A stretch of 60,094 bases of DNA. It comes from Acidobacteriota bacterium. Lineage in GTDB: Bacteria > Acidobacteriota > Vicinamibacteria > Vicinamibacterales > UBA823. A program made the position numbers and the translations under genes. This document shows positions 1 to 60,094 of the stretch, piece after piece. The DNA lies in the NCBI GenBank assembly GCA_002730525.1, contig PCAK01000024.1, positions 1-60,094 on the forward strand. Direction: 5' to 3'. A model generated the notes under the pieces. That model saw only the letters and a list, made by a program, of their open reading frames with translations. It had not been told where the DNA came from and searched no databases. The first letter of the stretch is position 1. Each line of letters opens with the position of its first letter.

Positions 1-1
1 G

Positions 2-55
2 ATCCTCGAGAGTGCGGATGGAAGCGTGTACCCCCTGACCGACCGGCGGCCTTGA
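2..55 (+). CDS. C-terminal end of a gene entering from the left (partial)
   Basis: Frame 2 is open from the window edge for 17 codons (ending ...YPLTDRRP) and stops at TGA 53-55. Codon third positions are mostly G or C, as in the genes to the right. Nothing in so short a tail identifies the protein. The following 79 bases hold only a weak hairpin (gggc-caaa-gccc near 88-98) before the convergent ATP-grasp gene ends. This may be chance. Confidence 0.3.
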   Translation: MLESADGSVYPLTDRRP

Positions 56-134
56 CACCGGCTGGCTCTCTCATGGAAGGGCCAAAGCCCTGCCCTACAC
101 TCCCAACGCCCAGCCCCTCGCCAGTGCCGCCTGC

Positions 135-1400
135 CTAGCGTGCCATTGGCAGATCGAGGTCGATGTCGAAGCTGAGGTGGGAGTGGGCGCGGCGGACGGC
201 GGCGACGGCGGCTTCGGGTGTTGCGGCGCTGGCGAAGATGAAGCCGAGGTAGCTCGCGCCCTCGGGCATCGGCACGAGGCGCTGGCCGGGCTTGGCCGTG
301 ATCACCAGGTCGTCCACACCGCGCACCGCCCTCGCGCGATCCTGCCCACGCACACGCCGCAGGTGACCGGCGCGCGGAGTCGGGATCATCATGACCGCCG
401 ACGCACCCGGCGCGCGACGGAACCCGCGCCCCGCTTCGCCGGTCGCATGGCGCAGTAAGACCTCCTCGTAGGAACAGGCCCGACCCGATGGGCCGACGCA
501 CCGCAGGACACGGGCGCACAGGCCGCCGATCGGCCGGGCCGCCACTTCCAGGACGACCACCCCGCCGGGTCCGAGCCGGCACTCCGCATGCACCGGCCCG
601 TGGGTCAGGCCGAGCGCGCGGACCGTGCCGGCCAGAGCTTCTTCGATCGCGGTGCAGACGTCGGGCGCCAGGCTCGTCGGCGTGGCGTAGATCGTCTCTT
701 CGAAGAACGGCCCGTCGAGCGGGTCGGGTTTATCGAAAATCGTCATGACATGGAGGCGGCCGTCGTCCAGGAGCCCCTCGACCGTGATCTCGGCGCCCTC
801 GACGTATTCCTCCACGAGCACCTGATCGTTGGCCGGATCGCGCAGCGCGCGGATCCCCGGCTGCGCCAGCAGCCGGCCGACCCGGGCCAGCGCCGCATCG
901 AACTCTGCCTGATCGTCAGCCCGGATGACGCCTCGACTGCCCGAGAGTGCCAGCGGTTTGACGACGCAGGGGAAGCCGAGCGGCTCCGCGAGACCGGCGT
1001 CGATCTGATCGAGTCGGATCGCTCGGAAGGCCGGCGACGGGAGCCCAACCTCGGCCAGCCGCCTCCGGTAGCGAAGCTTGTCGGCCGACGCGCGGGCGCC
1101 GTCCACCCCGCGAGCGGGCAGGTCGAACGTCTCGGCCGCCAACGCCGCCAGCAAGGCTGGGCGATCGCCGACGCCAAGGACTCCGTCCACGCCGCGCCCG
1201 TTCATCGCCTCGACGAGGCGGCGGAGCGAGGCCGTCTCATCATGAAACCGCACCGGGATGGCAGCATCCCTCCACGGGTCCTCGAGCGTCTGACACCGAT
1301 CGGTGGCAAAGACCAGGTCCAGACCGAGTCGCTCGGCCGCCTCGCCGAACACGCGTACTTGATATCCGGTCGTCGTGGCGAACAGGATCACACGCGGCAT
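135..1400 (-). CDS. ATP-grasp domain enzyme, last gene of the selenoprotein operon
   Basis: A 421-residue protein starting at ATG 1400 (MPRVILFATTTGYQVR). A longer open frame upstream is rejected because it runs back into the radical SAM gene. The fold is ATP-grasp: an N-terminal pre-ATP domain (about 1-105), then the nucleotide-binding lobe with FPCVVKPLALSGSRGV and VLVEEYVEGAEITVEG, and the acidic metal-binding stretch VHAECRLG...VVLEVAARPIGG. Such enzymes join a carboxylate to an amine or thiol through an acylphosphate, as in carboxylase-like and L-amino-acid ligase families; the substrate here is unknown. It starts only 23 bases after the true stop of the radical SAM selenoprotein, so the two are almost certainly cotranscribed and probably act in one pathway. 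The SECIS-like hairpin ends 20 bases before this start codon. Confidence 0.85.
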   Translation of the reverse strand: MPRVILFATTTGYQVRVFGEAAERLGLDLVFATDRCQTLEDPWRDAAIPVRFHDETASLRRLVEAMNGRGVDGVLGVGDRPALLAALAAETFDLPARGVDGARASADKLRYRRRLAEVGLPSPAFRAIRLDQIDAGLAEPLGFPCVVKPLALSGSRGVIRADDQAEFDAALARVGRLLAQPGIRALRDPANDQVLVEEYVEGAEITVEGLLDDGRLHVMTIFDKPDPLDGPFFEETIYATPTSLAPDVCTAIEEALAGTVRALGLTHGPVHAECRLGPGGVVVLEVAARPIGGLCARVLRCVGPSGRACSYEEVLLRHATGEAGRGFRRAPGASAVMMIPTPRAGHLRRVRGQDRARAVRGVDDLVITAKPGQRLVPMPEGASYLGFIFASAATPEAAVAAVRRAHSHLSFDIDLDLPMAR

Positions 1401-1419
1401 CGCCGTTCGATGTCTCTCA

Positions 1420-1453
1420 CCAACTAGAGGAGCGCGACCTGCTCCTCGGTCGG
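1420..1453 (-). promoter_or_regulatory. Bacterial SECIS-like hairpin behind an in-frame UGA
   Basis: Reading the minus strand, UGA (1462-1460) is followed six bases later by CCGAC (1453-1449), then GAGGAGC (1447-1441), a 7-nt loop AGGUCGC (1440-1434), GCUCCUC (1433-1427) and GUUGG (1424-1420). The upper stem has 7 perfect pairs. The lower stem has 5 pairs with one G-U, separated by a C / UA internal loop. The loop begins 19 nt after UGA. In E. coli fdhF the spacing is 17 nt and the loop is AGGUCU; the shared GGUC is the part SelB contacts. Position, size and loop sequence all fit a bacterial SECIS element. Confidence 0.8.
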
Positions 1454-2854
1454 CTCGGCTCAGCAGTACCACGGTTCGTTGAGATACGGGATGGCCGCCC
1501 GCGCCGACGCCCCGGCCTCGGGCACCGGCCGACTCACGCCGGCACGTTCGTGCGCCAGGTCCCACACCGCCTCGAAGGCCTCGCGGCGCGGCGCGGTGAC
1601 CCAGCGCCCTACCAGCGCCGTCACATCGGCCTGGAGCGCGTCGACGCGAGCGTCCGGGTGACGCCACGGGTAGATCAGACCGTCGGGTTGGAACGGACCG
1701 ACGGCGCTAGCGACCTCGGCGTGCGCCAGCAGGCCCGATCGTTCGGGCAGCAGCAGGCGGATCGCGAGTTGGATCGGCGCCACCGCGTCGATCAGGTCGA
1801 GGGCCGCCACCTCCTCGAGCATCCGACAGTAGGTGTCGAGCGTGGTCCACGGAGTGAACGGCACGAAGGTCGGCGTGAGGACCAAGCCCACCGCGCGGCA
1901 CGCCTCCACGGCCCGGGCCACGTCGGCGCGCGTGTGGCCCTTGTCGAGAATCTCGAGGACGCGATCGTCGAACGATTCGACGGCGCTCGTCACGAAGGCG
2001 CAGCCCGTGTCCCGCAGCGTCGGCAGCAGGTTGACCTGGTCGAGCAGGTGCTCGACCTTGACCGTCACGTCGTAGCTGAGATCCGGGAACGTCCGGGCCA
2101 CGCGACGGACGATCTCGACGGCGTGGGTCGGCCCGTTGAAGAAGTCGGGGTCACCGAACGTGATGTGGCGCGCGCCCGCCTCGACCTGAGCCCGGATGTC
2201 GGCGAGCACGACGTCGGGCGCCACGACCCGGAAGCACCCCTCGTAGACCGGCACGATCGGGCAGTGCCGGCAGGTGTGCTTGCACCCCCGGCTCGCCTCG
2301 GTGTACCCGACCAACCGGCGACCACCCGCCGCGTCGCTGAGCGCCGCGTACTGCGCCAGCGGCGGCAACGCGCCGCGATCGGGCACCTTGAACCTGAGCC
2401 GTGGAAGCTGGGTGGCGGCAGCGGGCGGCGGGCGGCCCTCGCCCAACGCGACCGCCAGGTCGGTGAGATCGGCTTCGAACTCGGGGCCGAGCACCGACGT
2501 CACGCCCAGTTCGGCCAGCAGCTGGGCGTTGGGCGGCGCGTAGAGGCCGTAGCCGCACAGGTGAGCGTCCGGGTTCACGTCGCGGACGCGCTGGATGATC
2601 GGCAGGGCCAACCGCGTCGCCGTGTGCATCGGGAGATACCAGGCGACCAGGCCGGCCCGTGACACCACGTCGTTGGAGAGTCGCTCCCGGGTGAGATCGA
2701 CGCAGGTCACGTCGACCCCGGCATCGCGCAGCCACGCCGCCGGCGACGCCAGCCCGAAGGGCTGCCGGCCCATCTCGTAGGTGCCGATGAGCAGCGCGCG
2801 CAGCGGCTCCGACCGCGCCTCGGCTCGACGACGGTCCGGCTCGGTGGGCGTCAC
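1424..2854 (-). CDS. CUAEP-tail B12-binding radical SAM selenoprotein (UGA read as Sec)
   Basis: Start GTG 2854 overlaps the stop of the symporter (GTGA). Residues 1-130 form a B12-binding-like Rossmann domain (LRALLIGTYEMGRQPFG... then LCGYGLYAPPN). The radical SAM core follows with the cluster motif C-K-H-T-C-R-H-C in ASRGCKHTCRHCPIVPVYEGC and the FGDPDFFNG strand. An ordinary reading stops at TGA 1462-1460 after ...LNEPWYC. Reading TGA as selenocysteine gives C464-U465-A466-E467-P468 and a short tail TEEQVALL ending at TAG 1426-1424, for 476 residues. C-U/C-A-E-P is the signature tail of a known radical SAM (seleno)protein family, and a SECIS-like hairpin lies in place. The vicinal Cys-Sec pair is probably a redox or substrate-binding site. 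The reaction is unknown. The neighbours suggest that a small molecule is imported (symporter) and then ligated (ATP-grasp). Confidence 0.85.
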
Positions 2855-4266
2855 GGCGTCACCGCGCGGTCCGCGGCCGGTCGGGTGGCCAGGCTGACGA
2901 CGACCAGGGTGACGATCGACAGCGTCAGCGCCGGATAGACCGTCTCGACTCCGAATGGGTACGCCGCGACACCGTCCTCGGCGCGGGCCAGCCCGACGAT
3001 CTCCCAGACGAGCGTCGTCGTCATACCCACGAGGATCGACGCGACACCGCCCGTCGGGGTGGCCCGCGGCCAGACGAGCGCGGCGAGCAGCGCCGGCGTG
3101 ATCCCGGCCCCGTACATCGTGTAGGCCCACAGCGCCATCGCGAGGATCGTCGGAAAGAAGTTGCCCGCGATGTAGCCGACCGCGCCGAGCGCGACGACCA
3201 TCAGCCGCGTGTAGGCGAGGACCTGCCGGTCCGTCGCGCCTGGGTTCACGAAGCGCTGGTAGACGTCGCGCATCAGGTTGGTGGCCGGCGTGAGCAGGAA
3301 GCTGTTGGCGGTGGACACGACGATCGCCGCCGCGCCGCAGACCAGCAGGATGCCGAGTCCCGTGGGTAGGGCCTGTAGCGCAACGTTGATCACGATCGAT
3401 TCCGAGCCGGCCGTGTCGAGCCCCGGAACGGCGACGCTGCCGAACACGCCGACCGAGTCGATCAGCGTCTCGACGACGATCGTGCCGACAATCCAGCCGA
3501 TCACGGCGCGGCGCGCCGCCCGCTCGTTCTTCGCGGAGAAGAACTTCTGGTACATGTTGGCTTCGCCGAGCAGGAGGAAGAGTGTCGGAAAGAACAACGC
3601 CAGCGCCGCCTGAGGCGACAGTTCGCCGAACAGCGACACCTGCTCGGGCCTGAGCGACCCGAGGGCCGCCGTCAGCCCTCCCGCATCCGAGACGAGGAAG
3701 GCCACGGCCAACGTCACGCCGACGACCATGACCGAGCCGTTAGCGATGTCGAGGTAGGCGATCGACAGCATGCCCGCCATCGCGGTGTAGACGACGCAGA
3801 ACGTGGCCGTCAGCAGCGCGCCGGTGCGCGGGTCGATCCCGGCAACCAATTCGAGCAGCCGCCCGCCGCCCCGAAACTGGTAGGCCGCGATCGTCGTGTA
3901 GGCCAGGACGGTCGTGAGGGTCCCCAGAATCCGCGCGGCCGGACCGAAGCGCAACTCCAGAATGTCCGGTACCGTGTACTGCGCGAGCCGGCGCACGCGG
4001 GGCGCGATGAAGTAGACGAGTGCTATCCCTACCCACGCGCCGGCCGACTGCCAGAGCGCCGGAAAGCCGGCCCGGTAGCCGAGCCCGGCGCCGGCGAACA
4101 GGCTGCCCGAGCCAATCCAGGTCGACAGCAGCGTGAACACGAGCACGCGCGCCGGCAGCGTGCGGCCGGCCACCAGGAAGTCATCGCCCGTGCGCACCTG
4201 CCGGCTGCGCCAGGCGCCGACCACGACCAGCGCGCCGAGATAGAGGGTGACCGCGGTCAGGAACAT
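2851..4266 (-). CDS. Sodium:solute symporter (SSS family)
   Basis: A 471-residue integral membrane protein starting at ATG 4266 (MFLTAVTLYLGALVVVG). About 13 hydrophobic segments alternate with short loops. Typical SSS features are the SRQVRTGDDFLVAGRTLP loop after helix 1, the LLSTWIGSGSLFAGAG stretch of the first unwound helix (Na+ and substrate site), and the conserved YTVPDILELRFG. The family couples Na+ entry to uptake of sugars, amino acids, vitamins or carboxylates; the substrate cannot be told from sequence. The 4-bp GTGA overlap with the radical SAM selenoprotein gene indicates translational coupling, so the transporter probably supplies or salvages a substrate of that pathway. It is the first gene of the three-gene operon. 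Confidence 0.85.
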   Translation of the reverse strand: MFLTAVTLYLGALVVVGAWRSRQVRTGDDFLVAGRTLPARVLVFTLLSTWIGSGSLFAGAGLGYRAGFPALWQSAGAWVGIALVYFIAPRVRRLAQYTVPDILELRFGPAARILGTLTTVLAYTTIAAYQFRGGGRLLELVAGIDPRTGALLTATFCVVYTAMAGMLSIAYLDIANGSVMVVGVTLAVAFLVSDAGGLTAALGSLRPEQVSLFGELSPQAALALFFPTLFLLLGEANMYQKFFSAKNERAARRAVIGWIVGTIVVETLIDSVGVFGSVAVPGLDTAGSESIVINVALQALPTGLGILLVCGAAAIVVSTANSFLLTPATNLMRDVYQRFVNPGATDRQVLAYTRLMVVALGAVGYIAGNFFPTILAMALWAYTMYGAGITPALLAALVWPRATPTGGVASILVGMTTTLVWEIVGLARAEDGVAAYPFGVETVYPALTLSIVTLVVVSLATRPAADRAVTP

Positions 4267-4349
4267 GAAGGCTCGCGTCAGGATATCAGGCCGGCGGGAA
4301 CGGTCACGGGAGCAAGCGCTTGATATGATCGCGAGCACGCTAGGTCTCG

Positions 4350-4475
4350 ATGCCGCTCGACGAGTATCGCCGCAAACGCGACTTCACGAAATCGCCGGAG
4401 CCCGAGGGCGCCGCCGAGTCGGACCCGCCTCGGCCCGCGGTGCGAAAGCGCACCCGGCGGGCCTTGCACAAGTAG
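4350..4475 (+). pseudogene. Stub resembling the N-terminus of the LigD phosphoesterase domain
   Basis: A 41-codon frame begins MPLDEYRRKRDFTKSPEPEG and ends ...RTRRALHK, stopping 7 bases before the YheT start. The pattern YRxKRDFxxTPEP is the recognisable N-terminus of LigD 3'-phosphoesterase-domain proteins, which continue for over 100 residues with FVVQKHxAxRLHYDFR; none of that is present. I read it as a truncated remnant, though a short basic peptide that is still translated cannot be excluded. A possible -10 (tatgat, 4324-4329) lies 20 bases upstream. Confidence 0.5.
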
Positions 4476-4482
4476 CGCCGCC

Positions 4483-5484
4483 GTGAGTGAGGTCTCGATC
4501 CCGCCGTACGTGCCGCATCCGCGCCTGACTCGCGGGCACGTGATGACGCTCTTCACGTGGGGGCGACCGCGCTGGTTCCCGAACTTACCCCGGCCGGTCG
4601 ACCGCTACTTCCAAGTCGCGCCTGACGCCCGCGTGCGCGCCGCGTGCCACTGGCAGGCCGACCGGCGCGCGCATCCCACGCTGATCGCGCTGCACGGACT
4701 CGAGGGATCGAGCGACGCGCACTACATGCGCGGCCTCGCCGACAAGGCGTTCGCCGCGGGGTTCAACGTGGTGCGCCTCAACCAGCGCAACTGCGGCAAC
4801 ACTGAACATCTCTCATCCGGTCTGTACCACTCGGGCCTGACGGCCGATCCAGCCGCCGTCGTGCGCGAGCTCGTGAGTGTCGACGGACTCGAGGCGATCG
4901 CGGTGACAGGCTACTCGCTGGGCGGGAACCTCGCCTTGAAACTCGCCGGCGACCTCGGGCCGGACTGCCCGCCTGCGCTCCGCGCGGTGTGCGCCATCTC
5001 GCCGACGGTCGACCTGGCGCTGTGCGTCGACGCGCTGGAGCGGAGGCAGAACCTTCTGTACCAGTGGAACTTCGTCAGGCAGCTCAAGGGGCGGATACGG
5101 CGCAAGGCCAGGGCGTTTCCGGGCCGGTTCGCGCTCGACGGCCTCTCGCGGGTGCGGACCGTGCGCGAGTTCGACGAAGCCTTCACGGCGCCGTACCACG
5201 GGTTCCGCGACGCGGCCGACTACTACCACCGCACGAGCGCGCTGCGCGTCGTCGACCGGATCCGGATCCCGGCGCTGGTGATCTCCTCCGCCGACGACCC
5301 CTTCGTCCCGATCTCGCAGTTCGGCGCGCCCGCGTGGCCCTCGAACCCGAACGTCACCGTGATGACGACGCCGCACGGGGGGCACTGTGGCTTCATCTCC
5401 GTCGGCCGACCCGGTGACGACGGCTACTGGGCCGAACATGCGGCGCTGCGGTTCGTAGAAGCGGTTTTACAACCTCCGGCGTAG
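4483..5484 (+). CDS. YheT-family alpha/beta hydrolase
   Basis: A 333-residue cytoplasmic serine hydrolase starting at GTG 4483. The opening is typical of YheT/ABHD1-3: YVPHPRLTRGHVMTLFTWGRPR. The oxyanion strand is LIALHGLEGSSDAHYMRGLA. The nucleophile elbow is GYSLGG with Ser145. The acid is in ISSADDPFVPIS and the catalytic His in TPHGGHCGF. RLNQRNCGNTEHLS is also characteristic. The family is a poorly defined esterase/lipase group; YheT of E. coli has no settled substrate. Length and motifs are complete. It is flanked by gene remnants on both sides, and its last 61 bases overlap the convergent DUF72 remnant. Confidence 0.9.
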   Translation: MSEVSIPPYVPHPRLTRGHVMTLFTWGRPRWFPNLPRPVDRYFQVAPDARVRAACHWQADRRAHPTLIALHGLEGSSDAHYMRGLADKAFAAGFNVVRLNQRNCGNTEHLSSGLYHSGLTADPAAVVRELVSVDGLEAIAVTGYSLGGNLALKLAGDLGPDCPPALRAVCAISPTVDLALCVDALERRQNLLYQWNFVRQLKGRIRRKARAFPGRFALDGLSRVRTVREFDEAFTAPYHGFRDAADYYHRTSALRVVDRIRIPALVISSADDPFVPISQFGAPAWPSNPNVTVMTTPHGGHCGFISVGRPGDDGYWAEHAALRFVEAVLQPPA

Positions 5485-5790
5485 CACCGAGGTCGTCGAG
5501 GCGCCCGGCCGAGCGCGGTCACGATCTCAGACGCCAGCTCCGGCCCCTTGGCCTTGGCCTCGTGCTTGAAATAGACGAACACGTCGCCCCACCGAGCCTC
5601 GTTCCGCATCGTCTGAGCCCATCGCGTGACGTCCGCCGAGGTGTACCGGGCATCGCGCAGGCGGAAACAGCCATAGCCGGCGGTCGCCACGGTCGGCGTC
5701 GTCGGTGATGCGGCGCGGCGCCTTCAGCGTGAACCGAAACTCGGGCGGGGTCGCGGCCGAGTCGTCGCCAGATGCCGCCGTGAGGCACAG
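5424..5790 (-). pseudogene. Decayed DUF72 protein gene
   Basis: Two separate pieces of a DUF72 protein are recognisable on the minus strand in different frames. Around 5790-5700 the frame reads ATPPEFRFTLKAPRRITDDA, which matches the 'W..ATP.DF.F.LKA...IT' strand near the N-terminal third of the family. From about 5690 another frame reads AGYGCFRLRDARYTSADVTRW ... DVFVYFKHEAKAKGPELA, which matches the C-terminal third. The N-terminus (TSGWxY...) and about 120-150 residues between the pieces are missing. The 3' end runs into the end of the YheT gene. This is a non-functional remnant unless the assembly lost sequence here. Confidence 0.6.
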
Positions 5791-5906
5791 TCTGCACCGG
5801 GGCGAGGGCCGTGGGAGCTCCGAACCTTCCGGGCCGTGCGCACGTAGAATAAGTAGAACGAAGGAGCCGGCGAGGGCATGCCTCGTCGCGGCAGCGGGCC
5901 GACATC

Positions 5907-6569
5907 ATGATCTCTCTGAAGAACATCGAAAAAGCGTATCAATACGGCGTGAGCAAGACGTTCGTTCTGCGCCGCGTCAGCCTCGACGTCAGCGCCGGTG
6001 AGTTCCTGTCGATCATGGGGCCATCGGGCGCCGGGAAATCGACGCTCCTGCACATCCTCGGCATGCACGACAGTGCCTGGACCGGCGAGTACCACTTTTT
6101 CGACAGCCCGGTGCACGAGATCCGGCCGAAGGATCGCGCGAAACTGCACAAGCAGTACATCGGATTCGTGTTTCAGAGCTACCACCTGCTCGACAACCTC
6201 ACGGTCTACGAGAACCTCGAGATTCCGCTGTCGTATCGCGACGTCAAGAAATCGGAGCGCGACAGCATCGTGTGCAACATGCTCGACCGTTTTCAGATCG
6301 TCGGCAAGAAGGATCTCTACCCCAACCAGTTGTCGGGCGGACAGCAGCAACTCGTCGCCGTCGCCAGGGCCGTCATCGCAGAACCGAAGCTCATCCTCGC
6401 GGACGAGCCGACCGGCAACCTGCACACGAGCCAGGGCAAGGAGATCATGGAGCTGTTCAAGAAACTCAACGACGACGGCACGACGATCATCCAGGTCACG
6501 CATTCGGAGGTGAACGCGTCGTACGGACGGCGGGTGGTCGAACTGCAGGACGGCTGGGTCGTTAATTAG
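5907..6569 (+). CDS. ABC transporter ATP-binding protein, MacB/LolD type, without a permease
   Basis: A 220-residue ATPase. Walker A is GPSGAGKST (39-47), the Q-loop is FVFQSYHLLDNLTVYEN, the signature is QLSGGQQQ, Walker B is LILADEPTG, and the switch His is in VTHS. The FQSYHLL Q-loop and LADEPTGNLH are typical of the ATPases that serve FtsX-like permeases (MacB, LolD, FtsE). Such pairs move lipoproteins or peptides, or act as mechanotransmitters. No permease gene lies on either side. Acidobacteria carry many dispersed FtsX-like 'orphan' permeases that lack their own ATPase, so this could be a shared partner; that is inference. The gene ends just before a block of palindromic repeats. Confidence 0.88.
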   Translation: MISLKNIEKAYQYGVSKTFVLRRVSLDVSAGEFLSIMGPSGAGKSTLLHILGMHDSAWTGEYHFFDSPVHEIRPKDRAKLHKQYIGFVFQSYHLLDNLTVYENLEIPLSYRDVKKSERDSIVCNMLDRFQIVGKKDLYPNQLSGGQQQLVAVARAVIAEPKLILADEPTGNLHTSQGKEIMELFKKLNDDGTTIIQVTHSEVNASYGRRVVELQDGWVVN

Positions 6570-6570
6570 A

Positions 6571-6650
6571 CGGGGCGCCGTGCGCCCCAAGCCCCACCCG
6601 TTCGCGACCCTCCGGCTCGCGCTTCGCGGGGCTGAAGCCCCGCGCCACCG
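6571..6650. repeat. Palindromic repeat block between convergent genes
   Basis: Two palindromes lie between the convergent ABC ATPase and RRM genes. One is ggggcgccgtgcgcccc (about 6573-6589). The other is cgcggggctgaagccccgcg (6625-6644) followed by ccacc. The second belongs to the dispersed 'ttcgcgggcctgaaggcccgcgccacc'-like family seen at six or more places in this window. Either could act as a bidirectional transcription terminator, although no T tract follows. Confidence 0.7.
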
Positions 6651-6667
6651 TCGCCCTCCGAGGGAGC

Positions 6668-6928
6668 TCACCCTCCCGCATCCCATTCCCGTGCCACCCT
6701 GACGACGAGGCGGCGTGCCGCCAGTTGATGCGCGTCCAGCGCGCCGATGGCTCGCCGGGCATCGTCGTCGTCGGACATCCGAACGAACCCGAAGCCTCTG
6801 GCCCGCCCTGTCGTCGCGTCGCGCGGCACCAGCACCTCCGCGACCGGGCCGATCCGGCGGAACAGCGCCGCGAGGTCGTCCTCGGTCGCCTGGTACGGCA
6901 GGTTGCCGACGTAGATCCGATTCGTCAT
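6668..6928 (-). CDS. RNA-binding protein with one RRM domain
   Basis: An 86-residue protein starting at ATG 6928. It is essentially one RNA-recognition motif. RNP2 is IYVGNL right after the start and RNP1 is RGFGFVRM in the middle, with the beta-alpha-beta spacing of the bacterial glycine-poor RRM family (about 80-100 residues). These proteins bind single-stranded RNA and are common in cyanobacteria and in environmental phyla such as Acidobacteria; their roles are mostly cold response or mRNA localisation, largely untested. An upstream ATG (6967) in the same frame would add 13 residues of no recognisable domain. Transcribed divergently from the transglutaminase-like gene. Confidence 0.88.
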   Translation of the reverse strand: MTNRIYVGNLPYQATEDDLAALFRRIGPVAEVLVPRDATTGRARGFGFVRMSDDDDARRAIGALDAHQLAARRLVVRVAREWDAGG

Positions 6929-7006
6929 CTGGCTCACCGCTTCGCCGTCCAGCCCAGCCCCAGACATTGCCGACTCAAGTGAACTCTGGGGTTAGACTGA
7001 CAGGCG

Positions 7007-7735
7007 TTGTCCACGCGTCGGTCGAACTCAGCTTCGCGCCCCTTCAGCCCTGCGTCCGCGCCATCGGCGCCGCCCGCCTCGGCATTCACCCGCGCCGAAC
7101 GGCGCGTCCTCCGTGAACTTCGGACGCCGTCGCAGGTGCAGCGGTTCTTGAACGCGATGCCCTACAACACCGAGCCGCCGCCCGAACCCGCGACGCTCCG
7201 GAGCTTCCGTGGGGTTCTACACAGCGGCGTTGCCCACTGTCTCGAGGCCGCCCTCACCGCGGCCGTCGTCCTGGAGCAGCACGGCTTCCCGCCGCTCGTC
7301 CTCAGCTTCGAGTCGATCGACAAGCTCGATCACGTGATGTTCGTCTACCGGCGCGCCACAGGCTGGGGATCGGTCTCGCGCTCTCGCGACCCCGGCCTGC
7401 ACGGACGAAAACCGGTATTTGCCACGCCGCGCGCCCTGGCGCTCAGCTACGTCGACCCGTACGTCGACTTCACGGGCCGGATCACGGGCTACGCCGTCGT
7501 GGATCTGCGAATTCTCGGACGCTACAACTGGCGGCTCTCGGCGGGCAACGTCTTCAAGGTCGAGCGGATGCTCCTCGACTATCCGCATCGCCGGCTGCAC
7601 ACCTCCGGCCGGCGGATCGCGAAACTCCGGGCCCGCTATCGACGGTTCAAGGCCGCGTTCCCGGATCGGCGGCCGCTCTACTATCGCGGCCGCGAACGCT
7701 GGTCAGCGCTACCCGCCGAGTTCACACGGCGCTAG
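7007..7735 (+). CDS. Transglutaminase-like cysteine protein
   Basis: A 242-residue protein that can start at TTG 7007; ATG 7159 would give a shorter form lacking the Ala/Ser/Pro-rich head. The core carries the three landmarks of a transglutaminase-like fold: Cys in GVAHCLEAALTA, His in KLDHVMFVYR and Asp in RSRDPGLHG, in the expected order and spacing (about 65-130). It has no signal peptide. The C-terminal third is basic, rich in Arg (RRIAKLRARYRRFKAAFPDRR). Small proteins of this type occur widely in environmental bacteria without a known role; peptidase or amide-crosslinking activity is possible. The sequence just before the start (6977-6996) resembles one arm of the inverted-repeat element at 46.2 kb. 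Confidence 0.75.
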   Translation: MSTRRSNSASRPFSPASAPSAPPASAFTRAERRVLRELRTPSQVQRFLNAMPYNTEPPPEPATLRSFRGVLHSGVAHCLEAALTAAVVLEQHGFPPLVLSFESIDKLDHVMFVYRRATGWGSVSRSRDPGLHGRKPVFATPRALALSYVDPYVDFTGRITGYAVVDLRILGRYNWRLSAGNVFKVERMLLDYPHRRLHTSGRRIAKLRARYRRFKAAFPDRRPLYYRGRERWSALPAEFTRR

Positions 7736-7745
7736 CGGCCCGGAC

Positions 7746-8048
7746 TCAGTCGAGATCGAAGTCTCGCGTGGGTCGCGTGACGGGCTCGTCGCTCGCCTGG
7801 CGGAGCGCCTCCTCGAACCGCTTGGACAGCGCGTCGCCGCGGGTGCGCTCCTCGCTGACCGACTGCTGGAACGCCGCTTCGCGCCGCGCCGCTTCTTCGG
7901 TCAGGATCCGCTGCGCTTCATTCAATTCGGGCTTGTCCTCGCGCTCGGGTGCGTCGTGCCGCACGATCCGTTTCAGATTGAGATCGATGACGAGCGCGGT
8001 GCCACAACACGGGCACGGCACCTCGATCTCTGACGTGAGCTTCGCCAT
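7746..8048 (-). CDS. Small protein with a CPCC zinc-ribbon head and coiled-coil tail
   Basis: A 100-residue protein starting at ATG 8048 (MAKLTSEIEVPCPCCG). The N-terminus holds Cys-x-Cys-Cys followed by TALVIDLNLKRIVRHD, like half of a zinc ribbon. The rest is a charged helical segment (ELNEAQRILTEEAARREAAF...RFEEALRQA) likely to form a coiled coil, ending in an acidic tail DFDLD. It converges tightly on the transglutaminase-like gene (10 bp). Two Cys pairs would be needed for a full zinc site, so it may dimerise. No function is known to me. Confidence 0.7.
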   Translation of the reverse strand: MAKLTSEIEVPCPCCGTALVIDLNLKRIVRHDAPEREDKPELNEAQRILTEEAARREAAFQQSVSEERTRGDALSKRFEEALRQASDEPVTRPTRDFDLD

Positions 8049-8137
8049 CGTCGACTCCCCTTCTCCGATTCGCGCTGGAACGACCGCCGCGGCACAGGTT
8101 CGTGACGTGGTCGCCACGCCGGATTATGATATCTCCT

Positions 8138-8230
8138 ATGTTCGCCCCGAGCCACGTCGTGACCGGTTCGACAGTCGCGCGGCTCGTCCTGACGCTTGGC
8201 CTCCCGGCGTTCGGCCAGAGCAGCACCTAA
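8138..8230 (+). pseudogene. Signal-peptide exon-like fragment cut off by TAA
   Basis: ATG 8138 opens a frame encoding a plausible signal peptide (STVARLVLTLGLPAFG, cleavage expected after AFG) that stops at TAA 8228-8230. The frame is exactly that of the large downstream gene (8279-8138 = 47 codons), and the codons after TAA (SGAGQPQPETSVVAGRV) read straight into it. The simplest reading is one secreted protein interrupted by a nonsense codon, either real or a consensus error. Confidence 0.6.
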
Positions 8231-8278
8231 TCCGGCGCTGGGCAACCCCAACCAGAGACAAGCGTCGTCGCCGGCCGC

Positions 8279-9829
8279 GTGCTGACTGCGCTCGACGGCA
8301 TCCCGCTGGGCAGCACGGAGATCGCGATCACGTTGATCGAGACCGGCGAGCAGGCCGTCGCCATGACCGGCTCCGACGGACACTTCGCGTTCATCGACAT
8401 TCCCGCCGGCGACTACCACGTCGTCGCGAGTCACCCCGGCTACGCCGCGCGCGACCACATGGCGCCGCGCTCGATGCTCCTGGGGCTACCGCTGACGATC
8501 GCGGCCGGCGACCAGCGCGAAATGGTCGATTTCCGCCTGGCCCCGGCAGCCGATCTCCTCGGCCGCGTGGTCAACGCCGGCGGCGAGGGCGTCGCGTCGG
8601 CGACGATCGAAGCGGTCCGTCCGATTTTCCAGGATGGTGAAGTCGCACTGGCGATGTACGGCTCCACGACGGCGGGCGCTGACGGCGTCTTCCGGCTCCG
8701 GGATCTGGCGGCTGGGCAGTACTACATCCGCGGACTTGCTCCGGCCGCGGAAGCGGATGACGACCTCGGGGACGACGACGCCTCGGGGGCGCCGCGTAGG
8801 TTCCCCACCTACTACCCGAGCACCACGGCCGCGTCCCAGGCGACGCCGGTCGTCGTGGCGCCGCCCACCAGCCCGAACCCGATCGAGTTGACGCTGAGGG
8901 ACGTCGTGCCGACGTCTGTGAGCGGCCGCATCATCAGCGGCACCGCCGCGCCGCTGCTCGGCGGGGTCGTGACGATGGTGCCGTACGTGAACGGGCGGGT
9001 CGTCATCGGCACCGCGGTCACGGCACGTGTCGAGCTCGACGGCAGCTTCACGTTCGCTCAGACGCCGCCTGGCTCCTTCGTGATTCAGGCCCGGGCGCTC
9101 GATGAAACGACACCGCGGCTGCAGTTCGCTACCTTCAGCCTGACGGCCGGTGGAAGCGACCTGGCTGATGTGACGATGACGCTGCGGAACGGTGCCCAGA
9201 TCGATGGCGAGGTGATCGTCGAGGGCGACGCCGAAGTGGTCGACTTCGAGACGCTCACGGTCCGCGCCCCGACCGCCGACCCGTCGGCGGTGGGTATCGA
9301 ACCCACGGCGCTCGTGCGCTCGGATGGGGTGTTCAGCCTGCCGAGCATGCAGGACGGCCCGCGCTTCCTTCGACTCGATGGGCTGCCCGCGGCGTGGACT
9401 CTCGCGGAGGTGCTGTATCAGGGACGAGACGTCACCGACATCGCACTGGATCTCGACAGCGGAGAACATCTTCCGGACGTCCGGCTGATCGTACGCCCGG
9501 GCCGACTGTCGCTCACCGGCACGCTGCGGACCGATCGAGGCGGCGTCCGCACCGACCGCACGGTGGTGGTCTTCTCGGTCAACCAGGGTTACTGGGCCCC
9601 GTACGCCCGGCACGTCACCCTGGCCCACCCCGACCCGCAGGGCCAGTTCGAGTTCGTCGGGTTGCCCGAGGGGAACTACTACGTCGCGGTCGCGGAGGAA
9701 CTCGACCGGAGCGAACTGTTCATCGGCGGGCGGCTACAGCGACTGGCTCGCATCGCGACCATGGTAGACATCGGCCCCGGCGGCGCGTCCCTGGACCTGA
9801 CGGTGCCGAGCCCGACGAACCGGCGCTGA
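8279..9829 (+). CDS. Carboxypeptidase-regulatory-like (beta-sandwich) surface protein
   Basis: About 516 residues from GTG 8279. It is a string of carboxypeptidase D regulatory-like (CarboxypepD_reg) beta-sandwich repeats, shown by the recurring pattern 'GxVxxxxGxPLxxxxVxLxxTGxxxxxxTxxDGxFxFxxIPxGxYxVxAxxxGY'. Clear examples are GSDGHFAFIDIPAGDYHVVASHPGY, ADGVFRLRDLAAGQYYIRGLAP and PQGQFEFVGLPEGNYYVAV. Such proteins are exported and are common and expanded in Acidobacteria, where they may bind carbohydrate or stabilise surface complexes. The functional protein should start at ATG 8138 with a signal peptide, but an in-frame TAA (8228-8230) separates the two parts, so export of this copy is doubtful. 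Confidence 0.75.
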   Translation: MLTALDGIPLGSTEIAITLIETGEQAVAMTGSDGHFAFIDIPAGDYHVVASHPGYAARDHMAPRSMLLGLPLTIAAGDQREMVDFRLAPAADLLGRVVNAGGEGVASATIEAVRPIFQDGEVALAMYGSTTAGADGVFRLRDLAAGQYYIRGLAPAAEADDDLGDDDASGAPRRFPTYYPSTTAASQATPVVVAPPTSPNPIELTLRDVVPTSVSGRIISGTAAPLLGGVVTMVPYVNGRVVIGTAVTARVELDGSFTFAQTPPGSFVIQARALDETTPRLQFATFSLTAGGSDLADVTMTLRNGAQIDGEVIVEGDAEVVDFETLTVRAPTADPSAVGIEPTALVRSDGVFSLPSMQDGPRFLRLDGLPAAWTLAEVLYQGRDVTDIALDLDSGEHLPDVRLIVRPGRLSLTGTLRTDRGGVRTDRTVVVFSVNQGYWAPYARHVTLAHPDPQGQFEFVGLPEGNYYVAVAEELDRSELFIGGRLQRLARIATMVDIGPGGASLDLTVPSPTNRR

Positions 9830-9840
9830 GCGCCGCGGCG

Positions 9841-9862
9841 AGCCCAAGGACCCACCTGGGCT
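9841..9862. terminator. Hairpin between convergent genes
   Basis: AGCCCA (9841-9846) pairs with TGGGCT (9857-9862), and GG/CC pair inside with a one-base bulge, leaving an ACCCA loop. It starts 11 bases after the stop of the regulatory-like protein and reaches the stop codon of the convergent 80-residue gene. There is no U tract, so intrinsic termination is uncertain. Confidence 0.4.
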
Positions 9863-10104
9863 TACCCCTCTTCTTCGTAGCCTTCTTCTTCGGTGAGCCG
9901 CGGGCGGGTGGGCGGGCGAAGCGCCTCGCGGTGGTCGTAGACGGCCAGGCCTTCGACGTGGAACGTCAAGGGACAGGTGCTCGCCTTCCGCTCCACCATG
10001 ACCAGCACCGGGCTGCCGTCGACACCGGCGCGGAAGCCGATACGGCAGCCACACGAGAGTCGGGCCTCGGTGAATCCCTTCAGCGGGTCACGTTCGGCGG
10101 TCAT
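9862..10104 (-). CDS. Conserved-looking small protein, cysteine-containing
   Basis: An 80-residue protein from ATG 10104 with the head MTAERDPLKGFTEARLSCGC, a later single Cys (STCPLTFHV) and an acidic tail (TEEEGYEEEG). Third codon positions are strongly G/C, which supports real coding. A Cys-Gly-Cys plus Cys arrangement could bind a metal. It is the last gene of a minus-strand run with TlpA and the sigma/anti-sigma remnants, 53 bases behind tlpA. I do not recognise the family. Confidence 0.6.
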   Translation of the reverse strand: MTAERDPLKGFTEARLSCGCRIGFRAGVDGSPVLVMVERKASTCPLTFHVEGLAVYDHREALRPPTRPRLTEEEGYEEEG

Positions 10105-10157
10105 CGGTAGCGGTCAGAGTGGACGAGGGTGACATGCGTGATGATCGCAACGACCGC

Positions 10158-10712
<555 letters not shown>

Positions 10713-10730
10713 GATCGCCAACCTCGTCTC

Positions 10731-11268
10731 TCAGCGTGATACGCCACGGATCGACGCCGCAACGCTGGCCATCTCGGCCTGACCTTCCTGCCCGACCAGC
10801 ACGAAGGTCCGGTTGTTCTCGGACCAGATTACCGCGTCATGCCACATGATCTCAAGGTCCCGGTTGCGCCGCACGGTCTCGGGCAGGACGAACAGCGAGA
10901 CCGGACGCCCGTCGCGCCGGTACATCAGATGGGCCATGCCGCCCTGGGCATACTCGCAATGCCGTGCATCCTGCAGTTCAAGCTCGTCGACCGCCGGCAC
11001 GGCGACGCTCCACCCCTGGTCGCGCTGGAACGCGGCCTCGACGGCGACCGCCGACAGCTGCCCTGGTTCGAGCTGGCTCGACTCGAAGCAGCGCGTGTGA
11101 TCGATCGCCATCTGCGCCGCGAAGGCGGCGTCGAGTCGTTCGTTCTGCCCGGCGACGAAGACGCCGCCGATCGCCAGCAGCAAGGTCGCTGCAGCGGACA
11201 GCGGGACCAATCGCGACGGCGTCGACAAACGGGGTGAACAACGGTTCGAAATCGCTGCAGCGTTTCAT
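10731..11268 (-). pseudogene. Damaged anti-sigma factor gene
   Basis: ATG 11268 opens MKRCSDFEPLFTPFVD, the usual start of a zinc-finger (zf-HC2) anti-sigma factor. The expected HxxxCxxC zinc finger is absent and the frame shifts near 11220. The following frame (open from 11228) begins with a clear transmembrane segment (LVPLSAAATLLLAIGGVFVAG) and a periplasmic domain of about 135 residues ending at 10731. The structure 'finger - membrane helix - sensor domain' is that of a membrane anti-sigma factor with its finger deleted. A translated remnant from 11228 would be membrane-inserted but unable to hold sigma. Confidence 0.6.
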
Positions 11269-11362
11269 GATCGAAGTCCCGCCAGAGTCCGGGAGATCAG
11301 CACCCGGCCCTTCCCATAGGACGCCGGCAGCCCGGCAAAGGCCCCACACGCAGCATCTGTGC

Positions 11363-11945
11363 TCATGCTGGCCCGGCTCCAGCCTTCGCCAGACCCAGCG
11401 GCGTCTCGGCAAGCGCGGCGTGGAGGAGTCGGCGGCCGCGCGAGATCCGCGACATCACCGTACCAAGCGGCACCGAGAGGATCTCGGCGATCTCGGCGTA
11501 GGTGAACTCCTCGACGTCCCTCAATCAGACGGCCTGGCGGAACGGCGTGGGCAGTGCATCGAGCGCCGCCTGCAGATCGGCGTCCGGGGTCTGCCTGAGC
11601 AGCAACTGCTCGGGTGACGTGTCCTGGCCCGGCCGAGACGGCGACTGCTCCACCACCTCGGAGTCCACGTCAATCGGATCCCGGCCCGCGTGCCGGACGT
11701 CGTTGCGAAAGGTGTTGTGGAGGATCGTGAAGAGCCACGCCTTGAGGTTGGTACCCGGCTCGAACGTCCCGGCGAATCGAAACGCTTTCAGGTAGGTGTC
11801 CTGCACGAGATCTTCGGCGTCAGTCGCGTTGCGCGTCAAGCGAAGCGCCGTAGAGGCCGTCAATGAACGACAGGACCTCGGCATCGAACGGTCGCGACCG
11901 GCCCGCAGCCGGTCGCCGCGTGACCTCGCGTCTCCCTGAAGGCAT
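11363..11945 (-). pseudogene. Broken ECF sigma factor gene
   Basis: ATG 11945 opens [11 protein letters not shown]...[16 protein letters not shown]. Near 11845 the frame must shift to continue as [23 protein letters not shown] and [16 protein letters not shown] (region 2). Region 4 ([13 protein letters not shown]) meets TGA at 11527-11525, where the family usually has Trp (VWLRDVE), and then continues [34 protein letters not shown] and stops at TGA 11365-11363. One frameshift and one nonsense codon therefore interrupt an otherwise well-conserved RpoE-like sigma factor. It lies just upstream of the damaged anti-sigma gene. Confidence 0.65.
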
Positions 11946-12302
11946 GCTCGTGTACGCACAATCATCTCACGTCCGCAGAACCCCTGAGCACGCGAGAATA
12001 TTCCGCCGAAGCCGGCGACCCCCAGTATAGGTCAGCGGATCGCTCCACCCGCGGCCGGCCGACGGCCTCGACGCTGTCCACGGGGGGAGTCGTCCGCCGT
12101 CCCGGATGAGGACATCCCGCCTGGTCTCCCAACGCCGCCTGTCGGCTATCGCGCAGCCGCGCCGCGGCACCAATCTTGCTTCGTTTCCGCCTCGACTGTT
12201 GGGATCTCGAGCGTTGCGGCTGCCGTCATAGCTACAGTAACATGGCGGAATCTGCCTTCGATGGGCGGCTACCGTCTGTAAGTGATACATGAGGTGAGCC
12301 TT
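11946..12302. other. Gene-free divergent region upstream of the 1033-residue exported protein
   Basis: These 357 bases separate the broken sigma gene from the plus-strand peptidase-MA gene. No open frame here has convincing codon use. GGTG at about 12292 could serve as a weak ribosome site for ATG 12303. Promoters for both directions should lie here, but I see no clear -35/-10 pair. Confidence 0.4.
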
Positions 12303-15300
12303 ATGCGTACTTGCCAAGGGCGCGGACTGACAACGCCCGTGGCCGCAGGGTTGGCGCTGCTGTTCGTCCTCGGCGCCAGCCTGACCGCCACCGCACAGAA
12401 TCAGTTCGTCCCGTATTACGGCAAGGCCAGGGTGAAGTACGACAAGTTCAACTGGCAGATCTACGAGACCGATCATTTCGAGATGTTCTACTACCCGGAG
12501 CTCGAGCAGCACCTCGAGCGAGTGGCCGGGTACGCCGAAAGCGCCTACCAGCAGGTCAGCTCAGATCTGAAGCACGAACTGGCGTTCAAGATTCCGCTCG
12601 TGCTGTTCAAGACCCACAGCGAGTTCGAGCAGCAGAACGTGATCCCGGCCGACATGCCGGAGGGCGTGGCCGCGTTCGCCGAGCCGATGCGCAACCGGAT
12701 GGTCCTGCCGATCGATGAGCCGCCCGACGAGCTGTACCGCCTGATCACCCACGAGCTGACTCATATCTTCGAGTTCGACATCATCCCGCGCGCCGTGGTT
12801 CGCTCCAGCGTGCCGCTCTGGGTCGACGAGGGACTCGCGGATTATCTCGCCGGCGTCTGGCATCCGCTCGACCTGATGACGGTCCGCGACGCCGCGGTGG
12901 CCGACATCGTCCCCAAGCTGACCGTCCCAGATGAGTTCTTCGGGTTCAGCAGCCCACGGCTACCCTACAACCTCGGCCACGCCGCCTTCGAGTTCATGGA
13001 AACGCGAGCCGGGAAGGATGGCATCCGCCAGTTCCTGTTCGCGCTGCGGAAGAACGTCATCGGTGGTGGCGGCGACGCCTATCAGGAAGCCCTCAACCTC
13101 TCGGCCGAGGAGTTCGACATCGAGTTCTCGCGCTACATCAAGGATCGGTTCCGCGCCTTCCGCGACAAGGAGCGTCCGGAGGACTACGGGGCGAACCTGG
13201 CACCCGACCCGCGTGAATCCGAGTTCGTCGCGGTCTACTCCATCGAACCCTCACCGTCGGGCGACTTGCTGGCGGCCATGGCCACCAACGTCAAGGACCG
13301 GGAACTCGATATCGTGCTGGTGTCGGTGCAGGATGGCAGCATCGTCAGGAATCTCACCCCGGGCTTCTCGCAGGACGAAGGCTACGAGTACATCACCCTG
13401 CCCGGCGCGCGCTGGAACACCGTGCCGTGGATGTCGTGGTCGCCGGCGGGCGATCGCATCGGCTATTTCGTCCGCAAGGGCAAGCGCAAGACCCTGATCG
13501 TTCGCGACGTCGTCAGCGGCGACATCGAGGAGCGCGTCGACATGACGATGGTCGATGAGCCCGAGTCCCCGGACATCGCGCTGGACGGAAGCCGCGTCGC
13601 CTTCTCCGCGCTCCAGAACGCGATCGGCGACATCTACATCGCCGACCTGGTGACCGGTGACGTCACCAACGTGACGAACGACGACTTCGCCGACTACGCG
13701 CCCACGTTCTCGCCCGACGGGCAATCCATCGTCTATATGACGCGGATCAGCGGCAACAACAAGCTCTTCCGGCTGGACCTCGAGACCGGCGAAAAGCTGC
13801 AGTTGACCTTCGGCACGCATGACGAGACCGCCGCGCAGTTCCTGGACGACGATCGGGTCGTCTTCTCTTCGACCGCGGTCGATCCGCTGCAGCCCATCGA
13901 CCCCGAGATGGCGCGCAACGGCAACATCTTCAACCTCTGGACGCTGTCGCTGTCGACGGGCGCGCTGGAGCAGTACACCGACGCCTTGACGGGCAACGTC
14001 TCGGCCGTCGTCCTGGGTGCCGAGGCCGAGCAGCAGGTGGCGTTCGTGAGCTACTTCAAGGGCAACTACGGCATTCATGCGATGGAGGTCGATGAGTCGC
14101 TGTACAGCGCGGCGACGTCGGACTTCGGCGCCCCGGGCCCGATCATCGACTTCCAGGCACCGTTGACCCACACGTTGATCACCGACAACAACCGGCAAAA
14201 GGGCGCGTTCGAGAAGATGTTCCTCGAGGGCCGTCCGCCGGTAAACCTCGGCGTCACCAACAGCGGCGATCTGTACGGCGGGTCGCAGTTGACGTTCACC
14301 GACGTGCTGGGCGAACAGCAGTTCAACCTGTACGCCGCATCGATCGCCGAGTTCCGCACGCTGGCGTTCTCGTATACCAACCTGTCGAGCCGCTTGCAGT
14401 GGGGCACGCAGGCCTACTCGCAGACCCAGTTCTTCTTCGGCACCCCAACCTTCCAGTCGTTCGGCCTACTCAACCGGGACCAGGCGATCGCCACCACGAC
14501 GGCGCGAGGCGGCACCGTGTTCGGGATCTATCCGTTCAGCAAGTTCCGCCGGCTGGAGATGTCGGCCGGCGTCGCGCAGTACAACGAGCGCTTCGACGAT
14601 CCCGCTCTGGAGGAATTCAACCAGGAACTCCAGGAACAGCAGTTCGGCACGCAGCTCTTCAGAAACGGTGTCTTCGTGCCGCTGAACATCGCGTTCGTGC
14701 AGGAGACGACGGTCTTCCGGGAGTTCGGCCCGATCGCGGGCAACACGATGCGACTCGGCTTCGGCTACTCGCCGAAGGTCGGCAACTCGCTGACCCAGCG
14801 GAATATCGACGCCGACGCCCGCTACTACCTCCGTCTGGGCGAAACCGGTTCGCTGGCGTTGCGCGCGCGCGGCTTCCAGAGCTGGGGCGAGAGCCCGGAC
14901 TACCTGTTCTTCGGCGGCAACTCCGAACTCCGGGGCTACGACTATCTCGAGTTCGTCGGCCACAAGGCGTTCCACATGAACGCCGAGCTGCGGTTCCCGC
15001 TGGTCGAAGCGATGCTGACGCCGATTGGTGTCATGGGGGGCTTCCGCGGCGTGTTCTTCCTCGGCGTCGGCGGCTCCGGTCTCAACACCGAATCCTTCAA
15101 GCCCTTTGCCGCGGACACGGAAGACTACCGGCCGCTGATCGGCGTGCGCCAGGATCCCGAGACCGGCCTGTCGCTCCCCGAGTTCGGCCCCCCTGTGGAA
15201 ATCAAGGGCTTCCGACTGCGCGACGCGCGCGGCTCGTACGGCTTCGGGCTGGTCACCTTCGCCGTGGGATTCCCGGTCCATCTCGATTGGTCTTGGAAGA

Positions 15301-15404
15301 CGCTGTTCAACAAGGACTGGGAAGATGCCCTGTTCGCCGCGACGGGCGGCAGCGACGCGTTCCGTGAAGGCCGATTCGACATCTGGATCGGGTTCGACTT
15401 CTAG
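12303..15404 (+). CDS. Exported peptidase-MA / beta-propeller / outer-membrane barrel protein
   Basis: A 1033-residue protein with a signal peptide (VAAGLALLFVLGASLTATAQ, cleavage after TAQ). Residues 35-290 look like a peptidase-MA-type gluzincin: H150-E-L-T-H154 with WVDEGLADYLAG supplying the third ligand (Glu about 176). Residues about 300-640 form a TolB/WD40-like propeller (VYSIEPSPSGDLLAAMATN, MSWSPAGDRIGYFV, YAPTFSPDGQSIVYMTRISG). Residues 690-1033 form an outer-membrane beta-barrel of the surface-antigen (BamA/TamA-like) type, with FFGGNSELRGYDYLEFVGHK and the C-terminal aromatic signal IWIGFDF. It is probably an outer-membrane-anchored protease or assembly factor. ATG 12303 is preferred over 12282 because it directly precedes the signal peptide. 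Confidence 0.88.
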   Translation: MRTCQGRGLTTPVAAGLALLFVLGASLTATAQNQFVPYYGKARVKYDKFNWQIYETDHFEMFYYPELEQHLERVAGYAESAYQQVSSDLKHELAFKIPLVLFKTHSEFEQQNVIPADMPEGVAAFAEPMRNRMVLPIDEPPDELYRLITHELTHIFEFDIIPRAVVRSSVPLWVDEGLADYLAGVWHPLDLMTVRDAAVADIVPKLTVPDEFFGFSSPRLPYNLGHAAFEFMETRAGKDGIRQFLFALRKNVIGGGGDAYQEALNLSAEEFDIEFSRYIKDRFRAFRDKERPEDYGANLAPDPRESEFVAVYSIEPSPSGDLLAAMATNVKDRELDIVLVSVQDGSIVRNLTPGFSQDEGYEYITLPGARWNTVPWMSWSPAGDRIGYFVRKGKRKTLIVRDVVSGDIEERVDMTMVDEPESPDIALDGSRVAFSALQNAIGDIYIADLVTGDVTNVTNDDFADYAPTFSPDGQSIVYMTRISGNNKLFRLDLETGEKLQLTFGTHDETAAQFLDDDRVVFSSTAVDPLQPIDPEMARNGNIFNLWTLSLSTGALEQYTDALTGNVSAVVLGAEAEQQVAFVSYFKGNYGIHAMEVDESLYSAATSDFGAPGPIIDFQAPLTHTLITDNNRQKGAFEKMFLEGRPPVNLGVTNSGDLYGGSQLTFTDVLGEQQFNLYAASIAEFRTLAFSYTNLSSRLQWGTQAYSQTQFFFGTPTFQSFGLLNRDQAIATTTARGGTVFGIYPFSKFRRLEMSAGVAQYNERFDDPALEEFNQELQEQQFGTQLFRNGVFVPLNIAFVQETTVFREFGPIAGNTMRLGFGYSPKVGNSLTQRNIDADARYYLRLGETGSLALRARGFQSWGESPDYLFFGGNSELRGYDYLEFVGHKAFHMNAELRFPLVEAMLTPIGVMGGFRGVFFLGVGGSGLNTESFKPFAADTEDYRPLIGVRQDPETGLSLPEFGPPVEIKGFRLRDARGSYGFGLVTFAVGFPVHLDWSWKTLFNKDWEDALFAATGGSDAFREGRFDIWIGFDF

Positions 15405-15471
15405 CGGCCCGCCGCCGCCGAGGACGAGGTTCGTTCGCAAGATTCGAAGACGAGGTCGATCCGGCACACCA

Positions 15472-15711
15472 ATGGTAGCTTCACCCTGCGCCCGGGTCGT
15501 CGACCTTCTCGCGGACTACCTCGAGGAGCGCCTGCCGGCTAACGTGCGCGCGGAACTCGATCGCCACCTCGACCGCTGCCCCGCCTGCCTGAAGCAGGTG
15601 CAGACCTACCGCTCAACGGTCAGCTTGCTCCGCTCGCTCGGTGACGACGACCTGCCCAGCGAACTCCGGTCGTCGCTGCGCGCCTTTCTCGATCGGGGCT
15701 CGGCAAATTGA
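15472..15711 (+). CDS. Short zf-HC2-type anti-sigma-like protein
   Basis: A 79-residue protein from ATG 15472. The head CARVVDLLADYLEERLPANVRAELDRHLDRCPACLKQV is a standard anti-sigma zinc finger (Cys ... H-x3-C-x2-C). Only a short helical tail follows, with no membrane segment. Such soluble mini anti-sigma factors bind an ECF sigma factor, but no sigma gene is adjacent. Its TGA stop overlaps the TTG start of the thioesterase (TTGA), so the two are translated together. Confidence 0.75.
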   Translation: MVASPCARVVDLLADYLEERLPANVRAELDRHLDRCPACLKQVQTYRSTVSLLRSLGDDDLPSELRSSLRAFLDRGSAN

Positions 15712-16214
15712 CGACCGAACCAACCGAGCCGCGCCGTCCGGACGACTCGGCCAGCGAAACCGTCCACGTCGTCCTGCCCAACGACGCCAACCCGCTCGGC
15801 TTCATGCTCGGCGGGTCGGTCATGCACCTGATCGACCTGGCCGGCGCCATCGCCAGCCATCGCCACACGCGCCGCCGCGTGGTCACCGTGTCCGTGGACG
15901 GCGTGGAGTTCCTGCACCCCGTGAAGGTTGGAGATCTGCTCATCCTCCGCGCGCGCGTCACGTGCGCGTTCCGGACGTCGCTCGAGGTCGAGGTCGAGGC
16001 GGTCAGCGAGGAGGCACTGACCGGCACGCGCCGGCTGACCAGCCGCGCGTTCTTGACCTTCGTCGCCATCGACGCCAACGGCCGCCCGACGCCGATCCCC
16101 CCACTGCAGGTCGATACCCCGGCAGACACGCGCCGAGCCGAGGCGGCGCGCGCCCGCCGCGCCGAGCGCCTCGAAACGCGAGGCCGACTGGCCTCCGACG
16201 ATTTTTCGATCTAA
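15708..16214 (+). CDS. Acyl-CoA thioesterase, hotdog fold (YciA/BACH type)
   Basis: A 168-residue protein, TTG start overlapping the preceding stop. The hotdog signature is intact: VLPNDANPLGFMLGGSVMHLIDLAGAIASHRH, then VTVSVDGVEFLHPVKVGDLL. The Asn/Asp near 25-27 and the GG-x-x-MHLID helix are those of acyl-CoA hydrolases of the YciA/ACOT7 family, which cleave acyl-CoA to CoA and fatty acid in the cytoplasm. A basic C-terminal helix (RRAEAARARRAERLE) follows the domain. Followed by a 15-nt palindrome and the convergent protease gene. Confidence 0.88.
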   Translation: MTTEPTEPRRPDDSASETVHVVLPNDANPLGFMLGGSVMHLIDLAGAIASHRHTRRRVVTVSVDGVEFLHPVKVGDLLILRARVTCAFRTSLEVEVEAVSEEALTGTRRLTSRAFLTFVAIDANGRPTPIPPLQVDTPADTRRAEAARARRAERLETRGRLASDDFSI

Positions 16215-16220
16215 TGGATA

Positions 16221-16235
16221 GGGCGCCTTGCGCCC
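16221..16235. terminator. Short palindrome between convergent genes
   Basis: gggcgccttgcgccc forms a stem of 6 G-C pairs with a 3-base loop, 6 bases after the thioesterase stop and 10 before the convergent protease stop. It resembles the ggggcgccgtgcgcccc palindrome at 6.57 kb and may serve as a two-way terminator or RNA-end protector. Confidence 0.45.
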
Positions 16236-16244
16236 CATCTGATG

Positions 16245-17750
16245 TTAGGAAATGTCCTGAAGTCGGACGACGCTCCGCTCCAGATCGATCGCCACCCGGT
16301 AGCGGCTGAGGAACGTGTGCCCGATGATGCCGCCAACCTGGAAGCCGAGCAGCGCGCTCGGCGCCCGTAGGTTCAGCACGACCACCGGGTAGTTCGGAAA
16401 CGCGATCGAGTTGAACATCAGATTGACACCCGGCAGCAGGAACGCATCCGGATCCCAGCCCGACGAGCCGTAGACGCGGAGCGGCAGGCGCCGCACGAGG
16501 GGCCGATAATTCAGCGTGCTCGCGGTCTGCGAGCTGATGGAGATGACCTCGCCGCCGGTGTCCACAACGAAGCTGGCGTCCTGGTCGTTGACCGTCCCGC
16601 GCACCGTGACCAGGCGATGCTGGCGCAGCGGCAGTTCCACGTCGGCCGGCGCATCGGCAATCCGGCGCCCGAAGGTCAGGCGGCGGCGCTCGTAGTCGAC
16701 CGTGACCGACAGGCCAGCCGCCAGCGGCGAGAAACTCTCGACCTCGCGCGTGGGAATGCCGGTCAGCGGCGGGGTCTTGATGAGACACGGGACGTTCTCG
16801 ATTTCCAGCGACCCGATCTCGAGCGAGTCGATCCGCCCGATCTGGAGCCCCCGGAGCCCGACTTCGCCGACCCCGGCGCTCAGCGTGTACACCACAGGCT
16901 GGACGTTCTGCCGTCGCGCGATCTCCCGCGAGACGACGGTCTGCTCGGCGCCGGTGTCGACGACGAAGTCGACCTCACGCCCCCCGTTGACCTTCGCCCG
17001 CACGATGATCTTGTCGCGCACCAACCGAAACGGCACCGTGTGGAGCTTCTCCGCCACGTCAGGCGCCATGTCGAACGGCACCCGGCGCCCGAACGAACGC
17101 AGGAAGCGGATCTGGGCCCTTGACCACGCGGCGCGGTCACTCTGATCCTTGTTCGGCAGCAAGTTGACGTAGTCGCCGAAAGCGACGGCGGCCTCCTCGA
17201 AACGGTGCATCCGCTCGTAGAGGCTGCCGACGGTGTGGTGGAACTCGCCGTCACGGGGCGACAGCGACAGCGCGTGCTGGGCGACCTCCAGCGCCTCGTC
17301 GAGCCGGTTCCGGCTCATCAGGGCCTTGGCACGCCCATGGTGGCCGCGCGGCACGTTCGGGTCGAGCGCCAGGCCGTCCTCGAACGCCTGCTCGGCCTCA
17401 TCGAAGAGCCCGGCGGCCCAGAGTGCCTCCCCCCCCATCACGATCGCTTCCGGATCGTCCGGCGACTCGGCGAGGGCGAGTTCGGCTTCGACGCGCGCGT
17501 CCGCGAAGCGGGCGAGGCGGAGCTGGGACAGGACGGTTCCCTGCCGCGCACGAAACAGCTGCTCCGGCGTGGCACCGTCCTTGGCGCGCGCAAACGCCTC
17601 GAGCGCCTCGGGAAAGCGCTCCTCCGCAATGAGCAGATCGGCGAGCTGAAGCTGAATGGCGCTGTAGGTCGAATCCGCACTCCGACCGGTCACGACCATG
17701 AGCGCGACGAGCGCGGCGGTGACGGCGAGCAGGTGGCGAAGCGAACGCAT
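16245..17750 (-). CDS. Exported TPR protein with two retropepsin-like (DTG) domains
   Basis: A 501-residue protein from ATG 17750 with a signal peptide (HLLAVTAALVALMVVTG). Residues about 30-190 form TPR repeats (ADLLIAEERFPEALEAFARA, AEQAFEDGLALDPNVPRGHHG, ALEVAQHALSLSPRDGEFHH). Two aspartic protease lobes follow: VDFVVDTGAEQTVVS (about 240) and ASFVVDTGGEVISIS (about 390). Each DTG loop supplies one catalytic Asp. Bacterial retropepsin-like proteins usually carry one and act as dimers; having both in one chain mimics pepsin and would allow a self-contained active site. A periplasmic protease role is inferred. The upstream gap contains a sigma70-like promoter and a CRP-type palindrome. Confidence 0.85.
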   Translation of the reverse strand: MRSLRHLLAVTAALVALMVVTGRSADSTYSAIQLQLADLLIAEERFPEALEAFARAKDGATPEQLFRARQGTVLSQLRLARFADARVEAELALAESPDDPEAIVMGGEALWAAGLFDEAEQAFEDGLALDPNVPRGHHGRAKALMSRNRLDEALEVAQHALSLSPRDGEFHHTVGSLYERMHRFEEAAVAFGDYVNLLPNKDQSDRAAWSRAQIRFLRSFGRRVPFDMAPDVAEKLHTVPFRLVRDKIIVRAKVNGGREVDFVVDTGAEQTVVSREIARRQNVQPVVYTLSAGVGEVGLRGLQIGRIDSLEIGSLEIENVPCLIKTPPLTGIPTREVESFSPLAAGLSVTVDYERRRLTFGRRIADAPADVELPLRQHRLVTVRGTVNDQDASFVVDTGGEVISISSQTASTLNYRPLVRRLPLRVYGSSGWDPDAFLLPGVNLMFNSIAFPNYPVVVLNLRAPSALLGFQVGGIIGHTFLSRYRVAIDLERSVVRLQDIS

Positions 17751-17814
17751 GGATCCTCCGGACACGCCCGGCCATCCGGATGACGACCGGAACGCAGAAA
17801 ACCTGGAAGGCTTA

Positions 17815-17844
17815 ACTATGCCCGATCGCGCTGGGCGGGGGCAA
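17815..17844 (-). promoter_or_regulatory. Candidate sigma70-type promoter for the DTG protease
   Basis: On the minus strand TTGCCC (17844-17839) and CATAGT (17820-17815) are separated by 18 bases. Transcription would start near 17808, leaving a leader of about 58 bases before ATG 17750. Both boxes deviate from consensus, so support is moderate. Confidence 0.45.
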
Positions 17845-17863
17845 GGCGACCTGTCAGACGTGG

Positions 17864-17879
17864 TGTGAACCGGCTCACA
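17864..17879. promoter_or_regulatory. Perfect CRP-family site TGTGA-N6-TCACA
   Basis: TGTGAACCGGCTCACA is an exact match to the CRP half-site pair with the correct 6-base spacer; one further base on each side (G...C) extends the symmetry. Its centre is about 63 bases upstream of the inferred start of the DTG protease, close to the class I activator position. It could instead be the terminator hairpin of nuoI, whose coding region ends at 17900 on the same strand, but the match to CRP consensus is striking. Confidence 0.55.
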
Positions 17880-17899
17880 CCTGGGAGGTGAGCGGGAGG

Positions 17900-18373
17900 C
17901 TAGCGAGTGTACTGCTCGATCGGCACGCCGTCGTACATCTCGTCGACCCGGAGGATCTGACTGTCGCGGCTGTAGGTACCCAGCTCGTAGTCCTCGCTCA
18001 TGACCAACGCCTTGACCGGCTTGGTCGGGCAGACCTCGGAGCAGAGGCCGCAGAAACTGCAGCGAGACAGGTTGAAGTCGAAATAGTCCAGAATCTTGAT
18101 CTTCTGGCCTGGCTCCCGGTGCCCATCGAGCGCGATGAGTTCGTCGGGGCAGGCCTTGGCGCACTGATCGCACACGATGCAGGTCTGCGCGCCCGTCTCC
18201 GGTTCGACCTGGAGCCGCAGCACGCCCCGGAACCTGGCCGCCACGGGGCGCCGCTCGGCAGGATACTGGAACGTGAACGCCGGCTGGGGGGTGTACTTCA
18301 GCGTGACCCAGAGCCCCTTCAGCAGGTCGATCAGGAAGATGGTCCGAAAGAACTTCGCGAGTGTCCGCACCAC
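17900..18373 (-). CDS. nuoI: NADH-quinone oxidoreductase subunit I
   Basis: A 157-residue protein carrying two 4Fe-4S motifs, CIVCDQCAKACP and CSFCGLCSEVCP (with the following CPTKPV), which hold clusters N6a and N6b of complex I. The head (FFRTIFLIDLLKGLWVTLKY) is the membrane-associated helix and FTFQYPAERRPVAARFRG is the typical linker. Subunit I passes electrons toward subunit B next to the quinone site. It lies 2 bases after nuoB. The usual nuoA, C, D, E-H and J-N genes are not in the window. Confidence 0.95.
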   Translation of the reverse strand: MVRTLAKFFRTIFLIDLLKGLWVTLKYTPQPAFTFQYPAERRPVAARFRGVLRLQVEPETGAQTCIVCDQCAKACPDELIALDGHREPGQKIKILDYFDFNLSRCSFCGLCSEVCPTKPVKALVMSEDYELGTYSRDSQILRVDEMYDGVPIEQYTR

Positions 18374-18375
18374 GG

Positions 18376-18912
18376 CTACCCCCGATCCTCGACGAGCACG
18401 GGCTCGGACTCACCGACCTTGATGACGCGCGGACGGCGCAGCACGGTGTTCTCCTTGCGGATCTTGTCCTGGAGCCGCATCAGCCCGTAGAGCAGCGCCT
18501 CGGGGCGCGGCGGGCAACCCGAGATGTAGACGTCGACCGGCACGACCTTGTCGACGCCCTGCAGCACACTGTAGGTCGGAAACGGGCCGCCGGCGTTCGA
18601 GCAACTGCCCATCGAGATGACCCACTTGGGTTCGGGCATCTGGTCGTAGAGACGTCGGAGGACCGGCGCCATCTTCTTCGTCACCGTCCCGGACACGATC
18701 ATCAGGTCCGCCTGGCGAGGCGAGGCGCGAAACACCTCGGCCCCGAACCGTGAAATGTCGAACCGGGACGCCGAGGCCGCCATCATCTCCATCGCACAGC
18801 ACGCCAAACCAAAACCCATCGGCCAGAGCGACGACTGCCGCGCCCAGTTCAGGATCTTGTCGACGTTCGTCGTGATGATGTTGTCGCTGAATCGCTGGTC
18901 GATCAGGCCCAT
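18376..18912 (-). CDS. nuoB: NADH-quinone oxidoreductase subunit B
   Basis: A 178-residue protein with the tandem cysteines of cluster N2 ([13 protein letters not shown]), [14 protein letters not shown] and [13 protein letters not shown]. These four Cys place the last cluster next to the quinone pocket. The C-terminus carries a short charged extension ([14 protein letters not shown]). It is directly followed by nuoI. A nuoB-nuoI pair without nuoC/D between or beside it is unusual; complex I genes may be split over several loci in this genome, or the pair may serve a different module. Confidence 0.95.
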
Positions 18913-18960
18913 GACGGTCTCCCCGAGCGACGCCGCACCGATCGCGGCGTCACGCCAGCT

Positions 18961-19224
<264 letters not shown>

Positions 19225-19250
19225 ACCGTCCTCCGTGAATTATCCGTCGT

Positions 19251-19256
19251 ATTGTA
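19251..19256 (-). promoter_or_regulatory. Possible -10 element for the ferredoxin-nuoB-nuoI group
   Basis: TACAAT on the minus strand lies 26 bases before ATG 19224. No recognisable -35 is found 17 bases upstream. The gap of 135 bases back to the crotonase gene fits a separate transcription start. Confidence 0.35.
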
Positions 19257-19359
19257 ATCGTACTAGGATACACCTCGCATGGCCGACGGTTCAACCAAAC
19301 GTCGGCGACCCGACCACGCGTGGCGGCCCCAGCCGGGCCGGCACCGACCCGTCCGGATC

Positions 19360-20136
19360 CTACTTGCCTGTGAACCTCGGCTTCCGCTTCTCCAGGAACG
19401 CGGTCGTTCCCTCCCGCTTGTCGTCCGACCCATAGCAGATCGCCTGGGCCAAAGTCTCGATCAGCAGCCCCGACTCGAGATCGACGCGCGCCGACGCGTT
19501 CAGCGCGACCTTGGCCAGCCGCGCCGCGAGCGGCCCGTGGCGGAGGATGCGCCGCGCCAGATCGCGCGCCTTGGCTTCGAGCTCGTCCGCGGGCACCACG
19601 GCGCTCACCAGCCCGATGTCGAACGCCTGGGCCGCATCGATGATCTCGCCGGTCAGGATCAGGTGCTTCGCCCGGCCGAGGCCGACAACGCGCGGCAGGC
19701 GCTGTGTCGCACCGGCGCCCGGAATGATCCCCAATCCCAGTTCGGGCTGACCGAACTTCGCCGTCTCGGCCGCGATCCGCAGATCGCAGGCCAGCGCCAG
19801 TTCGCACCCGCCCCCGAGCGCATAGCCGTTCACGGCGGCGATCGTCGGCCGGGGAAATCGCTCGACGGCGACGAAGAACGACGAGTTGATCGCCGCCAGG
19901 GCCTCGTCGCGGGTCCGCTCGCGCAGGTCGTTGATGTCGGCGCCCGAGACGAACGCCGTGTCGCCGCCGCCCGTAAGCACCAGCGCGCCCACCCCGTCAT
20001 TGGCTGCCAGATCGGCGAGTGCGGCTTCGCCTTCCCGGACCGTCTCGAGATTCAAGGCGTTTCTGATCTCGGGGCGATCGAACGTCAAGACCGCCACGCC
20101 GTCGTCCACCGACAACCGGATGTTCTTGTAGGCCAT
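19360..20136 (-). CDS. Enoyl-CoA hydratase/isomerase (crotonase family)
   Basis: A 258-residue crotonase starting at ATG 20136 (GTG 20142 is possible). The oxyanion strands are FVSGADINDL and AAVNGYALGGGCELALACDLRIA. The two catalytic acids are present (E in GCELALA and E in GQPELGLGIIPGAGATQRLPR), so it should be a true hydratase. It forms a minus-strand run with the 3-hydroxyacyl-CoA dehydrogenase, BoxB and BoxC genes upstream. In the box pathway it could hydrate the dehydroadipyl-CoA intermediate. A palindromic repeat sits between it and the next gene. Confidence 0.92.
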   Translation of the reverse strand: MAYKNIRLSVDDGVAVLTFDRPEIRNALNLETVREGEAALADLAANDGVGALVLTGGGDTAFVSGADINDLRERTRDEALAAINSSFFVAVERFPRPTIAAVNGYALGGGCELALACDLRIAAETAKFGQPELGLGIIPGAGATQRLPRVVGLGRAKHLILTGEIIDAAQAFDIGLVSAVVPADELEAKARDLARRILRHGPLAARLAKVALNASARVDLESGLLIETLAQAICYGSDDKREGTTAFLEKRKPRFTGK

Positions 20137-20175
20137 GGTCACCGCTCGCGGTCCCCAGAACCGCCCCTGACTGTA

Positions 20176-20219
20176 GCGCGGGACTTCAGTCTCGCGATGC
20201 GGCGATCCGAAGGATCGCC
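20176..20219. repeat. Two dispersed palindromes (REP-like)
   Basis: An imperfect palindrome gcgggacttcagtctcgc is followed by the perfect ggcgatccgaaggatcgcc (20201-20219), ending just before the stop of the dehydrogenase gene. The second matches the 'gatccgaaggatc' type found at 26.87 kb and 'caatccttcggattg' at 29.46 kb. Confidence 0.6.
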
Positions 20220-20220
20220 C

Positions 20221-21066
20221 TCAATACTCGTAGACGCCCTTGCCGACCTTCTTCCCGAGACGGCCTGCCTGCACGTACCGGACCAGCAGCGGGCACGGAC
20301 GGTACTTCTCGCCCAGACTGGCGTGCAGAAACTTTAGCACGCTCAGCCGCGTATCGAGGCCCACGAGATCGACCAGCTCGAACGGCCCCATCGGATGATT
20401 GAGTCCGAGCTTGAGCGCCTTGTCGATGTCGCGCGCCGAGGCGATTCCTTCCTGCAGCATGAAGAACGCTTCGTTCCCGATCATCGCGTTCACCCGGCTC
20501 GTCACGAACCCGGGGGACTCCCGGATGCGAACGGTCTCCTTCCCCATCCGGCGCGCGACGTCCTCGATGGCGTCCAGCGTCTCGGGCGCCGTCTCGAGCG
20601 CCCGCACGACCTCCACGAGCTTCATCTTGTGGACCGGGTTGAAGAAGTGCATCCCCGCAGCGCGCTGGGGCCGCGCGAGTGCGGTGGATAGCTCGGTGAT
20701 GCTCAGCGCCGACGTGTTCGAGGCGACGATCGCCTCGGCGGGCGCGTGGCGCTCGACGTCCTGGAGGACCGAGAGCTTCAGGTCCATCCGCTCCGGAATC
20801 GCTTCGACGACCATCCCGACGTCGCCGACGGCCGACGCGAGGTCCGAACCGAACCCGAGGCGCGCCGTGGCCGCGTCGCGGTCCGCCGCCGTGACCTTAC
20901 CAAGGTCGACCGCCTTGGCGCCGATCGCCTCGACCGCCGCCCGCGCCTTGTCGAGCGCTTCCGGCGAGACGTCGAACAGCCGCGTCTCGAATCCGCCGAG
21001 GGCCGCCGCGTACGCGATGCCGTGGCCCATCGTGCCGGCGCCCAGGACCGCGATAGATCGGATCAT
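20221..21066 (-). CDS. 3-hydroxyacyl-CoA dehydrogenase (3-hydroxybutyryl-CoA dehydrogenase family)
   Basis: A 281-residue enzyme. The NAD site is AVLGAGTMGHGIAYAAALGGFE at the N-terminus; the catalytic region is SNTSALSITELSTALARPQRAAGMHFFNPVHKMKLVEVV with the HFFNP His; the C-terminal helical domain carries GFVTSRVNAMIGNEAFFMLQEGIAS and LGLNHPMGPFELVDLVGLD. It oxidises 3-hydroxyacyl-CoA to 3-oxoacyl-CoA. Its place between boxB and the crotonase suggests it acts on 3-hydroxyadipyl-CoA. A second homologue (38438-39286) lies with the thiolases. Confidence 0.92.
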   Translation of the reverse strand: MIRSIAVLGAGTMGHGIAYAAALGGFETRLFDVSPEALDKARAAVEAIGAKAVDLGKVTAADRDAATARLGFGSDLASAVGDVGMVVEAIPERMDLKLSVLQDVERHAPAEAIVASNTSALSITELSTALARPQRAAGMHFFNPVHKMKLVEVVRALETAPETLDAIEDVARRMGKETVRIRESPGFVTSRVNAMIGNEAFFMLQEGIASARDIDKALKLGLNHPMGPFELVDLVGLDTRLSVLKFLHASLGEKYRPCPLLVRYVQAGRLGKKVGKGVYEY

Positions 21067-21112
21067 CCGTGGTTTGCTTCCGTTCGCTTGGCGGGACCGG
21101 CGACGGCCAGGC

Positions 21113-22534
21113 TCACGCTTCGGTCCGCACGTACTCGAAGTCGAGCGGCTGCCGGTTGATGCCGCGGCGCGGCGGCGCGATGTAGTTGGCGAACTTCCCC
21201 GGCTCGTAGACCGGCTCGGCCATGATGCTCTTCAGGTAGTCCTTGTCGGCCGCGCTGGGCAGCCACTCGCCTTTGCGCCGCTCCCATTCCTCGGCCGACA
21301 CGGGGTGGCCCTGCGGATCGAAGTGGAACCCCGAGAAGATGCCGATACCGCGACTGAACTTCTTGTCGGGCAGGTACAGCCGGTCGGAGAAGCCGTACTG
21401 CTCGAGGATCTTGTTCCACCGCTGGACGCCGCCCTGGCAGTCGCCGACGTACCAGTCGCGCAGCACCTCGTTCATCGCGTTGCGCATCGGCACCTCTTGT
21501 CGCGAGAGCCGCCCGTCGTCGCAGGTCTCCATGTCGTAGATCGCGTCGGTGACGGTGTGGTCGTCGAACGAGTCCTCCCGGGCCCGGCCCTTGAGGCCGT
21601 TGGCGAAGTACGAGGCAGCGTTGCTCGAGATCTCGCTGCCGTGCAGGTCGAGGCTCCGGCTGAACCAGAAGTTGAGGTGACGCTGGATCATCTCCAGATC
21701 GATGCCACCCACCCGATGCACATCCTCGGAGAGGCCGCCAGTTTCCTTCAAGAGCTGGCAGGTCCGCTCGAGGATCCGGGTAATCCCCGTCTCGCCCACG
21801 AACATATGGTGCGCTTCCTCGGTCAGCATGAACCGAGTCGTTCGGGCCAGCGGATCGAGCGCGCTCTCCGACAGCGACATCAGCTGTGACTTGCCGTCGC
21901 GGTCGGTGAACATCGTAAACATGAAGAAGTCGAGCCAGTTGTCGACCGGCTCGTTGAACGCCTCGAGGATCCGCGGCTTGTCGCGGTTGCCGCTGGTTCG
22001 CATCAGCAGCTCTTCCGCCTCGTCGCGCCCATCCCGCCCGAAGTACGAGTGCAGCAGGTAGACCATCGCCCAGAGGTGTCGACCCTCCTCGACGTTCACC
22101 TGAAAGAGGTTCCGCAGGTCGTAGAGGCTCGGACACTTCGCGCCGAGCTGGCGCTGCTGCTCCACCGAGGCCGGCTCGGTGTCGCCCTGCGTCACGATCA
22201 GCCGGCGGAGCTGGTTCCGAAACTCGCCCGGCACTTCCTGCCAGGCGGGTTTGCCCAATGAATCGCCGAAGCCGATCGCTCGATCTGACACCGGCTCGGC
22301 AAGGAAAATCCCCCAGCGGTAGTCGGGCAGCTTGACGAACTCGAAGTGCGCCCAGCCGTCGGGGTCGACGCTGATCGCGGTCCGCAGGTAGACCTGATGA
22401 TGGTCCTGGAACCCTTCGGGGCCCATGTCGCGCCACCACTCGAGATACCTCGGCTGCCAGTGCTCGAGCGCGCGCTGCAACCGCTTGTCGCCCGAGAGGT
22501 CGACGTTGTTCGGAATCCGTTCGCTCGAAATCAT
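21113..22534 (-). CDS. boxB: Benzoyl-CoA 2,3-epoxidase subunit B
   Basis: A 473-residue diiron protein from ATG 22534 (MISSERIPNNVDLSGDKRLQ). BoxB is the oxygenase component that epoxidises benzoyl-CoA at C2-C3 with O2, receiving electrons from the BoxA reductase. Typical segments are WQPRYLEWWRDMGPEGFQ, the ligand helices around FQVNVEEGRHLWAMVYLLHSYFG and LTEEAHHMFVGETGI (ExxH), and HPVSAEEWERRKGEWLPS near the end. Length equals the family norm. boxC lies 34 bases upstream on the same strand, so they form one operon. No boxA is present in the window. Confidence 0.95.
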   Translation of the reverse strand: MISSERIPNNVDLSGDKRLQRALEHWQPRYLEWWRDMGPEGFQDHHQVYLRTAISVDPDGWAHFEFVKLPDYRWGIFLAEPVSDRAIGFGDSLGKPAWQEVPGEFRNQLRRLIVTQGDTEPASVEQQRQLGAKCPSLYDLRNLFQVNVEEGRHLWAMVYLLHSYFGRDGRDEAEELLMRTSGNRDKPRILEAFNEPVDNWLDFFMFTMFTDRDGKSQLMSLSESALDPLARTTRFMLTEEAHHMFVGETGITRILERTCQLLKETGGLSEDVHRVGGIDLEMIQRHLNFWFSRSLDLHGSEISSNAASYFANGLKGRAREDSFDDHTVTDAIYDMETCDDGRLSRQEVPMRNAMNEVLRDWYVGDCQGGVQRWNKILEQYGFSDRLYLPDKKFSRGIGIFSGFHFDPQGHPVSAEEWERRKGEWLPSAADKDYLKSIMAEPVYEPGKFANYIAPPRRGINRQPLDFEYVRTEA

Positions 22535-22568
22535 CGCTGCTCGCCCTTCACCGGTGCGCGCGCTGCAC

Positions 22569-24224
22569 CTACGTCCGCCGCCAATCGAAATCGGGACGAC
22601 CCTCGACACCGTAGACCTTCAGGGCGCCGCGCTCCCCGACCGCGTTCGGCCTCTGGAAGATCCAGTTTTGCCATGCCGAAAGTCGTCCGAAGATCTTCGT
22701 TTCCATCGTCTCCGGCCCTGCGAATCTCAGATTCGCTTCGAGTCCGGTCAGCGCGTCGGGCGACAGCGCCGTCCGGCCCTCGAGCATCAGGCGCACCTCG
22801 TCGTCCCAGTCGAGATCGTCGGGCGCGAACGACACGAGGCCCAGCTCGAGCGCCGCCGGCGAATCGATCGGCTCATCGGTCGCGAGAACCCGGTCGACCT
22901 TCGTCGGGTCTCCGAGAAACCTGGTCTGCAGCCGCGTCAAACCGGTGCTCATCGGCAGCGCGCCGCCATTCAGGACCGAGACGGCGATCGCGTTCGGCCG
23001 CTCTGGGTCATCGAGCATGAACGACTGATCGGCCGCCAGGGCCAGCTCGAGCAACGAGCCCGCGAAGCACGACCCCGGCTCGATCAGCGCAATCAGGCTG
23101 CGCGCCGTCAGATCGAGCCGCTTCAGCGTCCGCTTCATGAAATGGAGGATCTCGCGGACCAGCCAGTGATCCTGGTGCGCCGCCAGCGTCCGGTCGACCG
23201 CGAGCACCGCGTCGGCATCGCCCACGGTCTTCAGGACGATGACGCCGATCTCCGGCTCGTTGAGCCTCATGTGCAGAAGTGCCGCGTCCAGCTCGCGGAA
23301 CGCGCGTAGCGGCCAGTACTGATCGCCGGCGACGACGATCTCCTCGATCGTGTCGGGCTCTGGCCCGTCGGGCGCGCGGACGGTCAACTCGGCCGTCCGC
23401 TTGGCGCGCTCGATCGTGACGGCTACCGTCGAATACTCCAGTCGATCGGCGGTGCGCGTCAGCGCCAGCGGCCCGAGCTCGATTCCGGGCCCCGCGGCGG
23501 GACGATCCGAATCGCCCGTCAGCGCCGTCGCGCGCTCGGCCACGGCCTCGTCGAACTTCGATCGTGGATGAACGGCGTCGACCAGCCCCCACTCCACAGC
23601 GCGCTTCCCCCGCACCCCCTCGATCAGCGTGCTGAAGAAATCGGCGAGGTCGCGGCGGACCATCCTCTTGTCGACGACGCGCGTCAGGCCGCCGGTCCCA
23701 GGCAGGACACCGAGCAGCGGCGCCTCGGGCAGACTGACGGCCGAATTGCCGTCATCGACCAGCAGAATCTCGTCGCAGGCCAGCGCCAGCTCGTAGCCGC
23801 CGCCGGCGCAGATGCCGTTGACCGCCGCCAGGAACTTGATGCCCGAGTTCGCGCTGGCATCCTCGATCGCCAGCCGCGTCTCGTTCGTGAACTTGCAGAA
23901 GTTCACCTTGAACCCGTGCGGCGAGCTGCCGAGCATGAAGATGTTCGCGCCGGCGCAGAAAATCCGCTCCTTCAGGCTCGTCACGACGACGGCGTGCACC
24001 TCGGGGTGCTCGAACCGGATCCGCTGAATCGCGTCGGCCAGTTCGATGTCGACGCCGAGATCGTACGAGTTGAGCTTCAGCGAGTAGCCCGACCGCAGGC
24101 CGGCATCCTCCTGGACGTCCATCGAGAGCGTCGCCACCGGCCCGTCGAACGCCAGCTTCCAGTGCCGGTACCGGTCCGGGTGGGTGGCGACGTCGACCTC
24201 TGGTTCGGAAACTGCCTGAGTCAT
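22569..24224 (-). CDS. boxC: 2,3-epoxybenzoyl-CoA dihydrolase
   Basis: A 551-residue enzyme from ATG 24224 (MTQAVSEPEVDVATHPDRYRHW). BoxC opens the epoxide ring with two waters, releasing formate and 3,4-dehydroadipyl-CoA semialdehyde. It is a double crotonase: the N-terminal half carries RIFCAGANIFMLGSSPHGFKVNFCKFTNETRL and LAAVNGICAGGGYELALACDEI, and the C-terminal half is a degenerate copy (LIALIEPGSCFAGSLLELALAADQSF). The tail AWQNWIFQRPNAVGERGALKVYG is characteristic. First gene of the boxC-boxB-dehydrogenase-crotonase run, diverging from the OsmC/ligase pair across a 102-base gap. Confidence 0.95.
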   Translation of the reverse strand: MTQAVSEPEVDVATHPDRYRHWKLAFDGPVATLSMDVQEDAGLRSGYSLKLNSYDLGVDIELADAIQRIRFEHPEVHAVVVTSLKERIFCAGANIFMLGSSPHGFKVNFCKFTNETRLAIEDASANSGIKFLAAVNGICAGGGYELALACDEILLVDDGNSAVSLPEAPLLGVLPGTGGLTRVVDKRMVRRDLADFFSTLIEGVRGKRAVEWGLVDAVHPRSKFDEAVAERATALTGDSDRPAAGPGIELGPLALTRTADRLEYSTVAVTIERAKRTAELTVRAPDGPEPDTIEEIVVAGDQYWPLRAFRELDAALLHMRLNEPEIGVIVLKTVGDADAVLAVDRTLAAHQDHWLVREILHFMKRTLKRLDLTARSLIALIEPGSCFAGSLLELALAADQSFMLDDPERPNAIAVSVLNGGALPMSTGLTRLQTRFLGDPTKVDRVLATDEPIDSPAALELGLVSFAPDDLDWDDEVRLMLEGRTALSPDALTGLEANLRFAGPETMETKIFGRLSAWQNWIFQRPNAVGERGALKVYGVEGRPDFDWRRT

Positions 24225-24283
24225 CAACCCGGCATTATCGTCGGCGCGGCCGCGGGCCGTCAATCGGAGAAACCCGGCCGCGA

Positions 24284-24289
24284 TATAAT
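24284..24289 (+). promoter_or_regulatory. -10 element (TATAAT) for the OsmC-ligase pair
   Basis: An exact TATAAT in the boxC/OsmC divergent gap, 37 bases before ATG 24327. No consensus -35 is seen 17 bases upstream (caatcg), so an activator may be needed. A purine-rich ribosome site (caggagaac, 24307-24315) precedes the start. Confidence 0.5.
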
Positions 24290-24326
24290 CCCCGGCACCG
24301 ATTCATCAGGAGAACGGACGACCCAG

Positions 24327-25526
24327 ATGCCCCGACTCGAGGACTTCGAGACCCCGCTCGCCTTCAAGGTTGCCGACGACGCACCCAGGGCGTCGGTCGA
24401 TGCCGCCGACCCGCACCGGACATTCCAGGTCGAGGTGCGTTCGCTGGAAGGGATGCAGAAGGAGGCGGTCGTCCGCCAGCTCGCGCCCGTCGGCCCGACC
24501 TGGCGGATGGCGTGCGACGAGGGGCCCTACCTGAACGGCACCGACCTCGCGCCGTTTCCGCTGGCGTTCTTCGCCGCCGGCCTGCACTTCTGCTACTTGG
24601 AGCAGCTGGTGCGGCTCTGCCGGACCGAGGGGATCGCGCTGAAGGGGCTCTCGTCGGGCCAGGACACGCGTTACACGATGCGTGGCTCGGCGCTGCGCGG
24701 CGACATGACCGGCGGAGGCGTCCCGGTCGATCTCGACGTCGCGTTCGAGACTGACGCCGACCTCTCCGCAGACGCCGCCAGCCGGCTGGTCGCCCGGGCC
24801 CTGGCGCTCTCGCCCGGTCACGCCGTCATGCGCGACCTGTTCGAGAACACCTTCGCACTGCAGCTGAACGGCGGCGCGGTGGCCGTCGGCGATCAGGCCG
24901 CCTCCCCGAACGCGCTGTACCCCGATCCGCTGCCAGGATTCGACGCCGTGCGAGCCACCGGCGCCGATCAGTATCGCGCCGATCTCGTCACGAAGACCGA
25001 TACGGTCGAGGTGAAGCACGGCGTCACCGGCGGCGCCGGGTCGAGCCTGACCGCCGAGCAGAAGCGGACGCTGCATGTCCGCTCGGACGCCACGCTCGGC
25101 GACGACGGCCTGCTCGTCAGCGACATCCGGCTGTTCCAGCCGCTCGGCAGTAGCTTCAGGTTCCTGGCCGACGCGGCCGGCGGCGACACGGCGCCGCCGC
25201 CGCTGGCCTATCTCTCCGCGGGCCTCGGGTTCTGCTACATGACGCAGCTCGGCCGCTACGCGCACATCACCAAGCAGAAGGTTCGCTCGACACGGATCGT
25301 CCAGGTCAACGGCTACACGCAACCCGGCACCGACGGCGAAACTGCTGGCGCGGCCGCCGTGGATACGCACGTCTACTTCGACGCGGACGAATCGGACGAC
25401 GTCGCCCGCAAGTCGGTGCAGATGGGCGAGCAGACCTGCTTCCTCCACGCGTCGATGAGCGCGGCCCATCCGACCGTCGTCACGGCATCGCTCAACGGCC
25501 AGAAGATCGCCGTGCCGAGCGCCTGA
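24327..25526 (+). CDS. Tandem OsmC-domain protein
   Basis: A 399-residue protein from ATG 24327 made of two OsmC/Ohr-like domains in one chain. Domain 1 (about 30-190) contains PFPLAFFAAGLHFCYLEQL with Cys89. Domain 2 (about 230-399) contains PLAYLSAGLGFCYMTQLGRY with Cys303. In OsmC/Ohr proteins this helix carries a peroxidatic Cys, and a second Cys (CPEAxCP) completes peroxide reduction; the second motif is not obvious, so classic peroxidase activity is uncertain. The gene diverges from boxC and is followed after 15 bases by an aryl/acyl-CoA ligase. It may protect the O2-using box enzymes, or act on an aromatic thioester; both are inference. Confidence 0.85.
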   Translation: MPRLEDFETPLAFKVADDAPRASVDAADPHRTFQVEVRSLEGMQKEAVVRQLAPVGPTWRMACDEGPYLNGTDLAPFPLAFFAAGLHFCYLEQLVRLCRTEGIALKGLSSGQDTRYTMRGSALRGDMTGGGVPVDLDVAFETDADLSADAASRLVARALALSPGHAVMRDLFENTFALQLNGGAVAVGDQAASPNALYPDPLPGFDAVRATGADQYRADLVTKTDTVEVKHGVTGGAGSSLTAEQKRTLHVRSDATLGDDGLLVSDIRLFQPLGSSFRFLADAAGGDTAPPPLAYLSAGLGFCYMTQLGRYAHITKQKVRSTRIVQVNGYTQPGTDGETAGAAAVDTHVYFDADESDDVARKSVQMGEQTCFLHASMSAAHPTVVTASLNGQKIAVPSA

Positions 25527-25541
25527 GACACGAACGTCACC

Positions 25542-26798
25542 GTGCACAAGGAAGATCTCGAAACCGCCACGCCCGACGCGACGCGCGCGCGCCAGCTCGA
25601 CCGCTTCAACGCGCTCCTTGACGAGATCCTGCCGGCCAACCGCTTCTATGCGCGGAAGCTCGCGGGGATCGAGCCGCCGATCGATTGGGAGACCTTCGCC
25701 GCGCTGCCGTTCACAACGAAGGCCGAGCTCGTCGAGGACCAGGCCGCGGCCCCGCCGCTCGGCACGATCGCCACCTACCCTCGCGAGCGGTACCTGACGT
25801 ATCACCAGACCTCCGGCACGACGGGCCATCCGCTGATGGTCCTCGACACGCGCGAAAGCTGGGACTGGTGGATCGAGTGCTGGCAGTACATCTACCGCGC
25901 GGCCGGCGTCACCGACGCCGATCGGCTGTTCCTGGCATTCTCGTTCGGGCCGTTCATCGGCTTCTGGGCGGCGCACGCCGCCGGCCTCGAGCTCGGCGCC
26001 ATGGGGATCCCGGGCGGCGGGCTGGATTCGAAGGCGCGTCTGCGGATGCTGGCCAGCGCGGAAGCGACGGTGCTGTTGAGCACACCGACCTACGCCCTAC
26101 GCCTCGCCGAGGTCGCACGGCAGGCAGGGATCGATCTTTCTGCGACCGGTGTCCATGCGACGATCCACGCGGGCGAGCCGGGCGCCGGGATCCCGGCCGT
26201 GCGGAATCGGATCGAGGAGGCCTGGGGCGCCCGCTGCTTCGACCACTCAGGCGCCACCGAGGTCGGCGCCTACGGCTACACCTGCGCCGAGCAGACCGGC
26301 CTGCACCTGATCGAATCGGAATTCATCGGCGAAGTGCTCGACCCGGCAACAGGCCAAGCGGTGCCCGAGGGTGACGTCGGCGAGTTGGTCCTGACCAACC
26401 TCGGCCGCGCCGGCTGGCCGGTCATTCGGTATCGGACCGGCGATCTCGTAAAGGCCGGCGGCCACGATTGCGCCTGCGGCCGGACGTTCCAGATGCTGCC
26501 GGGCGGCCTCATCGGCCGCGCCGACGACCTGATGGTCGTGCGCGGGATCAATATCTATCCGTCGTCGATCGAGGCGATCGTTCGCGACTTCGACGTCGAC
26601 GAGTTCCGGATCGTCAGGACCCGTCAGCAGGAAATGGAAGAGCTGGTCGTCGAGGTAGAGGCCGTCGCCGACGTCGCCGAGGCGCTGGCCGACGCCTTCT
26701 CCGAGCGGCTGGCCGTCAGGATTCCGACAAAGGTCGTCCCGGCCGACTCGCTTCCCCGCTTCGAGCTGAAGGCCCGGCGTGTGGTGGACGAACGCTAG
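25542..26798 (+). CDS. PaaK-like AMP-forming acyl-CoA ligase
   Basis: A 418-residue enzyme from GTG 25542, 15 bases after the OsmC gene. The AMP-binding P-loop is YHQTSGTTGHPLMV. Adenylation landmarks follow: HAGEPGAGIPAVR, DHSGATEVGAYGYTC and VIRYRTGDLVKAG; the hinge region has LMVVRGINIYPSSIEAIVR. The sequence is closest to phenylacetate-CoA ligases (PaaK) and lacks their Cys-rich variants apart from CACGRT. Beside boxB/boxC it is a good candidate for the benzoate (or substituted benzoate) activating step that makes benzoyl-CoA; substrate choice is inferred only from context. Confidence 0.88.
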   Translation: MHKEDLETATPDATRARQLDRFNALLDEILPANRFYARKLAGIEPPIDWETFAALPFTTKAELVEDQAAAPPLGTIATYPRERYLTYHQTSGTTGHPLMVLDTRESWDWWIECWQYIYRAAGVTDADRLFLAFSFGPFIGFWAAHAAGLELGAMGIPGGGLDSKARLRMLASAEATVLLSTPTYALRLAEVARQAGIDLSATGVHATIHAGEPGAGIPAVRNRIEEAWGARCFDHSGATEVGAYGYTCAEQTGLHLIESEFIGEVLDPATGQAVPEGDVGELVLTNLGRAGWPVIRYRTGDLVKAGGHDCACGRTFQMLPGGLIGRADDLMVVRGINIYPSSIEAIVRDFDVDEFRIVRTRQQEMEELVVEVEAVADVAEALADAFSERLAVRIPTKVVPADSLPRFELKARRVVDER

Positions 26799-26840
26799 GC
26801 GCGCTCCGGCGAAGCCGTCCGGACCAATGAGAAGCGGTGG

Positions 26841-26939
26841 CGCACCCCTTCAGGGGTGCGGTCGGACGATCCGAAGGATCGTCCTGCAAAGCCGCGGCAT
26901 CCGCCGCGCCGTTCGCAGGCCTAAAGGCCCGCGCCACCT
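26841..26939. repeat. Cluster of four palindromes between convergent genes
   Basis: In 100 bases there are cgcaccccttcaggggtgcg (26841-26860), ggacgatccgaaggatcgtcc (about 26864-26884), a GC-rich gcggcatccgc palindrome (about 26893-26903) and gcaggcctaaaggcccgc (26915-26932) followed by gccacc. This is the richest example in the window of the dispersed REP-like family. It separates the ligase and the UPF0173 gene, which converge. Confidence 0.7.
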
Positions 26940-26964
26940 CGACGTCGGCGATCCGGGGGAACCT

Positions 26965-27672
26965 TCACGTCGCGGTTTCGCCTGGCTTCAGCTCCAGCAA
27001 CCCGACGCCGCTAGGCAAGAGCGGCCGGAGCGCTTCGGGCGTTCCAGTCAAGACAGGGAAGGTCCCGTAATGCATCGGCACGACCTGGCGGACGCCGAGC
27101 AGCTCGGCGGCCAGCGCCGCGCCCTTCGGCCCCATCGTGTAATGGTCACCGATCGGCAGGAACGCGATCTCCGGCGCGTGCAGCTGCTTGATCAAAGCCA
27201 TGTCGCCGAAAACGTCGGTATCGCCGGCGAAGTAGATCGCCCGGTCGTCCTCGAGCTTGACGACATAGCCCGCGGGTTCCCCGAGATAGACGACCTGGCC
27301 GTCGACCTCGACGCTACTGCTGTGCTGGGCCGATACCATCGTGACGTCGAGGCCCGCGACGGTGACGGTCCCACCCTTGTTGATGCCGTGCACCGGCTTC
27401 AGCCCCTGCTTCTCGAACCACTTCGCCAGTTCTACGATGGCGACGACCGGCGCGCCGGTCGCGCGAGCCACCGAGACCACCTCGCTGGCATGGTCGGCGT
27501 GGCCGTGTGTGACGAGGATGAGATCGGCGCGGTCGATCTTCTTGTGCTCCGGTGGGCACTTCGGGTTCGCCTCGAGCCACGGATCGAAGACGACCCGCCT
27601 ACCGCCGGGCGTGGTGATGACGAACGTGCCGTGGCCGAGCCACTGGATGGCGAGTTTGGCCTGGGGAGTCAT
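26965..27672 (-). CDS. UPF0173 metal-dependent hydrolase (metallo-beta-lactamase fold)
   Basis: A 235-residue cytoplasmic hydrolase. Metal-binding HxHxDH is THGHADHASE; further ligands are AQHSSSVE and YFAGDTDVFGD (bridging Asp) and MHYGTFPVL. The start MTPQAKLAIQWLGHGTFVI and DPWLEANPKCP are standard for UPF0173 (YtkL-like) proteins, whose substrates are not established. It lies 7 bases behind a small lipoprotein gene. Convergent with the PaaK-like gene. Confidence 0.92.
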   Translation of the reverse strand: MTPQAKLAIQWLGHGTFVITTPGGRRVVFDPWLEANPKCPPEHKKIDRADLILVTHGHADHASEVVSVARATGAPVVAIVELAKWFEKQGLKPVHGINKGGTVTVAGLDVTMVSAQHSSSVEVDGQVVYLGEPAGYVVKLEDDRAIYFAGDTDVFGDMALIKQLHAPEIAFLPIGDHYTMGPKGAALAAELLGVRQVVPMHYGTFPVLTGTPEALRPLLPSGVGLLELKPGETAT

Positions 27673-27679
27673 CGGGGCC

Positions 27680-28000
27680 TCATTCGAGTGCCAGCATCGA
27701 GTAGCCGTCCTCGGCGGTCCAGCTGACCTTGACCGTCGGACGACCGGTCTCCGGCCAGCGGACGTAGACAGTCACCTCCGGGTAGCGGTCCATGACCGGC
27801 TCGACCAGGGTCCGCGCGACCGCCTCGGGATCGACCTCGGCCGTCGCGTCGATCTCGATGACGAGCACGTCATCGGCGGTCGCCATCCGGGCGATCTGGT
27901 AGTCGTCGTTGACGAGCGCCGGGCCCGCGGCGGCGCCGGGGTCAGGCGAGCCGCATGCCGCGGTCAACACGGTCGCTGCGAGGATCGCGTCGAACCGCAT
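27680..28000 (-). CDS. Small lipoprotein of unknown function
   Basis: A 106-residue protein from ATG 28000. MRFDAILAATVLTAAC-GS is a lipoprotein signal peptide with lipobox LTAAC, so the mature protein is acylated at Cys18. The mature part (about 88 residues) reads like a small alpha/beta sandwich (VLVIEIDATAEVDPEAVARTLVEPVMDRYPEVTVYVRW). It sits between a 20-codon frame and the UPF0173 hydrolase, all closely spaced on the minus strand. I do not recognise a named family. Confidence 0.75.
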   Translation of the reverse strand: MRFDAILAATVLTAACGSPDPGAAAGPALVNDDYQIARMATADDVLVIEIDATAEVDPEAVARTLVEPVMDRYPEVTVYVRWPETGRPTVKVSWTAEDGYSMLALE

Positions 28001-28002
28001 CG

Positions 28003-28065
28003 TCAATCCCACTCGAACTTGCGCCCGGTCGAGTAGTGCAGGTAGGCGCTGCAGAAGTACCGCAT
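28003..28065 (-). CDS. Candidate 20-residue peptide gene
   Basis: ATG 28065 to TGA 28005-28003 encodes MRYFCSAYLHYSTGRKFEWD. Eighteen of the 19 codons after the start end in G or C, as in real genes of this genome, and the frame is closed by a stop 15 codons upstream. It ends 2 bases before the lipoprotein start, fitting a leader or an operon member. It is too short to identify; it may be the tail of a decayed gene. Confidence 0.35.
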   Translation of the reverse strand: MRYFCSAYLHYSTGRKFEWD

Positions 28066-28152
28066 CTCTAAGCTTGTTGCCGGACCGACGCCGGCTGATA
28101 CATCCTAACAGTCCGGGGCAAGCGGCCCCGCCACCGACTTGGAAGCGACCCG

Positions 28153-28482
28153 ATGCCGATCGACGAGCGACCCTACGGCGATGTCACCGTCCTGGCGCCT
28201 GCAGGGCCGCTGGTCGTGGAGCGCTTCGGTGAGCTGAAGCAGGCGGTGCAACGGCTGGTCGACGCGGGCGACCGCCGGGTCGTCATCACGCTCGAGCGGG
28301 TGCCCTACGCCGACAGCATCGGTGTCTCGGAACTGATCCGCGCCCACATGATCGTCCCCGCGCACGGCGGCCACCTGACGCTGGCCCGGGTGCCGGACCG
28401 CGTCCTCGAACTCCTGCGGATCACCGGACTCCTGGCAATCTTCGAGATCGTCGAGTCCGAGCGCGACGCGCTCGACCGCTAG
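28153..28482 (+). CDS. STAS-domain anti-sigma factor antagonist-like protein
   Basis: A 109-residue single-domain protein. The STAS fold is clear: VTVLAPAGPLVVERFGELKQAVQRLVDAGDRRVVITLERVPYADSIGVSELIRAHMIV. The Ser in ADSIGVSEL aligns with the phosphorylatable serine of SpoIIAA/RsbV (DSSGL), so partner switching with a serine kinase is possible. It has no adjacent kinase or phosphatase and so may work with partners elsewhere. It converges on the exonuclease gene with 19 bases between. Confidence 0.88.
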   Translation: MPIDERPYGDVTVLAPAGPLVVERFGELKQAVQRLVDAGDRRVVITLERVPYADSIGVSELIRAHMIVPAHGGHLTLARVPDRVLELLRITGLLAIFEIVESERDALDR

Positions 28483-28501
28483 CCCCTCGTCAGCACTACG
28501 C

Positions 28502-29383
28502 TCAGGCGCGGCGCTGTTTCGCCAGCCGGTCGACGCGGCGATAGATGCCGCTCGCATTCATCTTGGCGCAGCGGTCGAAGAAGTCGCTGCGCGGACCTGC
28601 CCACAGCAGATCGTCGACCGCATCGAACACCGGCGCGTCGACGCGCAGGGTGGCCAGTTCCCGAAACTTCACCGCCTCCGCGCGGTGGTCGACGAGGGTC
28701 TTGGCCAGCTTGGCCGCGCCGCGCACCTTGACGTCCCAGCCCTCGGTGGCCTCGGGAATCGCCTCGAGATGCTCGTAGCGACCGATGACGAGACCCGCCG
28801 ACTTGGCACCCCACCCGCGAAGCCCCGGGAACCCATCGGCCGAGTCGCCCATCAGCGCGAGGTAGTCGGGAATCGACTCGGGCGCCACGCCGAACTTTTC
28901 TTTGACCTTTGTCGCGTTGCGCACGACGCCCGCCCGGCGGTCGAACTGGACGACCCGATCGCCGACGACACATTGCGCGAGGTCCTTGTCGGGCGTGCAA
29001 ATGAAGACCTGCTCCACCCGCTCGTCCGCCACGGCGCGCATCGTCGCCGAGGCCAGACCGTCGTCAGCCTCGAACTCGCGCATCGGCCAGACCGCGACGC
29101 CCATGGCGGTCAGCGCGTCCTCCAGCGGGTGGAACTGCGCGTGCAGTATCGGATCGATCCCCTCGCCGGTCTTGTAGCCGGGCCAGAGTTCGTTTCGGAA
29201 CGACTCGATGACGTGGTCGGTCGCCACCCCGAGATGGGTCACGTCATTCTCGAGCATCGTGACGATCGACCCGAGCACGCCCCGCACGGCGCCGATCTCG
29301 ATGCCGTCGGCGTCCTTCGCTGCCGGCACGGCGTAGAAGTGCCGGAACAGCTCGTAGGTCCCGTCGATGAGAAAGACGTTCAC
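28502..29383 (-). CDS. 5'-3' exonuclease (FEN/PIN family, PolA N-domain-like)
   Basis: A 293-residue nuclease starting at GTG 29383 (VNVFLIDGTYELFRHFYAVP). Metal-binding acids appear in the usual order: FLIDGTYELFR, VATDHVIESFRNELWPGYKTGEG, EFEADDGLASATMRA, ICTPDKDLAQCV and YLALMGDSADGFPGLRGWGAKSA (helix-hairpin-helix). It equals the stand-alone 5' nuclease domain of DNA polymerase I and should remove flaps or RNA primers. The C-terminus (SDFFDRCAKMNASGIYRRVDRLAKQ) is an added helical segment. A palindromic repeat block lies upstream. Confidence 0.9.
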   Translation of the reverse strand: MNVFLIDGTYELFRHFYAVPAAKDADGIEIGAVRGVLGSIVTMLENDVTHLGVATDHVIESFRNELWPGYKTGEGIDPILHAQFHPLEDALTAMGVAVWPMREFEADDGLASATMRAVADERVEQVFICTPDKDLAQCVVGDRVVQFDRRAGVVRNATKVKEKFGVAPESIPDYLALMGDSADGFPGLRGWGAKSAGLVIGRYEHLEAIPEATEGWDVKVRGAAKLAKTLVDHRAEAVKFRELATLRVDAPVFDAVDDLLWAGPRSDFFDRCAKMNASGIYRRVDRLAKQRRA

Positions 29384-29458
29384 AGGAGACACCTTACAAC
29401 CTCTAGCCCCATTGCGTGGGCCGGCACAAGGACGAGGACTTCGCCTGCCCACCGATGT

Positions 29459-29508
29459 GGCAATCCTTCGGATTGCCCCGTTCGCGGGCCTCAAGGCCCG
29501 CGCCACCA
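29459..29508. repeat. Two dispersed palindromes in a divergent gap
   Basis: ggcaatccttcggattgcc (29459-29477) and cgcgggcctcaaggcccgcg (29483-29502) followed by ccacc. Translated, the second unit reads FAGLKARAT, a sequence that recurs in non-coding DNA of acidobacteria. They lie between the divergent exonuclease and lipA genes. Confidence 0.7.
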
Positions 29509-29560
29509 GAGATCCGAGGCCCGGACCGGGCGCGGTGATCCCGGCTAACATAGGGCGGTC

Positions 29561-30484
29561 ATGACGACGCCCGTGCCTCTGCTTCGCGGCCGCCCGGTGC
29601 GCGGCGCGCCGCCGCCGCACGAGCCCAAACCGGCCTGGCTGAAGGTCCGCGCCCCCGGATCGCCCGGCTACCGCCGCCTCAAGCAACTCGTCGGTTCGCT
29701 CGGCCTCCACACGGTGTGCGAGGAGGCGAACTGCCCCAACATCGGCGAGTGCTGGGATCACGGCACCGCGACCTTCATGATCCTCGGCGATGTCTGCACC
29801 CGGTCGTGCGGCTACTGCAACGTCATCCACGGCACGCCGCTGCCCCCTGACGCCGACGCGCCCGATCGCGTGGCCCGGGCGGTCGCAGCGCTCGAACTCG
29901 CCCACGTCGTCGTCACCTCGGTCGACCGCGACGATCTCTCCGACGGCGGAGCCGCGGTATTCGCGGCAACCGTCCGCGCCATCCGGGCGCGGCGCACGGC
30001 GTGCCGGATCGAACTCCTGATCCCCGACTTTCATGGGGCGCCCGACGCGCTGGACACCGTGCTCGCCGCCGGGCCCGACGTGATCAATCACAATCTCGAG
30101 ACCGTCCGGCGCCTCTACCGGACAGCCCGGCCGGCCGGCCGATACGACCGGGCCCTCGCGCTGCTCGCGCGGGCAGCCCGGACCGCGCCGGCGATCCCTA
30201 CGAAGTCCGGCGTGATGGTCGGTCTGGGCGAGACCGTCGACGAGGTGCGCGAGGCCATTGCCGACCTGCGACGCCACGACTGCCGGATGCTGACCATCGG
30301 ACAGTACCTGCGACCGTCGCCCGCCCACCTGCCGTTGGTGCGGTACTACGCGCCGCGTGAGTTCGCCGATCTCGAACGCTACGCGCGCGACCTGGGCTAT
30401 CTGCATGTCGAATCGGGGCCACTCGTCAGAAGCTCCTATCATGCCCACGAACAGGCCGACGCGATCGCGCGCGGGGGGCGCTGA
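29561..30484 (+). CDS. lipA: Lipoyl synthase
   Basis: A 307-residue radical SAM enzyme that inserts two sulfurs into octanoyl groups on the lipoyl domains of pyruvate and 2-oxoglutarate dehydrogenases. The auxiliary cluster ligands are C53, C58 and C64 (TVCEEANCPNIGECW); the radical SAM ligands are C79, C83 and C86 (CTRSCGYC); the C-terminal SSYHA supplies the serine ligand of the auxiliary cluster. Length and motifs are complete. The 3' end overlaps the uracil-DNA glycosylase gene by 44 bases. No lipB is next to it. Confidence 0.95.
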   Translation: MTTPVPLLRGRPVRGAPPPHEPKPAWLKVRAPGSPGYRRLKQLVGSLGLHTVCEEANCPNIGECWDHGTATFMILGDVCTRSCGYCNVIHGTPLPPDADAPDRVARAVAALELAHVVVTSVDRDDLSDGGAAVFAATVRAIRARRTACRIELLIPDFHGAPDALDTVLAAGPDVINHNLETVRRLYRTARPAGRYDRALALLARAARTAPAIPTKSGVMVGLGETVDEVREAIADLRRHDCRMLTIGQYLRPSPAHLPLVRYYAPREFADLERYARDLGYLHVESGPLVRSSYHAHEQADAIARGGR

Positions 30485-31169
30485 CCCGAAGCCGACGCTC
30501 TCGGCGATCCGCCAGACGATCGTGCATTGCGATCGCTGCCCGCGCCTGCGCGCGTACTGCGCCCGCGTGGCGCGTGAGAAGAAGGTCGCGCACCGCGACG
30601 ACGTGTACTGGGGCAAGCCGGTGCCCGGCTTCGGCGACCGGCGAGCGCGCGTGCTGGTCGTCGGGCTCGCGCCGGCGGCGCACGGCGCGAACCGCACCGG
30701 CCGCGTCTTCACGGGCGACGGCTCGGGCGACTTCCTGATGCGGGCGATGCATCGGAACGGGTTCGCCAGTATCCCGACGGCGCGTCATGCCAAGGACGGC
30801 CTGAAGCTCCGCGACGCCTACATCACCGCCGCCGTGCGCTGCGCGCCGCCAGGCAACAAACCGACCCGGGCCGAGATCGCCAACTGTCAGCCCCACCTCG
30901 AAGCTGAACTCGGCGCGCTGACCCAGGTCGAGGTCGTGGTGGCGCTCGGCCGGATCGCGTACGACACCTACTGGCGGATCATGCGCGCGCGCGGGCTCCG
31001 CCCCTCACCGCGGCCCGCCTTCGAGCACGGCCTGGTGTTCACGCCCGAGGACGGCCCGGCGCTCATCGCGTCGTATCACCCGAGTCGCCAGAATACGAAC
31101 ACGGGCAAGCTGACGCAGCCGATGCTCGCGCGGATCTTCAGAACCGCCGGCCAGCTGATCGGTTCATGA
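30441..31169 (+). CDS. Uracil-DNA glycosylase, family 5 (UDGb)
   Basis: A 242-residue enzyme from ATG 30441, inside the end of lipA. Four Cys for an Fe-S cluster are seen (VHCDRCPRLRAYC and a later Cys in AVRCAPPGNKPT). Motif I is VVGLAPAAHGANRTGRVFTGDGSGDFL, typical of family 5 with its polar replacements, and motif III is SYHPSRQNTNTGKL. It removes uracil, and for this family also hypoxanthine and oxidised pyrimidines, from DNA; the family is common in thermophiles and high-GC bacteria. The end overlaps the ATG at 31166 (ATGA). Confidence 0.92.
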   Translation: MPTNRPTRSRAGGADPKPTLSAIRQTIVHCDRCPRLRAYCARVAREKKVAHRDDVYWGKPVPGFGDRRARVLVVGLAPAAHGANRTGRVFTGDGSGDFLMRAMHRNGFASIPTARHAKDGLKLRDAYITAAVRCAPPGNKPTRAEIANCQPHLEAELGALTQVEVVVALGRIAYDTYWRIMRARGLRPSPRPAFEHGLVFTPEDGPALIASYHPSRQNTNTGKLTQPMLARIFRTAGQLIGS

Positions 31170-31231
31170 CCCCGGACCGCGTGCGCGAGGCGCGTGCTGA
31201 GCCAGGTCGATTCTGGGGTTACAATCGGAGG

Positions 31232-32740
31232 ATGCGCCGACCGGAGACACTCGGCACCCTGCGCCAAGCCATCGAGGCCGGCGAGGTGCCACGCCGCCCC
31301 GTCAAGCAAGAGCTTCGCGACAACCTGCTGCAACGCCTGCGCGACGACGCGCCGCTGTTTCCTGGCATCGTCGGCTACGACGAAACCGTGATCCCGCAGC
31401 TCGTGAATGCCGTGCTGTCGAAGCACCACTTCATTCTGCTCGGCCTGCGCGGACAGGCCAAGAGCCGGATCCTGCGCGCGCTCGTCACGTTGCTCGACGA
31501 CGCCGTCCCGGTCGTCCGCGGGTGCGAGATTCATGACGATCCCCTGACGCCGCTCTGCAGCGCCTGTCGGCGCCAGATCGCCGAGGACGGCGACAGCGTG
31601 CCGATCGACTGGCTCGACCGCGAGACGCGCTTCGTCGAAAAGCTCGCGACGCCCGATGTCACGATCGCCGACATGGTGGGCGACATCGACCCGATCAAGG
31701 CGGCCCGCGCCGGGCTCGGACTCTCGGACGAGCTGACGATGCACTACGGACTCCTGCCCCGCGCGCATCGCGGCATCTTCGCCGTCAACGAACTGCCGGA
31801 CCTCGCGGGCAAAATTCAGGTTGGATTGTTCAACATCCTGCAGGAGGGCGACGTCCAGATCAAAGGCTACCCGATCCGTCTGCCGCTCGACGTGATGATG
31901 GTCTTCACCGCCAACCCGGAGGACTACACGGCGCGCGGGAAGATCATCACGCCGCTCAAGGATCGCATCGGCTCGGAGATCCGGACCCACTACCCGATGA
32001 CGCGTCATGAAGGCATGGCGATCACCGAGCAGGAAGCCTGGATTGGACGGCGCCCGGACGCGACGGCAACCGACGGGATCGAAGTCCCGACCTACGTCCG
32101 CGAGATTGTCGAGGAGGTGGCGTTCCTGGCGCGCCAGGACTCCAAGATCGACAAACGTTCGGGCGTCAGCCAGCGCCTCCCCATCACCTGCCTGGAAAAC
32201 GTCGTCTCGAACGCCGAACGTCGCGCCGCGCTCAACGGGGAATCGTCGATCGTCCCTCGGGTCACCGACATCTACGCCGCCCTGCCATCGATCACGGGCA
32301 AGTTCGAACTCGAGTACGAGGGTGAACTGCGTGGCGTCGATGCCGTGGCGCACGACCTCATCCGCGGCGCCGTGGCCAACGTCTTCGGCGGATACATCGA
32401 CGCCAGCGACGCACAACAGGTCGTGGAGTGGTTCGACCTCGGGGGGGCGCTGCAGATCACGGACACGTCGTCGGCCGCGGAATTCCTGACACAGACCGAC
32501 CAGGTGCAGGGCCTCGACACGCTGGCCGACGCCATTGGCGTCAAGTCGTCGGCCCCGCCGCCCGCGCGTGCCTCAGCGGTGGACTTCGTGCTGGAAGGAC
32601 TGTTCGCGCAGAAGAAGATCACGCGATCCGACGACTGGTGCTACGAGGCCGCCGAGCACCCCAAGACCCAGCTGCGGATGGAGCAGGAATTCTTCGAAGA
32701 AGAACTGCCCGGCCGAGGCAAGAAGAAGTACTACAACTGA
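31232..32740 (+). CDS. ChlI/MoxR-like AAA+ ATPase
   Basis: A 502-residue protein from ATG 31232 (GGAG just before); a start at 31166 overlapping the glycosylase stop would add 22 unconserved residues. Walker A is GLRGQAKSR (71-79), in a domain resembling magnesium-chelatase subunit I: FPGIVGYDETVIPQLVNAVLSK, FAVNELPDLAGKIQVGLFNILQEGDVQIKGYPIRLP and VFTANPEDYTARGKIITPLKDRIGSEI. A Cys-rich insert (CEIHDDPLTPLCSAC) may bind a metal. The protein forms a pair with the VWA protein 27 bases downstream, as BchI/D, MoxR/VWA and CoxD/CoxE do. In such pairs the ATPase drives metal insertion or remodels a client complex. The client is unknown. Confidence 0.88.
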   Translation: MRRPETLGTLRQAIEAGEVPRRPVKQELRDNLLQRLRDDAPLFPGIVGYDETVIPQLVNAVLSKHHFILLGLRGQAKSRILRALVTLLDDAVPVVRGCEIHDDPLTPLCSACRRQIAEDGDSVPIDWLDRETRFVEKLATPDVTIADMVGDIDPIKAARAGLGLSDELTMHYGLLPRAHRGIFAVNELPDLAGKIQVGLFNILQEGDVQIKGYPIRLPLDVMMVFTANPEDYTARGKIITPLKDRIGSEIRTHYPMTRHEGMAITEQEAWIGRRPDATATDGIEVPTYVREIVEEVAFLARQDSKIDKRSGVSQRLPITCLENVVSNAERRAALNGESSIVPRVTDIYAALPSITGKFELEYEGELRGVDAVAHDLIRGAVANVFGGYIDASDAQQVVEWFDLGGALQITDTSSAAEFLTQTDQVQGLDTLADAIGVKSSAPPPARASAVDFVLEGLFAQKKITRSDDWCYEAAEHPKTQLRMEQEFFEEELPGRGKKKYYN

Positions 32741-32767
32741 GTCCGCGCCCGACGGCGGCGACCAGTC

Positions 32768-34033
32768 ATGCGATACAAGTACACCCGGTTCACCGGTGAG
32801 GATCTCGAAGGGCTCGACCTCGAAGAGATCCTCTCGAAGCTGTCCGACCTGCTGCTCTCCAGCGGGTTCGACAGCCCGCATGGAGAGCCGGACGACGAGG
32901 GCGATCACACCCTGCAGTCGCTGCACGACGCCATTCTCGAAGCGATTCTCGGCGGCGACCTGCTACCCGACGAAACGGTCGAGCGGCTGCTCGGCGATCC
33001 CGTGGACGTCGACAGCCAGACCCAACTCGAAGAGCTGATTCAGCAGATCATCGAACGGATGGCGCAGCAAGGCTACATCACGATGAGTCCCGATCTCGAC
33101 GCCGAGCGCGAGCATCGAGCGGGCGGTGAGGGCATGTCGCAGGACGACGCCGACGTGCAGTTCGAGATCACCGACAAGAGCCTGGACTTCCTCGGCTACC
33201 GTGCCCTCCGCGACCTGTTGGGCTCGGTCGGACGCAGCAGTTTCGGCCGTCACGACACGCGTGACCAGGCGACCGGCGTCGAGGCCAGCGGCGCGATCAA
33301 GCCGTACGAGTTCGGCGACACGCTCAACCTCGACCCGAGTGGGACGATCCTGAACGCGGTTCAGCGCGCCGGCCTGCCGACCGGTGGGGGCACGGCCGGC
33401 ATCGACGTCGAGTACGACGACCTGGTCGTGAACCAGGGCGAGTACCAGAGTTCGTGCGCGACGGTGCTGATGCTCGACTGCAGCCACAGCATGATCCTGT
33501 ACGGCGAGGATCGGTTCACGCCCGCCAAGCGGGTCGCGCTGGCGCTGACCAACCTCATCCGCCGGCAGTACCCCGGCGACGCCCTCCAGGTGGTCCTGTT
33601 CCACGATTCGGCCGAGGAAATTCCGATCAAGCAGCTGGCGCGGGTGCGCGTGGGGCCGTACTACACGAACACCCGCGAGGGCCTGCGGCTGGCGCGCCGG
33701 ATGCTCGAACGCCAGCAGAAGGACATGCGGCAGATCATCATGATCACCGACGGCAAGCCCTCGGCGCTGACACAGCCCGACGGCCGGATCTACCGGAACG
33801 CGTTCGGCCTCGACCCGCTCATCGTCTCCGAGACGTTCGCCGAGGTCGCGGCCTGCCGCAAGGCTGGCATCCTCATCAACACGTTCATGCTGGCGCGCGA
33901 CTACGACCTGGTCAGCTTCGTCCGCCGAGTCGCCAAGATCTGCCACGGCAAGGCCTACTTCACGACGCCGTACAGCCTCGGTCAGTACGTCCTCATGGAC
34001 TACATGAACAACAAGACGAAGACGATCCACTGA
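32768..34033 (+). CDS. VWA-domain partner of the AAA+ ATPase
   Basis: A 421-residue protein. Residues 1-220 are helical and acidic ([28 protein letters not shown]). The C-terminal VWA domain carries the metal-ion-dependent adhesion site DCSHS (237-241), a conserved Thr in YYTNTREGL and Asp in [10 protein letters not shown]. It has no signal peptide and so is cytoplasmic. It lies in one operon with the AAA+ gene; the pair resembles ChlI/ChlD and RavA/ViaA-like systems. The tail [21 protein letters not shown] is strongly hydrophobic and aromatic. Confidence 0.88.
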
Positions 34034-34059
34034 CCGCGCGTGCGCGGACGACCCTGGCC

Positions 34060-34692
34060 ATGCTGCCGCCCTCTATCCCGATCTTCCCGCTCCCCAACGT
34101 CGTCCTGTTTCCCAACGTCTTCCTCCCGCTCCACATCTTCGAACAGCGGTTTCGGGAGATGGTGGCGGACGCGGTTGCGGGCGACCGCATCATCGGGATG
34201 GTCCTGCTGCGGCCGGGCTGGGAGGAGGATTACCAGGGCCGGCCGCCGGTCTATCCCGTCGGCTGTGCGGGCCTGATCACGAACTTCGAGCAGCTGGACG
34301 ACGGCCGCTACAACATCATCCTTCGCGGGATGCAGAAGTTCCGGATCGGCGACGAGGACGACCGGCGCAGCTATCGGCAGGCGCGCGTGGAAGGCATCGC
34401 GGAGCCGATCGACGATACCGTCCGAGAGGCGATCCGTCGCGACCGCGGACGGTTGGAGGCCGTGGTCGCGAAGGGCCTGCGCCAGGCCGGCACGGAAGGC
34501 CAGGTGCCCACCTCGATGCCCGACGAGGATCTCGTCAACGCGCTGGCCCAGTACCTCGATCTCGAGCCGGTCGAGAAGCAGGCGCTGCTCGAACGCGACG
34601 GCCCACTGGCCCGCTGCGAATCGCTGATCGAGCTGCTGGAGATGAAGATGCTACTGGCCAGCCACGCCGGACAGCCTTACGAGGTGCAGTGA
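34060..34692 (+). CDS. Lon N-terminal substrate-binding (LAN) domain protein
   Basis: A 210-residue protein from ATG 34060. The LON substrate-binding fold is complete: IPIFPLPNVVLFPNVFLPLHIFEQRFREMVADAV, IGMVLLRPGWEEDYQGRPPVYPVGCAGLI and DGRYNIILRGMQKFRI. It has no AAA+ or protease domain, as in the widespread stand-alone YcaN-like proteins. Placed 26 bases after the AAA+/VWA pair, it may recognise clients for that pair; this is inference. The last 16 bases overlap the convergent ypdA-like gene. Confidence 0.88.
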   Translation: MLPPSIPIFPLPNVVLFPNVFLPLHIFEQRFREMVADAVAGDRIIGMVLLRPGWEEDYQGRPPVYPVGCAGLITNFEQLDDGRYNIILRGMQKFRIGDEDDRRSYRQARVEGIAEPIDDTVREAIRRDRGRLEAVVAKGLRQAGTEGQVPTSMPDEDLVNALAQYLDLEPVEKQALLERDGPLARCESLIELLEMKMLLASHAGQPYEVQ

Positions 34693-35687
34693 GAAGCGGC
34701 TAGCCGCTTCGCGATCGCGTCAATGACCACCTGGCCGTGAAAGCGGCCGTTCTCGATGAAGATCCGCCCGCTGTGCACGCCGGTGAGGGCGGTGCCGGCG
34801 ATGTAGAAGCCGGGCACGTTCGACTCGAGCGTCGCCGCATCGTGCTCCGGCACGAAGGTCTCCGGATCCAGCCGCACGCCCGCCTGTCGCATCAGCGTCG
34901 AGTCGGTGCGGTAGCCGGTCATCAACAAGACGTGATCGGCCGGCAGGACCTCGGGGCGCCCCCGGGTCTCGACGACGACTTCGCGGGGGTGGATCTCCCG
35001 CACGTCGGTCTCGAAACGCGCCGGAATCGATCCTTCCGCGATCCGATTCTCGATGTCCGGTCGCACCCAGTACTTGATCGAGCGGCCCAGCTCGGCGTGA
35101 CGATGCACCAGTGTCACCTGCGCACCGGCGCGGTACAGCTCCAGCGCGGCCTCGGCGGCCGAGTTCTTGCCCCCCACCACCACCACGCGCTGCCGGTAGT
35201 AGCGATGGGCCTCGTCGTAGTAGTGCGAGACATGCGGCAGGTCCTCGCCGGGAATACCCAACAGGTTGGGATGGTCGTAGCAGCCGATCGCCAGCACGAC
35301 CGTTCGCGCGTCGAGCTGCCGCTCGGCTCCTTCGGACGACCGGATGTCGACCGTGAAGGTCTCGGTACCGCTCGCCTGCGGCGGGTGCACCGCGGTCACT
35401 TGCTCCCCCAGCTCCACCGACAGCGCGTGGGCATCGGCGACGCGACGGTAGTAGCGCAGCGACTCCAGCCGGGTCGGCTTGTCGTAGGGCGTCACGAACG
35501 GCATCCCGCCGATCTCCAGCAACTCAGGCGTCGTGAAGAACACCATCTGCTTCGGAAAGTTGAACAGCGAATTGACCAGCACGCCCTTCTCGAGGACGGT
35601 GTAATCGAGCCCGTGCTGCTTGGCGGCGATGGCGGCGGCGAGCCCGGCCGGGCCGGCGCCGATGATGATCACGTCACGTGGCGACAT
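34677..35687 (-). CDS. ypdA: YpdA-type putative bacillithiol-disulfide reductase
   Basis: A 336-residue FAD/NADPH protein. The FAD site is VIIIGAGPAGLAAAIAAKQHGL; the NADPH site is VVVVGGKNSAAEAALELYRAGAQVTLVHR; the closing motif is YIAGTALTGVHSGRIFIENGR. The stretch GVLVNSLFNFPKQMVFFTTPELLEIGG is characteristic of YpdA. It has no CxxC pair, as expected, since YpdA works with a single Cys. YpdA regenerates bacillithiol from its disulfide; some Acidobacteria are known to carry bacillithiol synthesis genes, so the reaction is plausible here, but none of those genes are in this window. Confidence 0.88.
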   Translation of the reverse strand: MSPRDVIIIGAGPAGLAAAIAAKQHGLDYTVLEKGVLVNSLFNFPKQMVFFTTPELLEIGGMPFVTPYDKPTRLESLRYYRRVADAHALSVELGEQVTAVHPPQASGTETFTVDIRSSEGAERQLDARTVVLAIGCYDHPNLLGIPGEDLPHVSHYYDEAHRYYRQRVVVVGGKNSAAEAALELYRAGAQVTLVHRHAELGRSIKYWVRPDIENRIAEGSIPARFETDVREIHPREVVVETRGRPEVLPADHVLLMTGYRTDSTLMRQAGVRLDPETFVPEHDAATLESNVPGFYIAGTALTGVHSGRIFIENGRFHGQVVIDAIAKRLAASHCTS

Positions 35688-35723
35688 TCCGAGAGCGTCC
35701 TCCTGGATGCGGTCGGGTGAGCG

Positions 35724-36983
35724 CTAGAACCCACCCGCCGACTTCTCGAAATTCAACCGGTCGACGGCCACGCGGCCGTTGCTGATCACGAGCAAGACGT
35801 CCTCGACGACACCGACGTCCGCCAACGGGTCGGCGGCGACGGCGATGAGGTCGGCCTCGAGGCCGGCCTCGATCGCCCCGGTGCGGCGTTCCAGACGCAG
35901 CAACTCGGCCGCCGTCACCGTCGCGGCCTGGATCGCCTCCAGCGGCGTGAGGCCCATGTCGACGAATGCGCCGATCTCGTGGGAGATCCGCGTCAAACTC
36001 GACGGCCCGTAGCTGGTGTCGCTGCCCGTCACGAGCCGGACGCCGATCGCGTGCGCCCGCGCGACCACGTCGCGCAGTCGCGGCAGCATGTGCCGGCCCC
36101 GCACTCGCAGGGCGGGCACGTCGTAGTCGCCCCCGGCCTCGCTCACGTCGACGACGGTCATGTAAGTCGGCACGAGGAAGGTGCCGTTGGCCTCCATCAG
36201 GCGCAGCGTCCGATCGCTCAGGTAGGTGCCGTGCTCGATGCTGCGCACGCCGGCGCTAACGGCGGCGTAGGCGCCCTCGTCTCCGTGGGCGTGCGCTTCG
36301 ACGGGCACGCCGCCGGCCGCGGCTTCCTCGACGATGGCGCGGACTTCGGCTTCGGTGAGCACCTGCTTTCGCGGGTCGGTCCCCACCAGGCCGGCGCGCT
36401 CGGTCGCGGCCGTCTTGATGACACCGACGCCGTGCTCCAGATTGATCCGGACCAGCAGCCGCAGCTTCTCGATGGTGTCAACTCGCGGGAGCAGGTCGGC
36501 CAACTTCGGATCGGCCACGATGGCGCTGCCGATCTCCGCACGCACGAAGATCCCGGCGGGCACGACGTCGGGCCCCGCGATCACGCCGCGCGCGGCCAAG
36601 GTCTCCAGCGCCACGTCGTTGTAGGTCGCGCCGCCGGCGCTGCGCACCGTCGTGACCCCGGACTCGAGCGCGCGCCGCGCCGCATCGAGACTGGCCAGGT
36701 GCGTGTGGGCGTCGATCAGGCCGGGCAGCAGGTGATTGCCGCGCACGTCGATCACCCGGACGCCGTCCGGCGGTGCCTCACCGATCGAGGAGATCACGCC
36801 GTCTCGGACGACCACGCTGCTCGGCGCGGAGATCGATCCGGTGCGCACGTCGACGATGCGCGCGTTGACGAGCGCCAGCGGCTCCGCCGGCGCCGGCCGC
36901 TGCTGGGCGCGCAGGCCCTCATCTGATCCGCAGGCGACCACCAGGCCGAGTGCCCACCCGACATGCTGAAGTGTCCGGTTCAT
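35724..36983 (-). CDS. Exported metal-dependent amidohydrolase
   Basis: A 419-residue protein with a signal peptide (MNRTLQHVGWALGLVVACG...). Amidohydrolase metal ligands are seen: HTH in LPGLIDAHTHLASL, the bridging Lys in GVIKTAATERAGL, His in EAHAHGDEG and SIEHGTYLS, and Asp in VTGSDTSYG. Such imidazolonepropionase/Xaa-Pro-dipeptidase-like enzymes occur in many exported copies in Acidobacteria and hydrolyse peptides or cyclic amides. Cys18 of the signal region (VVACGS) could be a lipobox Cys, making it a lipoprotein. Followed by ypdA; preceded by an exported unknown protein on the same strand. Confidence 0.88.
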   Translation of the reverse strand: MNRTLQHVGWALGLVVACGSDEGLRAQQRPAPAEPLALVNARIVDVRTGSISAPSSVVVRDGVISSIGEAPPDGVRVIDVRGNHLLPGLIDAHTHLASLDAARRALESGVTTVRSAGGATYNDVALETLAARGVIAGPDVVPAGIFVRAEIGSAIVADPKLADLLPRVDTIEKLRLLVRINLEHGVGVIKTAATERAGLVGTDPRKQVLTEAEVRAIVEEAAAGGVPVEAHAHGDEGAYAAVSAGVRSIEHGTYLSDRTLRLMEANGTFLVPTYMTVVDVSEAGGDYDVPALRVRGRHMLPRLRDVVARAHAIGVRLVTGSDTSYGPSSLTRISHEIGAFVDMGLTPLEAIQAATVTAAELLRLERRTGAIEAGLEADLIAVAADPLADVGVVEDVLLVISNGRVAVDRLNFEKSAGGF

Positions 36984-37055
36984 GTCATACCTCTCGCGCC
37001 GAGCCCAGCCGGGCGGACGCGCGCGTCGTGCGTACCGATGCCGTGCGTGACGCCG

Positions 37056-37664
37056 TCAGCGAGGGCGGTACTCGACCTCGACGTTGCTGACGATCGCGAT
37101 CGGCCGACCGGGCGACTGGAACGTGTCCCGGCCGTCGATCCGGATGACCTCGAGCAGCTCGCCGAGAATGCTGACCTCGGTGATCTCCGCCGGAACCGTC
37201 ACGACGACCCGCTCGAGGTCGACGGGCGCGACCGCCTTGACGCCACGCGGGCCCGCTCCGCCATCGATCCGGTCGACCAGGTCGTCCGCGTTCCGAAACT
37301 CGCTCTGGACGACGCCACGGGCGAGGAGCGCCCCGTCGGCCGTGAGCACGCCGACCGTTGCCGTATAACGCGCGAAGGCACGACCCGCCCGGATCTGGTC
37401 CTCGGAGTAGGTGTGCCGATTGGACAGGTCGAACGTCAGCGTTGCCTCGCCGCGATGAGGCGGGATGGTCACGATGATCCCGCTGATCGGATCCCGCCCG
37501 GTCAGCACGTCGCAGAAGCGACGCTCCGTCGTGAGGCCCCGGCCGAGCATCGACGGACAGGCGACCTCCGCCGGCTCGGGTTGAGCCCGCAACTCGACGC
37601 CGACGGTCGCCACAACGAGCCCGAGGCACAGCGCCCATCGATACGTGGGACCCCTGGCGACCAC
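37056..37664 (-). CDS. Exported protein of unknown function
   Basis: A 202-residue protein from GTG 37664, which lies 4 bases after the folE stop; the longer frame inside folE is rejected. The signal peptide is YRWALCLGLVVATVGVELRAQ. The mature part starts with a possible disulfide loop (VACPSMLGRGLTTERRFCDVL), followed by a beta-rich domain (GIIVTIPPHRGEATLTFDLSNRHTY ... TYSEDQIRAGRAFARYTATVGVLTADG) that ends with VSNVEVEYRPR. I do not recognise the family. Tight spacing to folE suggests cotranscription. Confidence 0.78.
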   Translation of the reverse strand: MVARGPTYRWALCLGLVVATVGVELRAQPEPAEVACPSMLGRGLTTERRFCDVLTGRDPISGIIVTIPPHRGEATLTFDLSNRHTYSEDQIRAGRAFARYTATVGVLTADGALLARGVVQSEFRNADDLVDRIDGGAGPRGVKAVAPVDLERVVVTVPAEITEVSILGELLEVIRIDGRDTFQSPGRPIAIVSNVEVEYRPR

Positions 37665-37668
37665 GACG

Positions 37669-38292
37669 TCAGACTTCCTCGGCGACACACGCCGCGCCTT
37701 GCTCGGACATCGCACTCCACGACGTGGCCCCGCCGCGCCGGCGGATGAGCTCGAGGAACTCCATCCGGGTGCGCGCATCCTCGCGCAACACGCCGTGCAT
37801 GGCGCTCGTCACCGCCGTGGAGTTCTGCTTCTGGACACCCCGCATCGACATGCACAGGTGGGTCGCTTCGAGCACGACCGCGACGCCGAGCGGGTTGAGG
37901 GTCTCGCGGAGGGTGTTGGCGATCTGATTGGTCAGCCGCTCCTGGACCTGCAACCGGCGGCTGAAGACCTCGACCAGGCGCGGAATCTTGCTGAGCCCGA
38001 TGACCTTGCCACGGGGCACGTAGGCGACGTGGCACTTTCCGAAGAACGGCAAGAGGTGATGCTCGCACAGCGAATAGAAATCGATGTCCTTCACGATCAC
38101 CATTTCGCTGTAGTCGACGTCGAACAAGGCGCCATTGAGCACGGTCGCCACATCGGCGTCGTAGCCCGACGTGAGGAACTTCAGCGCCCGTTCGACCCGC
38201 TCCGGCGTCCGCGCCAGACCATCCCGCGTCGGGTCCTCCCCGAGTTCCGCCAGGAGCGTCCGGACGAGATCGCGCATCGAATCATTGTACAT
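37669..38292 (-). CDS. folE: GTP cyclohydrolase I
   Basis: A 207-residue enzyme from ATG 38292; ATG 38277 would remove five residues. It converts GTP to 7,8-dihydroneopterin triphosphate for folate or queuosine synthesis. Conserved blocks are [52 protein letters not shown] (zinc Cys and His), [23 protein letters not shown] and [24 protein letters not shown] (second zinc Cys). Length is a little above the short bacterial form because of a C-terminal extension ([12 protein letters not shown]). A 44-base direct duplication lies immediately upstream. Confidence 0.95.
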
Positions 38293-38305
38293 GAGCGGTA
38301 GCGGC

Positions 38306-38397
38306 GGTGAGGCCGAGGCGCGAAGCACGGGAGTCGGGTGGCGCGGCCCGCGACGGTGAGGCGAGGCACGTGGCACGGGAGTCGGGTGGCGCGGCCC
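38306..38397. repeat. Direct duplication of about 44 bases upstream of folE
   Basis: Two near-identical units, 38306-38349 and 38355-38397, share ggtgaggc...gaggc and then gcacgggagtcgggtggc plus gcggccc without change, with only a few differences between. They lie just upstream of the folE start and overlap the REP-like palindrome that follows. Probably a recent local duplication of part of a repeat element. Confidence 0.65.
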
Positions 38398-38437
38398 TTC
38401 AGGGCCGCGATTCGCAGGGCTCAAGCCCTGCGCCACC
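38391..38437. repeat. REP-like palindromes
   Basis: gcggcccttcagggccgc (38391-38408) and gcagggctcaagccctgc (38414-38431) followed by gccacc, ending at the stop codon of the next gene. Same family as at 6.6, 26.9, 29.5 and 52.4 kb. Confidence 0.65.
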
Positions 38438-39286
38438 TTAGTACTCGTAGAAGCCGCGGCCGCTCTTGCGGCCGAGGCGACCGGCCAGCACCATCCGCTT
38501 GAGGAGCGGCGGCGGCGCGTAGGCCGGCTCCTTGAACTCCTGAAACATGATCTCGGCGATGTAGTAGGTCGTGTCGAGCCCGACGAAGTCCAGCAACGTG
38601 AGCGGCCCCATCGGGTGGCCACACCCGAGCGTCATCCCCTTGTCGATGTCTTCGGCGGTGCCGATCCCCCGCTCGTAGGCGCGAATGGCGTCGAGCAGGA
38701 AGGGCACGAGCAACCGATTGACGATGAACCCGGGCCGGTCGGGCGCCGTGATCGGCTGCTTGCCCAACGACTCGGCAAACGCGAACACGGCCTGGTAGGT
38801 CGCGTCACTCGTCGTCAGCGCGCGGACCACCTCGACCAGCTTCATGATCGGCACCGGGTTGAAGAAGTGCAGCCCGGCAAACCGATCCGGCCGCTTGGTC
38901 GCGGCCGCAATCTCGGTGACGCAGAGCGACGAGGTATTCGACGCGAAGATCGTCGCATCGCCCACAACGCCTTCGACGGCGGCGAACGCCTCGCGCTTGG
39001 CGTCGAGATTCTCCACGATCGCTTCGATGACCAGATCGCACGCGCTCAGATCCTCGACGCGGGTCGTGCCGCTCAGACGGCCGCGTGTCTCGTCACGCAC
39101 CTCACTGGTCAGCTTGCCCTTCTTGACGCCGGCCTCGAGAAACGCGTCGATGCGGCCGAGGCCGGCGGCGAGCGCACCCTCGTCGACTTCCCGGACGACC
39201 GTGCGGTAGCCCGCCTGCGCGCACACTTGCGCGATCCCCGATCCCATCAGCCCGCACCCGAGTACCCCGACCGTCTGCATCGTCAT
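38438..39286 (-). CDS. 3-hydroxybutyryl-CoA dehydrogenase family protein
   Basis: A 282-residue enzyme from ATG 39286. The NAD site is [21 protein letters not shown]; the catalytic segment is [39 protein letters not shown]; the C-terminal domain has [23 protein letters not shown] and [19 protein letters not shown]. It oxidises 3-hydroxyacyl-CoA with NAD+. It follows a thiolase gene by 20 bases, so the two steps are encoded together. The sequence differs enough from the box-cluster copy (20221-21066) that they are not a recent duplication. Confidence 0.92.
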
Positions 39287-39306
39287 CTCTGCCTCCGCAC
39301 TTCGAT

Positions 39307-40488
39307 TCACGCCGCTTCGACCAGCGCCGCGATCCCCTGTCCCCCACCGATGCACGCGGTCGCAATGCCGCGCCGCAGCCCGCGCCTTCGCAGCTCGAGC
39401 AGCAGCGTCAGCAACAGCCGGGTGCCGGTCATACCGAGCGGATGCCCCAGCGCAATCGCGCCGCCGTTGACGTTTACGCGGTCGCGGTCCAGCGCGAGCG
39501 CCTGCTCCACCGCCAGGTACTGGCCGGCGAACGCCTCGTTGACTTCAACCAGATCGATGTCGCCCAACGAGAGGCCGGCCTTCTCCAGCAACTGCCGCGT
39601 CGCCGGTACCGGCCCGAGGCCCATCAACCTCGGCTCGACACCGGTCACGGCCCACCCGACCAGGCGGCCCAGCGGACTGAGCGCCCGGCGTTCGACCGCC
39701 GCCTCGGAGGCCAGGACCAGCGCGGCGCCGCCGTCGACGATCCCACTGGCGTTGCCGGCCGTCACGGTGCCGTCCTTCGTGAACGCGGGCGGCAGCGATG
39801 CCAGCGTGTCGAGCGTCGTGTCGGGCCGCAGGTGGTCGTCGCGCGCGACGGTGACCGGTCCCTTGCGAGTCTCGACCTCGACCGGCACCACTTCCTCGCC
39901 GAGCCGCCCTTCGTCCCACGCCCGTGCCGCCAACTGCTGGCTCCGCAGCGCGTAGGCATCCTGCGCCGCGCGGTCGATGCCGTACTCCGCCGCGCAGTTC
40001 TCGGCGGTGTCGGCCATGGTGCACCCACTCACCGGGTCGAGCAGACCGGACCAGAGCGAATCCTCGAGCTCGCCGTTGCCCAGCCGGAGGCCACTGCGCA
40101 TCCCCCGCACGACATGCGGCGCCTGCGTCATGTTCTCCATGCCGCCGGCCAACACGACCTCCGCTTCCTCGAGCTGGAGATGCTGGGCGCCCGTCACGGC
40201 CGCCTGCAGGCCCGAGCCACAGAGCCGGTTGACCGTCAACGCCGGCACCTCGATCGGAAGCCCCGCCTTGAGGCCCACGTGGCGCGCACCGTAGATGGCG
40301 TCGCTGCTCGTCTGCTGGACGTTGCCGAAGACAACGTGGTCGATCCATGCGGGCTCGACGCCGCTGCGATCCATAGCGGCGCGCGACGCGATGGCGCCCA
40401 GCTCGATCGCGGACAGGTCCTTGAACATCCCGACATGGCGGGTCATCGGCGTCCGCGCGCCGCCCACGATATGGACCGGTCCGTGCAT
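39307..40488 (-). CDS. Thiolase (acetyl-CoA C-acyltransferase)
   Basis: A 393-residue thiolase. The nucleophile Cys90 is in TVNRLCGSGLQA; later landmarks are VNEAFAGQYLAVEQ, NVNGGAIALGHPLGMTGTR and the second active Cys in TACIGGGQGIA. It cleaves 3-oxoacyl-CoA to acetyl-CoA and a shorter acyl-CoA, or runs in reverse. Together with the following 3-hydroxyacyl-CoA dehydrogenase it forms a beta-oxidation or 3-oxoadipyl-CoA thiolysis module. A second, distinct thiolase lies two genes upstream in the same run. Confidence 0.92.
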   Translation of the reverse strand: MHGPVHIVGGARTPMTRHVGMFKDLSAIELGAIASRAAMDRSGVEPAWIDHVVFGNVQQTSSDAIYGARHVGLKAGLPIEVPALTVNRLCGSGLQAAVTGAQHLQLEEAEVVLAGGMENMTQAPHVVRGMRSGLRLGNGELEDSLWSGLLDPVSGCTMADTAENCAAEYGIDRAAQDAYALRSQQLAARAWDEGRLGEEVVPVEVETRKGPVTVARDDHLRPDTTLDTLASLPPAFTKDGTVTAGNASGIVDGGAALVLASEAAVERRALSPLGRLVGWAVTGVEPRLMGLGPVPATRQLLEKAGLSLGDIDLVEVNEAFAGQYLAVEQALALDRDRVNVNGGAIALGHPLGMTGTRLLLTLLLELRRRGLRRGIATACIGGGQGIAALVEAA

Positions 40489-40494
40489 CGCGCG

Positions 40495-41553
40495 CTACGC
40501 TCCGCCCGCGCCGATCGCCGCGACGACGGCGTCCCCGGTCTCCCGGGTCCCTAGTGTGCCCCCGATATCGCGCGGCCCCTGCCCCGCGCGCACCACGTCG
40601 GCCACAGCCTGCTCGATCGACGCGGCGTCGTCCGCAAGCCCGAGGTCGTCGAGCATGAGCGCCGACGACAGAATGGCGCCGATCGGATTGGCGACGTTCT
40701 TGCCGGCGTACTTGGGCGCGGAGCCGTGGACTGGCTCGAACATCGACGTTCGACCCGGGTGGAGGTTGCCCGACGCCGCCATTCCCAGGCCGCCCTGCAA
40801 CTGCGCGCCGAGGTCGGTGACGATGTCGCCGAACATGTTGTTCGTGACGATCACGTCGAACTGCGCCGGGTTCTTCACGAGCTGCATCGCCATCGCGTCG
40901 ATGAACAGATGCCACGCCTCGACCGTCGGATACTGCGGCGCCATTTCCTCGAACACGCGCTGCCAGAGCGCGTGGCCGTGCCTGAGCGCGTTGCTCTTGT
41001 CGGCCATGCACAGCCGGCGCCGGGGGGTCTTCGCCGCGTACTCGAACGCATGCTTGATGATGCGGTGGACGCCCTTGTAGGTGTTGATCTCCTCCTGCAC
41101 GGCGATCTCGTCTGGCGTGCCGGCCTTGAACCGTCCGCCGACGCCGACGTACATCCCCTCGGTGTTCTCGCGAAACACGACGAAGTTCACTTCATCGGGG
41201 CCGCAGCCCTTCAGTGGACAGAAGCGGGCGTCGAGCAGCTTCACCGGCCGGTAGTTCACGTAGAGGTCGAGCTTGAAGCGCGTCTCGAGGAGAATCTCGC
41301 GGGCGTGCCGCATGTCGGGGATGCGGGGATCGCCGAGCGCGCCGATAAAGATCGCGTCGAACTCCTCCTGCAGCATCCGGTGACCGTCGGGCGGCATCGC
41401 CACGCCGGTCTCGAGGTAGTGGTCGGCCCCGTAGGGCAGCGTTTCGAGCTGGAATTGGCGGCCGAACCGCCGACCGACCGCCTCGACGACCTTCACGGCC
41501 TCCGACGTCACATCGACCCCGATGCCGTCTCCAGGAATGACTGCAATCTTCAT
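40495..41553 (-). CDS. Isopropylmalate/isocitrate dehydrogenase-like enzyme
   Basis: A 352-residue enzyme from ATG 41553 (MKIAVIPGDGIGVDVTSEAV); ATG 41559 is also possible. It belongs to the beta-decarboxylating dehydrogenases: substrate arginines in REILLETRFKLDLYVNYRPVK, FVVFRENTEGMYVGVGGR, the catalytic Lys in MADKSNALRHG, the metal Asp in VTNNMFGDIVTDLGAQLQGGLGMA, and FEPVHGSAPKYAGKNVANPIG. It oxidatively decarboxylates a 2-hydroxy acid such as 3-isopropylmalate, isocitrate or tartrate. Its setting between two thiolases, away from leuACD, argues that it may not be the leucine enzyme. Confidence 0.88.
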   Translation of the reverse strand: MKIAVIPGDGIGVDVTSEAVKVVEAVGRRFGRQFQLETLPYGADHYLETGVAMPPDGHRMLQEEFDAIFIGALGDPRIPDMRHAREILLETRFKLDLYVNYRPVKLLDARFCPLKGCGPDEVNFVVFRENTEGMYVGVGGRFKAGTPDEIAVQEEINTYKGVHRIIKHAFEYAAKTPRRRLCMADKSNALRHGHALWQRVFEEMAPQYPTVEAWHLFIDAMAMQLVKNPAQFDVIVTNNMFGDIVTDLGAQLQGGLGMAASGNLHPGRTSMFEPVHGSAPKYAGKNVANPIGAILSSALMLDDLGLADDAASIEQAVADVVRAGQGPRDIGGTLGTRETGDAVVAAIGAGGA

Positions 41554-41569
41554 CAGCATGTCTCGGGCG

Positions 41570-42775
41570 TCAGGCACGTTCGAGCGCCATCGCCATGCCC
41601 ATCCCGCCACTGACGCACAGCGTAGCGAGACCGCGCGCCGCGTCGCGCCGGGCCAACTCGTGGAGCAGGGTCACGATGATGCGCGCGCCGGTGCAGCCGA
41701 TCGGATGCCCGAGCGCGATCGCGCCGCCGTTGACGTTGAGCCGGTCGCGGGCGATCGGCACGTCGCGCAGCACCGCCAGGACCTGCACCGCGAACGCTTC
41801 ATTCAACTCCACCAGATCGAAGTCGTCGACCGACCGCTGGAATCGTGCCAGCAGCTTCTGGATCGCGGGCACCGGACCGATGCCCATGATTCTCGGATCG
41901 ACCCCGGCGCTCGCCCAGCCGGTGATCGTCGCCAACGGCCGGCAGCCCAGCTGCGCCGCCCGGGACGCGCTCGCCAGCACCAGCGCCGCGCCGCCGTCGG
42001 TGATGCCCGAGGCCGAGCCCGCGGTGATGATCCCCGCATGCCCCTCGACCTCACCGAACACCGGCGTCAGTTTCTGGAGCAACTCGAGCGTCGTGCCGGC
42101 CCGCGGGTGTTCGTCGCGCGCGATCGTCGTCACGCGCCCCTTCCGGCTGGCCACCTCGACCGGCGCGATCTCGGCGTCGAAGCGCCCCCCGGCAATGGCC
42201 GCCTCGGCGCGCGCCTGGCTCTCGAGCGCGTAGCCGTCCGATTCGTCGCGCGAGATACCGTACTGGTGTGCGAGGATCTCGGCGGTCTCGCCCATGATCA
42301 GGTCGGAAAGCGGACAGCTGAACCCGTCGCGATACATCGCGTCGACGAACTCGACGTTGCCCAGCCGGTGGCCCCAGCGTGCGTCCTTCGCGTCGACCAG
42401 ATACGGCATCCGGCTCATCGACTCGACGCCGCCGGCCAGAACCACGTCGGCCTCGCCCAGCGCAATTGCCTGGGCTCCGCTGGCTATCGCCTGCAATCCG
42501 GAGGCGCAGGCCTTGTTGATGGTTTGAGCCGGCACGCTGTGTGGGAGACCGACGCGATGGCCGACCTGCCGGGCCGGATTCGGCCCCGATCCGGCCTGCC
42601 TGGCGTGGCCGAACCAGACGTCGTCGACGCTGGCGACGTCGATCCCCGCGCGCGTCAGCGCCGCTTTCGCCGCGACCGCGCCGAGCTCCGCCGGATGCAC
42701 GTCACGGAGCCCGCCGCCGTACTTTCCTATCGGAGTACGAGCAGCGCCTAGGATGACGACATCGTCGACGGGCAT
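41570..42775 (-). CDS. Thiolase (acetyl-CoA C-acetyltransferase type)
   Basis: A 401-residue thiolase from ATG 42775. Cys90 is in TINKACASGLQAIASG; later motifs are ELNEAFAVQVLAVLRDV, NVNGGAIALGHPIGCTGAR and LCVSGGMGMAMALE with the second Cys. KACASGLQA with PAQTINKAC is closest to biosynthetic acetoacetyl-CoA thiolases. It is the first gene of the run thiolase, isopropylmalate-dehydrogenase-like, thiolase, 3-hydroxyacyl-CoA dehydrogenase, and diverges from trkA. Confidence 0.92.
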   Translation of the reverse strand: MPVDDVVILGAARTPIGKYGGGLRDVHPAELGAVAAKAALTRAGIDVASVDDVWFGHARQAGSGPNPARQVGHRVGLPHSVPAQTINKACASGLQAIASGAQAIALGEADVVLAGGVESMSRMPYLVDAKDARWGHRLGNVEFVDAMYRDGFSCPLSDLIMGETAEILAHQYGISRDESDGYALESQARAEAAIAGGRFDAEIAPVEVASRKGRVTTIARDEHPRAGTTLELLQKLTPVFGEVEGHAGIITAGSASGITDGGAALVLASASRAAQLGCRPLATITGWASAGVDPRIMGIGPVPAIQKLLARFQRSVDDFDLVELNEAFAVQVLAVLRDVPIARDRLNVNGGAIALGHPIGCTGARIIVTLLHELARRDAARGLATLCVSGGMGMAMALERA

Positions 42776-42790
42776 AACCTTCGCATCATA

Positions 42791-42842
42791 GCAGAATGGC
42801 AGAATGGCAGAACTGCGCAGAACTGCCCGATCACGCGATCGG
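42791..42842. repeat. Short tandem repeats and a palindrome in the thiolase/trkA divergent gap
   Basis: gcagaatg occurs twice in tandem (42791-42806), followed by gcagaact twice (42807 onward, with two extra bases between). Then comes the exact 16-base palindrome ccgatcacgcgatcgg (42827-42842). The 128-base gap must hold both promoters; the palindrome could be an operator. Confidence 0.5.
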
Positions 42843-42903
42843 ATCGCGCGCACGCCCGTTGCCAAACCCCCACGTGGGTGCGAGAATGGAACCGCGTCCT
42901 ACG

Positions 42904-44247
42904 ATGCGCATCATCCTCATCGGCGGTGGCGAAATCGGCTACGCCCTGGCCAGGGCGCTCGCTCCCGACCACGACCTGCACGTCATCGATCATAATCCGG
43001 CCACGGCCGATCGCTTTCACTCCCTCGATGTGAACTTCGTGCTCGGGAGCGGGACAAGCGCCGACGTGCTGCGGCGCGGCGACGTCGAGTCGGTCGACCT
43101 CGCCATCGCGTGCACCGGTCTCGACGAAGTCAACATCGTCGCCTGCTCGATCGCCAAGAACCTGGGGGCCGCCAAGACAGTCTGCTTCGTGTCGCGGGAC
43201 GACTTCCTCGGCACCGTCGGCGGCCGCAACAGCCTGCGCGAGCACTTCGGCGTCGATCAGGTGATCTGGCCCGAAGCCCAGCTGGCCGAGGCAATCGAGC
43301 GGATCATCGCGGCGCCCGGCGCGATCGATGCCGAGATCTTCGCGGGCGGACAGGTCCAGCTGCTGGAGTACAGGCTCGGCGTTGGCTCACCGCTGACGGC
43401 CGGCCCACTCGCCTCGCTGCAACTGCCGCGCGGCGTGGTGATGGTGGCGGCCAAGCACGGCGACACCATCACGATCCCGCACGGCGAGACGCGGCTCGAA
43501 CCCGGCGACAAGGCGATCGTGATGGGGCGCCGCGAGGCCATGGCCGGCATCGAGGCCAAGGTGGCGCCGGACGGCGGGGGCCTGCACGACGCGCGACGGG
43601 TCACCATTATCGGCGGCGGCGACGTCGGGTTCCGGCTGGCGCAACTCTTGGATCAACGCGACGATGTGAGCCTCCAGGTCATCGAACGCGACGCGGCGCG
43701 AGGAGAAATGCTGGCCGCCACGCTGACGCGCGCGCTGATCCTCCGGGGTGACGGGACCGACCTCGAACTGCTCGAAACGGAGAACATTGGTCGCAGCGAC
43801 GTGCTCGTGTCGGTCATCGACAATGACGAGCGCAACCTGCTGGCATCGCTCCTCGGCCGGCAGCTGGGCGTCGACAAGATCATCACGCGGGTGAGCAAGC
43901 CGGCCAACCTCCGCTTGTTCGAGCGGGTGGGCATCGACGTCGCGCTGTCGGCCCGGGGCGCCGCCGTCGAGTCGGTCGTCCATCAGATCGAGGGCGGCAA
44001 GGCCGAACTGCTCGCCGTGCTCGAGGAAGGCCAGGCGAAGGTCTTCGAGCTGATCGTCCCTGACGACTATCCGGCCACGGCGCTCAAGGACCTCGCCGCA
44101 CCGCCCGAATCGATCGTAGGCACGATTCTGAGAAACGGCGACGCGATCGTCCCGTCCGGCGACGACCGGATCGAGCCGGGCGACCGGCTGCTCGTGTTCT
44201 GTACCGACGCATCCTCGGACCGGGTGCGGAAGTTCTTCTCGTCCTAA
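42904..44247 (+). CDS. trkA: Trk potassium uptake regulatory subunit
   Basis: A 447-residue cytoplasmic protein from ATG 42904 (MRIILIGGGEIGYALARAL); ATG 42886 is possible. It contains two RCK-N/RCK-C units. The first NAD(H) site is ILIGGGEIGYALA with IDHNPATADRF; the second is VTIIGGGDVGFRLAQLL with VIERDAARGEML. TrkA-C domains lie at about 140-220 and 365-447. It gates the TrkH channel in response to nucleotides. trkH follows after 25 bases. Confidence 0.95.
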   Translation: MRIILIGGGEIGYALARALAPDHDLHVIDHNPATADRFHSLDVNFVLGSGTSADVLRRGDVESVDLAIACTGLDEVNIVACSIAKNLGAAKTVCFVSRDDFLGTVGGRNSLREHFGVDQVIWPEAQLAEAIERIIAAPGAIDAEIFAGGQVQLLEYRLGVGSPLTAGPLASLQLPRGVVMVAAKHGDTITIPHGETRLEPGDKAIVMGRREAMAGIEAKVAPDGGGLHDARRVTIIGGGDVGFRLAQLLDQRDDVSLQVIERDAARGEMLAATLTRALILRGDGTDLELLETENIGRSDVLVSVIDNDERNLLASLLGRQLGVDKIITRVSKPANLRLFERVGIDVALSARGAAVESVVHQIEGGKAELLAVLEEGQAKVFELIVPDDYPATALKDLAAPPESIVGTILRNGDAIVPSGDDRIEPGDRLLVFCTDASSDRVRKFFSS

Positions 44248-44272
44248 TAGGAGGCCATCCGGATCGCACGCC

Positions 44273-45730
44273 ATGCGACTGGCGATCGTCCTTCACCTCA
44301 CCGGCACCATCCTCCGCGTTTTCGGCGCCGCGTTCCTGGCGCCACTCCTCGTCGCGCTCTACTACGGGGAAACGTCGGACGCGATCGGCTTCGTCGGCGC
44401 GGGCCTGCTGGCGGCGGTGGCCGGGCAGGCGATGCGCCGCCGCGTCGACCAGCGCGAATGGGTGCTCCGGCGCGTCGAGGGCATGGCCGTCGTCGCCGGC
44501 ACCTGGCTCCTGGTCGCCGTCATCGGCTCGGTGCCCTACGCGGTCGCCGGCCTGGGGACGGTCGACGCGCTGTTCGAGTCGATGTCCGGGATCACGGCGA
44601 CCGGCGCCACGATCTTCACGGACTTCGGGATGTTCGGACGGGGCCTGCTGTTCTGGCGCTCATTGTCGCAGTGGCTGGGCGGGATGGGCGTCATCACACT
44701 CTTCATCGCCGTCCTGCCCCGCCTCGCCATCGGCGGAAGGCAACTCTTCTTCACCGAGGCGCCCGGGCCGACCGACGACGGCCTGACCCCCCAGGTCCGG
44801 AAGACCGCCGGCTTGCTCTGGCGCCTGTATGCCGGTCTCACCCTGGCCGAGTTCGTGGCGCTGATGCTGGCGGGCATGTCGGCCTACGATGCGATCTGCC
44901 ATGCCATGACGACGATCGCCGCCGGCGGCTTCTCGCCGAATCCTGAATCGATCATGGGCTACCAGTCGGCCGCCATCGAGTGGATCATCTGCGGGTTCAT
45001 GTTCCTGGCCGGCGCCAACTTCGCCTTGCAGTACCGCGCGCTGCGCGGGCGTCCGCGCGCGCTCTTCGGCGACGACGAGTTCCGCGTCTACGCCGGCATC
45101 GTCTTGGTTGCAGCGGTCGCCCTCACCGGCTTCCTGGTGCAGGCCGGTGCGGCCACGGTCGACGCGGTGCGCGCTGGCCTGTTTCAGACGCTGTCGATCC
45201 TGACGACGACCGGCTATGCCAGCGAGGACTTCGGGCTCTGGAACGACCAGGCGCGGCTGGTCCTGCTCGTGCTGATGTTCATCGGGGGCTGCGCCGGTTC
45301 GGCCGCGGGTGGGCCGAAGGTCGTGCGACAGGTGCTCATCGCGCGGTACACGCTGCTCGAACTGAAGAAGACGCTGCACCCGCGGGCGGTGCTGCCGGTC
45401 AAACTGGGCGGGAAGGTCGTCCCCGACGACGTCATGCGCGCCGTCCTCGTGTTCTTCCTCTTCTACCTGCTGGCCTTCGCCGTGTGCGCCGGCCTGGTCG
45501 TGGCACTTGGCGCCGACATCGTGACCGGCATCACGGCGGCGACCGGCGCCCTCGGCAACATCGGCCCCGGGTTCAATCAGGTCGGCCCGATGGCCAGCTA
45601 CGCCGACCTGCACCCGGTCAGCAAGATCGTCCTGACGATGGCGATGTGGGTCGGCCGGCTGGAGGTGCTGACGGTGCTGGCGCTGCTCCGACCCGAGGTC
45701 TGGCAGTCGGTGACGGTCCGCGCAGATTGA
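44273..45730 (+). CDS. trkH: Trk potassium uptake channel subunit
   Basis: A 485-residue membrane protein with four membrane-pore-membrane repeats. Selectivity-filter loops are seen as SMSGITATGATIFTDFG, MTTIAAGGFSPN, TLSILTTTGYASEDF and ATGALGNIGPGFNQVGP; the Gly in each filter (TGAT, AGGF, TTGY, GNIG) is retained. WRSLSQWLGGMGVITLFIAVLP is typical of TrkH/KtrB. Together with TrkA it imports K+ driven by the membrane potential or Na+. It is the last gene of the pair; a 109-base gap to the PilZ gene shows a small GC hairpin (GCCTC/GGGGC near 45784-45800) of unknown meaning. Confidence 0.95.
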   Translation: MRLAIVLHLTGTILRVFGAAFLAPLLVALYYGETSDAIGFVGAGLLAAVAGQAMRRRVDQREWVLRRVEGMAVVAGTWLLVAVIGSVPYAVAGLGTVDALFESMSGITATGATIFTDFGMFGRGLLFWRSLSQWLGGMGVITLFIAVLPRLAIGGRQLFFTEAPGPTDDGLTPQVRKTAGLLWRLYAGLTLAEFVALMLAGMSAYDAICHAMTTIAAGGFSPNPESIMGYQSAAIEWIICGFMFLAGANFALQYRALRGRPRALFGDDEFRVYAGIVLVAAVALTGFLVQAGAATVDAVRAGLFQTLSILTTTGYASEDFGLWNDQARLVLLVLMFIGGCAGSAAGGPKVVRQVLIARYTLLELKKTLHPRAVLPVKLGGKVVPDDVMRAVLVFFLFYLLAFAVCAGLVVALGADIVTGITAATGALGNIGPGFNQVGPMASYADLHPVSKIVLTMAMWVGRLEVLTVLALLRPEVWQSVTVRAD

Positions 45731-45839
45731 CGCTGGCGGTCTCGTGCGAGCACCCGATAAGCCCTAGAGAGTGCCGTTGGGGGCCTCCCTGGCGGGGCTG
45801 GAAACTATAAGGTCCGTTTGGGGCGCATAACAGACGTTT

Positions 45840-46187
45840 ATGTCCTCTGAACGACGCGACGGCCCGCGCCTCGACATCCTCGGCGAACTCAACGGCGAGG
45901 TGATGGTCTTCCAGGCGATGAACGTCCGGGACCTCAGCATCGCCGGTGCCAAGGTCGAGACGCCGTTCGCGCTGCAACTCGACTCCATTCACGAGTTCCG
46001 CCTCACGCTGGGCGAACAGTCCGTCGTCGTGAAGGGGCGGGTGGCCCACTGCCAGATCAGCGACGTCGAGCAGGAGCACATCTCTTACCAGACCGGCATC
46101 GAGTTCGTCGACCTCGGCGAGAAGGTCACCGAAGCGATCGACGCCTTCCTCGAAACCGTCCGCTCCGAACGGCGCGGCGGCATCTAA
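45840..46187 (+). CDS. PilZ-domain protein
   Basis: A 115-residue protein consisting of one PilZ-like domain. The opening RRDGPRLDILGELNGEV contains an RxxxR-like head (SSERRDGPR) and the later D-x-S-x-x-G motif is present as VRDLSIAGAKVET, which is where PilZ domains contact cyclic di-GMP. It therefore probably is a c-di-GMP effector for motility or secretion. No partner gene is adjacent. It is followed by an inverted-repeat element. Confidence 0.85.
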   Translation: MSSERRDGPRLDILGELNGEVMVFQAMNVRDLSIAGAKVETPFALQLDSIHEFRLTLGEQSVVVKGRVAHCQISDVEQEHISYQTGIEFVDLGEKVTEAIDAFLETVRSERRGGI

Positions 46188-46345
46188 CCCCGGAACTCAC
46201 CTGGCTTGACGTCCCTGGCTTGTCCTGAACGCCGATGGCTGTGTTGCGCCTCGGTCACTTGGGCCCACCAAACTCCCTCGTCGCGCCTTGCCCTCGCCGC
46301 CCAGTCCGGCGCCAGAACACGTCGAGCCAGGTGAGTCCTAGGGTT
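46186..46345. repeat. 160-base element with 25-base inverted ends
   Basis: The left end (46186-46210, containing ggaactcacctggcttgac) and the right end (46321-46345, containing gtcgagccaggtgagtcc) are inverted copies with 21 of 25 positions matching; all four differences are transitions. No reading frame lies inside. It fills the gap between the convergent PilZ and cyclotransferase genes. MITE-like, or a long bidirectional terminator. Confidence 0.6.
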
Positions 46346-46350
46346 CCAGA

Positions 46351-46764
46351 TCAGCGGACGCGCACGTAGTCGAGGTAGTCGCCGGAGGGAATCCGGGGCG
46401 CCTGACCCAGTGGGGCGTTGTAGAAGTAGGCCCAGGCCCGCGCCGTCCGCCCATCCTCGAGGGTGACGTCGGTCTGGCTGCGGGTATAGAGGCTGTGGTC
46501 GGGGTCGGTCGGACGGTGGCCCTCGATCGTGTCCAGGGCCTGGAACACGGCGGTGGCATCGACTTCCCCACCGTGGATCTCGTGCACCTCACCCCAGACA
46601 CGTCCATCCGGCGCCGGGACCGCGGCCGGATAGATTCCCAGATCGTAGAGCGCGGCCTGCATCGAGCCTTTCCCGACGTAGCTCAAGCGTTCTTCGATCC
46701 CGGCGCGCCGGCGCCGGTCGAAGCCCGTCCGCAGCGTGCCGTAGAAGAACACCAGATCAGGCAC
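46351..46764 (-). CDS. Gamma-glutamylcyclotransferase-like (AIG2/GGCT fold) protein
   Basis: A 137-residue protein if started at GTG 46764 (VPDLVFFYGTLRTGF); a GTG at 46824 would add 20 poorly conserved residues. The family hallmark YGTLRxG binds the substrate carboxylate, and the catalytic Glu is in ALDTIEGHRPTDPDHS. VWGEVHEIHGG is typical of the third strand. Enzymes of this fold release 5-oxoproline from gamma-glutamyl compounds. The exact substrate is open. Confidence 0.85.
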   Translation of the reverse strand: MPDLVFFYGTLRTGFDRRRRAGIEERLSYVGKGSMQAALYDLGIYPAAVPAPDGRVWGEVHEIHGGEVDATAVFQALDTIEGHRPTDPDHSLYTRSQTDVTLEDGRTARAWAYFYNAPLGQAPRIPSGDYLDYVRVR

Positions 46765-46824
46765 CGTCTCTACCCCAGCGTTGGTTCCGGAATCGGCCGT
46801 GCGGCGGCGGCACAACGAGGACAC

Positions 46825-47000
46825 ACCACCCCCGGCGGAGTTCCTCAGCGCGTATCTGCGAATGACGCCAGAAACCGGGTCGGAATGAAGAAGGATGAGG
46901 ACGAATAAAACGGCCGCGGCTGCCTAACTGTCTGGCGCAGTGTATGAGGAGGGGTAACGCGAGTCAAGGCCGTGCGAACCCACCGAACCGGGCGACGTCG
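46825..47000. other. Intergenic stretch without a recognised feature
   Basis: 176 bases between two minus-strand genes. The open frames here are too short to credit. A promoter for the cyclotransferase gene should lie here, but I see no convincing boxes. Confidence 0.3.
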
Positions 47001-47966
47001 TCACTCGCCGGGCGGCGGCTCGGACGGCACCAGCATCTCGAACAGCTCGTCGGGAATGACGAAGGACAGCGCCACGCGCGTCCCGGTCCCGCCCAGTTGA
47101 ATCGAATCGAGCGCCACCTGCCAGACCGGGCGGCTCCCGGCCTGCATCCGCGCCAGCGCCATGAGCCCGCCGAGCACGTCGCGCAGGTTCTGGGCCGCCG
47201 CTTCGTCGCTCGCATCGGCTCGGATCACTCCACTCAGCCCGCCATTGACCCGGCCGCCGGCCGCGAAGTGCCGGAGCGCGGGCAACTGGGCGGCGACCTG
47301 CGGGGGCAACTCGGCCCGTTCGGTGAGGCTATCGAGACGTCCCACGGCCCAGGCGTTGAACTCGGGCTCCATTTCCTGCACGAGCCGCATCAGGTCCTCG
47401 TTCGCCGTCACGCTCTGAGCGCCGGACTCGAGCGCCATCCGGACCAGCCCGAGGTCGCCCAGCATCGCCAGGCCGGGCTCGACGAAGGCCAGGGCGAAGG
47501 GCCGACCGTCTTCCTCGATTTGTAGCAGGCTTCGTCCATCGAGATCCTCGATCTCGGCACCGTGCTGGCGCGCCAGCGCTTCGAGGTGTTCGTCGTCGAA
47601 CCGCCCGCGCAGCAAGACGACGGCGGATTCGTCGTCATCCTCCAACGCGTTCGGGACGAACCCGGCCACCACGTGGTCGATGTCGGCCTCGAGGTTGATC
47701 CCGGTCTGGACTTCGAACTCCTCCCGCACCGCACTGTCCGGCTCGACCTGCCGAAAGCGCTCGCGCAACCTCGAATTCATCACCGCGCGGAGGTCGGCGT
47801 AGGCGACGATGGTGGTCTCCGCGGGCAGGTACTCGAGATCCGACGCTCGGTCCTGGGGCGTCTCGATCGTGCTCCGACCGCCGTAGTACGCCACCACCCC
47901 GGCACAGAGGCCGAGCAGGAGGACGCCCCCAGAAACGGTCAGAAACAGCCGGTTATTCCTGATCAT
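47001..47966 (-). CDS. Membrane-anchored protein of unknown function
   Basis: A 321-residue protein with an N-terminal anchor (RLFLTVSGGVLLLGLCAGVVAYYGG) and a large exported domain. It starts LPAETTIVAYADLRAVMNSRLRERF and repeats strand-helix units such as ESAVVLLRGRFDDEHLEALARQHGAEIEDLDGRSLLQIEEDGRPFALAFVEPGLAMLGDLG. This arrangement resembles the DUF3352-like class of exported alpha/beta proteins, whose function is unknown. It lies 63 bases behind the ABC exporter operon on the same strand and could be its last gene. Confidence 0.75.
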   Translation of the reverse strand: MIRNNRLFLTVSGGVLLLGLCAGVVAYYGGRSTIETPQDRASDLEYLPAETTIVAYADLRAVMNSRLRERFRQVEPDSAVREEFEVQTGINLEADIDHVVAGFVPNALEDDDESAVVLLRGRFDDEHLEALARQHGAEIEDLDGRSLLQIEEDGRPFALAFVEPGLAMLGDLGLVRMALESGAQSVTANEDLMRLVQEMEPEFNAWAVGRLDSLTERAELPPQVAAQLPALRHFAAGGRVNGGLSGVIRADASDEAAAQNLRDVLGGLMALARMQAGSRPVWQVALDSIQLGGTGTRVALSFVIPDELFEMLVPSEPPPGE

Positions 47967-48029
47967 GCCGCGATTCCTAACGAATTATACCGATCGGCCG
48001 CGCGAAAAGTTCCGCAGCGCCGTCACTGG

Positions 48030-48890
48030 TCATTGATCCAGGACATACTCGCGACGCTCGACCGCGCGCACCGCCAGCAGGACCGCCACGGCCCAGATGA
48101 CAGCCAGCCAGAACAGGCTGCTGGCAGTCGATGGCACCTCACGGAACACGGCCGCCAGAAGGCTGACCACACCGTCCTGAGGGATGGCGTGCGGCACCAG
48201 GCCCTGCAGGTAGTGGGCGATGCTGAACTGCTTCAGGTATCCGGGCACCGCGACGACCGCCGGCTCCCACCCGAAGATGAAGACGAGTCCCATCAGCAGG
48301 GGCCGCCGGAACCAGGCACCCACGAAGGCGAAGACGGCGCCATAGACCGCCAGGCCCAGGGCCAGCAGGGCGAGGTCGATGAGCAGTGAGGGGAACCCCG
48401 CCGCGAGCGAGCCCCCACGCGAGGGCACGACCAGAAAGTAGATCAGCATCACCGACGGCAGGACGACGAACCCCGTGCAGGCCAGATACGCGAGGTACTT
48501 CCCCATCAGCACCGCCCCCCGGCGAATGGGGCGGGTAAACAGATACGTGATCGTGCGATCCTCCACCTCATCGGCCATCAGCGCCGTGCCGTAGAAGACG
48601 CCGAGCACAGGCACCGTGAACCGCAGGAAGAACACCCATACCATCAGCCCGAAGATCGTCGGACCGCTGACGACCAGGTCGTTCACGCGGAACGCCGGCA
48701 GGTCCAGGGCGAACGCCACTCGCACGACGAACGCCACGAGCACGGGGCCGCCGGTCACCAGCGCCATGAAGACGGTGCGCCGCGACCACAGCATCTCCCC
48801 TAGCGACACGTCGAAGACGCGCGCCGCGCCCGCCCAGAACGAGGGCATCTTGGTAGCCAGAGTCGCGGAGGGGATCGGAGCCTCGGTCAC
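48030..48890 (-). CDS. ABC-2 type transporter permease
   Basis: A 286-residue membrane protein from GTG 48890, 2 bases after the ATPase stop. About six membrane spans are seen (TVFMALVTGGPVLVAFVVRVAFAL, TIFGLMVWVFFLRFTVPVLGVFYGTALM, YLACTGFVVLPSVMLIYFLVV and others). The coupling-helix segment ADEVEDRTITYLFTRPIRRGAVLMGKYLA is the hallmark of NosY-like ABC-2 permeases. It probably exports a lipid, peptide or polysaccharide with the ATPase gene just upstream. Confidence 0.9.
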   Translation of the reverse strand: MTEAPIPSATLATKMPSFWAGAARVFDVSLGEMLWSRRTVFMALVTGGPVLVAFVVRVAFALDLPAFRVNDLVVSGPTIFGLMVWVFFLRFTVPVLGVFYGTALMADEVEDRTITYLFTRPIRRGAVLMGKYLAYLACTGFVVLPSVMLIYFLVVPSRGGSLAAGFPSLLIDLALLALGLAVYGAVFAFVGAWFRRPLLMGLVFIFGWEPAVVAVPGYLKQFSIAHYLQGLVPHAIPQDGVVSLLAAVFREVPSTASSLFWLAVIWAVAVLLAVRAVERREYVLDQ

Positions 48891-48892
48891 GT

Positions 48893-49813
48893 CTACTTCA
48901 CCAGGTAGGCGAACACCGCCTGCAGGTTGTCATCGGGCGAGTCGATCTCGTCGATCGCCCCGTGCGTCCCCGAGGCCGCCAACGCCGTCAGGCGGCCGTA
49001 GAACGCATCGGGTTCGGCGGTCTCGACGACGATGCCGCCGGACTCGAAGGTGAGGCTGAGCACATCGGCTTCAGCCAGCAGTTCCCGGGCGAGCGCGCGC
49101 GGCTGCTCCGCTCGCACGCGCACCTTGTGCGGGTGTTCATCGATGAGGTCGCGGATATGGTGGACGTCGCCTTCGGCGAGGATCCGGCCGTTGTGCATCA
49201 GGCAGATGTTCGACGTCATCGCCTCGATCTCGTGGAGGATGTGGCTCGACACGATAACGCTCTTGCCCTGGCGCCCCCAGTCGCGGATCCAGCGGATCGT
49301 ACGGCGCCGGGCGATCGGATCCATGCCCGCCAACGGCTCGTCGAGGATGAGCAGGTCCGGGTCGTGCGCCAGCGCCTGGGCGAGCTTCACGCGCTGGCGC
49401 ATCCCCTTGCTATAGGCGCCGATCTTCTTGTCGGCGACCTCGAGCAGATCGACGGCGCCGAGGGCGCGGCGTGCCGAGGCCTCCGCGGCGTCCCGCTCCA
49501 GGCCGTGCATCCCCACCAGCGCGGTCAGCCACTCGAGGCCGGTCATCCGGTCGTAGAACGCATCCTGCTCGGGGCAGAACCCGAGTCGGAGATACAGCGC
49601 CGGGTTGCCCCAGATGGGCTCGCCGAGCACCAGCACCCGACCCTGGCTCGGCTTGAGCTGCCCCGTCATGAGCTTGAGCAGCGTCGACTTGCCGGCGCCA
49701 TTGGGTCCGAGCAGTCCGGTCACCCCGGGGGGCACCGTGACGCTGACGTCGTTCAGCCCGATCACCTGGCCGTACCACTTCGACAGGTGCTCGGCGACGA
49801 GCGGCGCGGTCAC
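48893..49813 (-). CDS. ABC transporter ATP-binding protein
   Basis: A 306-residue ATPase from GTG 49813, overlapping the preceding permease stop (GTGA). Walker A is GLLGPNGAGKSTLL, the signature YSKGMRQRVKLAQAL, Walker B DLLILDEPLAGMDP and the switch His in VSSHIL. The C-terminal 80 residues form a typical regulatory domain of ABC-2 ATPases. Together with the 48030-48890 permease it makes one half of a four-gene exporter. Confidence 0.93.
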   Translation of the reverse strand: MTAPLVAEHLSKWYGQVIGLNDVSVTVPPGVTGLLGPNGAGKSTLLKLMTGQLKPSQGRVLVLGEPIWGNPALYLRLGFCPEQDAFYDRMTGLEWLTALVGMHGLERDAAEASARRALGAVDLLEVADKKIGAYSKGMRQRVKLAQALAHDPDLLILDEPLAGMDPIARRRTIRWIRDWGRQGKSVIVSSHILHEIEAMTSNICLMHNGRILAEGDVHHIRDLIDEHPHKVRVRAEQPRALARELLAEADVLSLTFESGGIVVETAEPDAFYGRLTALAASGTHGAIDEIDSPDDNLQAVFAYLVK

Positions 49814-50649
49814 GTGACCACCTCGACGGCGCGCACCCGCCGTTCCAGGACCACGATCGACAGGCCGAGCAGCCCGAGTGTGACGACCGCGGAGAGCAGC
49901 CACGGCGTGTCGTACCGCCCGGGCAGCCGGAAGATGACGTCGCCCACCTGGTCGAGGTTGGCCGTCACCGACACCCAGGCGGCCATCGAGCCACCGCTCG
50001 CGGCGCGCAGCGCCTGGAACATCGCATCGGAGAACAGGACGACACCCGCGTACAGGATGCCGACGTAGCGGCTGCTGGTCGACAGCGACGACAGCGCCAG
50101 CATCGTCAGGGAGGCCAGGAGCACCTGAAGCCCCGCGAGGAGCGTGATCGCCGGAATCAAGAAGAGATTGCGGGCGACGAACTCGGCGCTGCCGCTGAAC
50201 ACCATCTGGACGCCGAGCAGACTCATCGCGGGCAGCCAGGTCACGAACAGGAGAAACGCAAAGAGGATCGCCAGCTTGCCGGCCACGTACTCGGTGCGGC
50301 CCAGCGGCTTCGACAGGTAGAGCGCCAGCGCATTGGCACGGCGATCGTTCGCGATGAGACCGGCGCCGACGTAGATCGTCACGAAGAAGACGAAGAGGCG
50401 CTGCTGCTCGAGAAACTCCCGGAAGGTCTCGGCCGTCGGCGCGAGCAAGGCGATCTCCCCGAAGTTCACCGACAGGTAGATCTGGACAGCCCGCACCAGG
50501 AACGGCACCCACGCAAAGACCAGCAGCGCCAAGACGAGGCGCCGGGCCAGTAGCGCCCGGATCCCGGCCCAGGCGATCACGGCCCAGGCGGCGCCGGGCC
50601 GCGCCCGGTTACCGCGATAGTGTCGATAGCTCTGATCGTGAATAGGCAT
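49810..50649 (-). CDS. ABC-2 type transporter permease
   Basis: A 279-residue membrane protein from ATG 50649 (MPIHDQSYRHYRGNRA). Spans include LVLALLVFAWVPFLVRAVQIYL, LFVFFVTIYVGAGLIANDRR, LAILFAFLLFVTWLPAMSLLGVQM and a final VVTLGLLGLSIVVLERRVRAVEV. The loop NDRRANALALYLSKPLGRTEYVAGK corresponds to the coupling helix of NosY-like permeases. It pairs with the ATPases on both sides. Confidence 0.9.
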   Translation of the reverse strand: MPIHDQSYRHYRGNRARPGAAWAVIAWAGIRALLARRLVLALLVFAWVPFLVRAVQIYLSVNFGEIALLAPTAETFREFLEQQRLFVFFVTIYVGAGLIANDRRANALALYLSKPLGRTEYVAGKLAILFAFLLFVTWLPAMSLLGVQMVFSGSAEFVARNLFLIPAITLLAGLQVLLASLTMLALSSLSTSSRYVGILYAGVVLFSDAMFQALRAASGGSMAAWVSVTANLDQVGDVIFRLPGRYDTPWLLSAVVTLGLLGLSIVVLERRVRAVEVVT

Positions 50650-50672
50650 CGCTTCTCGGACGGCCCTTTGCG

Positions 50673-51599
<927 letters not shown>

Positions 51600-51687
51600 C
51601 TCTGGACTCTGTCGATGGACGTATCGGCGCGCGCTCACCCGGAATATACGGCCGGCGACATCGGGGAGTTCACGCCGGCTGACGCCG

Positions 51688-52260
51688 CTACAGCGAGCCG
51701 CGCAGGCCGAGCGTGTCGGCGACCTCGCGCATGAAGCCGATCACGTTCGTGATGTGCTCGTCGAGCGGTAGGCCCAGTTCCTCGGCACCCAGGCGGAGGT
51801 CGTCTCGGCTGACGCCGCGCGCGAACGCCTTGTCCTTCATCCGCTTCTTGACCGACTTGGCCTCGAGGTCGAGCACGCTCTTGGACGGGCGCACGAGCGA
51901 CGCCGCCGTGACGAATCCGGCCAGCTCGTCGCAGGCAAACAACGCATGCTCGAGTCGCGACTCCCGCTTCACCTCGGTGCGTTCGGCGTGCGACAGGATC
52001 GCGCGAATCACGACGTCTGGATAGCCGCGCTCCTTGAGAATCTCGGAGCCGCGAAACGGGTGGTCGTCCAGGCTCGGCCACCGCTCGTAGTCGAAGTCGT
52101 GCAGCAGGCCGACGACTCGCCAGAGCGTCTCGTCCTCGTCAAACAGGCGGGCGTACCCGTGCATGGCGGCTTCCACGGCGAGGCCGTGCTTCCGCAGGTT
52201 CTCGCCCTGGGTGTGCTCCATCAACAACTCCCGCGCCGCGTCTCGATTGAGCTCCATCAT
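51688..52260 (-). CDS. HD-domain phosphohydrolase-like protein
   Basis: A 190-residue protein from ATG 52260 (MMELNRDAARELLMEHTQGENLRKHGLAVEAAM). Metal-binding residues of the HD fold are H in NLRKHGLAV, HD in VVGLLHDFDYERWP, H in LDDHPFRG and AILSHAE, and D in ACDELAGF. It matches the small stand-alone HD hydrolases with an extra C-terminal helix (KRMKDKAFARGVSRDDLRLGAEELG). The substrate is unknown, probably a nucleotide. Its start overlaps the stop of a 41-codon fragment (ATGA). Confidence 0.88.
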   Translation of the reverse strand: MMELNRDAARELLMEHTQGENLRKHGLAVEAAMHGYARLFDEDETLWRVVGLLHDFDYERWPSLDDHPFRGSEILKERGYPDVVIRAILSHAERTEVKRESRLEHALFACDELAGFVTAASLVRPSKSVLDLEAKSVKKRMKDKAFARGVSRDDLRLGAEELGLPLDEHITNVIGFMREVADTLGLRGSL

Positions 52261-52382
52261 GTACCTCGGGTCTGCGCCTCCCGCTTCATCGCCACGGCGC
52301 GCGCGATCACCTTCTGTGCCTTCCGCGTCAGATCGTAACCACCGAGCGCCGAGGGATCGGCCGCGTCGGATACTTGCGACTG
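52257..52382 (-). pseudogene. 41-codon coding-like fragment ahead of the HD gene
   Basis: The minus frame 52382-52257 reads ...SDAADPSALGGYDLTRKAQK, VIARAVAMKREAQTRGT and stops with ATGA overlap at the HD start. Codon third positions are mostly G/C and the stop overlap looks like an operon junction, yet no ATG/GTG/TTG start precedes the conserved-looking part; a TGA closes the frame at 52385. I read it as the tail of a gene whose front was lost near the palindromic repeat at 52.41 kb. Confidence 0.35.
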
Positions 52383-52408
52383 TCAGGTATCCCACATCAT
52401 TCGCGATT

Positions 52409-52428
52409 CGCGGGGCTGAAGCCCCGCG
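52409..52428. repeat. REP-like palindrome
   Basis: cgcggggctgaagccccgcg, identical to the copy at 6625-6644, followed by ccgcc instead of ccacc. It lies in the 218-base gap between tsaD and the HD gene. Confidence 0.65.
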
Positions 52429-52478
52429 CCGCCGTCACGATAGGATCCGCCACCGTCACGACAGATCCAGGCCCCGAT

Positions 52479-53558
52479 CTAGAGCGAAAGCGAGGCATTT
52501 GCATTCAGATTCGGTGCGGCCGTGACGCCGCGCGCCAACTGGCGGAGGCCGGCGGCGGCGATCATCGCCGCATTGTCGGTCGACAGCGCCAGCGTCGGTA
52601 GAAACACCGGCAGGCGCCGCGCATCGCCGCGCGCCGCCGCGTCCTCACGCAGGCGGCTGTTCGCCGACACGCCGCCCGCAATGCCGACCGACCTGGCCCC
52701 GAGTCGTTGCGCCGCCTCGAACGTGCGATCGAGCAGCGCATCGACGACGGCGCGTTGAAAACTGGCGCAGACGTCGGCGAGTTCGGCCTCCGGCAGCGCG
52801 GCGGCGCCGGTCTCGGCCAGCCTGGCCGCGACATGCCGCTTGACCGCCGTCTTGATGCCGCTGAAGCTGAAATCGGTCATCCCTTCCTGCCCCGCGTACC
52901 CGGGCGTCGGCGGCCGGATCCGATCGCGGTGGGTGATCCTGGCGACCGGGAAATCGACGGCGCGGGGGTTGCCGGTGCGGGCCAGCCGGTCGACGACCGG
53001 TCCGCCGGGGTAGGTCAGGCCGAGCACCTTCCCGACCTTGTCGAAGGCCTCGCCCGCCGCATCGTCGCGCGTCCGGCCGACCAATTGATACGTGCCCGGC
53101 GTCAGCACGAGATAGAGGCAGGTGTGGCCGCCCGACACGACCAGGACGACGGCCGGCAACGGCAGCGCACCGTTGTGCAGAAACAGCGACTCGATGTGTC
53201 CCGCCAGGTGATGGACCGGCACGAGCGGCACCCCGAGCGTCAGCGCCACTGACTTGGCGAACGCCACGCCGACGAGGAGGGAGCCGACCAGGCCGGGCCC
53301 CTGGGTGACGGCGACCGCGTCGAGGTCGGTCCAGCTCAGCTCGGCGTCGCTCAGCGCCCGTTCGGTCACGCCGCAGATGTCCCTGACGTGCTGCCGCGAC
53401 GCCAACTCGGGCACGATCCCGCCCCACTCACGGTGGATCTCGACCTGCGACGCGATCACCGAGGACGCGATCGCCCACGGACGCTCGGCCTCGGCGGTCT
53501 CCACGACGACGGCCGCCGCCGTCTCATCGCACGAGGTCTCGACCCCCAGGATCCGCAT
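52479..53558 (-). CDS. tsaD: tRNA N6-adenosine threonylcarbamoyltransferase
   Basis: A 359-residue ASKHA-fold enzyme that places the threonylcarbamoyl group on A37 of ANN-reading tRNAs. The opening MRILGVETSCDETAAAVV, the metal-binding HHLAGHIESL (HxxxH), VVLVVSGGHTCLYLV, DDAAGEAFDKVGKVLGL, YPGGPVVDRLA and the closing LSTDNAAMIAAAG are all present. Length is normal. tsaB and tsaE are not nearby. The 168-base gap before it is filled by an inverted-repeat element. Confidence 0.96.
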   Translation of the reverse strand: MRILGVETSCDETAAAVVVETAEAERPWAIASSVIASQVEIHREWGGIVPELASRQHVRDICGVTERALSDAELSWTDLDAVAVTQGPGLVGSLLVGVAFAKSVALTLGVPLVPVHHLAGHIESLFLHNGALPLPAVVLVVSGGHTCLYLVLTPGTYQLVGRTRDDAAGEAFDKVGKVLGLTYPGGPVVDRLARTGNPRAVDFPVARITHRDRIRPPTPGYAGQEGMTDFSFSGIKTAVKRHVAARLAETGAAALPEAELADVCASFQRAVVDALLDRTFEAAQRLGARSVGIAGGVSANSRLREDAAARGDARRLPVFLPTLALSTDNAAMIAAAGLRQLARGVTAAPNLNANASLSL

Positions 53559-53565
53559 CGGCTAG

Positions 53566-53723
53566 CAGTCCGTGGTGAAGGTGCCGCGTAGCATCGAGAG
53601 CGCCGAGGCACCCGCCCCGCCAGGCGCGAAGAGGGAGCATGCCGGGAGTATTCGACCGATGAGCAACGCCGCGGGGCGGGATGCATCGGCGCTCGAATGC
53701 AGCGGCACTTTCACCACGGGCTG
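53566..53723. repeat. 158-base MITE-like element with about 53-base inverted ends
   Basis: The left arm (53566-53619, starting cagtccgtggtgaaggtgcc) and the right arm (53671-53723, ending ggcactttcaccacgggctg) are imperfect inverted copies: both contain the unit 'gtggtgaaRgtgccgc', then 'gagcgccgaKgca' and 'cccgcccc'. About 50 bases separate them and no reading frame lies inside. It occupies the whole space between the mtnA stop (53727) and the tsaD start (53558). Transcribed, it would form a long hairpin. Confidence 0.65.
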
Positions 53724-53726
53724 CTC

Positions 53727-54791
53727 CTAGGGCGCGGTCTCGCGGGCCACGCCCTCGACGGCGGTGCGCAGGCTCTCGTCGTACGGCGCCCGGCAGACCC
53801 CACGTTCGGTGATGATCGCCGAGACGTAGCGGTGCGGCGTCACATCGAACGCCGGGTTCCGTACGCTGGCCCCCTCCGGCGCCAGCTGCGACCCGCCGAG
53901 ATGCGTCACCTCGCGAGCATCGCGCTCTTCGATCGGAATCTTCGTGCCGTCGGCGGTGGCCAGATCGATCGTCGAGGTCGGCGCCGCGACGTAGAACGGC
54001 AGGTCGTGCGCCTGCGCGAGCACCGCCACGCCGTAGGTGCCGATCTTGTTCGCCACGTCGCCATTGGCCGCGATCCGATCGGCGCCGACGACGACCAGAT
54101 CGACCTGTCCATCGCGCATCAACGGTGCCGCCATGCTGTCGGTGATGACGGTCGTGTCGATGCCGTCGCGCACCAGCTCCCACGCCGTCAGCCGGGCCCC
54201 CTGCAGGAACGGCCGCGTCTCGTCGGCGAAGACCGCCACGCTCTTCCCCTGCTCGACCGCACCGCGAATGACGCCGAGCGCCGTGCCGTAGCCAGCCGTC
54301 GCCAGCGCGCCGGCGTTGCAGTGGGTCAGCACCCGCGCCGGGTCGGGCACGACGCCCGCGCCGTGGGCGCCCAGCGCTCGGCAACTCGCGACATCCTCGT
54401 CGTGGATGACGTGCGCTTCACGCTTCAGCGACGCGGCTACCTCCTCCACAGCCCGACCGGCGCGCACGTCGGCCGCGAATACGCGCTTCATCCGATCGAT
54501 CGCCCAGAAGAGGTTGACCGCGGTCGGCCGGGTGCCCGCCATCAGGTCGCACAGCTTGTAGAACTCGGTCGCCAGCTGGGTCGTCCCCTTCGCCTCGCTG
54601 CGCGCCACGCCGATCGCCAGCCCCATCGCCGCCGCCACGCCGATCGCCGGCGCCCCCCGGATGACCATGGTCGTGATCGCGCGCGCCACCGCGGCGCCGG
54701 TCCGGCACTCGACGTACTTCTCCACCTTGGGCAACTTCCGTTGATCGATCATGACGATCGCGTCGTCACGCCATTCGATGGTTGGCAACAT
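53727..54791 (-). CDS. mtnA: S-methyl-5-thioribose-1-phosphate isomerase
   Basis: A 354-residue enzyme of the methionine salvage pathway that turns 5-methylthioribose-1-phosphate into the ribulose form. Catalytic Cys is in [20 protein letters not shown] and catalytic Asp in [20 protein letters not shown]. Substrate-binding [13 protein letters not shown] and [16 protein letters not shown] are also present. The family also includes eIF2B-like proteins, but these motifs are specific for MtnA. It follows purine nucleoside phosphorylase, so the neighbour may act as the MTA phosphorylase of the same route. Confidence 0.95.
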
Positions 54792-54810
54792 GGGAAAAAT
54801 AATATCGCAG

Positions 54811-55638
54811 TCACAGACGACGGATGAGTCCGGTCAGGAACGCGCCGAATGGCTCGGCGAGCCGCTCGGCGACCTGCAACACGTCGTCGTGGTGGAGCGG
54901 CTCGGGCAACACGCCGGCGGCCATGTTCGTGATGCACGACAGACCCAGCACCTCCAGGCCCATCTGGCGCGCCACGATCGCCTCGGGGACGGTCGACATG
55001 CCGACCGCGTCGGCGCCGACCGTCCCGAGGAAGCGGATCTCGGCCGGGGTCTCGTAGCTGGGCCCGTGCACGGCGGCGTAGACGCCGTGGGTCAACCGCA
55101 GCGGCAGCGGGAGCGCCTGCCCCACCTCATCGGCCAACTGACGCAGCCGCCGCGCGTAGACCTCGCTCATGTCCGGAAAGCGGTAGCCGAAGCGATCGTC
55201 GTGCGGGCCGATGAGCGGGTTGTCGCCCATAAGATTGATGTGGTCGTCGACGATCATGACGCAGCCGGACGTCAAGGCGGTGTTGATGCCGCCTGACGCG
55301 TTGGTCAGCACCAGCACCGGCACGCCCAGGCAGGCCAGTACCCGTGGCGCGAAGGCGATCTCCGGCCGCGTGTAGCCCTGGTAGCGATGCGCGCGGCCCG
55401 ACAGGACGACGACCCGCCGGTCGGCGACCGTCCCCGCGGTGAGCGCACCGACGTGGCCGATCAGCGGGTCGGACGGCCAGTGCGGGATGTCGGCGTAGGA
55501 GACGACGACCGGGTCGGTGACCGTCTCGGCGAACCGGCCCAGGCCCGATCCGAGGACGACCCCCGCCGCCGGCTCAGCTGGCAGGCGCGCGCGCAGGAAC
55601 GCCACGGCTTCCTCGACGTGATCGAAATCGGTAGCCAT
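54811..55638 (-). CDS. Purine nucleoside phosphorylase (PNP/MTAP superfamily, trimeric)
   Basis: A 275-residue enzyme. Phosphate-binding residues are in [15 protein letters not shown] (Ser) and [13 protein letters not shown] (Arg and His); base-site residues are in [13 protein letters not shown], the segment [38 protein letters not shown] and the final [11 protein letters not shown]. The GPSYETPAE and GMSTVPEAI blocks are those of the trimeric PunA/DeoD-II class. It cleaves inosine and guanosine; because mtnA follows, methylthioadenosine is a possible substrate too. Part of the operon with the CNT transporter. Confidence 0.92.
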
Positions 55639-55642
55639 GCCG

Positions 55643-56989
55643 TCAGATCAACAACGCCGCGATGGACGCATTGATGAGCGTGGCCACGAACCCGCCGAAC
55701 AACGCGCGCGTACCGAGACGGGCCAGATCGCCCCGCCGGGAGGGCGCCAGGCCGCCCAGGCCGCCCAGGAGGATCCCCACCGACCCGAAGTTGGCAAAGC
55801 CCGTCAGCGCGTAGGTGGCCAGCACGAACGACCGCGGCTCGATGACGCCCTGGTACTCGGTCGACAGCTTGACGTAGGCGACGAACTCGGTGGCGACGAT
55901 CTTCGTGCCCAGCAGATCGGCCATCGCCGCGACGTCCGCGGAGGCCACGCCCATCAGCAGCGCCGCAGGCGCGAAGGCGACCGAGAAGACGCTGGTGAGC
56001 GAGAGCGCCGGATGCACGAGCGCGAGCAGATAGTCGATCAGGGCGATGAAGGCCAGGAACGCGATCAGCATCGCCACCACGTTGATGGCGAGGATCATCC
56101 CCTGGCTCGCCCCGCCGGCGGCCGCGTCGATCACGTTGGCGTGCTCGCGTTCCACTTCGAGCGTCACCGTGCCGCGAGTCTTGGGCACCTCCGACTCGGG
56201 CATCAGGATCTTCGACAGGTACAGCCCACAGGGCGCCGCCATGACGCTGGTGGTGAGGATCGCCACCACGTCGGCACCCAGGCTGATGTAAATTGCCATG
56301 ACGGCGCCCGAGATCGTCGCCATGCCGCCGACCATCAACGTCAGCAGCTCTGACTGCGTCATGTGAGGCACGTACGGGCGGACTATGATCGGCGCTTCGG
56401 TCTGTCCCATGAACACGTTGGCCACCGCCGACAGGGTTTCGGCACCGCTCGTGTTGAGGAAATAGACCACCACCCGCGCCGTCTGCTTCACGAGAAACTG
56501 CAGCAGCCCGAAGTGATAGAGCACGGTGAAGAACGACGAGATGAAGATGATGATCGGCAGCGCCGTGAAGGCAAAGACGAAGCCGCCCGGAAACAGCTGC
56601 GACACCACCTCCGGGTCGGCCAGCCCGCCGAAGACGAAGCGCGAGCCCGCGTCGGTGAACTCCATGAAGCGCTCGGCGGCCCGCGCGATCGCGGTGAACA
56701 GCGCGTAGCCCGGCCTGACGCCGCCGATCTCGAATTTCAGAATGATGAAGGCCAGCGTAATCTGGAGCCCCAGTCCCCAGCCCACCATGCGCCACGGAAT
56801 CTGGCGGACACTCGTGGAACACGCGGCGGCCAGGCTGATGAACGCGGCCACTCCCAGGACGGCTCGAACGCGCGGGTCGACCAGCTCCCGCATCACGTAG
56901 GCGACGGCGACGAGGCCAACAGCGGCCGCGGCAAAGAGCAGTCGCTGGCGACGGGCGGGGTCCTCGAACATCGTCGTCATTGTCGGCAT
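55643..56989 (-). CDS. Concentrative nucleoside transporter (CNT/NupC family)
   Basis: A 448-residue membrane protein from ATG 56989. The family signatures are GFVFAFTALPIIIFISSFFTVLYHFG, the FLNTSGAETLSAVANVFMGQTEAPIIVRPY core (nucleoside and Na+ site) and TYALTGFANFGSVGILLGGLGGLAP. About ten membrane spans are seen. It imports purine and pyrimidine nucleosides with Na+ or H+. It sits between the pyrimidine and purine phosphorylase genes, so uptake and phosphorolysis are encoded together. Confidence 0.93.
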   Translation of the reverse strand: MPTMTTMFEDPARRQRLLFAAAAVGLVAVAYVMRELVDPRVRAVLGVAAFISLAAACSTSVRQIPWRMVGWGLGLQITLAFIILKFEIGGVRPGYALFTAIARAAERFMEFTDAGSRFVFGGLADPEVVSQLFPGGFVFAFTALPIIIFISSFFTVLYHFGLLQFLVKQTARVVVYFLNTSGAETLSAVANVFMGQTEAPIIVRPYVPHMTQSELLTLMVGGMATISGAVMAIYISLGADVVAILTTSVMAAPCGLYLSKILMPESEVPKTRGTVTLEVEREHANVIDAAAGGASQGMILAINVVAMLIAFLAFIALIDYLLALVHPALSLTSVFSVAFAPAALLMGVASADVAAMADLLGTKIVATEFVAYVKLSTEYQGVIEPRSFVLATYALTGFANFGSVGILLGGLGGLAPSRRGDLARLGTRALFGGFVATLINASIAALLI

Positions 56990-57002
56990 CGTCAAGTGGT
57001 CG

Positions 57003-58307
57003 TCAGGCCACGGTCTCCAGAATGCGCGGCGGCGGCGGTGGCGCCACGTCGTCGATCCGCACGGCGCGCGTGACGAGCTCACGCGCGGCGTCAAGCCCGC
57101 GCGTCTCGCGATGATGCAGCTCGACCACCGGATCGCCCGCGGTCACCGGCTCGCCCATCCCGACCCGCACGACGACACCAACCGCGTGGTCGACCGCGTG
57201 GTCGACCTGGTCGCGCCCCGCACCGAGCACGACCGCCGCGCGCCCGACCAACTCGGCGTCGAGCGCGGCGAGATACCCGCTCCGGGGCGCCGGCACGCGA
57301 TCGACCGTCGGCACCGACGGCATCCGGGCCGGCGCATCAACCACCCGGGGGTCTCCGCCCTGGGCCTCGATCGTCTCGCGCAGCGTCTCCAGTCCGCGGC
57401 CGTCATCGAGCGCCGCGCCGACCCGTGTCCGCGCCTCCTCGAGGGACGTCTCCAGCCCGGCCGCCTCCACCATCCGGGCCGCCAGCTCCACCGACAGCGT
57501 CGTCAAGTCGTCAGGCCCCTCACCGCGCAGCGTCGCGAAGCACTCGGCCATCTCCAGGGCGTTGCCGACGGCGCACCCGCGCGGCGCGTCCATCGCGGTC
57601 AGGACCGCCCGCATCCGAACCCCGGCGGCGTTGCCGATGGCCACCAGGCAATCGGCCAGCTCACGGGCCTGGGTCGTCGTCTTCATGAACGCGCCTCGGC
57701 CCACCGTGACGTCGAGCACCAGGCCGTCGAGGTCCGCCGCGAGCTTCTTGCTCATGATCGACGCGGCAATGAGCGGAACACTCTCGACCGTCGCCGTCGC
57801 GTCGCGCAGCGCGTACAACACCCGGTCGGCCGGCGCCAGCGTCTCGGTCTGGCCGACCAGGCAGCAGCCGGTCCGGTCGAGGACTCCGCGGATCTCATCG
57901 GGCGTCAGGACTGTCCTGAACCCGGGGATCGATTCCAGCTTGTCGAGCGTCCCGCCGGTATGCCCGAGGCCGCGCCCCGACACCATCGGCACTGCCACAC
58001 CGCACGCCGCGGCCAGCGGCGCCAGCACCGGCGAGGTCTTGTCACCCACGCCCCCGGTGCTGTGCTTGTCGACCTTAGGCCTCGCTACGGCCGACAGGTC
58101 CAGGCGCGAGCCCGACGCCGTCATCGCCGCCGTCATCGCCTCGGTCTCGCCCGCCGACATGCCGCACAGCACGACGGCCATCAGCCACGCGGACGCCTGA
58201 TAGGCCGGAATCTGGTCCGCGGCGACCCCGCGAACGAAAAACCCAATTTCGTCCGGGGTCAATTCCCCGCCGTCACGCTTTTTCCGGATCAGATCGACCG
58301 CACGCAT
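57003..58307 (-). CDS. Pyrimidine-nucleoside (thymidine) phosphorylase
   Basis: A 434-residue enzyme. MRAVDLIRKKRDGGELTPDEIGFFVRG is the usual head; the phosphate/base site is VDKHSTGGVGDKTSPVLAPLAAACG with MVSGRGLGHTGGTLDKLESIPGF; SIMSKKLAADLDGLVLDVTVGRGAFMKT carries the substrate Lys and Arg. It splits uridine/thymidine to the base and (deoxy)ribose-1-phosphate. Length fits Pdp/DeoA. First gene of the salvage run Pdp, CNT transporter, PNP, MtnA. Confidence 0.95.
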   Translation of the reverse strand: MRAVDLIRKKRDGGELTPDEIGFFVRGVAADQIPAYQASAWLMAVVLCGMSAGETEAMTAAMTASGSRLDLSAVARPKVDKHSTGGVGDKTSPVLAPLAAACGVAVPMVSGRGLGHTGGTLDKLESIPGFRTVLTPDEIRGVLDRTGCCLVGQTETLAPADRVLYALRDATATVESVPLIAASIMSKKLAADLDGLVLDVTVGRGAFMKTTTQARELADCLVAIGNAAGVRMRAVLTAMDAPRGCAVGNALEMAECFATLRGEGPDDLTTLSVELAARMVEAAGLETSLEEARTRVGAALDDGRGLETLRETIEAQGGDPRVVDAPARMPSVPTVDRVPAPRSGYLAALDAELVGRAAVVLGAGRDQVDHAVDHAVGVVVRVGMGEPVTAGDPVVELHHRETRGLDAARELVTRAVRIDDVAPPPPPRILETVA

Positions 58308-58322
58308 ACCGCAACGGTGCCG

Positions 58323-58337
58323 AGTATAGAGGATAAT
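58323..58337. promoter_or_regulatory. Back-to-back -10-like elements in a 40-base divergent gap
   Basis: On the minus strand TATACT (58328-58323) lies 16 bases before the phosphorylase ATG. On the plus strand GATAAT (58332-58337) lies 10 bases before ATG 58348, which would give an almost leaderless message. The divergent gap is only 40 bases, so the two promoters overlap. Confidence 0.35.
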
Positions 58338-58347
58338 AGGGCCTCAC

Positions 58348-58593
58348 ATGGCTGAGGCGACTCCACGCACGCCGTTGGCCGCGGACCTGGCAGACCGAGT
58401 CACCGAGTTTGCCCGGTCCTACAAGGCCGCGGCCCGCACGTTCTCGATGTATCCGGACGGCCAAGAACTGCCCCGCAAGCGGGAAGCCAACCTCTGGGAA
58501 ACGGCCGGCACCGAACGCGACGTGAGCATTCTCTCTCCGCTGGATCCGGCCGACTACGGGATCGACCCCCTGGAAATCGTCGATCTGGGTTAG
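58348..58593 (+). CDS. Small protein of unknown function
   Basis: An 81-residue protein from ATG 58348. It has a helical first half (LAADLADRVTEFARSYKAAARTFSMYPDG) and a second half with Trp and an acidic, proline-containing tail (LWETAGTERDVSILSPLDPADYGIDPLEIVDLG). Good codon use supports a real gene. No domain is recognised. Divergent from the nucleoside phosphorylase and 11 bases ahead of a membrane protein gene. Confidence 0.65.
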   Translation: MAEATPRTPLAADLADRVTEFARSYKAAARTFSMYPDGQELPRKREANLWETAGTERDVSILSPLDPADYGIDPLEIVDLG

Positions 58594-58604
58594 CAACCCG
58601 TACC

Positions 58605-59060
58605 GTGACCGACACGCTCCGCGCACTGTTCGTCACCGCCGTGGCCTCGGGCGCGGGTTTCGCGTGGCTCGCGCTGCGGACCTCCCGCCTCGAGCGCCAG
58701 GGTCCAGAGCGGCTGGTCGGGGAACTCCGGCTGGCGCAGGTGGCCGCGCTGCTCCTGGCATTCGTCGCCGGCGCCTACCTCGGCTTCGCAGCGTCGGCGA
58801 GCACCGCCGAGGCCGCCGGACTCGACGTCGCCCTGGCACTCGTGTTCTTCGTCGCGGCCGCGGTGGCGCCGACACGCGATCCGGGCGAAGCCTTGGTCGT
58901 GCTGGCGCTCGCCTTCGGGGCGCACGCCGTCGTCGACATCCTCCATCGTCCGGGGGCATTGCCCGTGGGCGTCGTGCCGCAGTGGTACCTCGTCGGCTGC
59001 GCGGTCTACAACGTGGCGCTGGGCGCGCTATGCTACCTGCCGCTGCTGCGCCGGGGATGA
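58605..59060 (+). CDS. Small integral membrane protein
   Basis: A 151-residue protein from GTG 58605 with about four to five hydrophobic spans (LFVTAVASGAGFAWLAL, LAQVAALLLAFVAGAYLGFAA, VALALVFFVAAAVAP, ALVVLALAFGAHAVVDILH, YLVGCAVYNVALGALCYLPLL). A conserved-looking HAVVDILHRPGALP sits between the last two. No family is recognised with confidence. Its TGA overlaps the ATG of the alkyltransferase-like gene (ATGA), indicating coupled translation. Confidence 0.72.
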   Translation: MTDTLRALFVTAVASGAGFAWLALRTSRLERQGPERLVGELRLAQVAALLLAFVAGAYLGFAASASTAEAAGLDVALALVFFVAAAVAPTRDPGEALVVLALAFGAHAVVDILHRPGALPVGVVPQWYLVGCAVYNVALGALCYLPLLRRG

Positions 59061-59401
59061 TGCCGATGACGACACGGCCCGCCCGCATTCCAGTGTTCAC
59101 GACACGCGTCCTGACCGCTGTTCGGCGGATTCCCCCGGGCCGGGTCGCCACCTACGGGGATGTGGCGGCGATGGCCGGCCAGCCGCGCGCTTCCCGGGCG
59201 GTCGGCAACATCATGCGTGACTGCCGCCGGTCCGATGTACCCTGTCACCGGGTAATCGCGGCGGGCGGGCGGCTGGGCGGGTTCGGCGGCAGCCCCGTGC
59301 TGAAGCAGCAACTGCTGCGGGCCGAGGGGCTGCAGGTGGGCCGGACGACGGTGCGGCAGTTCGCCGAGGTCAGGTGGCGGGGACGAGCTTCGCGGCCGTA
59401 G
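59057..59401 (+). CDS. Alkyltransferase-like / O6-alkylguanine-DNA alkyltransferase C-domain protein
   Basis: A 114-residue protein starting at ATG 59057 or 59060. It contains only the DNA-binding C-domain of MGMT: VLTAVRRIPPGRVATYGDVAAMAG, SRAVGNIMRDCRRSDVPCHRVIAAGGRLGGFGG. Cys63 of PCHRV, the methyl acceptor, is retained, whereas ATL proteins usually have Trp there. So it may be a true but minimal methyltransferase, as the Ada/MGMT N-domain is missing. It repairs or flags O6-alkylguanine. Coupled to the membrane protein upstream. Confidence 0.9.
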   Translation: MMPMTTRPARIPVFTTRVLTAVRRIPPGRVATYGDVAAMAGQPRASRAVGNIMRDCRRSDVPCHRVIAAGGRLGGFGGSPVLKQQLLRAEGLQVGRTTVRQFAEVRWRGRASRP

Positions 59402-59528
59402 CACTCGCGAACCCCGGCACGGCCGTCCCCGTATCTGCTTGAGAGGGACGCTCTTGCGGGCGCCAAATCATCGGGGAACGCGACGGCAACGCTTCGTCCC
59501 CTGTTCCTCGTCTCACTGGACAGGCCGA

Positions 59529-59993
59529 GTGAGAACAGCCGACGCCGACTTGGTGGCCCGCTGCAAGCGGGGAGAACCGAGTGCCTTCGAGGCGCTCTAT
59601 CGCCAGCATTCGTCCCGGCTGTACAACCTGGCCTACCGGATGGTCGGCAACGCCGCCGACGCCGAGGATCTGCTGCAGGAGATTTTCCTGCTGGCACATC
59701 GCAAGCTCGGCAGCTTCAAGGGGCAGTCGGCACTCGGCACGTGGTTGTATCGACTCGCCACGAACCTGTGCCTCGACCACTTGAGAAGCAAGGCGGCCCG
59801 CACCGCCCAGGCGACTTCATCCATCGATGAGGAATCGCCGAGCGGCCGGCGCTACGACCCGGCCGCGCCGGCGGTGCAACCGGTCATGTCGATCGACCTG
59901 GAGCGGGCGATCGCGCGGCTGCCGGAAGTGCCCTGCCCCCCTTGGTGGTCCATTGATTATGAGAGAGGTCGGGTCAGATTTCCCCTCCCATGA
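59529..59993 (+). CDS. ECF (RpoE-like) sigma factor, truncated at its C-terminus
   Basis: Starts at GTG 59529 (VRTADADLVARCKRGEPSAFEALYRQHSSRLYNLAYRMVG). Region 2 is intact: NAADAEDLLQEIFLLAHRKLGSFKGQSALGTWLYRLATNLCLDHLRS. Region 4 begins (LERAIARLPEV) but is lost after about 59930, where the frame continues PCPPWWSIDYERGRVRFPLP and stops at 59993. Without the helix-turn-helix it could not read a -35 element. The foreign sequence that follows has a transposase-like frame on the other strand, so insertion is the likely cause. Confidence 0.75.
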   Translation: MRTADADLVARCKRGEPSAFEALYRQHSSRLYNLAYRMVGNAADAEDLLQEIFLLAHRKLGSFKGQSALGTWLYRLATNLCLDHLRSKAARTAQATSSIDEESPSGRRYDPAAPAVQPVMSIDLERAIARLPEVPCPPWWSIDYERGRVRFPLP

Positions 59994-60094
59994 GCCAGCC
60001 CGGTCGGCCGTCTCCTTCACCACCACGAGCGCCAGCGCCTGATCGGCGCTGACCGTCCGCAGGCGGCGGTGTTCCAGCTCCAAGGCCCTGAGCC
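59942..60094 (-). mobile_element. End of an insertion-sequence-like element (OrfA-type fragment), partial
   Basis: On the minus strand a frame entering from the right edge reads LRALELEHRRLRTVSADQAL, followed by ALVVVKETADRAGS. The pattern 'LExExxRLrxxxADQALxxxxxKE' is that of the C-terminal leucine-zipper end of IS3-family OrfA proteins. The frame then runs out through WEGKSDPTSLIINGPP near 59945. The DNA here (ttggtggtccattgattatg) is clearly lower in GC than its surroundings. No OrfB (DDE) follows on this strand, so this is a fragment or an edge of an element lying mostly outside the window. Confidence 0.5.

What the first reader, a model, noticed from the sequence alone, without database searches (positions are those of the whole stretch)
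135..4266. Three-gene operon: Na+ symporter, selenoprotein radical SAM, ATP-grasp ligase
The symporter and radical SAM genes overlap by GTGA, and the ATP-grasp gene starts 23 bases after the selenoprotein's true stop. Import, radical chemistry and ligation in one unit look like a small biosynthetic or salvage pathway whose product is not known to me. The tight coupling also means the downstream start is only reached if the ribosome reads through or reinitiates past the UGA, so selenium supply could tune ATP-grasp expression.
Basis: inference. Interest (0 to 1): 0.75.

Follow-up and report, generated by a model that had tools for sequence, protein, structure and literature searches.

The report
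Selenoprotein radical enzyme and ligase operon
A soil- and water-bacterium operon pairs a selenium-containing radical enzyme, related to one that joins arsenic to an amino acid, with a peptide-bond-forming enzyme and a transporter, which points to an undiscovered small molecule that can be tested for directly.

Summary
The radical SAM belongs to NCBIfam NF040546 (616 bits, cut-off 500); its nearest other family by far is the arsinothricin enzyme ArsL (261 bits; next 41). The ATP-grasp is an L-amino-acid-ligase type (LAL_C2; PDB 3VOT, E 3e-34). Radical SAM and ATP-grasp are adjacent in 64 of 90 testable loci and co-occur in 32 of 35 genomes that have either. ArsL clusters on plasmids also carry an ATP-grasp gene in 4 of 5 examined. 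The symporter is one occupant of a transporter slot (13 loci; a POT peptide transporter in 16). Best reading: the enzyme makes a 2-amino-4-X-butanoate by transferring SAM's aminocarboxypropyl group to a soft element (arsenic most likely) held by the Cys-Sec tail, and the ligase makes a dipeptide from it. The chemistry is inferred. Selenium tuning of the ligase through the UGA has no comparative support.

The parts
2851..4266 (-). Sodium:solute symporter (SSF, PF00474), 471 aa
   Evidence: PF00474 125.7 bits, cut-off 22.8; NCBIfam TIGR00813 142 bits, below its 184 cut-off
1424..2854 (-). CUAEP/CCAEP-tail radical SAM selenoprotein, 476 residues, CX3CX2C at C191/C195/C198
   Evidence: NF040546 615.7 bits, cut-off 500; translation; alignment
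1460..1462 (-). UGA codon read as selenocysteine (residue 465)
   Evidence: Cys in 19 homologous loci, UGA in 77; Sec machinery in the genome; coordinates
1427..1447 (-). Proposed bacterial SECIS hairpin (7 bp, 7-nt loop) just after the UGA, inside the coding tail
   Evidence: Centroid structure; family-level pairing beyond a synonymous-codon null. In the window alone z = -1.24 and a rival fold exists
1401..1423 (-). 23-nt gap between selenoprotein stop and ATP-grasp start
135..1400 (-). ATP-grasp L-amino-acid-ligase-like protein, 421 aa
   Evidence: ATPgrasp_N, ATP-grasp_4 and LAL_C2 over cut-off; PDB 3VOT BL00235, E 3.3e-34, residues 19-405
4267..4482 (.). Divergent intergenic region that bounds the operon 5' (next gene 4483-5484 is on the + strand)
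   Evidence: no sigma-70-like and no terminator-like site found in 1-4700
1..134 (-). Contig edge; the operon's 3' side is not seen. YggX lies at the end of contig C39, in the order found in relatives

Best explanation
The operon makes a small non-proteinogenic amino acid and joins it to another amino acid. Step 1 (inferred): the radical SAM selenoprotein works like ArsL. [quoted passage not shown] X is most likely trivalent arsenic; selenium, antimony or another thiophilic element is not excluded. Step 2 (inferred): the ATP-grasp enzyme, an L-amino-acid ligase, activates one carboxylate with ATP and forms a dipeptide. Step 3 (inferred): the SSF symporter, or a POT peptide transporter in relatives, moves the product or a precursor. 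Shown by sequence: gene order, the Sec codon, family membership, conservation of the radical SAM-ligase pair. Not shown: any chemistry.
For: Nearest other family of the radical SAM is ArsL (NF040542, 261 bits; next family 41 bits). ArsL rows are 29-32% identical to the window protein, share the radical SAM core, and their RCCLKC tail aligns its CC with the CU of CUAEP. ArsL makes hydroxyarsinothricin and is proposed to do so by ACP transfer to arsenite (PMC8552651: abstract, section 4 part 1 and discussion read); a review passage says this ACP radical transfer is catalysed by a radical SAM enzyme in arsinothricin biosynthesis (PMC12159101, passages). Four of five ArsL plasmid loci examined (of 16 RCCLKC/ArsL hits) also carry an ATP-grasp gene; three of those proteins were translated and all carry ATP-grasp_4. 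Both ligase groups have BL00235 (3VOT) as closest solved structure (tested for one ArsL-cluster protein); that BL00235 accepts Met is recalled, and a 2-amino-4-X-butanoate is Met-like. Pair conservation: 64 of 90 loci; co-occurrence 32 both / 2 radical SAM only / 1 ATP-grasp only / 25 neither in 60 genomes, Fisher p 1.7e-13. The genome has arsM beside an ArsR-like gene elsewhere. In two loci (L103, L114) the radical SAM sits by DUF169, corrinoid-associated methyltransferase CpaM and an HgcAB-like fusion.
Against: The window protein scores below the ArsL cut-off and lacks RCCLKC. No arsenic gene recurs beside the radical SAM among the neighbour clusters I identified, whereas the 5 ArsL loci are full of them; not every cluster was named. 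ACR3 was not found in the genome. The HgcAB-like link is 2 of 102 loci and absent from the window's genome. 26 of 90 loci have no ATP-grasp directly downstream (3 of these have it upstream, one reversed). The two ligase groups are only 23-25% identical over about 260 aa, so they could be separate recruitments. The fold search finds AprD4, TsrM, OxsB and MgmA, which do other chemistry.
Confidence: 0.4

Rival explanations
1. The radical SAM does a different reaction (methylation, dehydration or other 5'-deoxyadenosyl chemistry) on an amino acid or peptide, and the Cys-Sec tail is a redox relay or cluster-protecting pair rather than an element-binding site. The ligase still makes a dipeptide.
For: Fold search: AprD4, TsrM, OxsB, MgmA at the top. 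Neighbours YggX (Fe trafficking, 55 of 102 loci) and an NfuA-like Fe-S protein (7 loci) point to Fe-S upkeep. No recurrent ars genes beside it.
Against: Sequence places it with ArsL, 220 bits above the next family. The tail pair is shared with ArsL.
Confidence: 0.28
2. Metalloid or selenium detoxification: the enzyme caps arsenite or a selenium species with ACP and the ligase and transporter help to dispose of it; no bioactive product.
For: ArsL relationship; arsM/ArsR-like locus in the genome; transporter next to the pair.
Against: No ArsR-type regulator or arsenite efflux gene recurs in the clusters identified; ATP-dependent peptide-bond formation is costly for plain detoxification (inference).
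Confidence: 0.17
3. Uptake/salvage: the Na+ symporter imports a substrate which the radical SAM and ligase then use.
For: SSF proteins import solutes (established knowledge); SSF is 73-96% identical to the window's in loci in which the radical SAM is only 57-85% identical.
Against: SSF directly upstream in 13 of 91 loci with enough upstream sequence; POT or neither elsewhere.
Confidence: 0.1
4. Selenium-gated operon: termination at UGA under selenium shortage lowers ATP-grasp translation.
For: UGA lies about 59 nt before the ATP-grasp start in the window.
Against: Spacing is loose and does not differ between Sec and Cys loci.
Confidence: 0.05

Closest known systems
CUAEP/CCAEP-tail radical SAM (seleno)protein, NCBIfam NF040546
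   Same: Over the cut-off; CX3CX2C; C[U/C]AEP tail
   Different: The model description gives a name and no function; the pairing with an L-amino-acid ligase is added here
ArsL, arsinothricin biosynthesis radical SAM, NF040542
   Same: Nearest other family; about 30% identity; vicinal CC/CU tail; recurrent neighbouring ATP-grasp gene and transporter
   Different: No RCCLKC tail, below the cut-off, no arsM/arsQ/arsN beside it in the window; selenoprotein
L-amino-acid ligase BL00235 (PDB 3VOT)
   Same: ATP-grasp with LAL_C2; query residues 19-405 align
   Different: Substrates unknown; sits in an operon with a radical SAM selenoprotein
SAO (Sec-assisted organometallic) selenoprotein operons
   Same: Selenoproteins of presumed organometal chemistry (review passages); HgcAB-like and CpaM genes near the radical SAM in 2 loci
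   Different: No HgcAB-like gene in the window's genome; other gene content
ArsS, arsenosugar radical SAM (TIGR04167)
   Same: Radical SAM; C-As bond chemistry (review passage); TIGR04167 is listed as a selenoprotein family (that TIGR04167 is ArsS is recalled)
   Different: TIGR04167 is not among the 14 NCBIfam matches of the window protein at E <= 0.001

Membership tests
NF040546 CUAEP/CCAEP-tail radical SAM | Score over the curated cut-off (500 bits) | tested here: met
   615.7 bits
NF040546 CUAEP/CCAEP-tail radical SAM | C-terminal CUAEP or CCAEP | tested here: met
   WYCUAEP
Selenoprotein | In-frame UGA aligned with Cys in homologues | tested here: met
   77 Sec, 19 Cys, 6 without readable tail of 102; 8-11 switches
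Selenoprotein | Sec machinery in the genome | tested here: met
   tRNA-Sec 61.6 bits, SelB 331.7, SelD 351.5, SelA 552, all over cut-off
Selenoprotein | bSECIS hairpin after the UGA | tested here: inconclusive
   Family: met (0.80 paired vs 0.595 in synonymous shuffles, 0 of 500; Cys loci 0.51 vs 0.48, 51 of 500). Window alone: 0.625 in those registers, z -1.24
ArsL, NF040542 | Score over the curated cut-off (450 bits) | tested here: not met
   261.1 bits
ArsL, NF040542 | RCCLKC tail | tested here: not met
   CUAEP instead; CU aligns with CC
ArsL, NF040542 | arsM/arsQ beside it in an ars operon | tested here: not met
   Neighbours are SSF and ATP-grasp; arsM is on another contig
ArsL, NF040542 | ACP transfer to As(III) | not testable with these tools
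   needs biochemistry
L-amino-acid ligase (ATP-grasp) | ATP-grasp domain with LAL_C2 | tested here: met
   ATP-grasp_4 103.9, LAL_C2 63.8 bits, both over cut-off
L-amino-acid ligase (ATP-grasp) | Dipeptide formation | not testable with these tools
   needs biochemistry
SSF symporter | PF00474 over cut-off | tested here: met
   125.7 bits vs 22.8
SAO / HgcAB-like system | HgcAB-like gene in the genome | tested here: not met
   none in G000 at E <= 1e-30

The most novel reading that the evidence does not exclude
A widespread, selenocysteine-dependent pathway of Acidobacteriota and other mostly uncultured phyla builds a new class of organometalloid dipeptide: the Cys-Sec tail presents the element to an ACP radical, the ligase caps the resulting amino acid, and a peptide or amino-acid transporter moves it. 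It would be the selenoprotein counterpart of arsinothricin biosynthesis, working outside arsenic-resistance islands.
Probability: 0.25. Interest if true: 0.85.

Novelty: new variant of a known kind. Interest (0 to 1): 0.55.

Why it matters
A named but functionless selenoprotein family gets a concrete, testable reaction and a partner enzyme. If right, metalloid-carbon amino acids and their peptides are made by many uncultured soil, groundwater and marine bacteria, with consequences for arsenic or selenium cycling and for antibiotic discovery. The survey also shows which part of the operon is conserved and which is not.

Tried and rejected
Selenium-gated translation of the ATP-grasp: tested by comparing spacing in Sec and Cys loci; no difference. 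The spacings were read and typed into the script.

Window SECIS on its own: dinucleotide shuffles gave z = -1.24, 21 of 200 fold as well; only the family test is convincing. In that test the window scored 0.625 against a null mean of 0.677, because its hairpin uses a 7-nt loop that the two tested registers do not include. One Sec sequence with N letters (L070) was dropped from that test (76 of 77 used).

Rfam families, tRNAs, sigma-70 promoters and terminators: nothing in the stretches scanned. Membership in ArsL: rejected on cut-off and tail. HgcAB/SAO membership of the window: rejected.

Co-occurrence rules: 'radical SAM present' meant over the cut-off (29 of 60) or a strong partial (G010, G021, G033, G054, G059); the full-length but weak G056 match (106 bits) was not counted. 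'ATP-grasp present' meant at least 295 bits; weaker matches (G023, G026, G041 second copy, G051) were not counted.

Gene calls in relatives are simple ORF picks, so offsets are rough. Only some neighbour clusters were named with Pfam or NCBIfam. The tree is FastTree. Haft and Gwadz 2023 and Haft and Tolstoy 2025 are not held, so what they say of CUAEP proteins is unknown to me; 'CUAEP' and 'RCCLKC' occur in no paper of the library searched, and arsinothricin with ATP-grasp in none.
Full report
What is there. On the minus strand the window holds a sodium:solute symporter (4266-2851), a radical SAM protein (2854-1424) and an ATP-grasp protein (1400-135). The first two overlap by GTGA; the third starts 23 nt after the selenoprotein's TAG. 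The longer ORFs that the ORF list gives for the last two genes (556 and 510 aa) are mechanical extensions: homology fits GTG 2854 and ATG 1400. The 5' border is a divergent gene at 4483. The 3' border is unseen, because the window is a whole contig of 60,094 bp.

Selenocysteine. The radical SAM frame meets UGA at 1462-1460 and goes on for 11 residues, AEPTEEQVALL, to a TAG. Of 102 distinct loci, 77 have UGA and 19 a Cys codon at that place; 6 have no readable tail. On a tree the two states interchange at least 8-11 times. The window's genome has tRNA-Sec, SelA, SelB and a SelD that itself contains a UGA. A hairpin follows the UGA in the Sec genes: 0.80 of stem pairs form against 0.595 in synonymous-codon shuffles (0 of 500 reach it, 76 sequences), while the 19 Cys genes are near their null (0.51 against 0.48, 51 of 500). 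The window's own hairpin is not significant by itself.

Families. The radical SAM is NF040546, 'CUAEP/CCAEP-tail radical SAM (seleno)protein', 616 bits against a cut-off of 500. The next family is ArsL (261 bits, cut-off 450), then 41 bits. An AlphaFold2 model (mean pLDDT 88.9) resembles AprD4, TsrM, OxsB and MgmA most. The ATP-grasp protein has the L-amino-acid-ligase C-terminal domain and BL00235 as closest solved structure. The symporter's substrate cannot be told: SSF is clear, PutP and PanF models match below their cut-offs.

Conservation. Among 60 genomes (the window's and relatives of the same order or nearer), 29 have the radical SAM over the cut-off. Counting strong fragments, 32 genomes have both radical SAM and ATP-grasp, 2 radical SAM only (fragments), 1 ATP-grasp only, 25 neither (Fisher p 1.7e-13; relatedness is not corrected for). 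In 102 distinct loci, drawn also from a scan of 84,980 species with record titles that name Acidobacteria, Methylomirabilota, Planctomycetota, Chloroflexi, Gemmatimonadetes and others, the ATP-grasp is directly downstream in 64 of the 90 with at least 1.5 kb held. In three further loci (L088, L129, L141) it lies upstream instead. The symporter is directly upstream on the same strand in 13 loci, 12 of which (the window included) show all three genes in order; in the 13th the contig ends first. A POT peptide transporter (PF00854) is near the radical SAM in 16 loci, co-directional or divergent. So the pair is the core and the transporter varies.

Other neighbours. YggX, the Fe(II)-trafficking protein (PF04362), is in 55 of 102 loci, mostly convergent behind the ATP-grasp. 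In the window's genome the only YggX lies at the very end of contig C39, next to the MFS gene that follows it in relatives. The sister genome G001 holds both stretches collinearly, about 1.2 kb apart with a SurE-like ORF between (SurE recalled from its sequence). The window operon therefore probably runs on towards YggX across the contig gap. In L103 and L114 the radical SAM is followed by DUF169, CpaM and an HgcAB-like fusion, the last two over their NCBIfam cut-offs; DUF169 is near the radical SAM in six loci.

ArsL parallel. A tblastn of the radical SAM against 72,556 plasmids found 18 records: one CUAEP protein in Thermomicrobium roseum, 16 RCCLKC-tail/ArsL proteins and one short match. 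I read five of the 16 ArsL regions: Priestia, Alicyclobacillus, Klebsiella and Pantoea carry an ATP-grasp gene together with arsM, ArsN1, ArsR, aquaporin or MFS genes in varying sets; Pseudomonas amygdali has arsQ, arsL and arsM without ATP-grasp in the stretch shown. The ATP-grasp proteins tested from three of them share ATP-grasp_4; two also show sub-threshold LAL_C2. So ArsL, too, recurs with a ligase of this superfamily. The Thermomicrobium gene has no ATP-grasp in the stretch shown.

Mechanism. From these facts I infer ACP transfer to a soft element on the Cys-Sec pair, then dipeptide formation. It rests on homology with ArsL, whose product needs only arsL in E. coli (PMC8552651, section 4 part 1), and on the shared partner. 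Arsenic is the first candidate because of ArsL and because the genome has arsM beside an ArsR-like gene. Against arsenic: no ars gene recurs next to the pair among the clusters named, and ACR3 was not found in the genome. The alternatives are given with their weights.

Regulation idea. If UGA gated the ATP-grasp, tight spacing should be kept in Sec loci. It is not: hit-to-hit distances run from 0 to 989 nt in 50 Sec loci and do not differ from 13 Cys loci (p = 0.27).

Novelty. The radical SAM is a new member of a named family. The link to an L-amino-acid ligase and the ArsL-like pathway reading appear in no paper I could find by the searches (listings, with passages of some papers read); the two selenoprotein papers most likely to mention it are not held. 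A 2026 review of prokaryotic selenoproteins holds neither 'CUAEP' nor NF040546 in its main text.

Noticed in passing
L157 9381-9454 (Thermomicrobium roseum plasmid NC_011961.1, TRD_RS12835): The annotated CUAEP/CCAEP radical SAM ends at UGA; the DNA goes on with AEP codons, so the record lacks the Sec and the tail.
   Followed up: partly
L103 9545-12276 and L114 9603-12279: CUAEP radical SAM followed by DUF169, CpaM methyltransferase and an HgcAB-like corrinoid-ferredoxin fusion.
   Followed up: partly
G000:C10:38726-39655 (L163): SelD of the window's genome contains one in-frame UGA, so it is probably a selenoprotein itself.
   Followed up: no
Downstream of the ATP-grasp in relatives (for example L060, L061, L062, L067): YggX Fe(II)-trafficking gene convergent with the operon in many loci; Fe-S upkeep may be linked to the radical SAM.
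   Followed up: partly
L048, L052, L057, L063 and 15 other loci: Cys-tail versions occur in genomes that still encode SelB (G009, G025, G041; not found in G013), so loss of Sec machinery does not explain the switch.
   Followed up: partly
L170 1498-2867 (G000:C20): ArsM divergent from an ArsR-like regulator with Cys-rich ends, elsewhere in the window's genome (ArsR by motif, recalled).
   Followed up: no

What the first reader, a model, noticed from the sequence alone, without database searches (positions are those of the whole stretch)
1424..2854. Radical SAM selenoprotein with a CUAEP tail and SECIS-like hairpin
The radical SAM frame stops at TGA (1462-1460) directly after Cys. Read through, it continues A-E-P-T-E-E-Q-V-A-L-L and ends at TAG 1426-1424. 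C-U-A-E-P is exactly the tail that defines the CUAEP/CCAEP-tail radical SAM (seleno)protein family (established knowledge). A hairpin with a 7-bp upper stem and loop AGGUCGC begins its loop 19 nt after UGA; E. coli fdhF has 17 nt and loop AGGUCU. An ORF caller would lose the Cys-Sec tail. The enzyme reaction is not known, and a redox-active Cys-Sec pair at the very end of a B12/radical SAM enzyme suggests an unusual chemistry or a swinging-arm redox role.
Basis: partly seen in the sequence, partly recalled or inferred. Interest (0 to 1): 0.95.

Follow-up and report, generated by a model that had tools for sequence, protein, structure and literature searches.

The report
Radical SAM selenoenzyme with Cys-Sec tail
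This is a real bacterial enzyme gene whose apparent stop codon is read as the selenium amino acid selenocysteine near the end of the protein; the enzyme family already has a name but no known job, and its gene partners now point to a small-molecule pathway tied to iron-sulfur chemistry.

Summary
The minus-strand gene at 1424-2854 reads through TGA 1462-1460 to NEPWYC-U-AEPTEEQVALL and scores 615.7 bits against NCBIfam NF040546 (CUAEP/CCAEP-tail radical SAM (seleno)protein, cut-off 500). Relatives switch between U and C at that codon (115 CU, 44 CC, 2 reversed UC); the downstream hairpin covaries in U genes and is lost in C genes; the genome has selA, selB, selD and tRNA-Sec. Selenocysteine is as good as proven short of chemistry. 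The family is named, but its reaction is unknown. New here: the nearest other family is the arsinothricin synthase ArsL, whose C-terminal Cys-Cys aligns with Cys-Sec; an L-amino-acid-ligase-like ATP-grasp enzyme accompanies it in 19 of 20 genomes tested (0 of 8 without it); the third neighbour is the iron protein YggX or the Fe-S carrier Nfu, never both in 130 loci; no arsenic genes lie nearby. Most likely it is an ArsL-like enzyme whose Cys-Sec arm holds a soft element or substrate, making an amino acid that the ligase then joins. The chemistry is inferred; cobalamin binding is not supported.

The parts
1424..2854 (-). CUAEP-tail radical SAM selenoprotein gene, 476 aa with Sec465, GTG start, TAG stop
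   Evidence: read-through translation; NF040546 615.7 bits, cut-off 500
1460..1462 (-). in-frame TGA read as selenocysteine (U465)
   Evidence: aligns with Cys in 44 distinct homologues and TGA in 115
1463..1465 (-). TGC, Cys464, vicinal partner of Sec465; aligns with the first Cys of the CC pair in ArsL's RCCLKC
1427..1447 (-). SECIS-like hairpin, 7-bp stem, loop AGGUCGC at 1440-1434
   Evidence: compensatory pairs in U homologues, lost in Cys homologues
1424..1426 (-). true stop TAG
2261..2284 (-). CxxxCxxC radical SAM cluster motif (C191, C195, C198)
   Evidence: invariant in A1 and in 161 of 161 members
135..1400 (-). partner gene: ATP-grasp, L-amino-acid-ligase-like protein, 421 aa, invariant Cys295 (codon 518-516)
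   Evidence: PF13535, PF18603; nearest solved structure 3vot BL00235 L-amino acid ligase, 236 bits; co-occurrence with the radical SAM gene
2851..4338 (-). upstream SSF-family sodium/solute symporter overlapping the radical SAM start by 4 nt; probable operon member in this clade only
   Evidence: PF00474; found beside the gene only in the window and L003-L006

Best explanation
Shown by sequence: the gene encodes a CUAEP-family radical SAM protein whose UGA, eleven residues before the end, is a selenocysteine codon served by a downstream SECIS hairpin and a complete Sec system. Shown by comparison: it belongs to a conserved module of the radical SAM enzyme, a dipeptide-type ATP-grasp ligase, and either YggX or Nfu. 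Inferred: as in its relative ArsL, the [4Fe-4S] cluster on C191-C195-C198 reductively cleaves SAM; the flexible C-terminal arm brings its Cys464-Sec465 pair to the cluster, holding a soft element or a substrate, and a SAM-derived fragment (3-amino-3-carboxypropyl, as proposed for ArsL) is transferred, giving a non-protein amino acid. The ATP-grasp ligase then joins that amino acid to another. The product probably serves iron or Fe-S homeostasis, or else YggX/Nfu keep the oxygen-labile enzyme loaded. My confidence by step: Sec insertion 0.97; family membership 0.98; three-part module 0.85; ArsL-like chemistry 0.4; Fe-S-linked role 0.5.
For: Sec; Sec system in own genome. SelB over cut-off in 49 of 53 U genomes against 5 of 10 Cys genomes (p 0.003) and in 19 of 19 U against 11 of 21 Cys in a second, partly overlapping set (p 0.0005). 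ArsL: 261 bits, next family 41; shared active-site residues and aligned terminal CC/CU. Module: ATP-grasp orthologue in 19 of 20 CUAEP genomes tested and 0 of 8 without; partners within 4 kb and none at 4-10 kb; YggX at 59 loci, Nfu at 22, both at 0 of 130; 17 Nfu-linked genomes have no YggX at all. Own-genome YggX lies 126 nt from a contig end in the orientation that would join the window's edge. Ligase type. Fold.
Against: No reaction has been shown for any member that I could find. The protein fails the ArsL model (261 of 450 bits), lacks the third tail Cys and has no ars genes nearby, so substrate and radical type may differ. 41 of 130 loci show no known partner, many of them with short flanks. 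Linkage is not proof of a shared pathway.
Confidence: 0.5

Rival explanations
1. The Cys-Sec pair is a redox relay only: like the C-terminal Cys-Sec of thioredoxin reductase it forms a selenenylsulfide and passes electrons to or from the active site, and the radical SAM step is ordinary 5'-deoxyadenosyl chemistry.
For: Vicinal C-U on a less ordered C-terminal arm (tail pLDDT 70-79 against above 90 in the core); U and C, and even the reversed U-C order, are interchangeable, as expected for a redox pair.
Against: The nearest family ArsL carries a terminal CC in the same place in an enzyme that handles As(III) (PMC8552651), which points to element binding; no reductase is part of the module.
Confidence: 0.27
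2. It is an organoarsenical synthase, an arsinothricin-type enzyme acting on arsenite.
For: ArsL is the closest other family; ArsL-family clusters also carry an ATP-grasp enzyme.
Against: None of 11 arsenic-operon queries has a convincing match in 101 CUAEP loci; below the ArsL cut-off; RCCLKC absent; the gene is widespread in Acidobacteriota and Chloroflexota beside iron proteins.
Confidence: 0.07
3. It is a cobalamin-dependent radical SAM methylase.
For: The two-domain fold matches TsrM, OxsB and MgmA.
Against: The top match is the diol dehydratase AprD4 (Z 27.8), which to my knowledge does not use cobalamin; Pfam B12 15 of 32.1 bits; DxHxxG not conserved.
Confidence: 0.1
4. YggX and Nfu are only maintenance factors that reload the radical SAM cluster in air, and the pathway product has nothing to do with iron.
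For: Both are Fe or Fe-S handling proteins and are alternatives to each other; Nfu is known to service radical SAM enzymes such as LipA (general knowledge).
Against: YggX occurs once per genome in these phyla and nearly always at this locus, and in the UC genome it sits beside the ATP-grasp gene, not the radical SAM gene, so it may serve the product rather than the enzyme.
Confidence: 0.4
5. The TGA is an ordinary stop, a sequencing error or a decayed end.
For: Gene callers end the protein there; the single hairpin is not thermodynamically striking.
Against: TGA at the same codon in 115 distinct homologues from several phyla, with covarying hairpin and SelB.
Confidence: 0.02

Closest known systems
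NCBIfam NF040546, CUAEP/CCAEP-tail radical SAM (seleno)protein
   Same: Full-length match above the equivalog cut-off, CxxxCxxC cluster motif, C-U-A-E-P tail
   Different: Nothing in the protein itself. New here are the gene partners, the ArsL link, the covarying SECIS and the reversed UC members; the window's SECIS register is shifted by 2 nt
ArsL / RCCLKC-tail radical SAM protein (NF040542), arsinothricin biosynthesis
   Same: Closest other family; many shared active-site residues; terminal vicinal Cys pair; some clusters also hold an ATP-grasp enzyme
   Different: 261 of 450 bits; tail is CUAEP not RCCLKC and about 50 aa longer; extra invariant Cys285; no ars genes nearby
Radical SAM selenoproteins TIGR04167 (rSAM_SeCys) and TrsS (NF045646)
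   Same: Radical SAM proteins predicted to hold Sec (PMC13188914)
   Different: Different families; neither was listed at E 0.1 for this protein in the NCBIfam scan
Cys-Sec (CU) selenoproteins such as SaoL, SaoC, HgcA, MbdU
   Same: Vicinal Cys-Sec motif as tabulated in PMC13188914, several with proposed metal or organometallic roles
   Different: Compared by motif only, not by sequence
L-amino acid ligases BL00235 (3vot) and BacD (3vmm), for the partner gene
   Same: ATP-grasp ligases; profile matches of 236 and 98 bits
   Different: Substrates unknown; one homologue (L032) has TGA at the invariant Cys295

Membership tests
NF040546 CUAEP/CCAEP-tail radical SAM (seleno)protein | Model score at or above 500 bits | tested here: met
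   615.7 bits over residues 21-474
NF040546 CUAEP/CCAEP-tail radical SAM (seleno)protein | C-[U/C]-A-E-P tail | tested here: met
   NEPWYC-U-AEP
Radical SAM superfamily | CxxxCxxC motif and Radical_SAM domain | tested here: met
   PF04055 51.4 bits; motif invariant
Radical SAM superfamily | [4Fe-4S] cluster and reductive SAM cleavage | not testable with these tools
   needs biochemistry
Bacterial selenoprotein | In-frame UGA aligned with Cys in homologues | tested here: met
Bacterial selenoprotein | SECIS hairpin shortly after the UGA, conserved by compensatory change | tested here: met
   goes with U in about 10 of 13 independent pairs and against it in 0.1
Bacterial selenoprotein | SelA, SelB, SelD and tRNA-Sec in the genome | tested here: met
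Bacterial selenoprotein | Selenium in the protein | not testable with these tools
   75Se or mass spectrometry needed
ArsL (NF040542) | Model score at or above 450 bits | tested here: not met
   261.1 bits
ArsL (NF040542) | RCCLKC C-terminus | tested here: not met
   only the vicinal pair aligns; the third Cys is Pro468
ArsL (NF040542) | ars operon context | tested here: not met
   no convincing match to 11 ars queries in 101 loci
Cobalamin-dependent radical SAM enzymes | Two-domain Rossmann plus radical SAM fold | tested here: met
   model pLDDT 92.6; AprD4 Z 27.8, OxsB 26.0, TsrM 25.1
Cobalamin-dependent radical SAM enzymes | Cobalamin binding (Pfam B12 cut-off, conserved DxHxxG) | tested here: inconclusive
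   below cut-off, motif in 7 of 161; binding itself is not testable, and some enzymes bind without the motif (general knowledge)

The most novel reading that the evidence does not exclude
The CUAEP radical SAM enzyme and its ATP-grasp ligase form an undescribed two-enzyme pathway, common in Acidobacteriota and Chloroflexota, that makes a small amino-acid-based iron ligand or low-molecular-weight thiol/selenol working with YggX or Nfu in Fe-S cluster supply and repair, with selenium used in the first enzyme and, in at least one lineage, perhaps in the ligase too.
Probability: 0.28. Interest if true: 0.88.

Novelty: new member of a known kind. Interest (0 to 1): 0.64.

Why it matters
A named but uncharacterised selenoenzyme family now has three leads that can be tested: its relation to ArsL (unusual SAM cleavage), a ligase that accompanies it genome-wide, and a third partner that is an iron or Fe-S protein of one of two unrelated kinds. 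If the product acts in Fe-S maintenance it would be a new small-molecule part of iron metabolism in two large environmental phyla. It also shows a selenoprotein end that annotation still cuts off even in a cultured type strain (Thermomicrobium roseum).

Tried and rejected
Rfam scan of the window: no match, uninformative. Papers by Haft on new selenoprotein families and the ArsL enzymology paper are not held, so the claim that the module is undescribed rests on the open library only and on the 2026 review table. Solved-structure sequence search with the radical SAM protein: none. TGA in the G377 ATP-grasp match: only its ordinary stop. 'UC' label for L157 in my neighbour script: a false pattern match. 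Loci without known partners were scanned for shared neighbours: MoaA-type proteins, arginase, NadA and integrases appear in 2-4 of them each, no consistent partner. The distance of Cys285 to the Cys-Sec pair could not be measured because model coordinates are not exported. The structure job for the ATP-grasp protein had not finished. Arsenic context: rejected.

Full report
WHAT IS THERE. On the minus strand a gene starts at GTG 2854, overlapping the stop of an SSF symporter gene (2851-4338) by four bases, and runs to TGC TGA at 1465-1460. Read through the TGA it gives NEPWYC-U-AEPTEEQVALL and stops at TAG 1426-1424. With the TGA as Sec the protein (476 aa) matches NCBIfam NF040546, 'CUAEP/CCAEP-tail radical SAM (seleno)protein', at 615.7 bits against a cut-off of 500; the next family is ArsL at 261 (cut-off 450), then 41. 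An ATP-grasp gene follows 23 nt later (1400-135).

IS THE TGA SELENOCYSTEINE? Four lines say yes. (1) Homologues: in the first 81 genes (80 loci plus the window) 56 have TGA, 21 Cys, 2 a reversed U-C, and 2 are masked in or near the tail. Over all loci fetched later, 161 distinct proteins split 115 CU, 44 CC, 2 UC, with 17 parsimony switches between U and C on a tree built without the tail. (2) Hairpin: 79 distinct U genes keep five stem pairs at 91-100% with several compensatory pair types; 24 Cys genes keep them at 21-42% (shuffles). On phylogenetically independent pairs the hairpin goes with U in about 9.9 of 13 and against it in 0.1 (median p 0.002). (3) Machinery in the same genome: selA 552 bits, selB 332, selD 352 (itself with an in-frame TGA) and tRNA-Sec 61.6, all above cut-off. 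(4) Co-occurrence: SelB over cut-off in 49 of 53 U genomes (three of the four misses are 61-75% complete) against 5 of 10 Cys genomes, and 19 of 19 against 11 of 21 in a second, partly overlapping set. The energy of the single hairpin is not remarkable, so the case is comparative. RefSeq ends the T. roseum protein at WFC although TGA GCG GAG CCG follows: the tail is lost in practice.

RELATIVES AND STRUCTURE. ArsL and the RCCLKC-tail proteins on plasmids are the nearest outside the family (28-34% identity). In an alignment of 74 family members with four of them, many near-invariant residues are shared (RGC-H-C-C, D235, D237, H269, E293, K305, W336, R366, W397), and Cys464-Sec465 falls on the CC of RCCLKC; the third Cys of that motif is Pro468 here, while Cys285, invariant in this family, is Val or Leu in ArsL. 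ArsL is reported to be required for hydroxyarsinothricin formation from arsenite, proposed to go by transfer of the 3-amino-3-carboxypropyl group of SAM (PMC8552651); that its tail cysteines bind As(III) is my recollection of work not held here. The AlphaFold2 model is confident (pLDDT 92.6; tail 70-79) and matches AprD4, OxsB, MgmA and TsrM over both domains. Canonical cobalamin features are missing, so 'B12 enzyme' is not established.

GENE PARTNERS. In the first 101 loci, ATP-grasp, YggX and Nfu genes cluster within 4 kb of the radical SAM gene and none occurs at 4-10 kb. The ATP-grasp protein resembles L-amino acid ligases (3vot 236 bits, BacD 98 bits). Its orthologue is present once in 19 of 20 CUAEP genomes tested, chosen mostly because it was not adjacent, and absent from 8 of 8 genomes without CUAEP; the one miss is 74% complete. 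The third partner is YggX (PF04362), in Acidobacteriota usually after the ligase and in Chloroflexota usually directly upstream of the radical SAM gene, or an Nfu-type Fe-S carrier (PF01106 with PF08712). Of 130 loci 59 have YggX, 22 have Nfu, none has both (chance of no overlap about 3e-7 if independent; relatedness of loci not corrected). In the 42 genomes searched, 24 have YggX, each at a single place: beside the radical SAM gene in 21, beside the ligase in the UC genome G415, at a contig end in the window's genome, and apart (a divergent match) in G550; the 17 other Nfu-linked genomes and G389 have none. In the window's own genome YggX lies 126 nt from the end of contig C39, in the orientation that would continue the window's left edge, and the C39 stretch is 89% identical to the region beyond the ligase in the sister genome L002. 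A POT peptide transporter is a further neighbour in Acidobacteriota. Arsenic genes are absent.

HOW IT MOST LIKELY WORKS. Shown: a radical SAM protein with a Cys-Sec tail, in a conserved module with a dipeptide-type ligase and an iron or Fe-S protein. Inferred: ArsL-like SAM cleavage with the Cys-Sec arm presenting a soft element or substrate to the cluster, producing a non-protein amino acid that the ligase couples. The dipeptide-type ligase, the peptide transporters and the ArsL parallel (ArsL-type clusters in Priestia, Pantoea and Alicyclobacillus also carry a homologous ATP-grasp gene, 25-29% identical) fit this. Whether YggX/Nfu serve the enzyme or the product is open. A redox-only role of the Cys-Sec pair remains a serious rival.

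NOVELTY. The family exists in NCBIfam, so the protein is a new member of a known, uncharacterised kind. The family is not in the 119-family table of a May 2026 review, and no paper found in the library links it to YggX or an ATP-grasp enzyme. The module, the ArsL alignment and the reversed UC members are what I add. A single homologue (L032, a genome with SelB) has TGA at the otherwise invariant Cys295 of the ligase (93 of 94 sites have Cys); its hairpin is not better than shuffles, so this is a lead only.

Noticed in passing
L032:7251-7253 (+): In-frame TGA exactly at the invariant Cys (IGGLC to IGGLU) of the ATP-grasp partner, in a genome with SelB and a CU-tail radical SAM gene; a possible second selenoprotein of the same pathway. 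The other 93 of 94 sites read Cys; hairpin not significant.
   Followed up: partly
L035 and L057 (Chloroflexota): Reversed order WY-U-C-AEP: Sec at the first position, Cys at the second, hairpin 3 nt further from the UGA, SelB present. The two form one clade.
   Followed up: partly
L142:7947-9440 (Thermomicrobium roseum DSM 5159 plasmid): RefSeq WP_012643191.1 is annotated as ending at WFC although TGA GCG GAG CCG (Sec-AEP) follows: a missed selenoprotein end in a cultured type strain.
   Followed up: yes
G000 contig C39 end (L237) and window 1: The YggX gene ends 126 nt before the contig end; the last bases encode what looks like the start of an IS110-type transposase (VTIGLDLGDR), which may explain the assembly break between C39 and the window.
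   Followed up: partly
G000:C10:38726-39655: selD of the same genome itself carries an in-frame TGA, so it is probably a selenoprotein too.
   Followed up: no
G787:C6:258586-259107 and G817:C6:248420-248947: YggX beside the radical SAM gene is a tandem duplication within one reading frame (about 210 aa).
   Followed up: no
L061, L068, L071, L076, L079: In betaproteobacterial-type Cys-tail loci a GBBH-like_N (DUF971) gene lies directly upstream; this domain also occurs in Fe-S carrier proteins of the Mrp/HCF101 type (general knowledge).
   Followed up: partly
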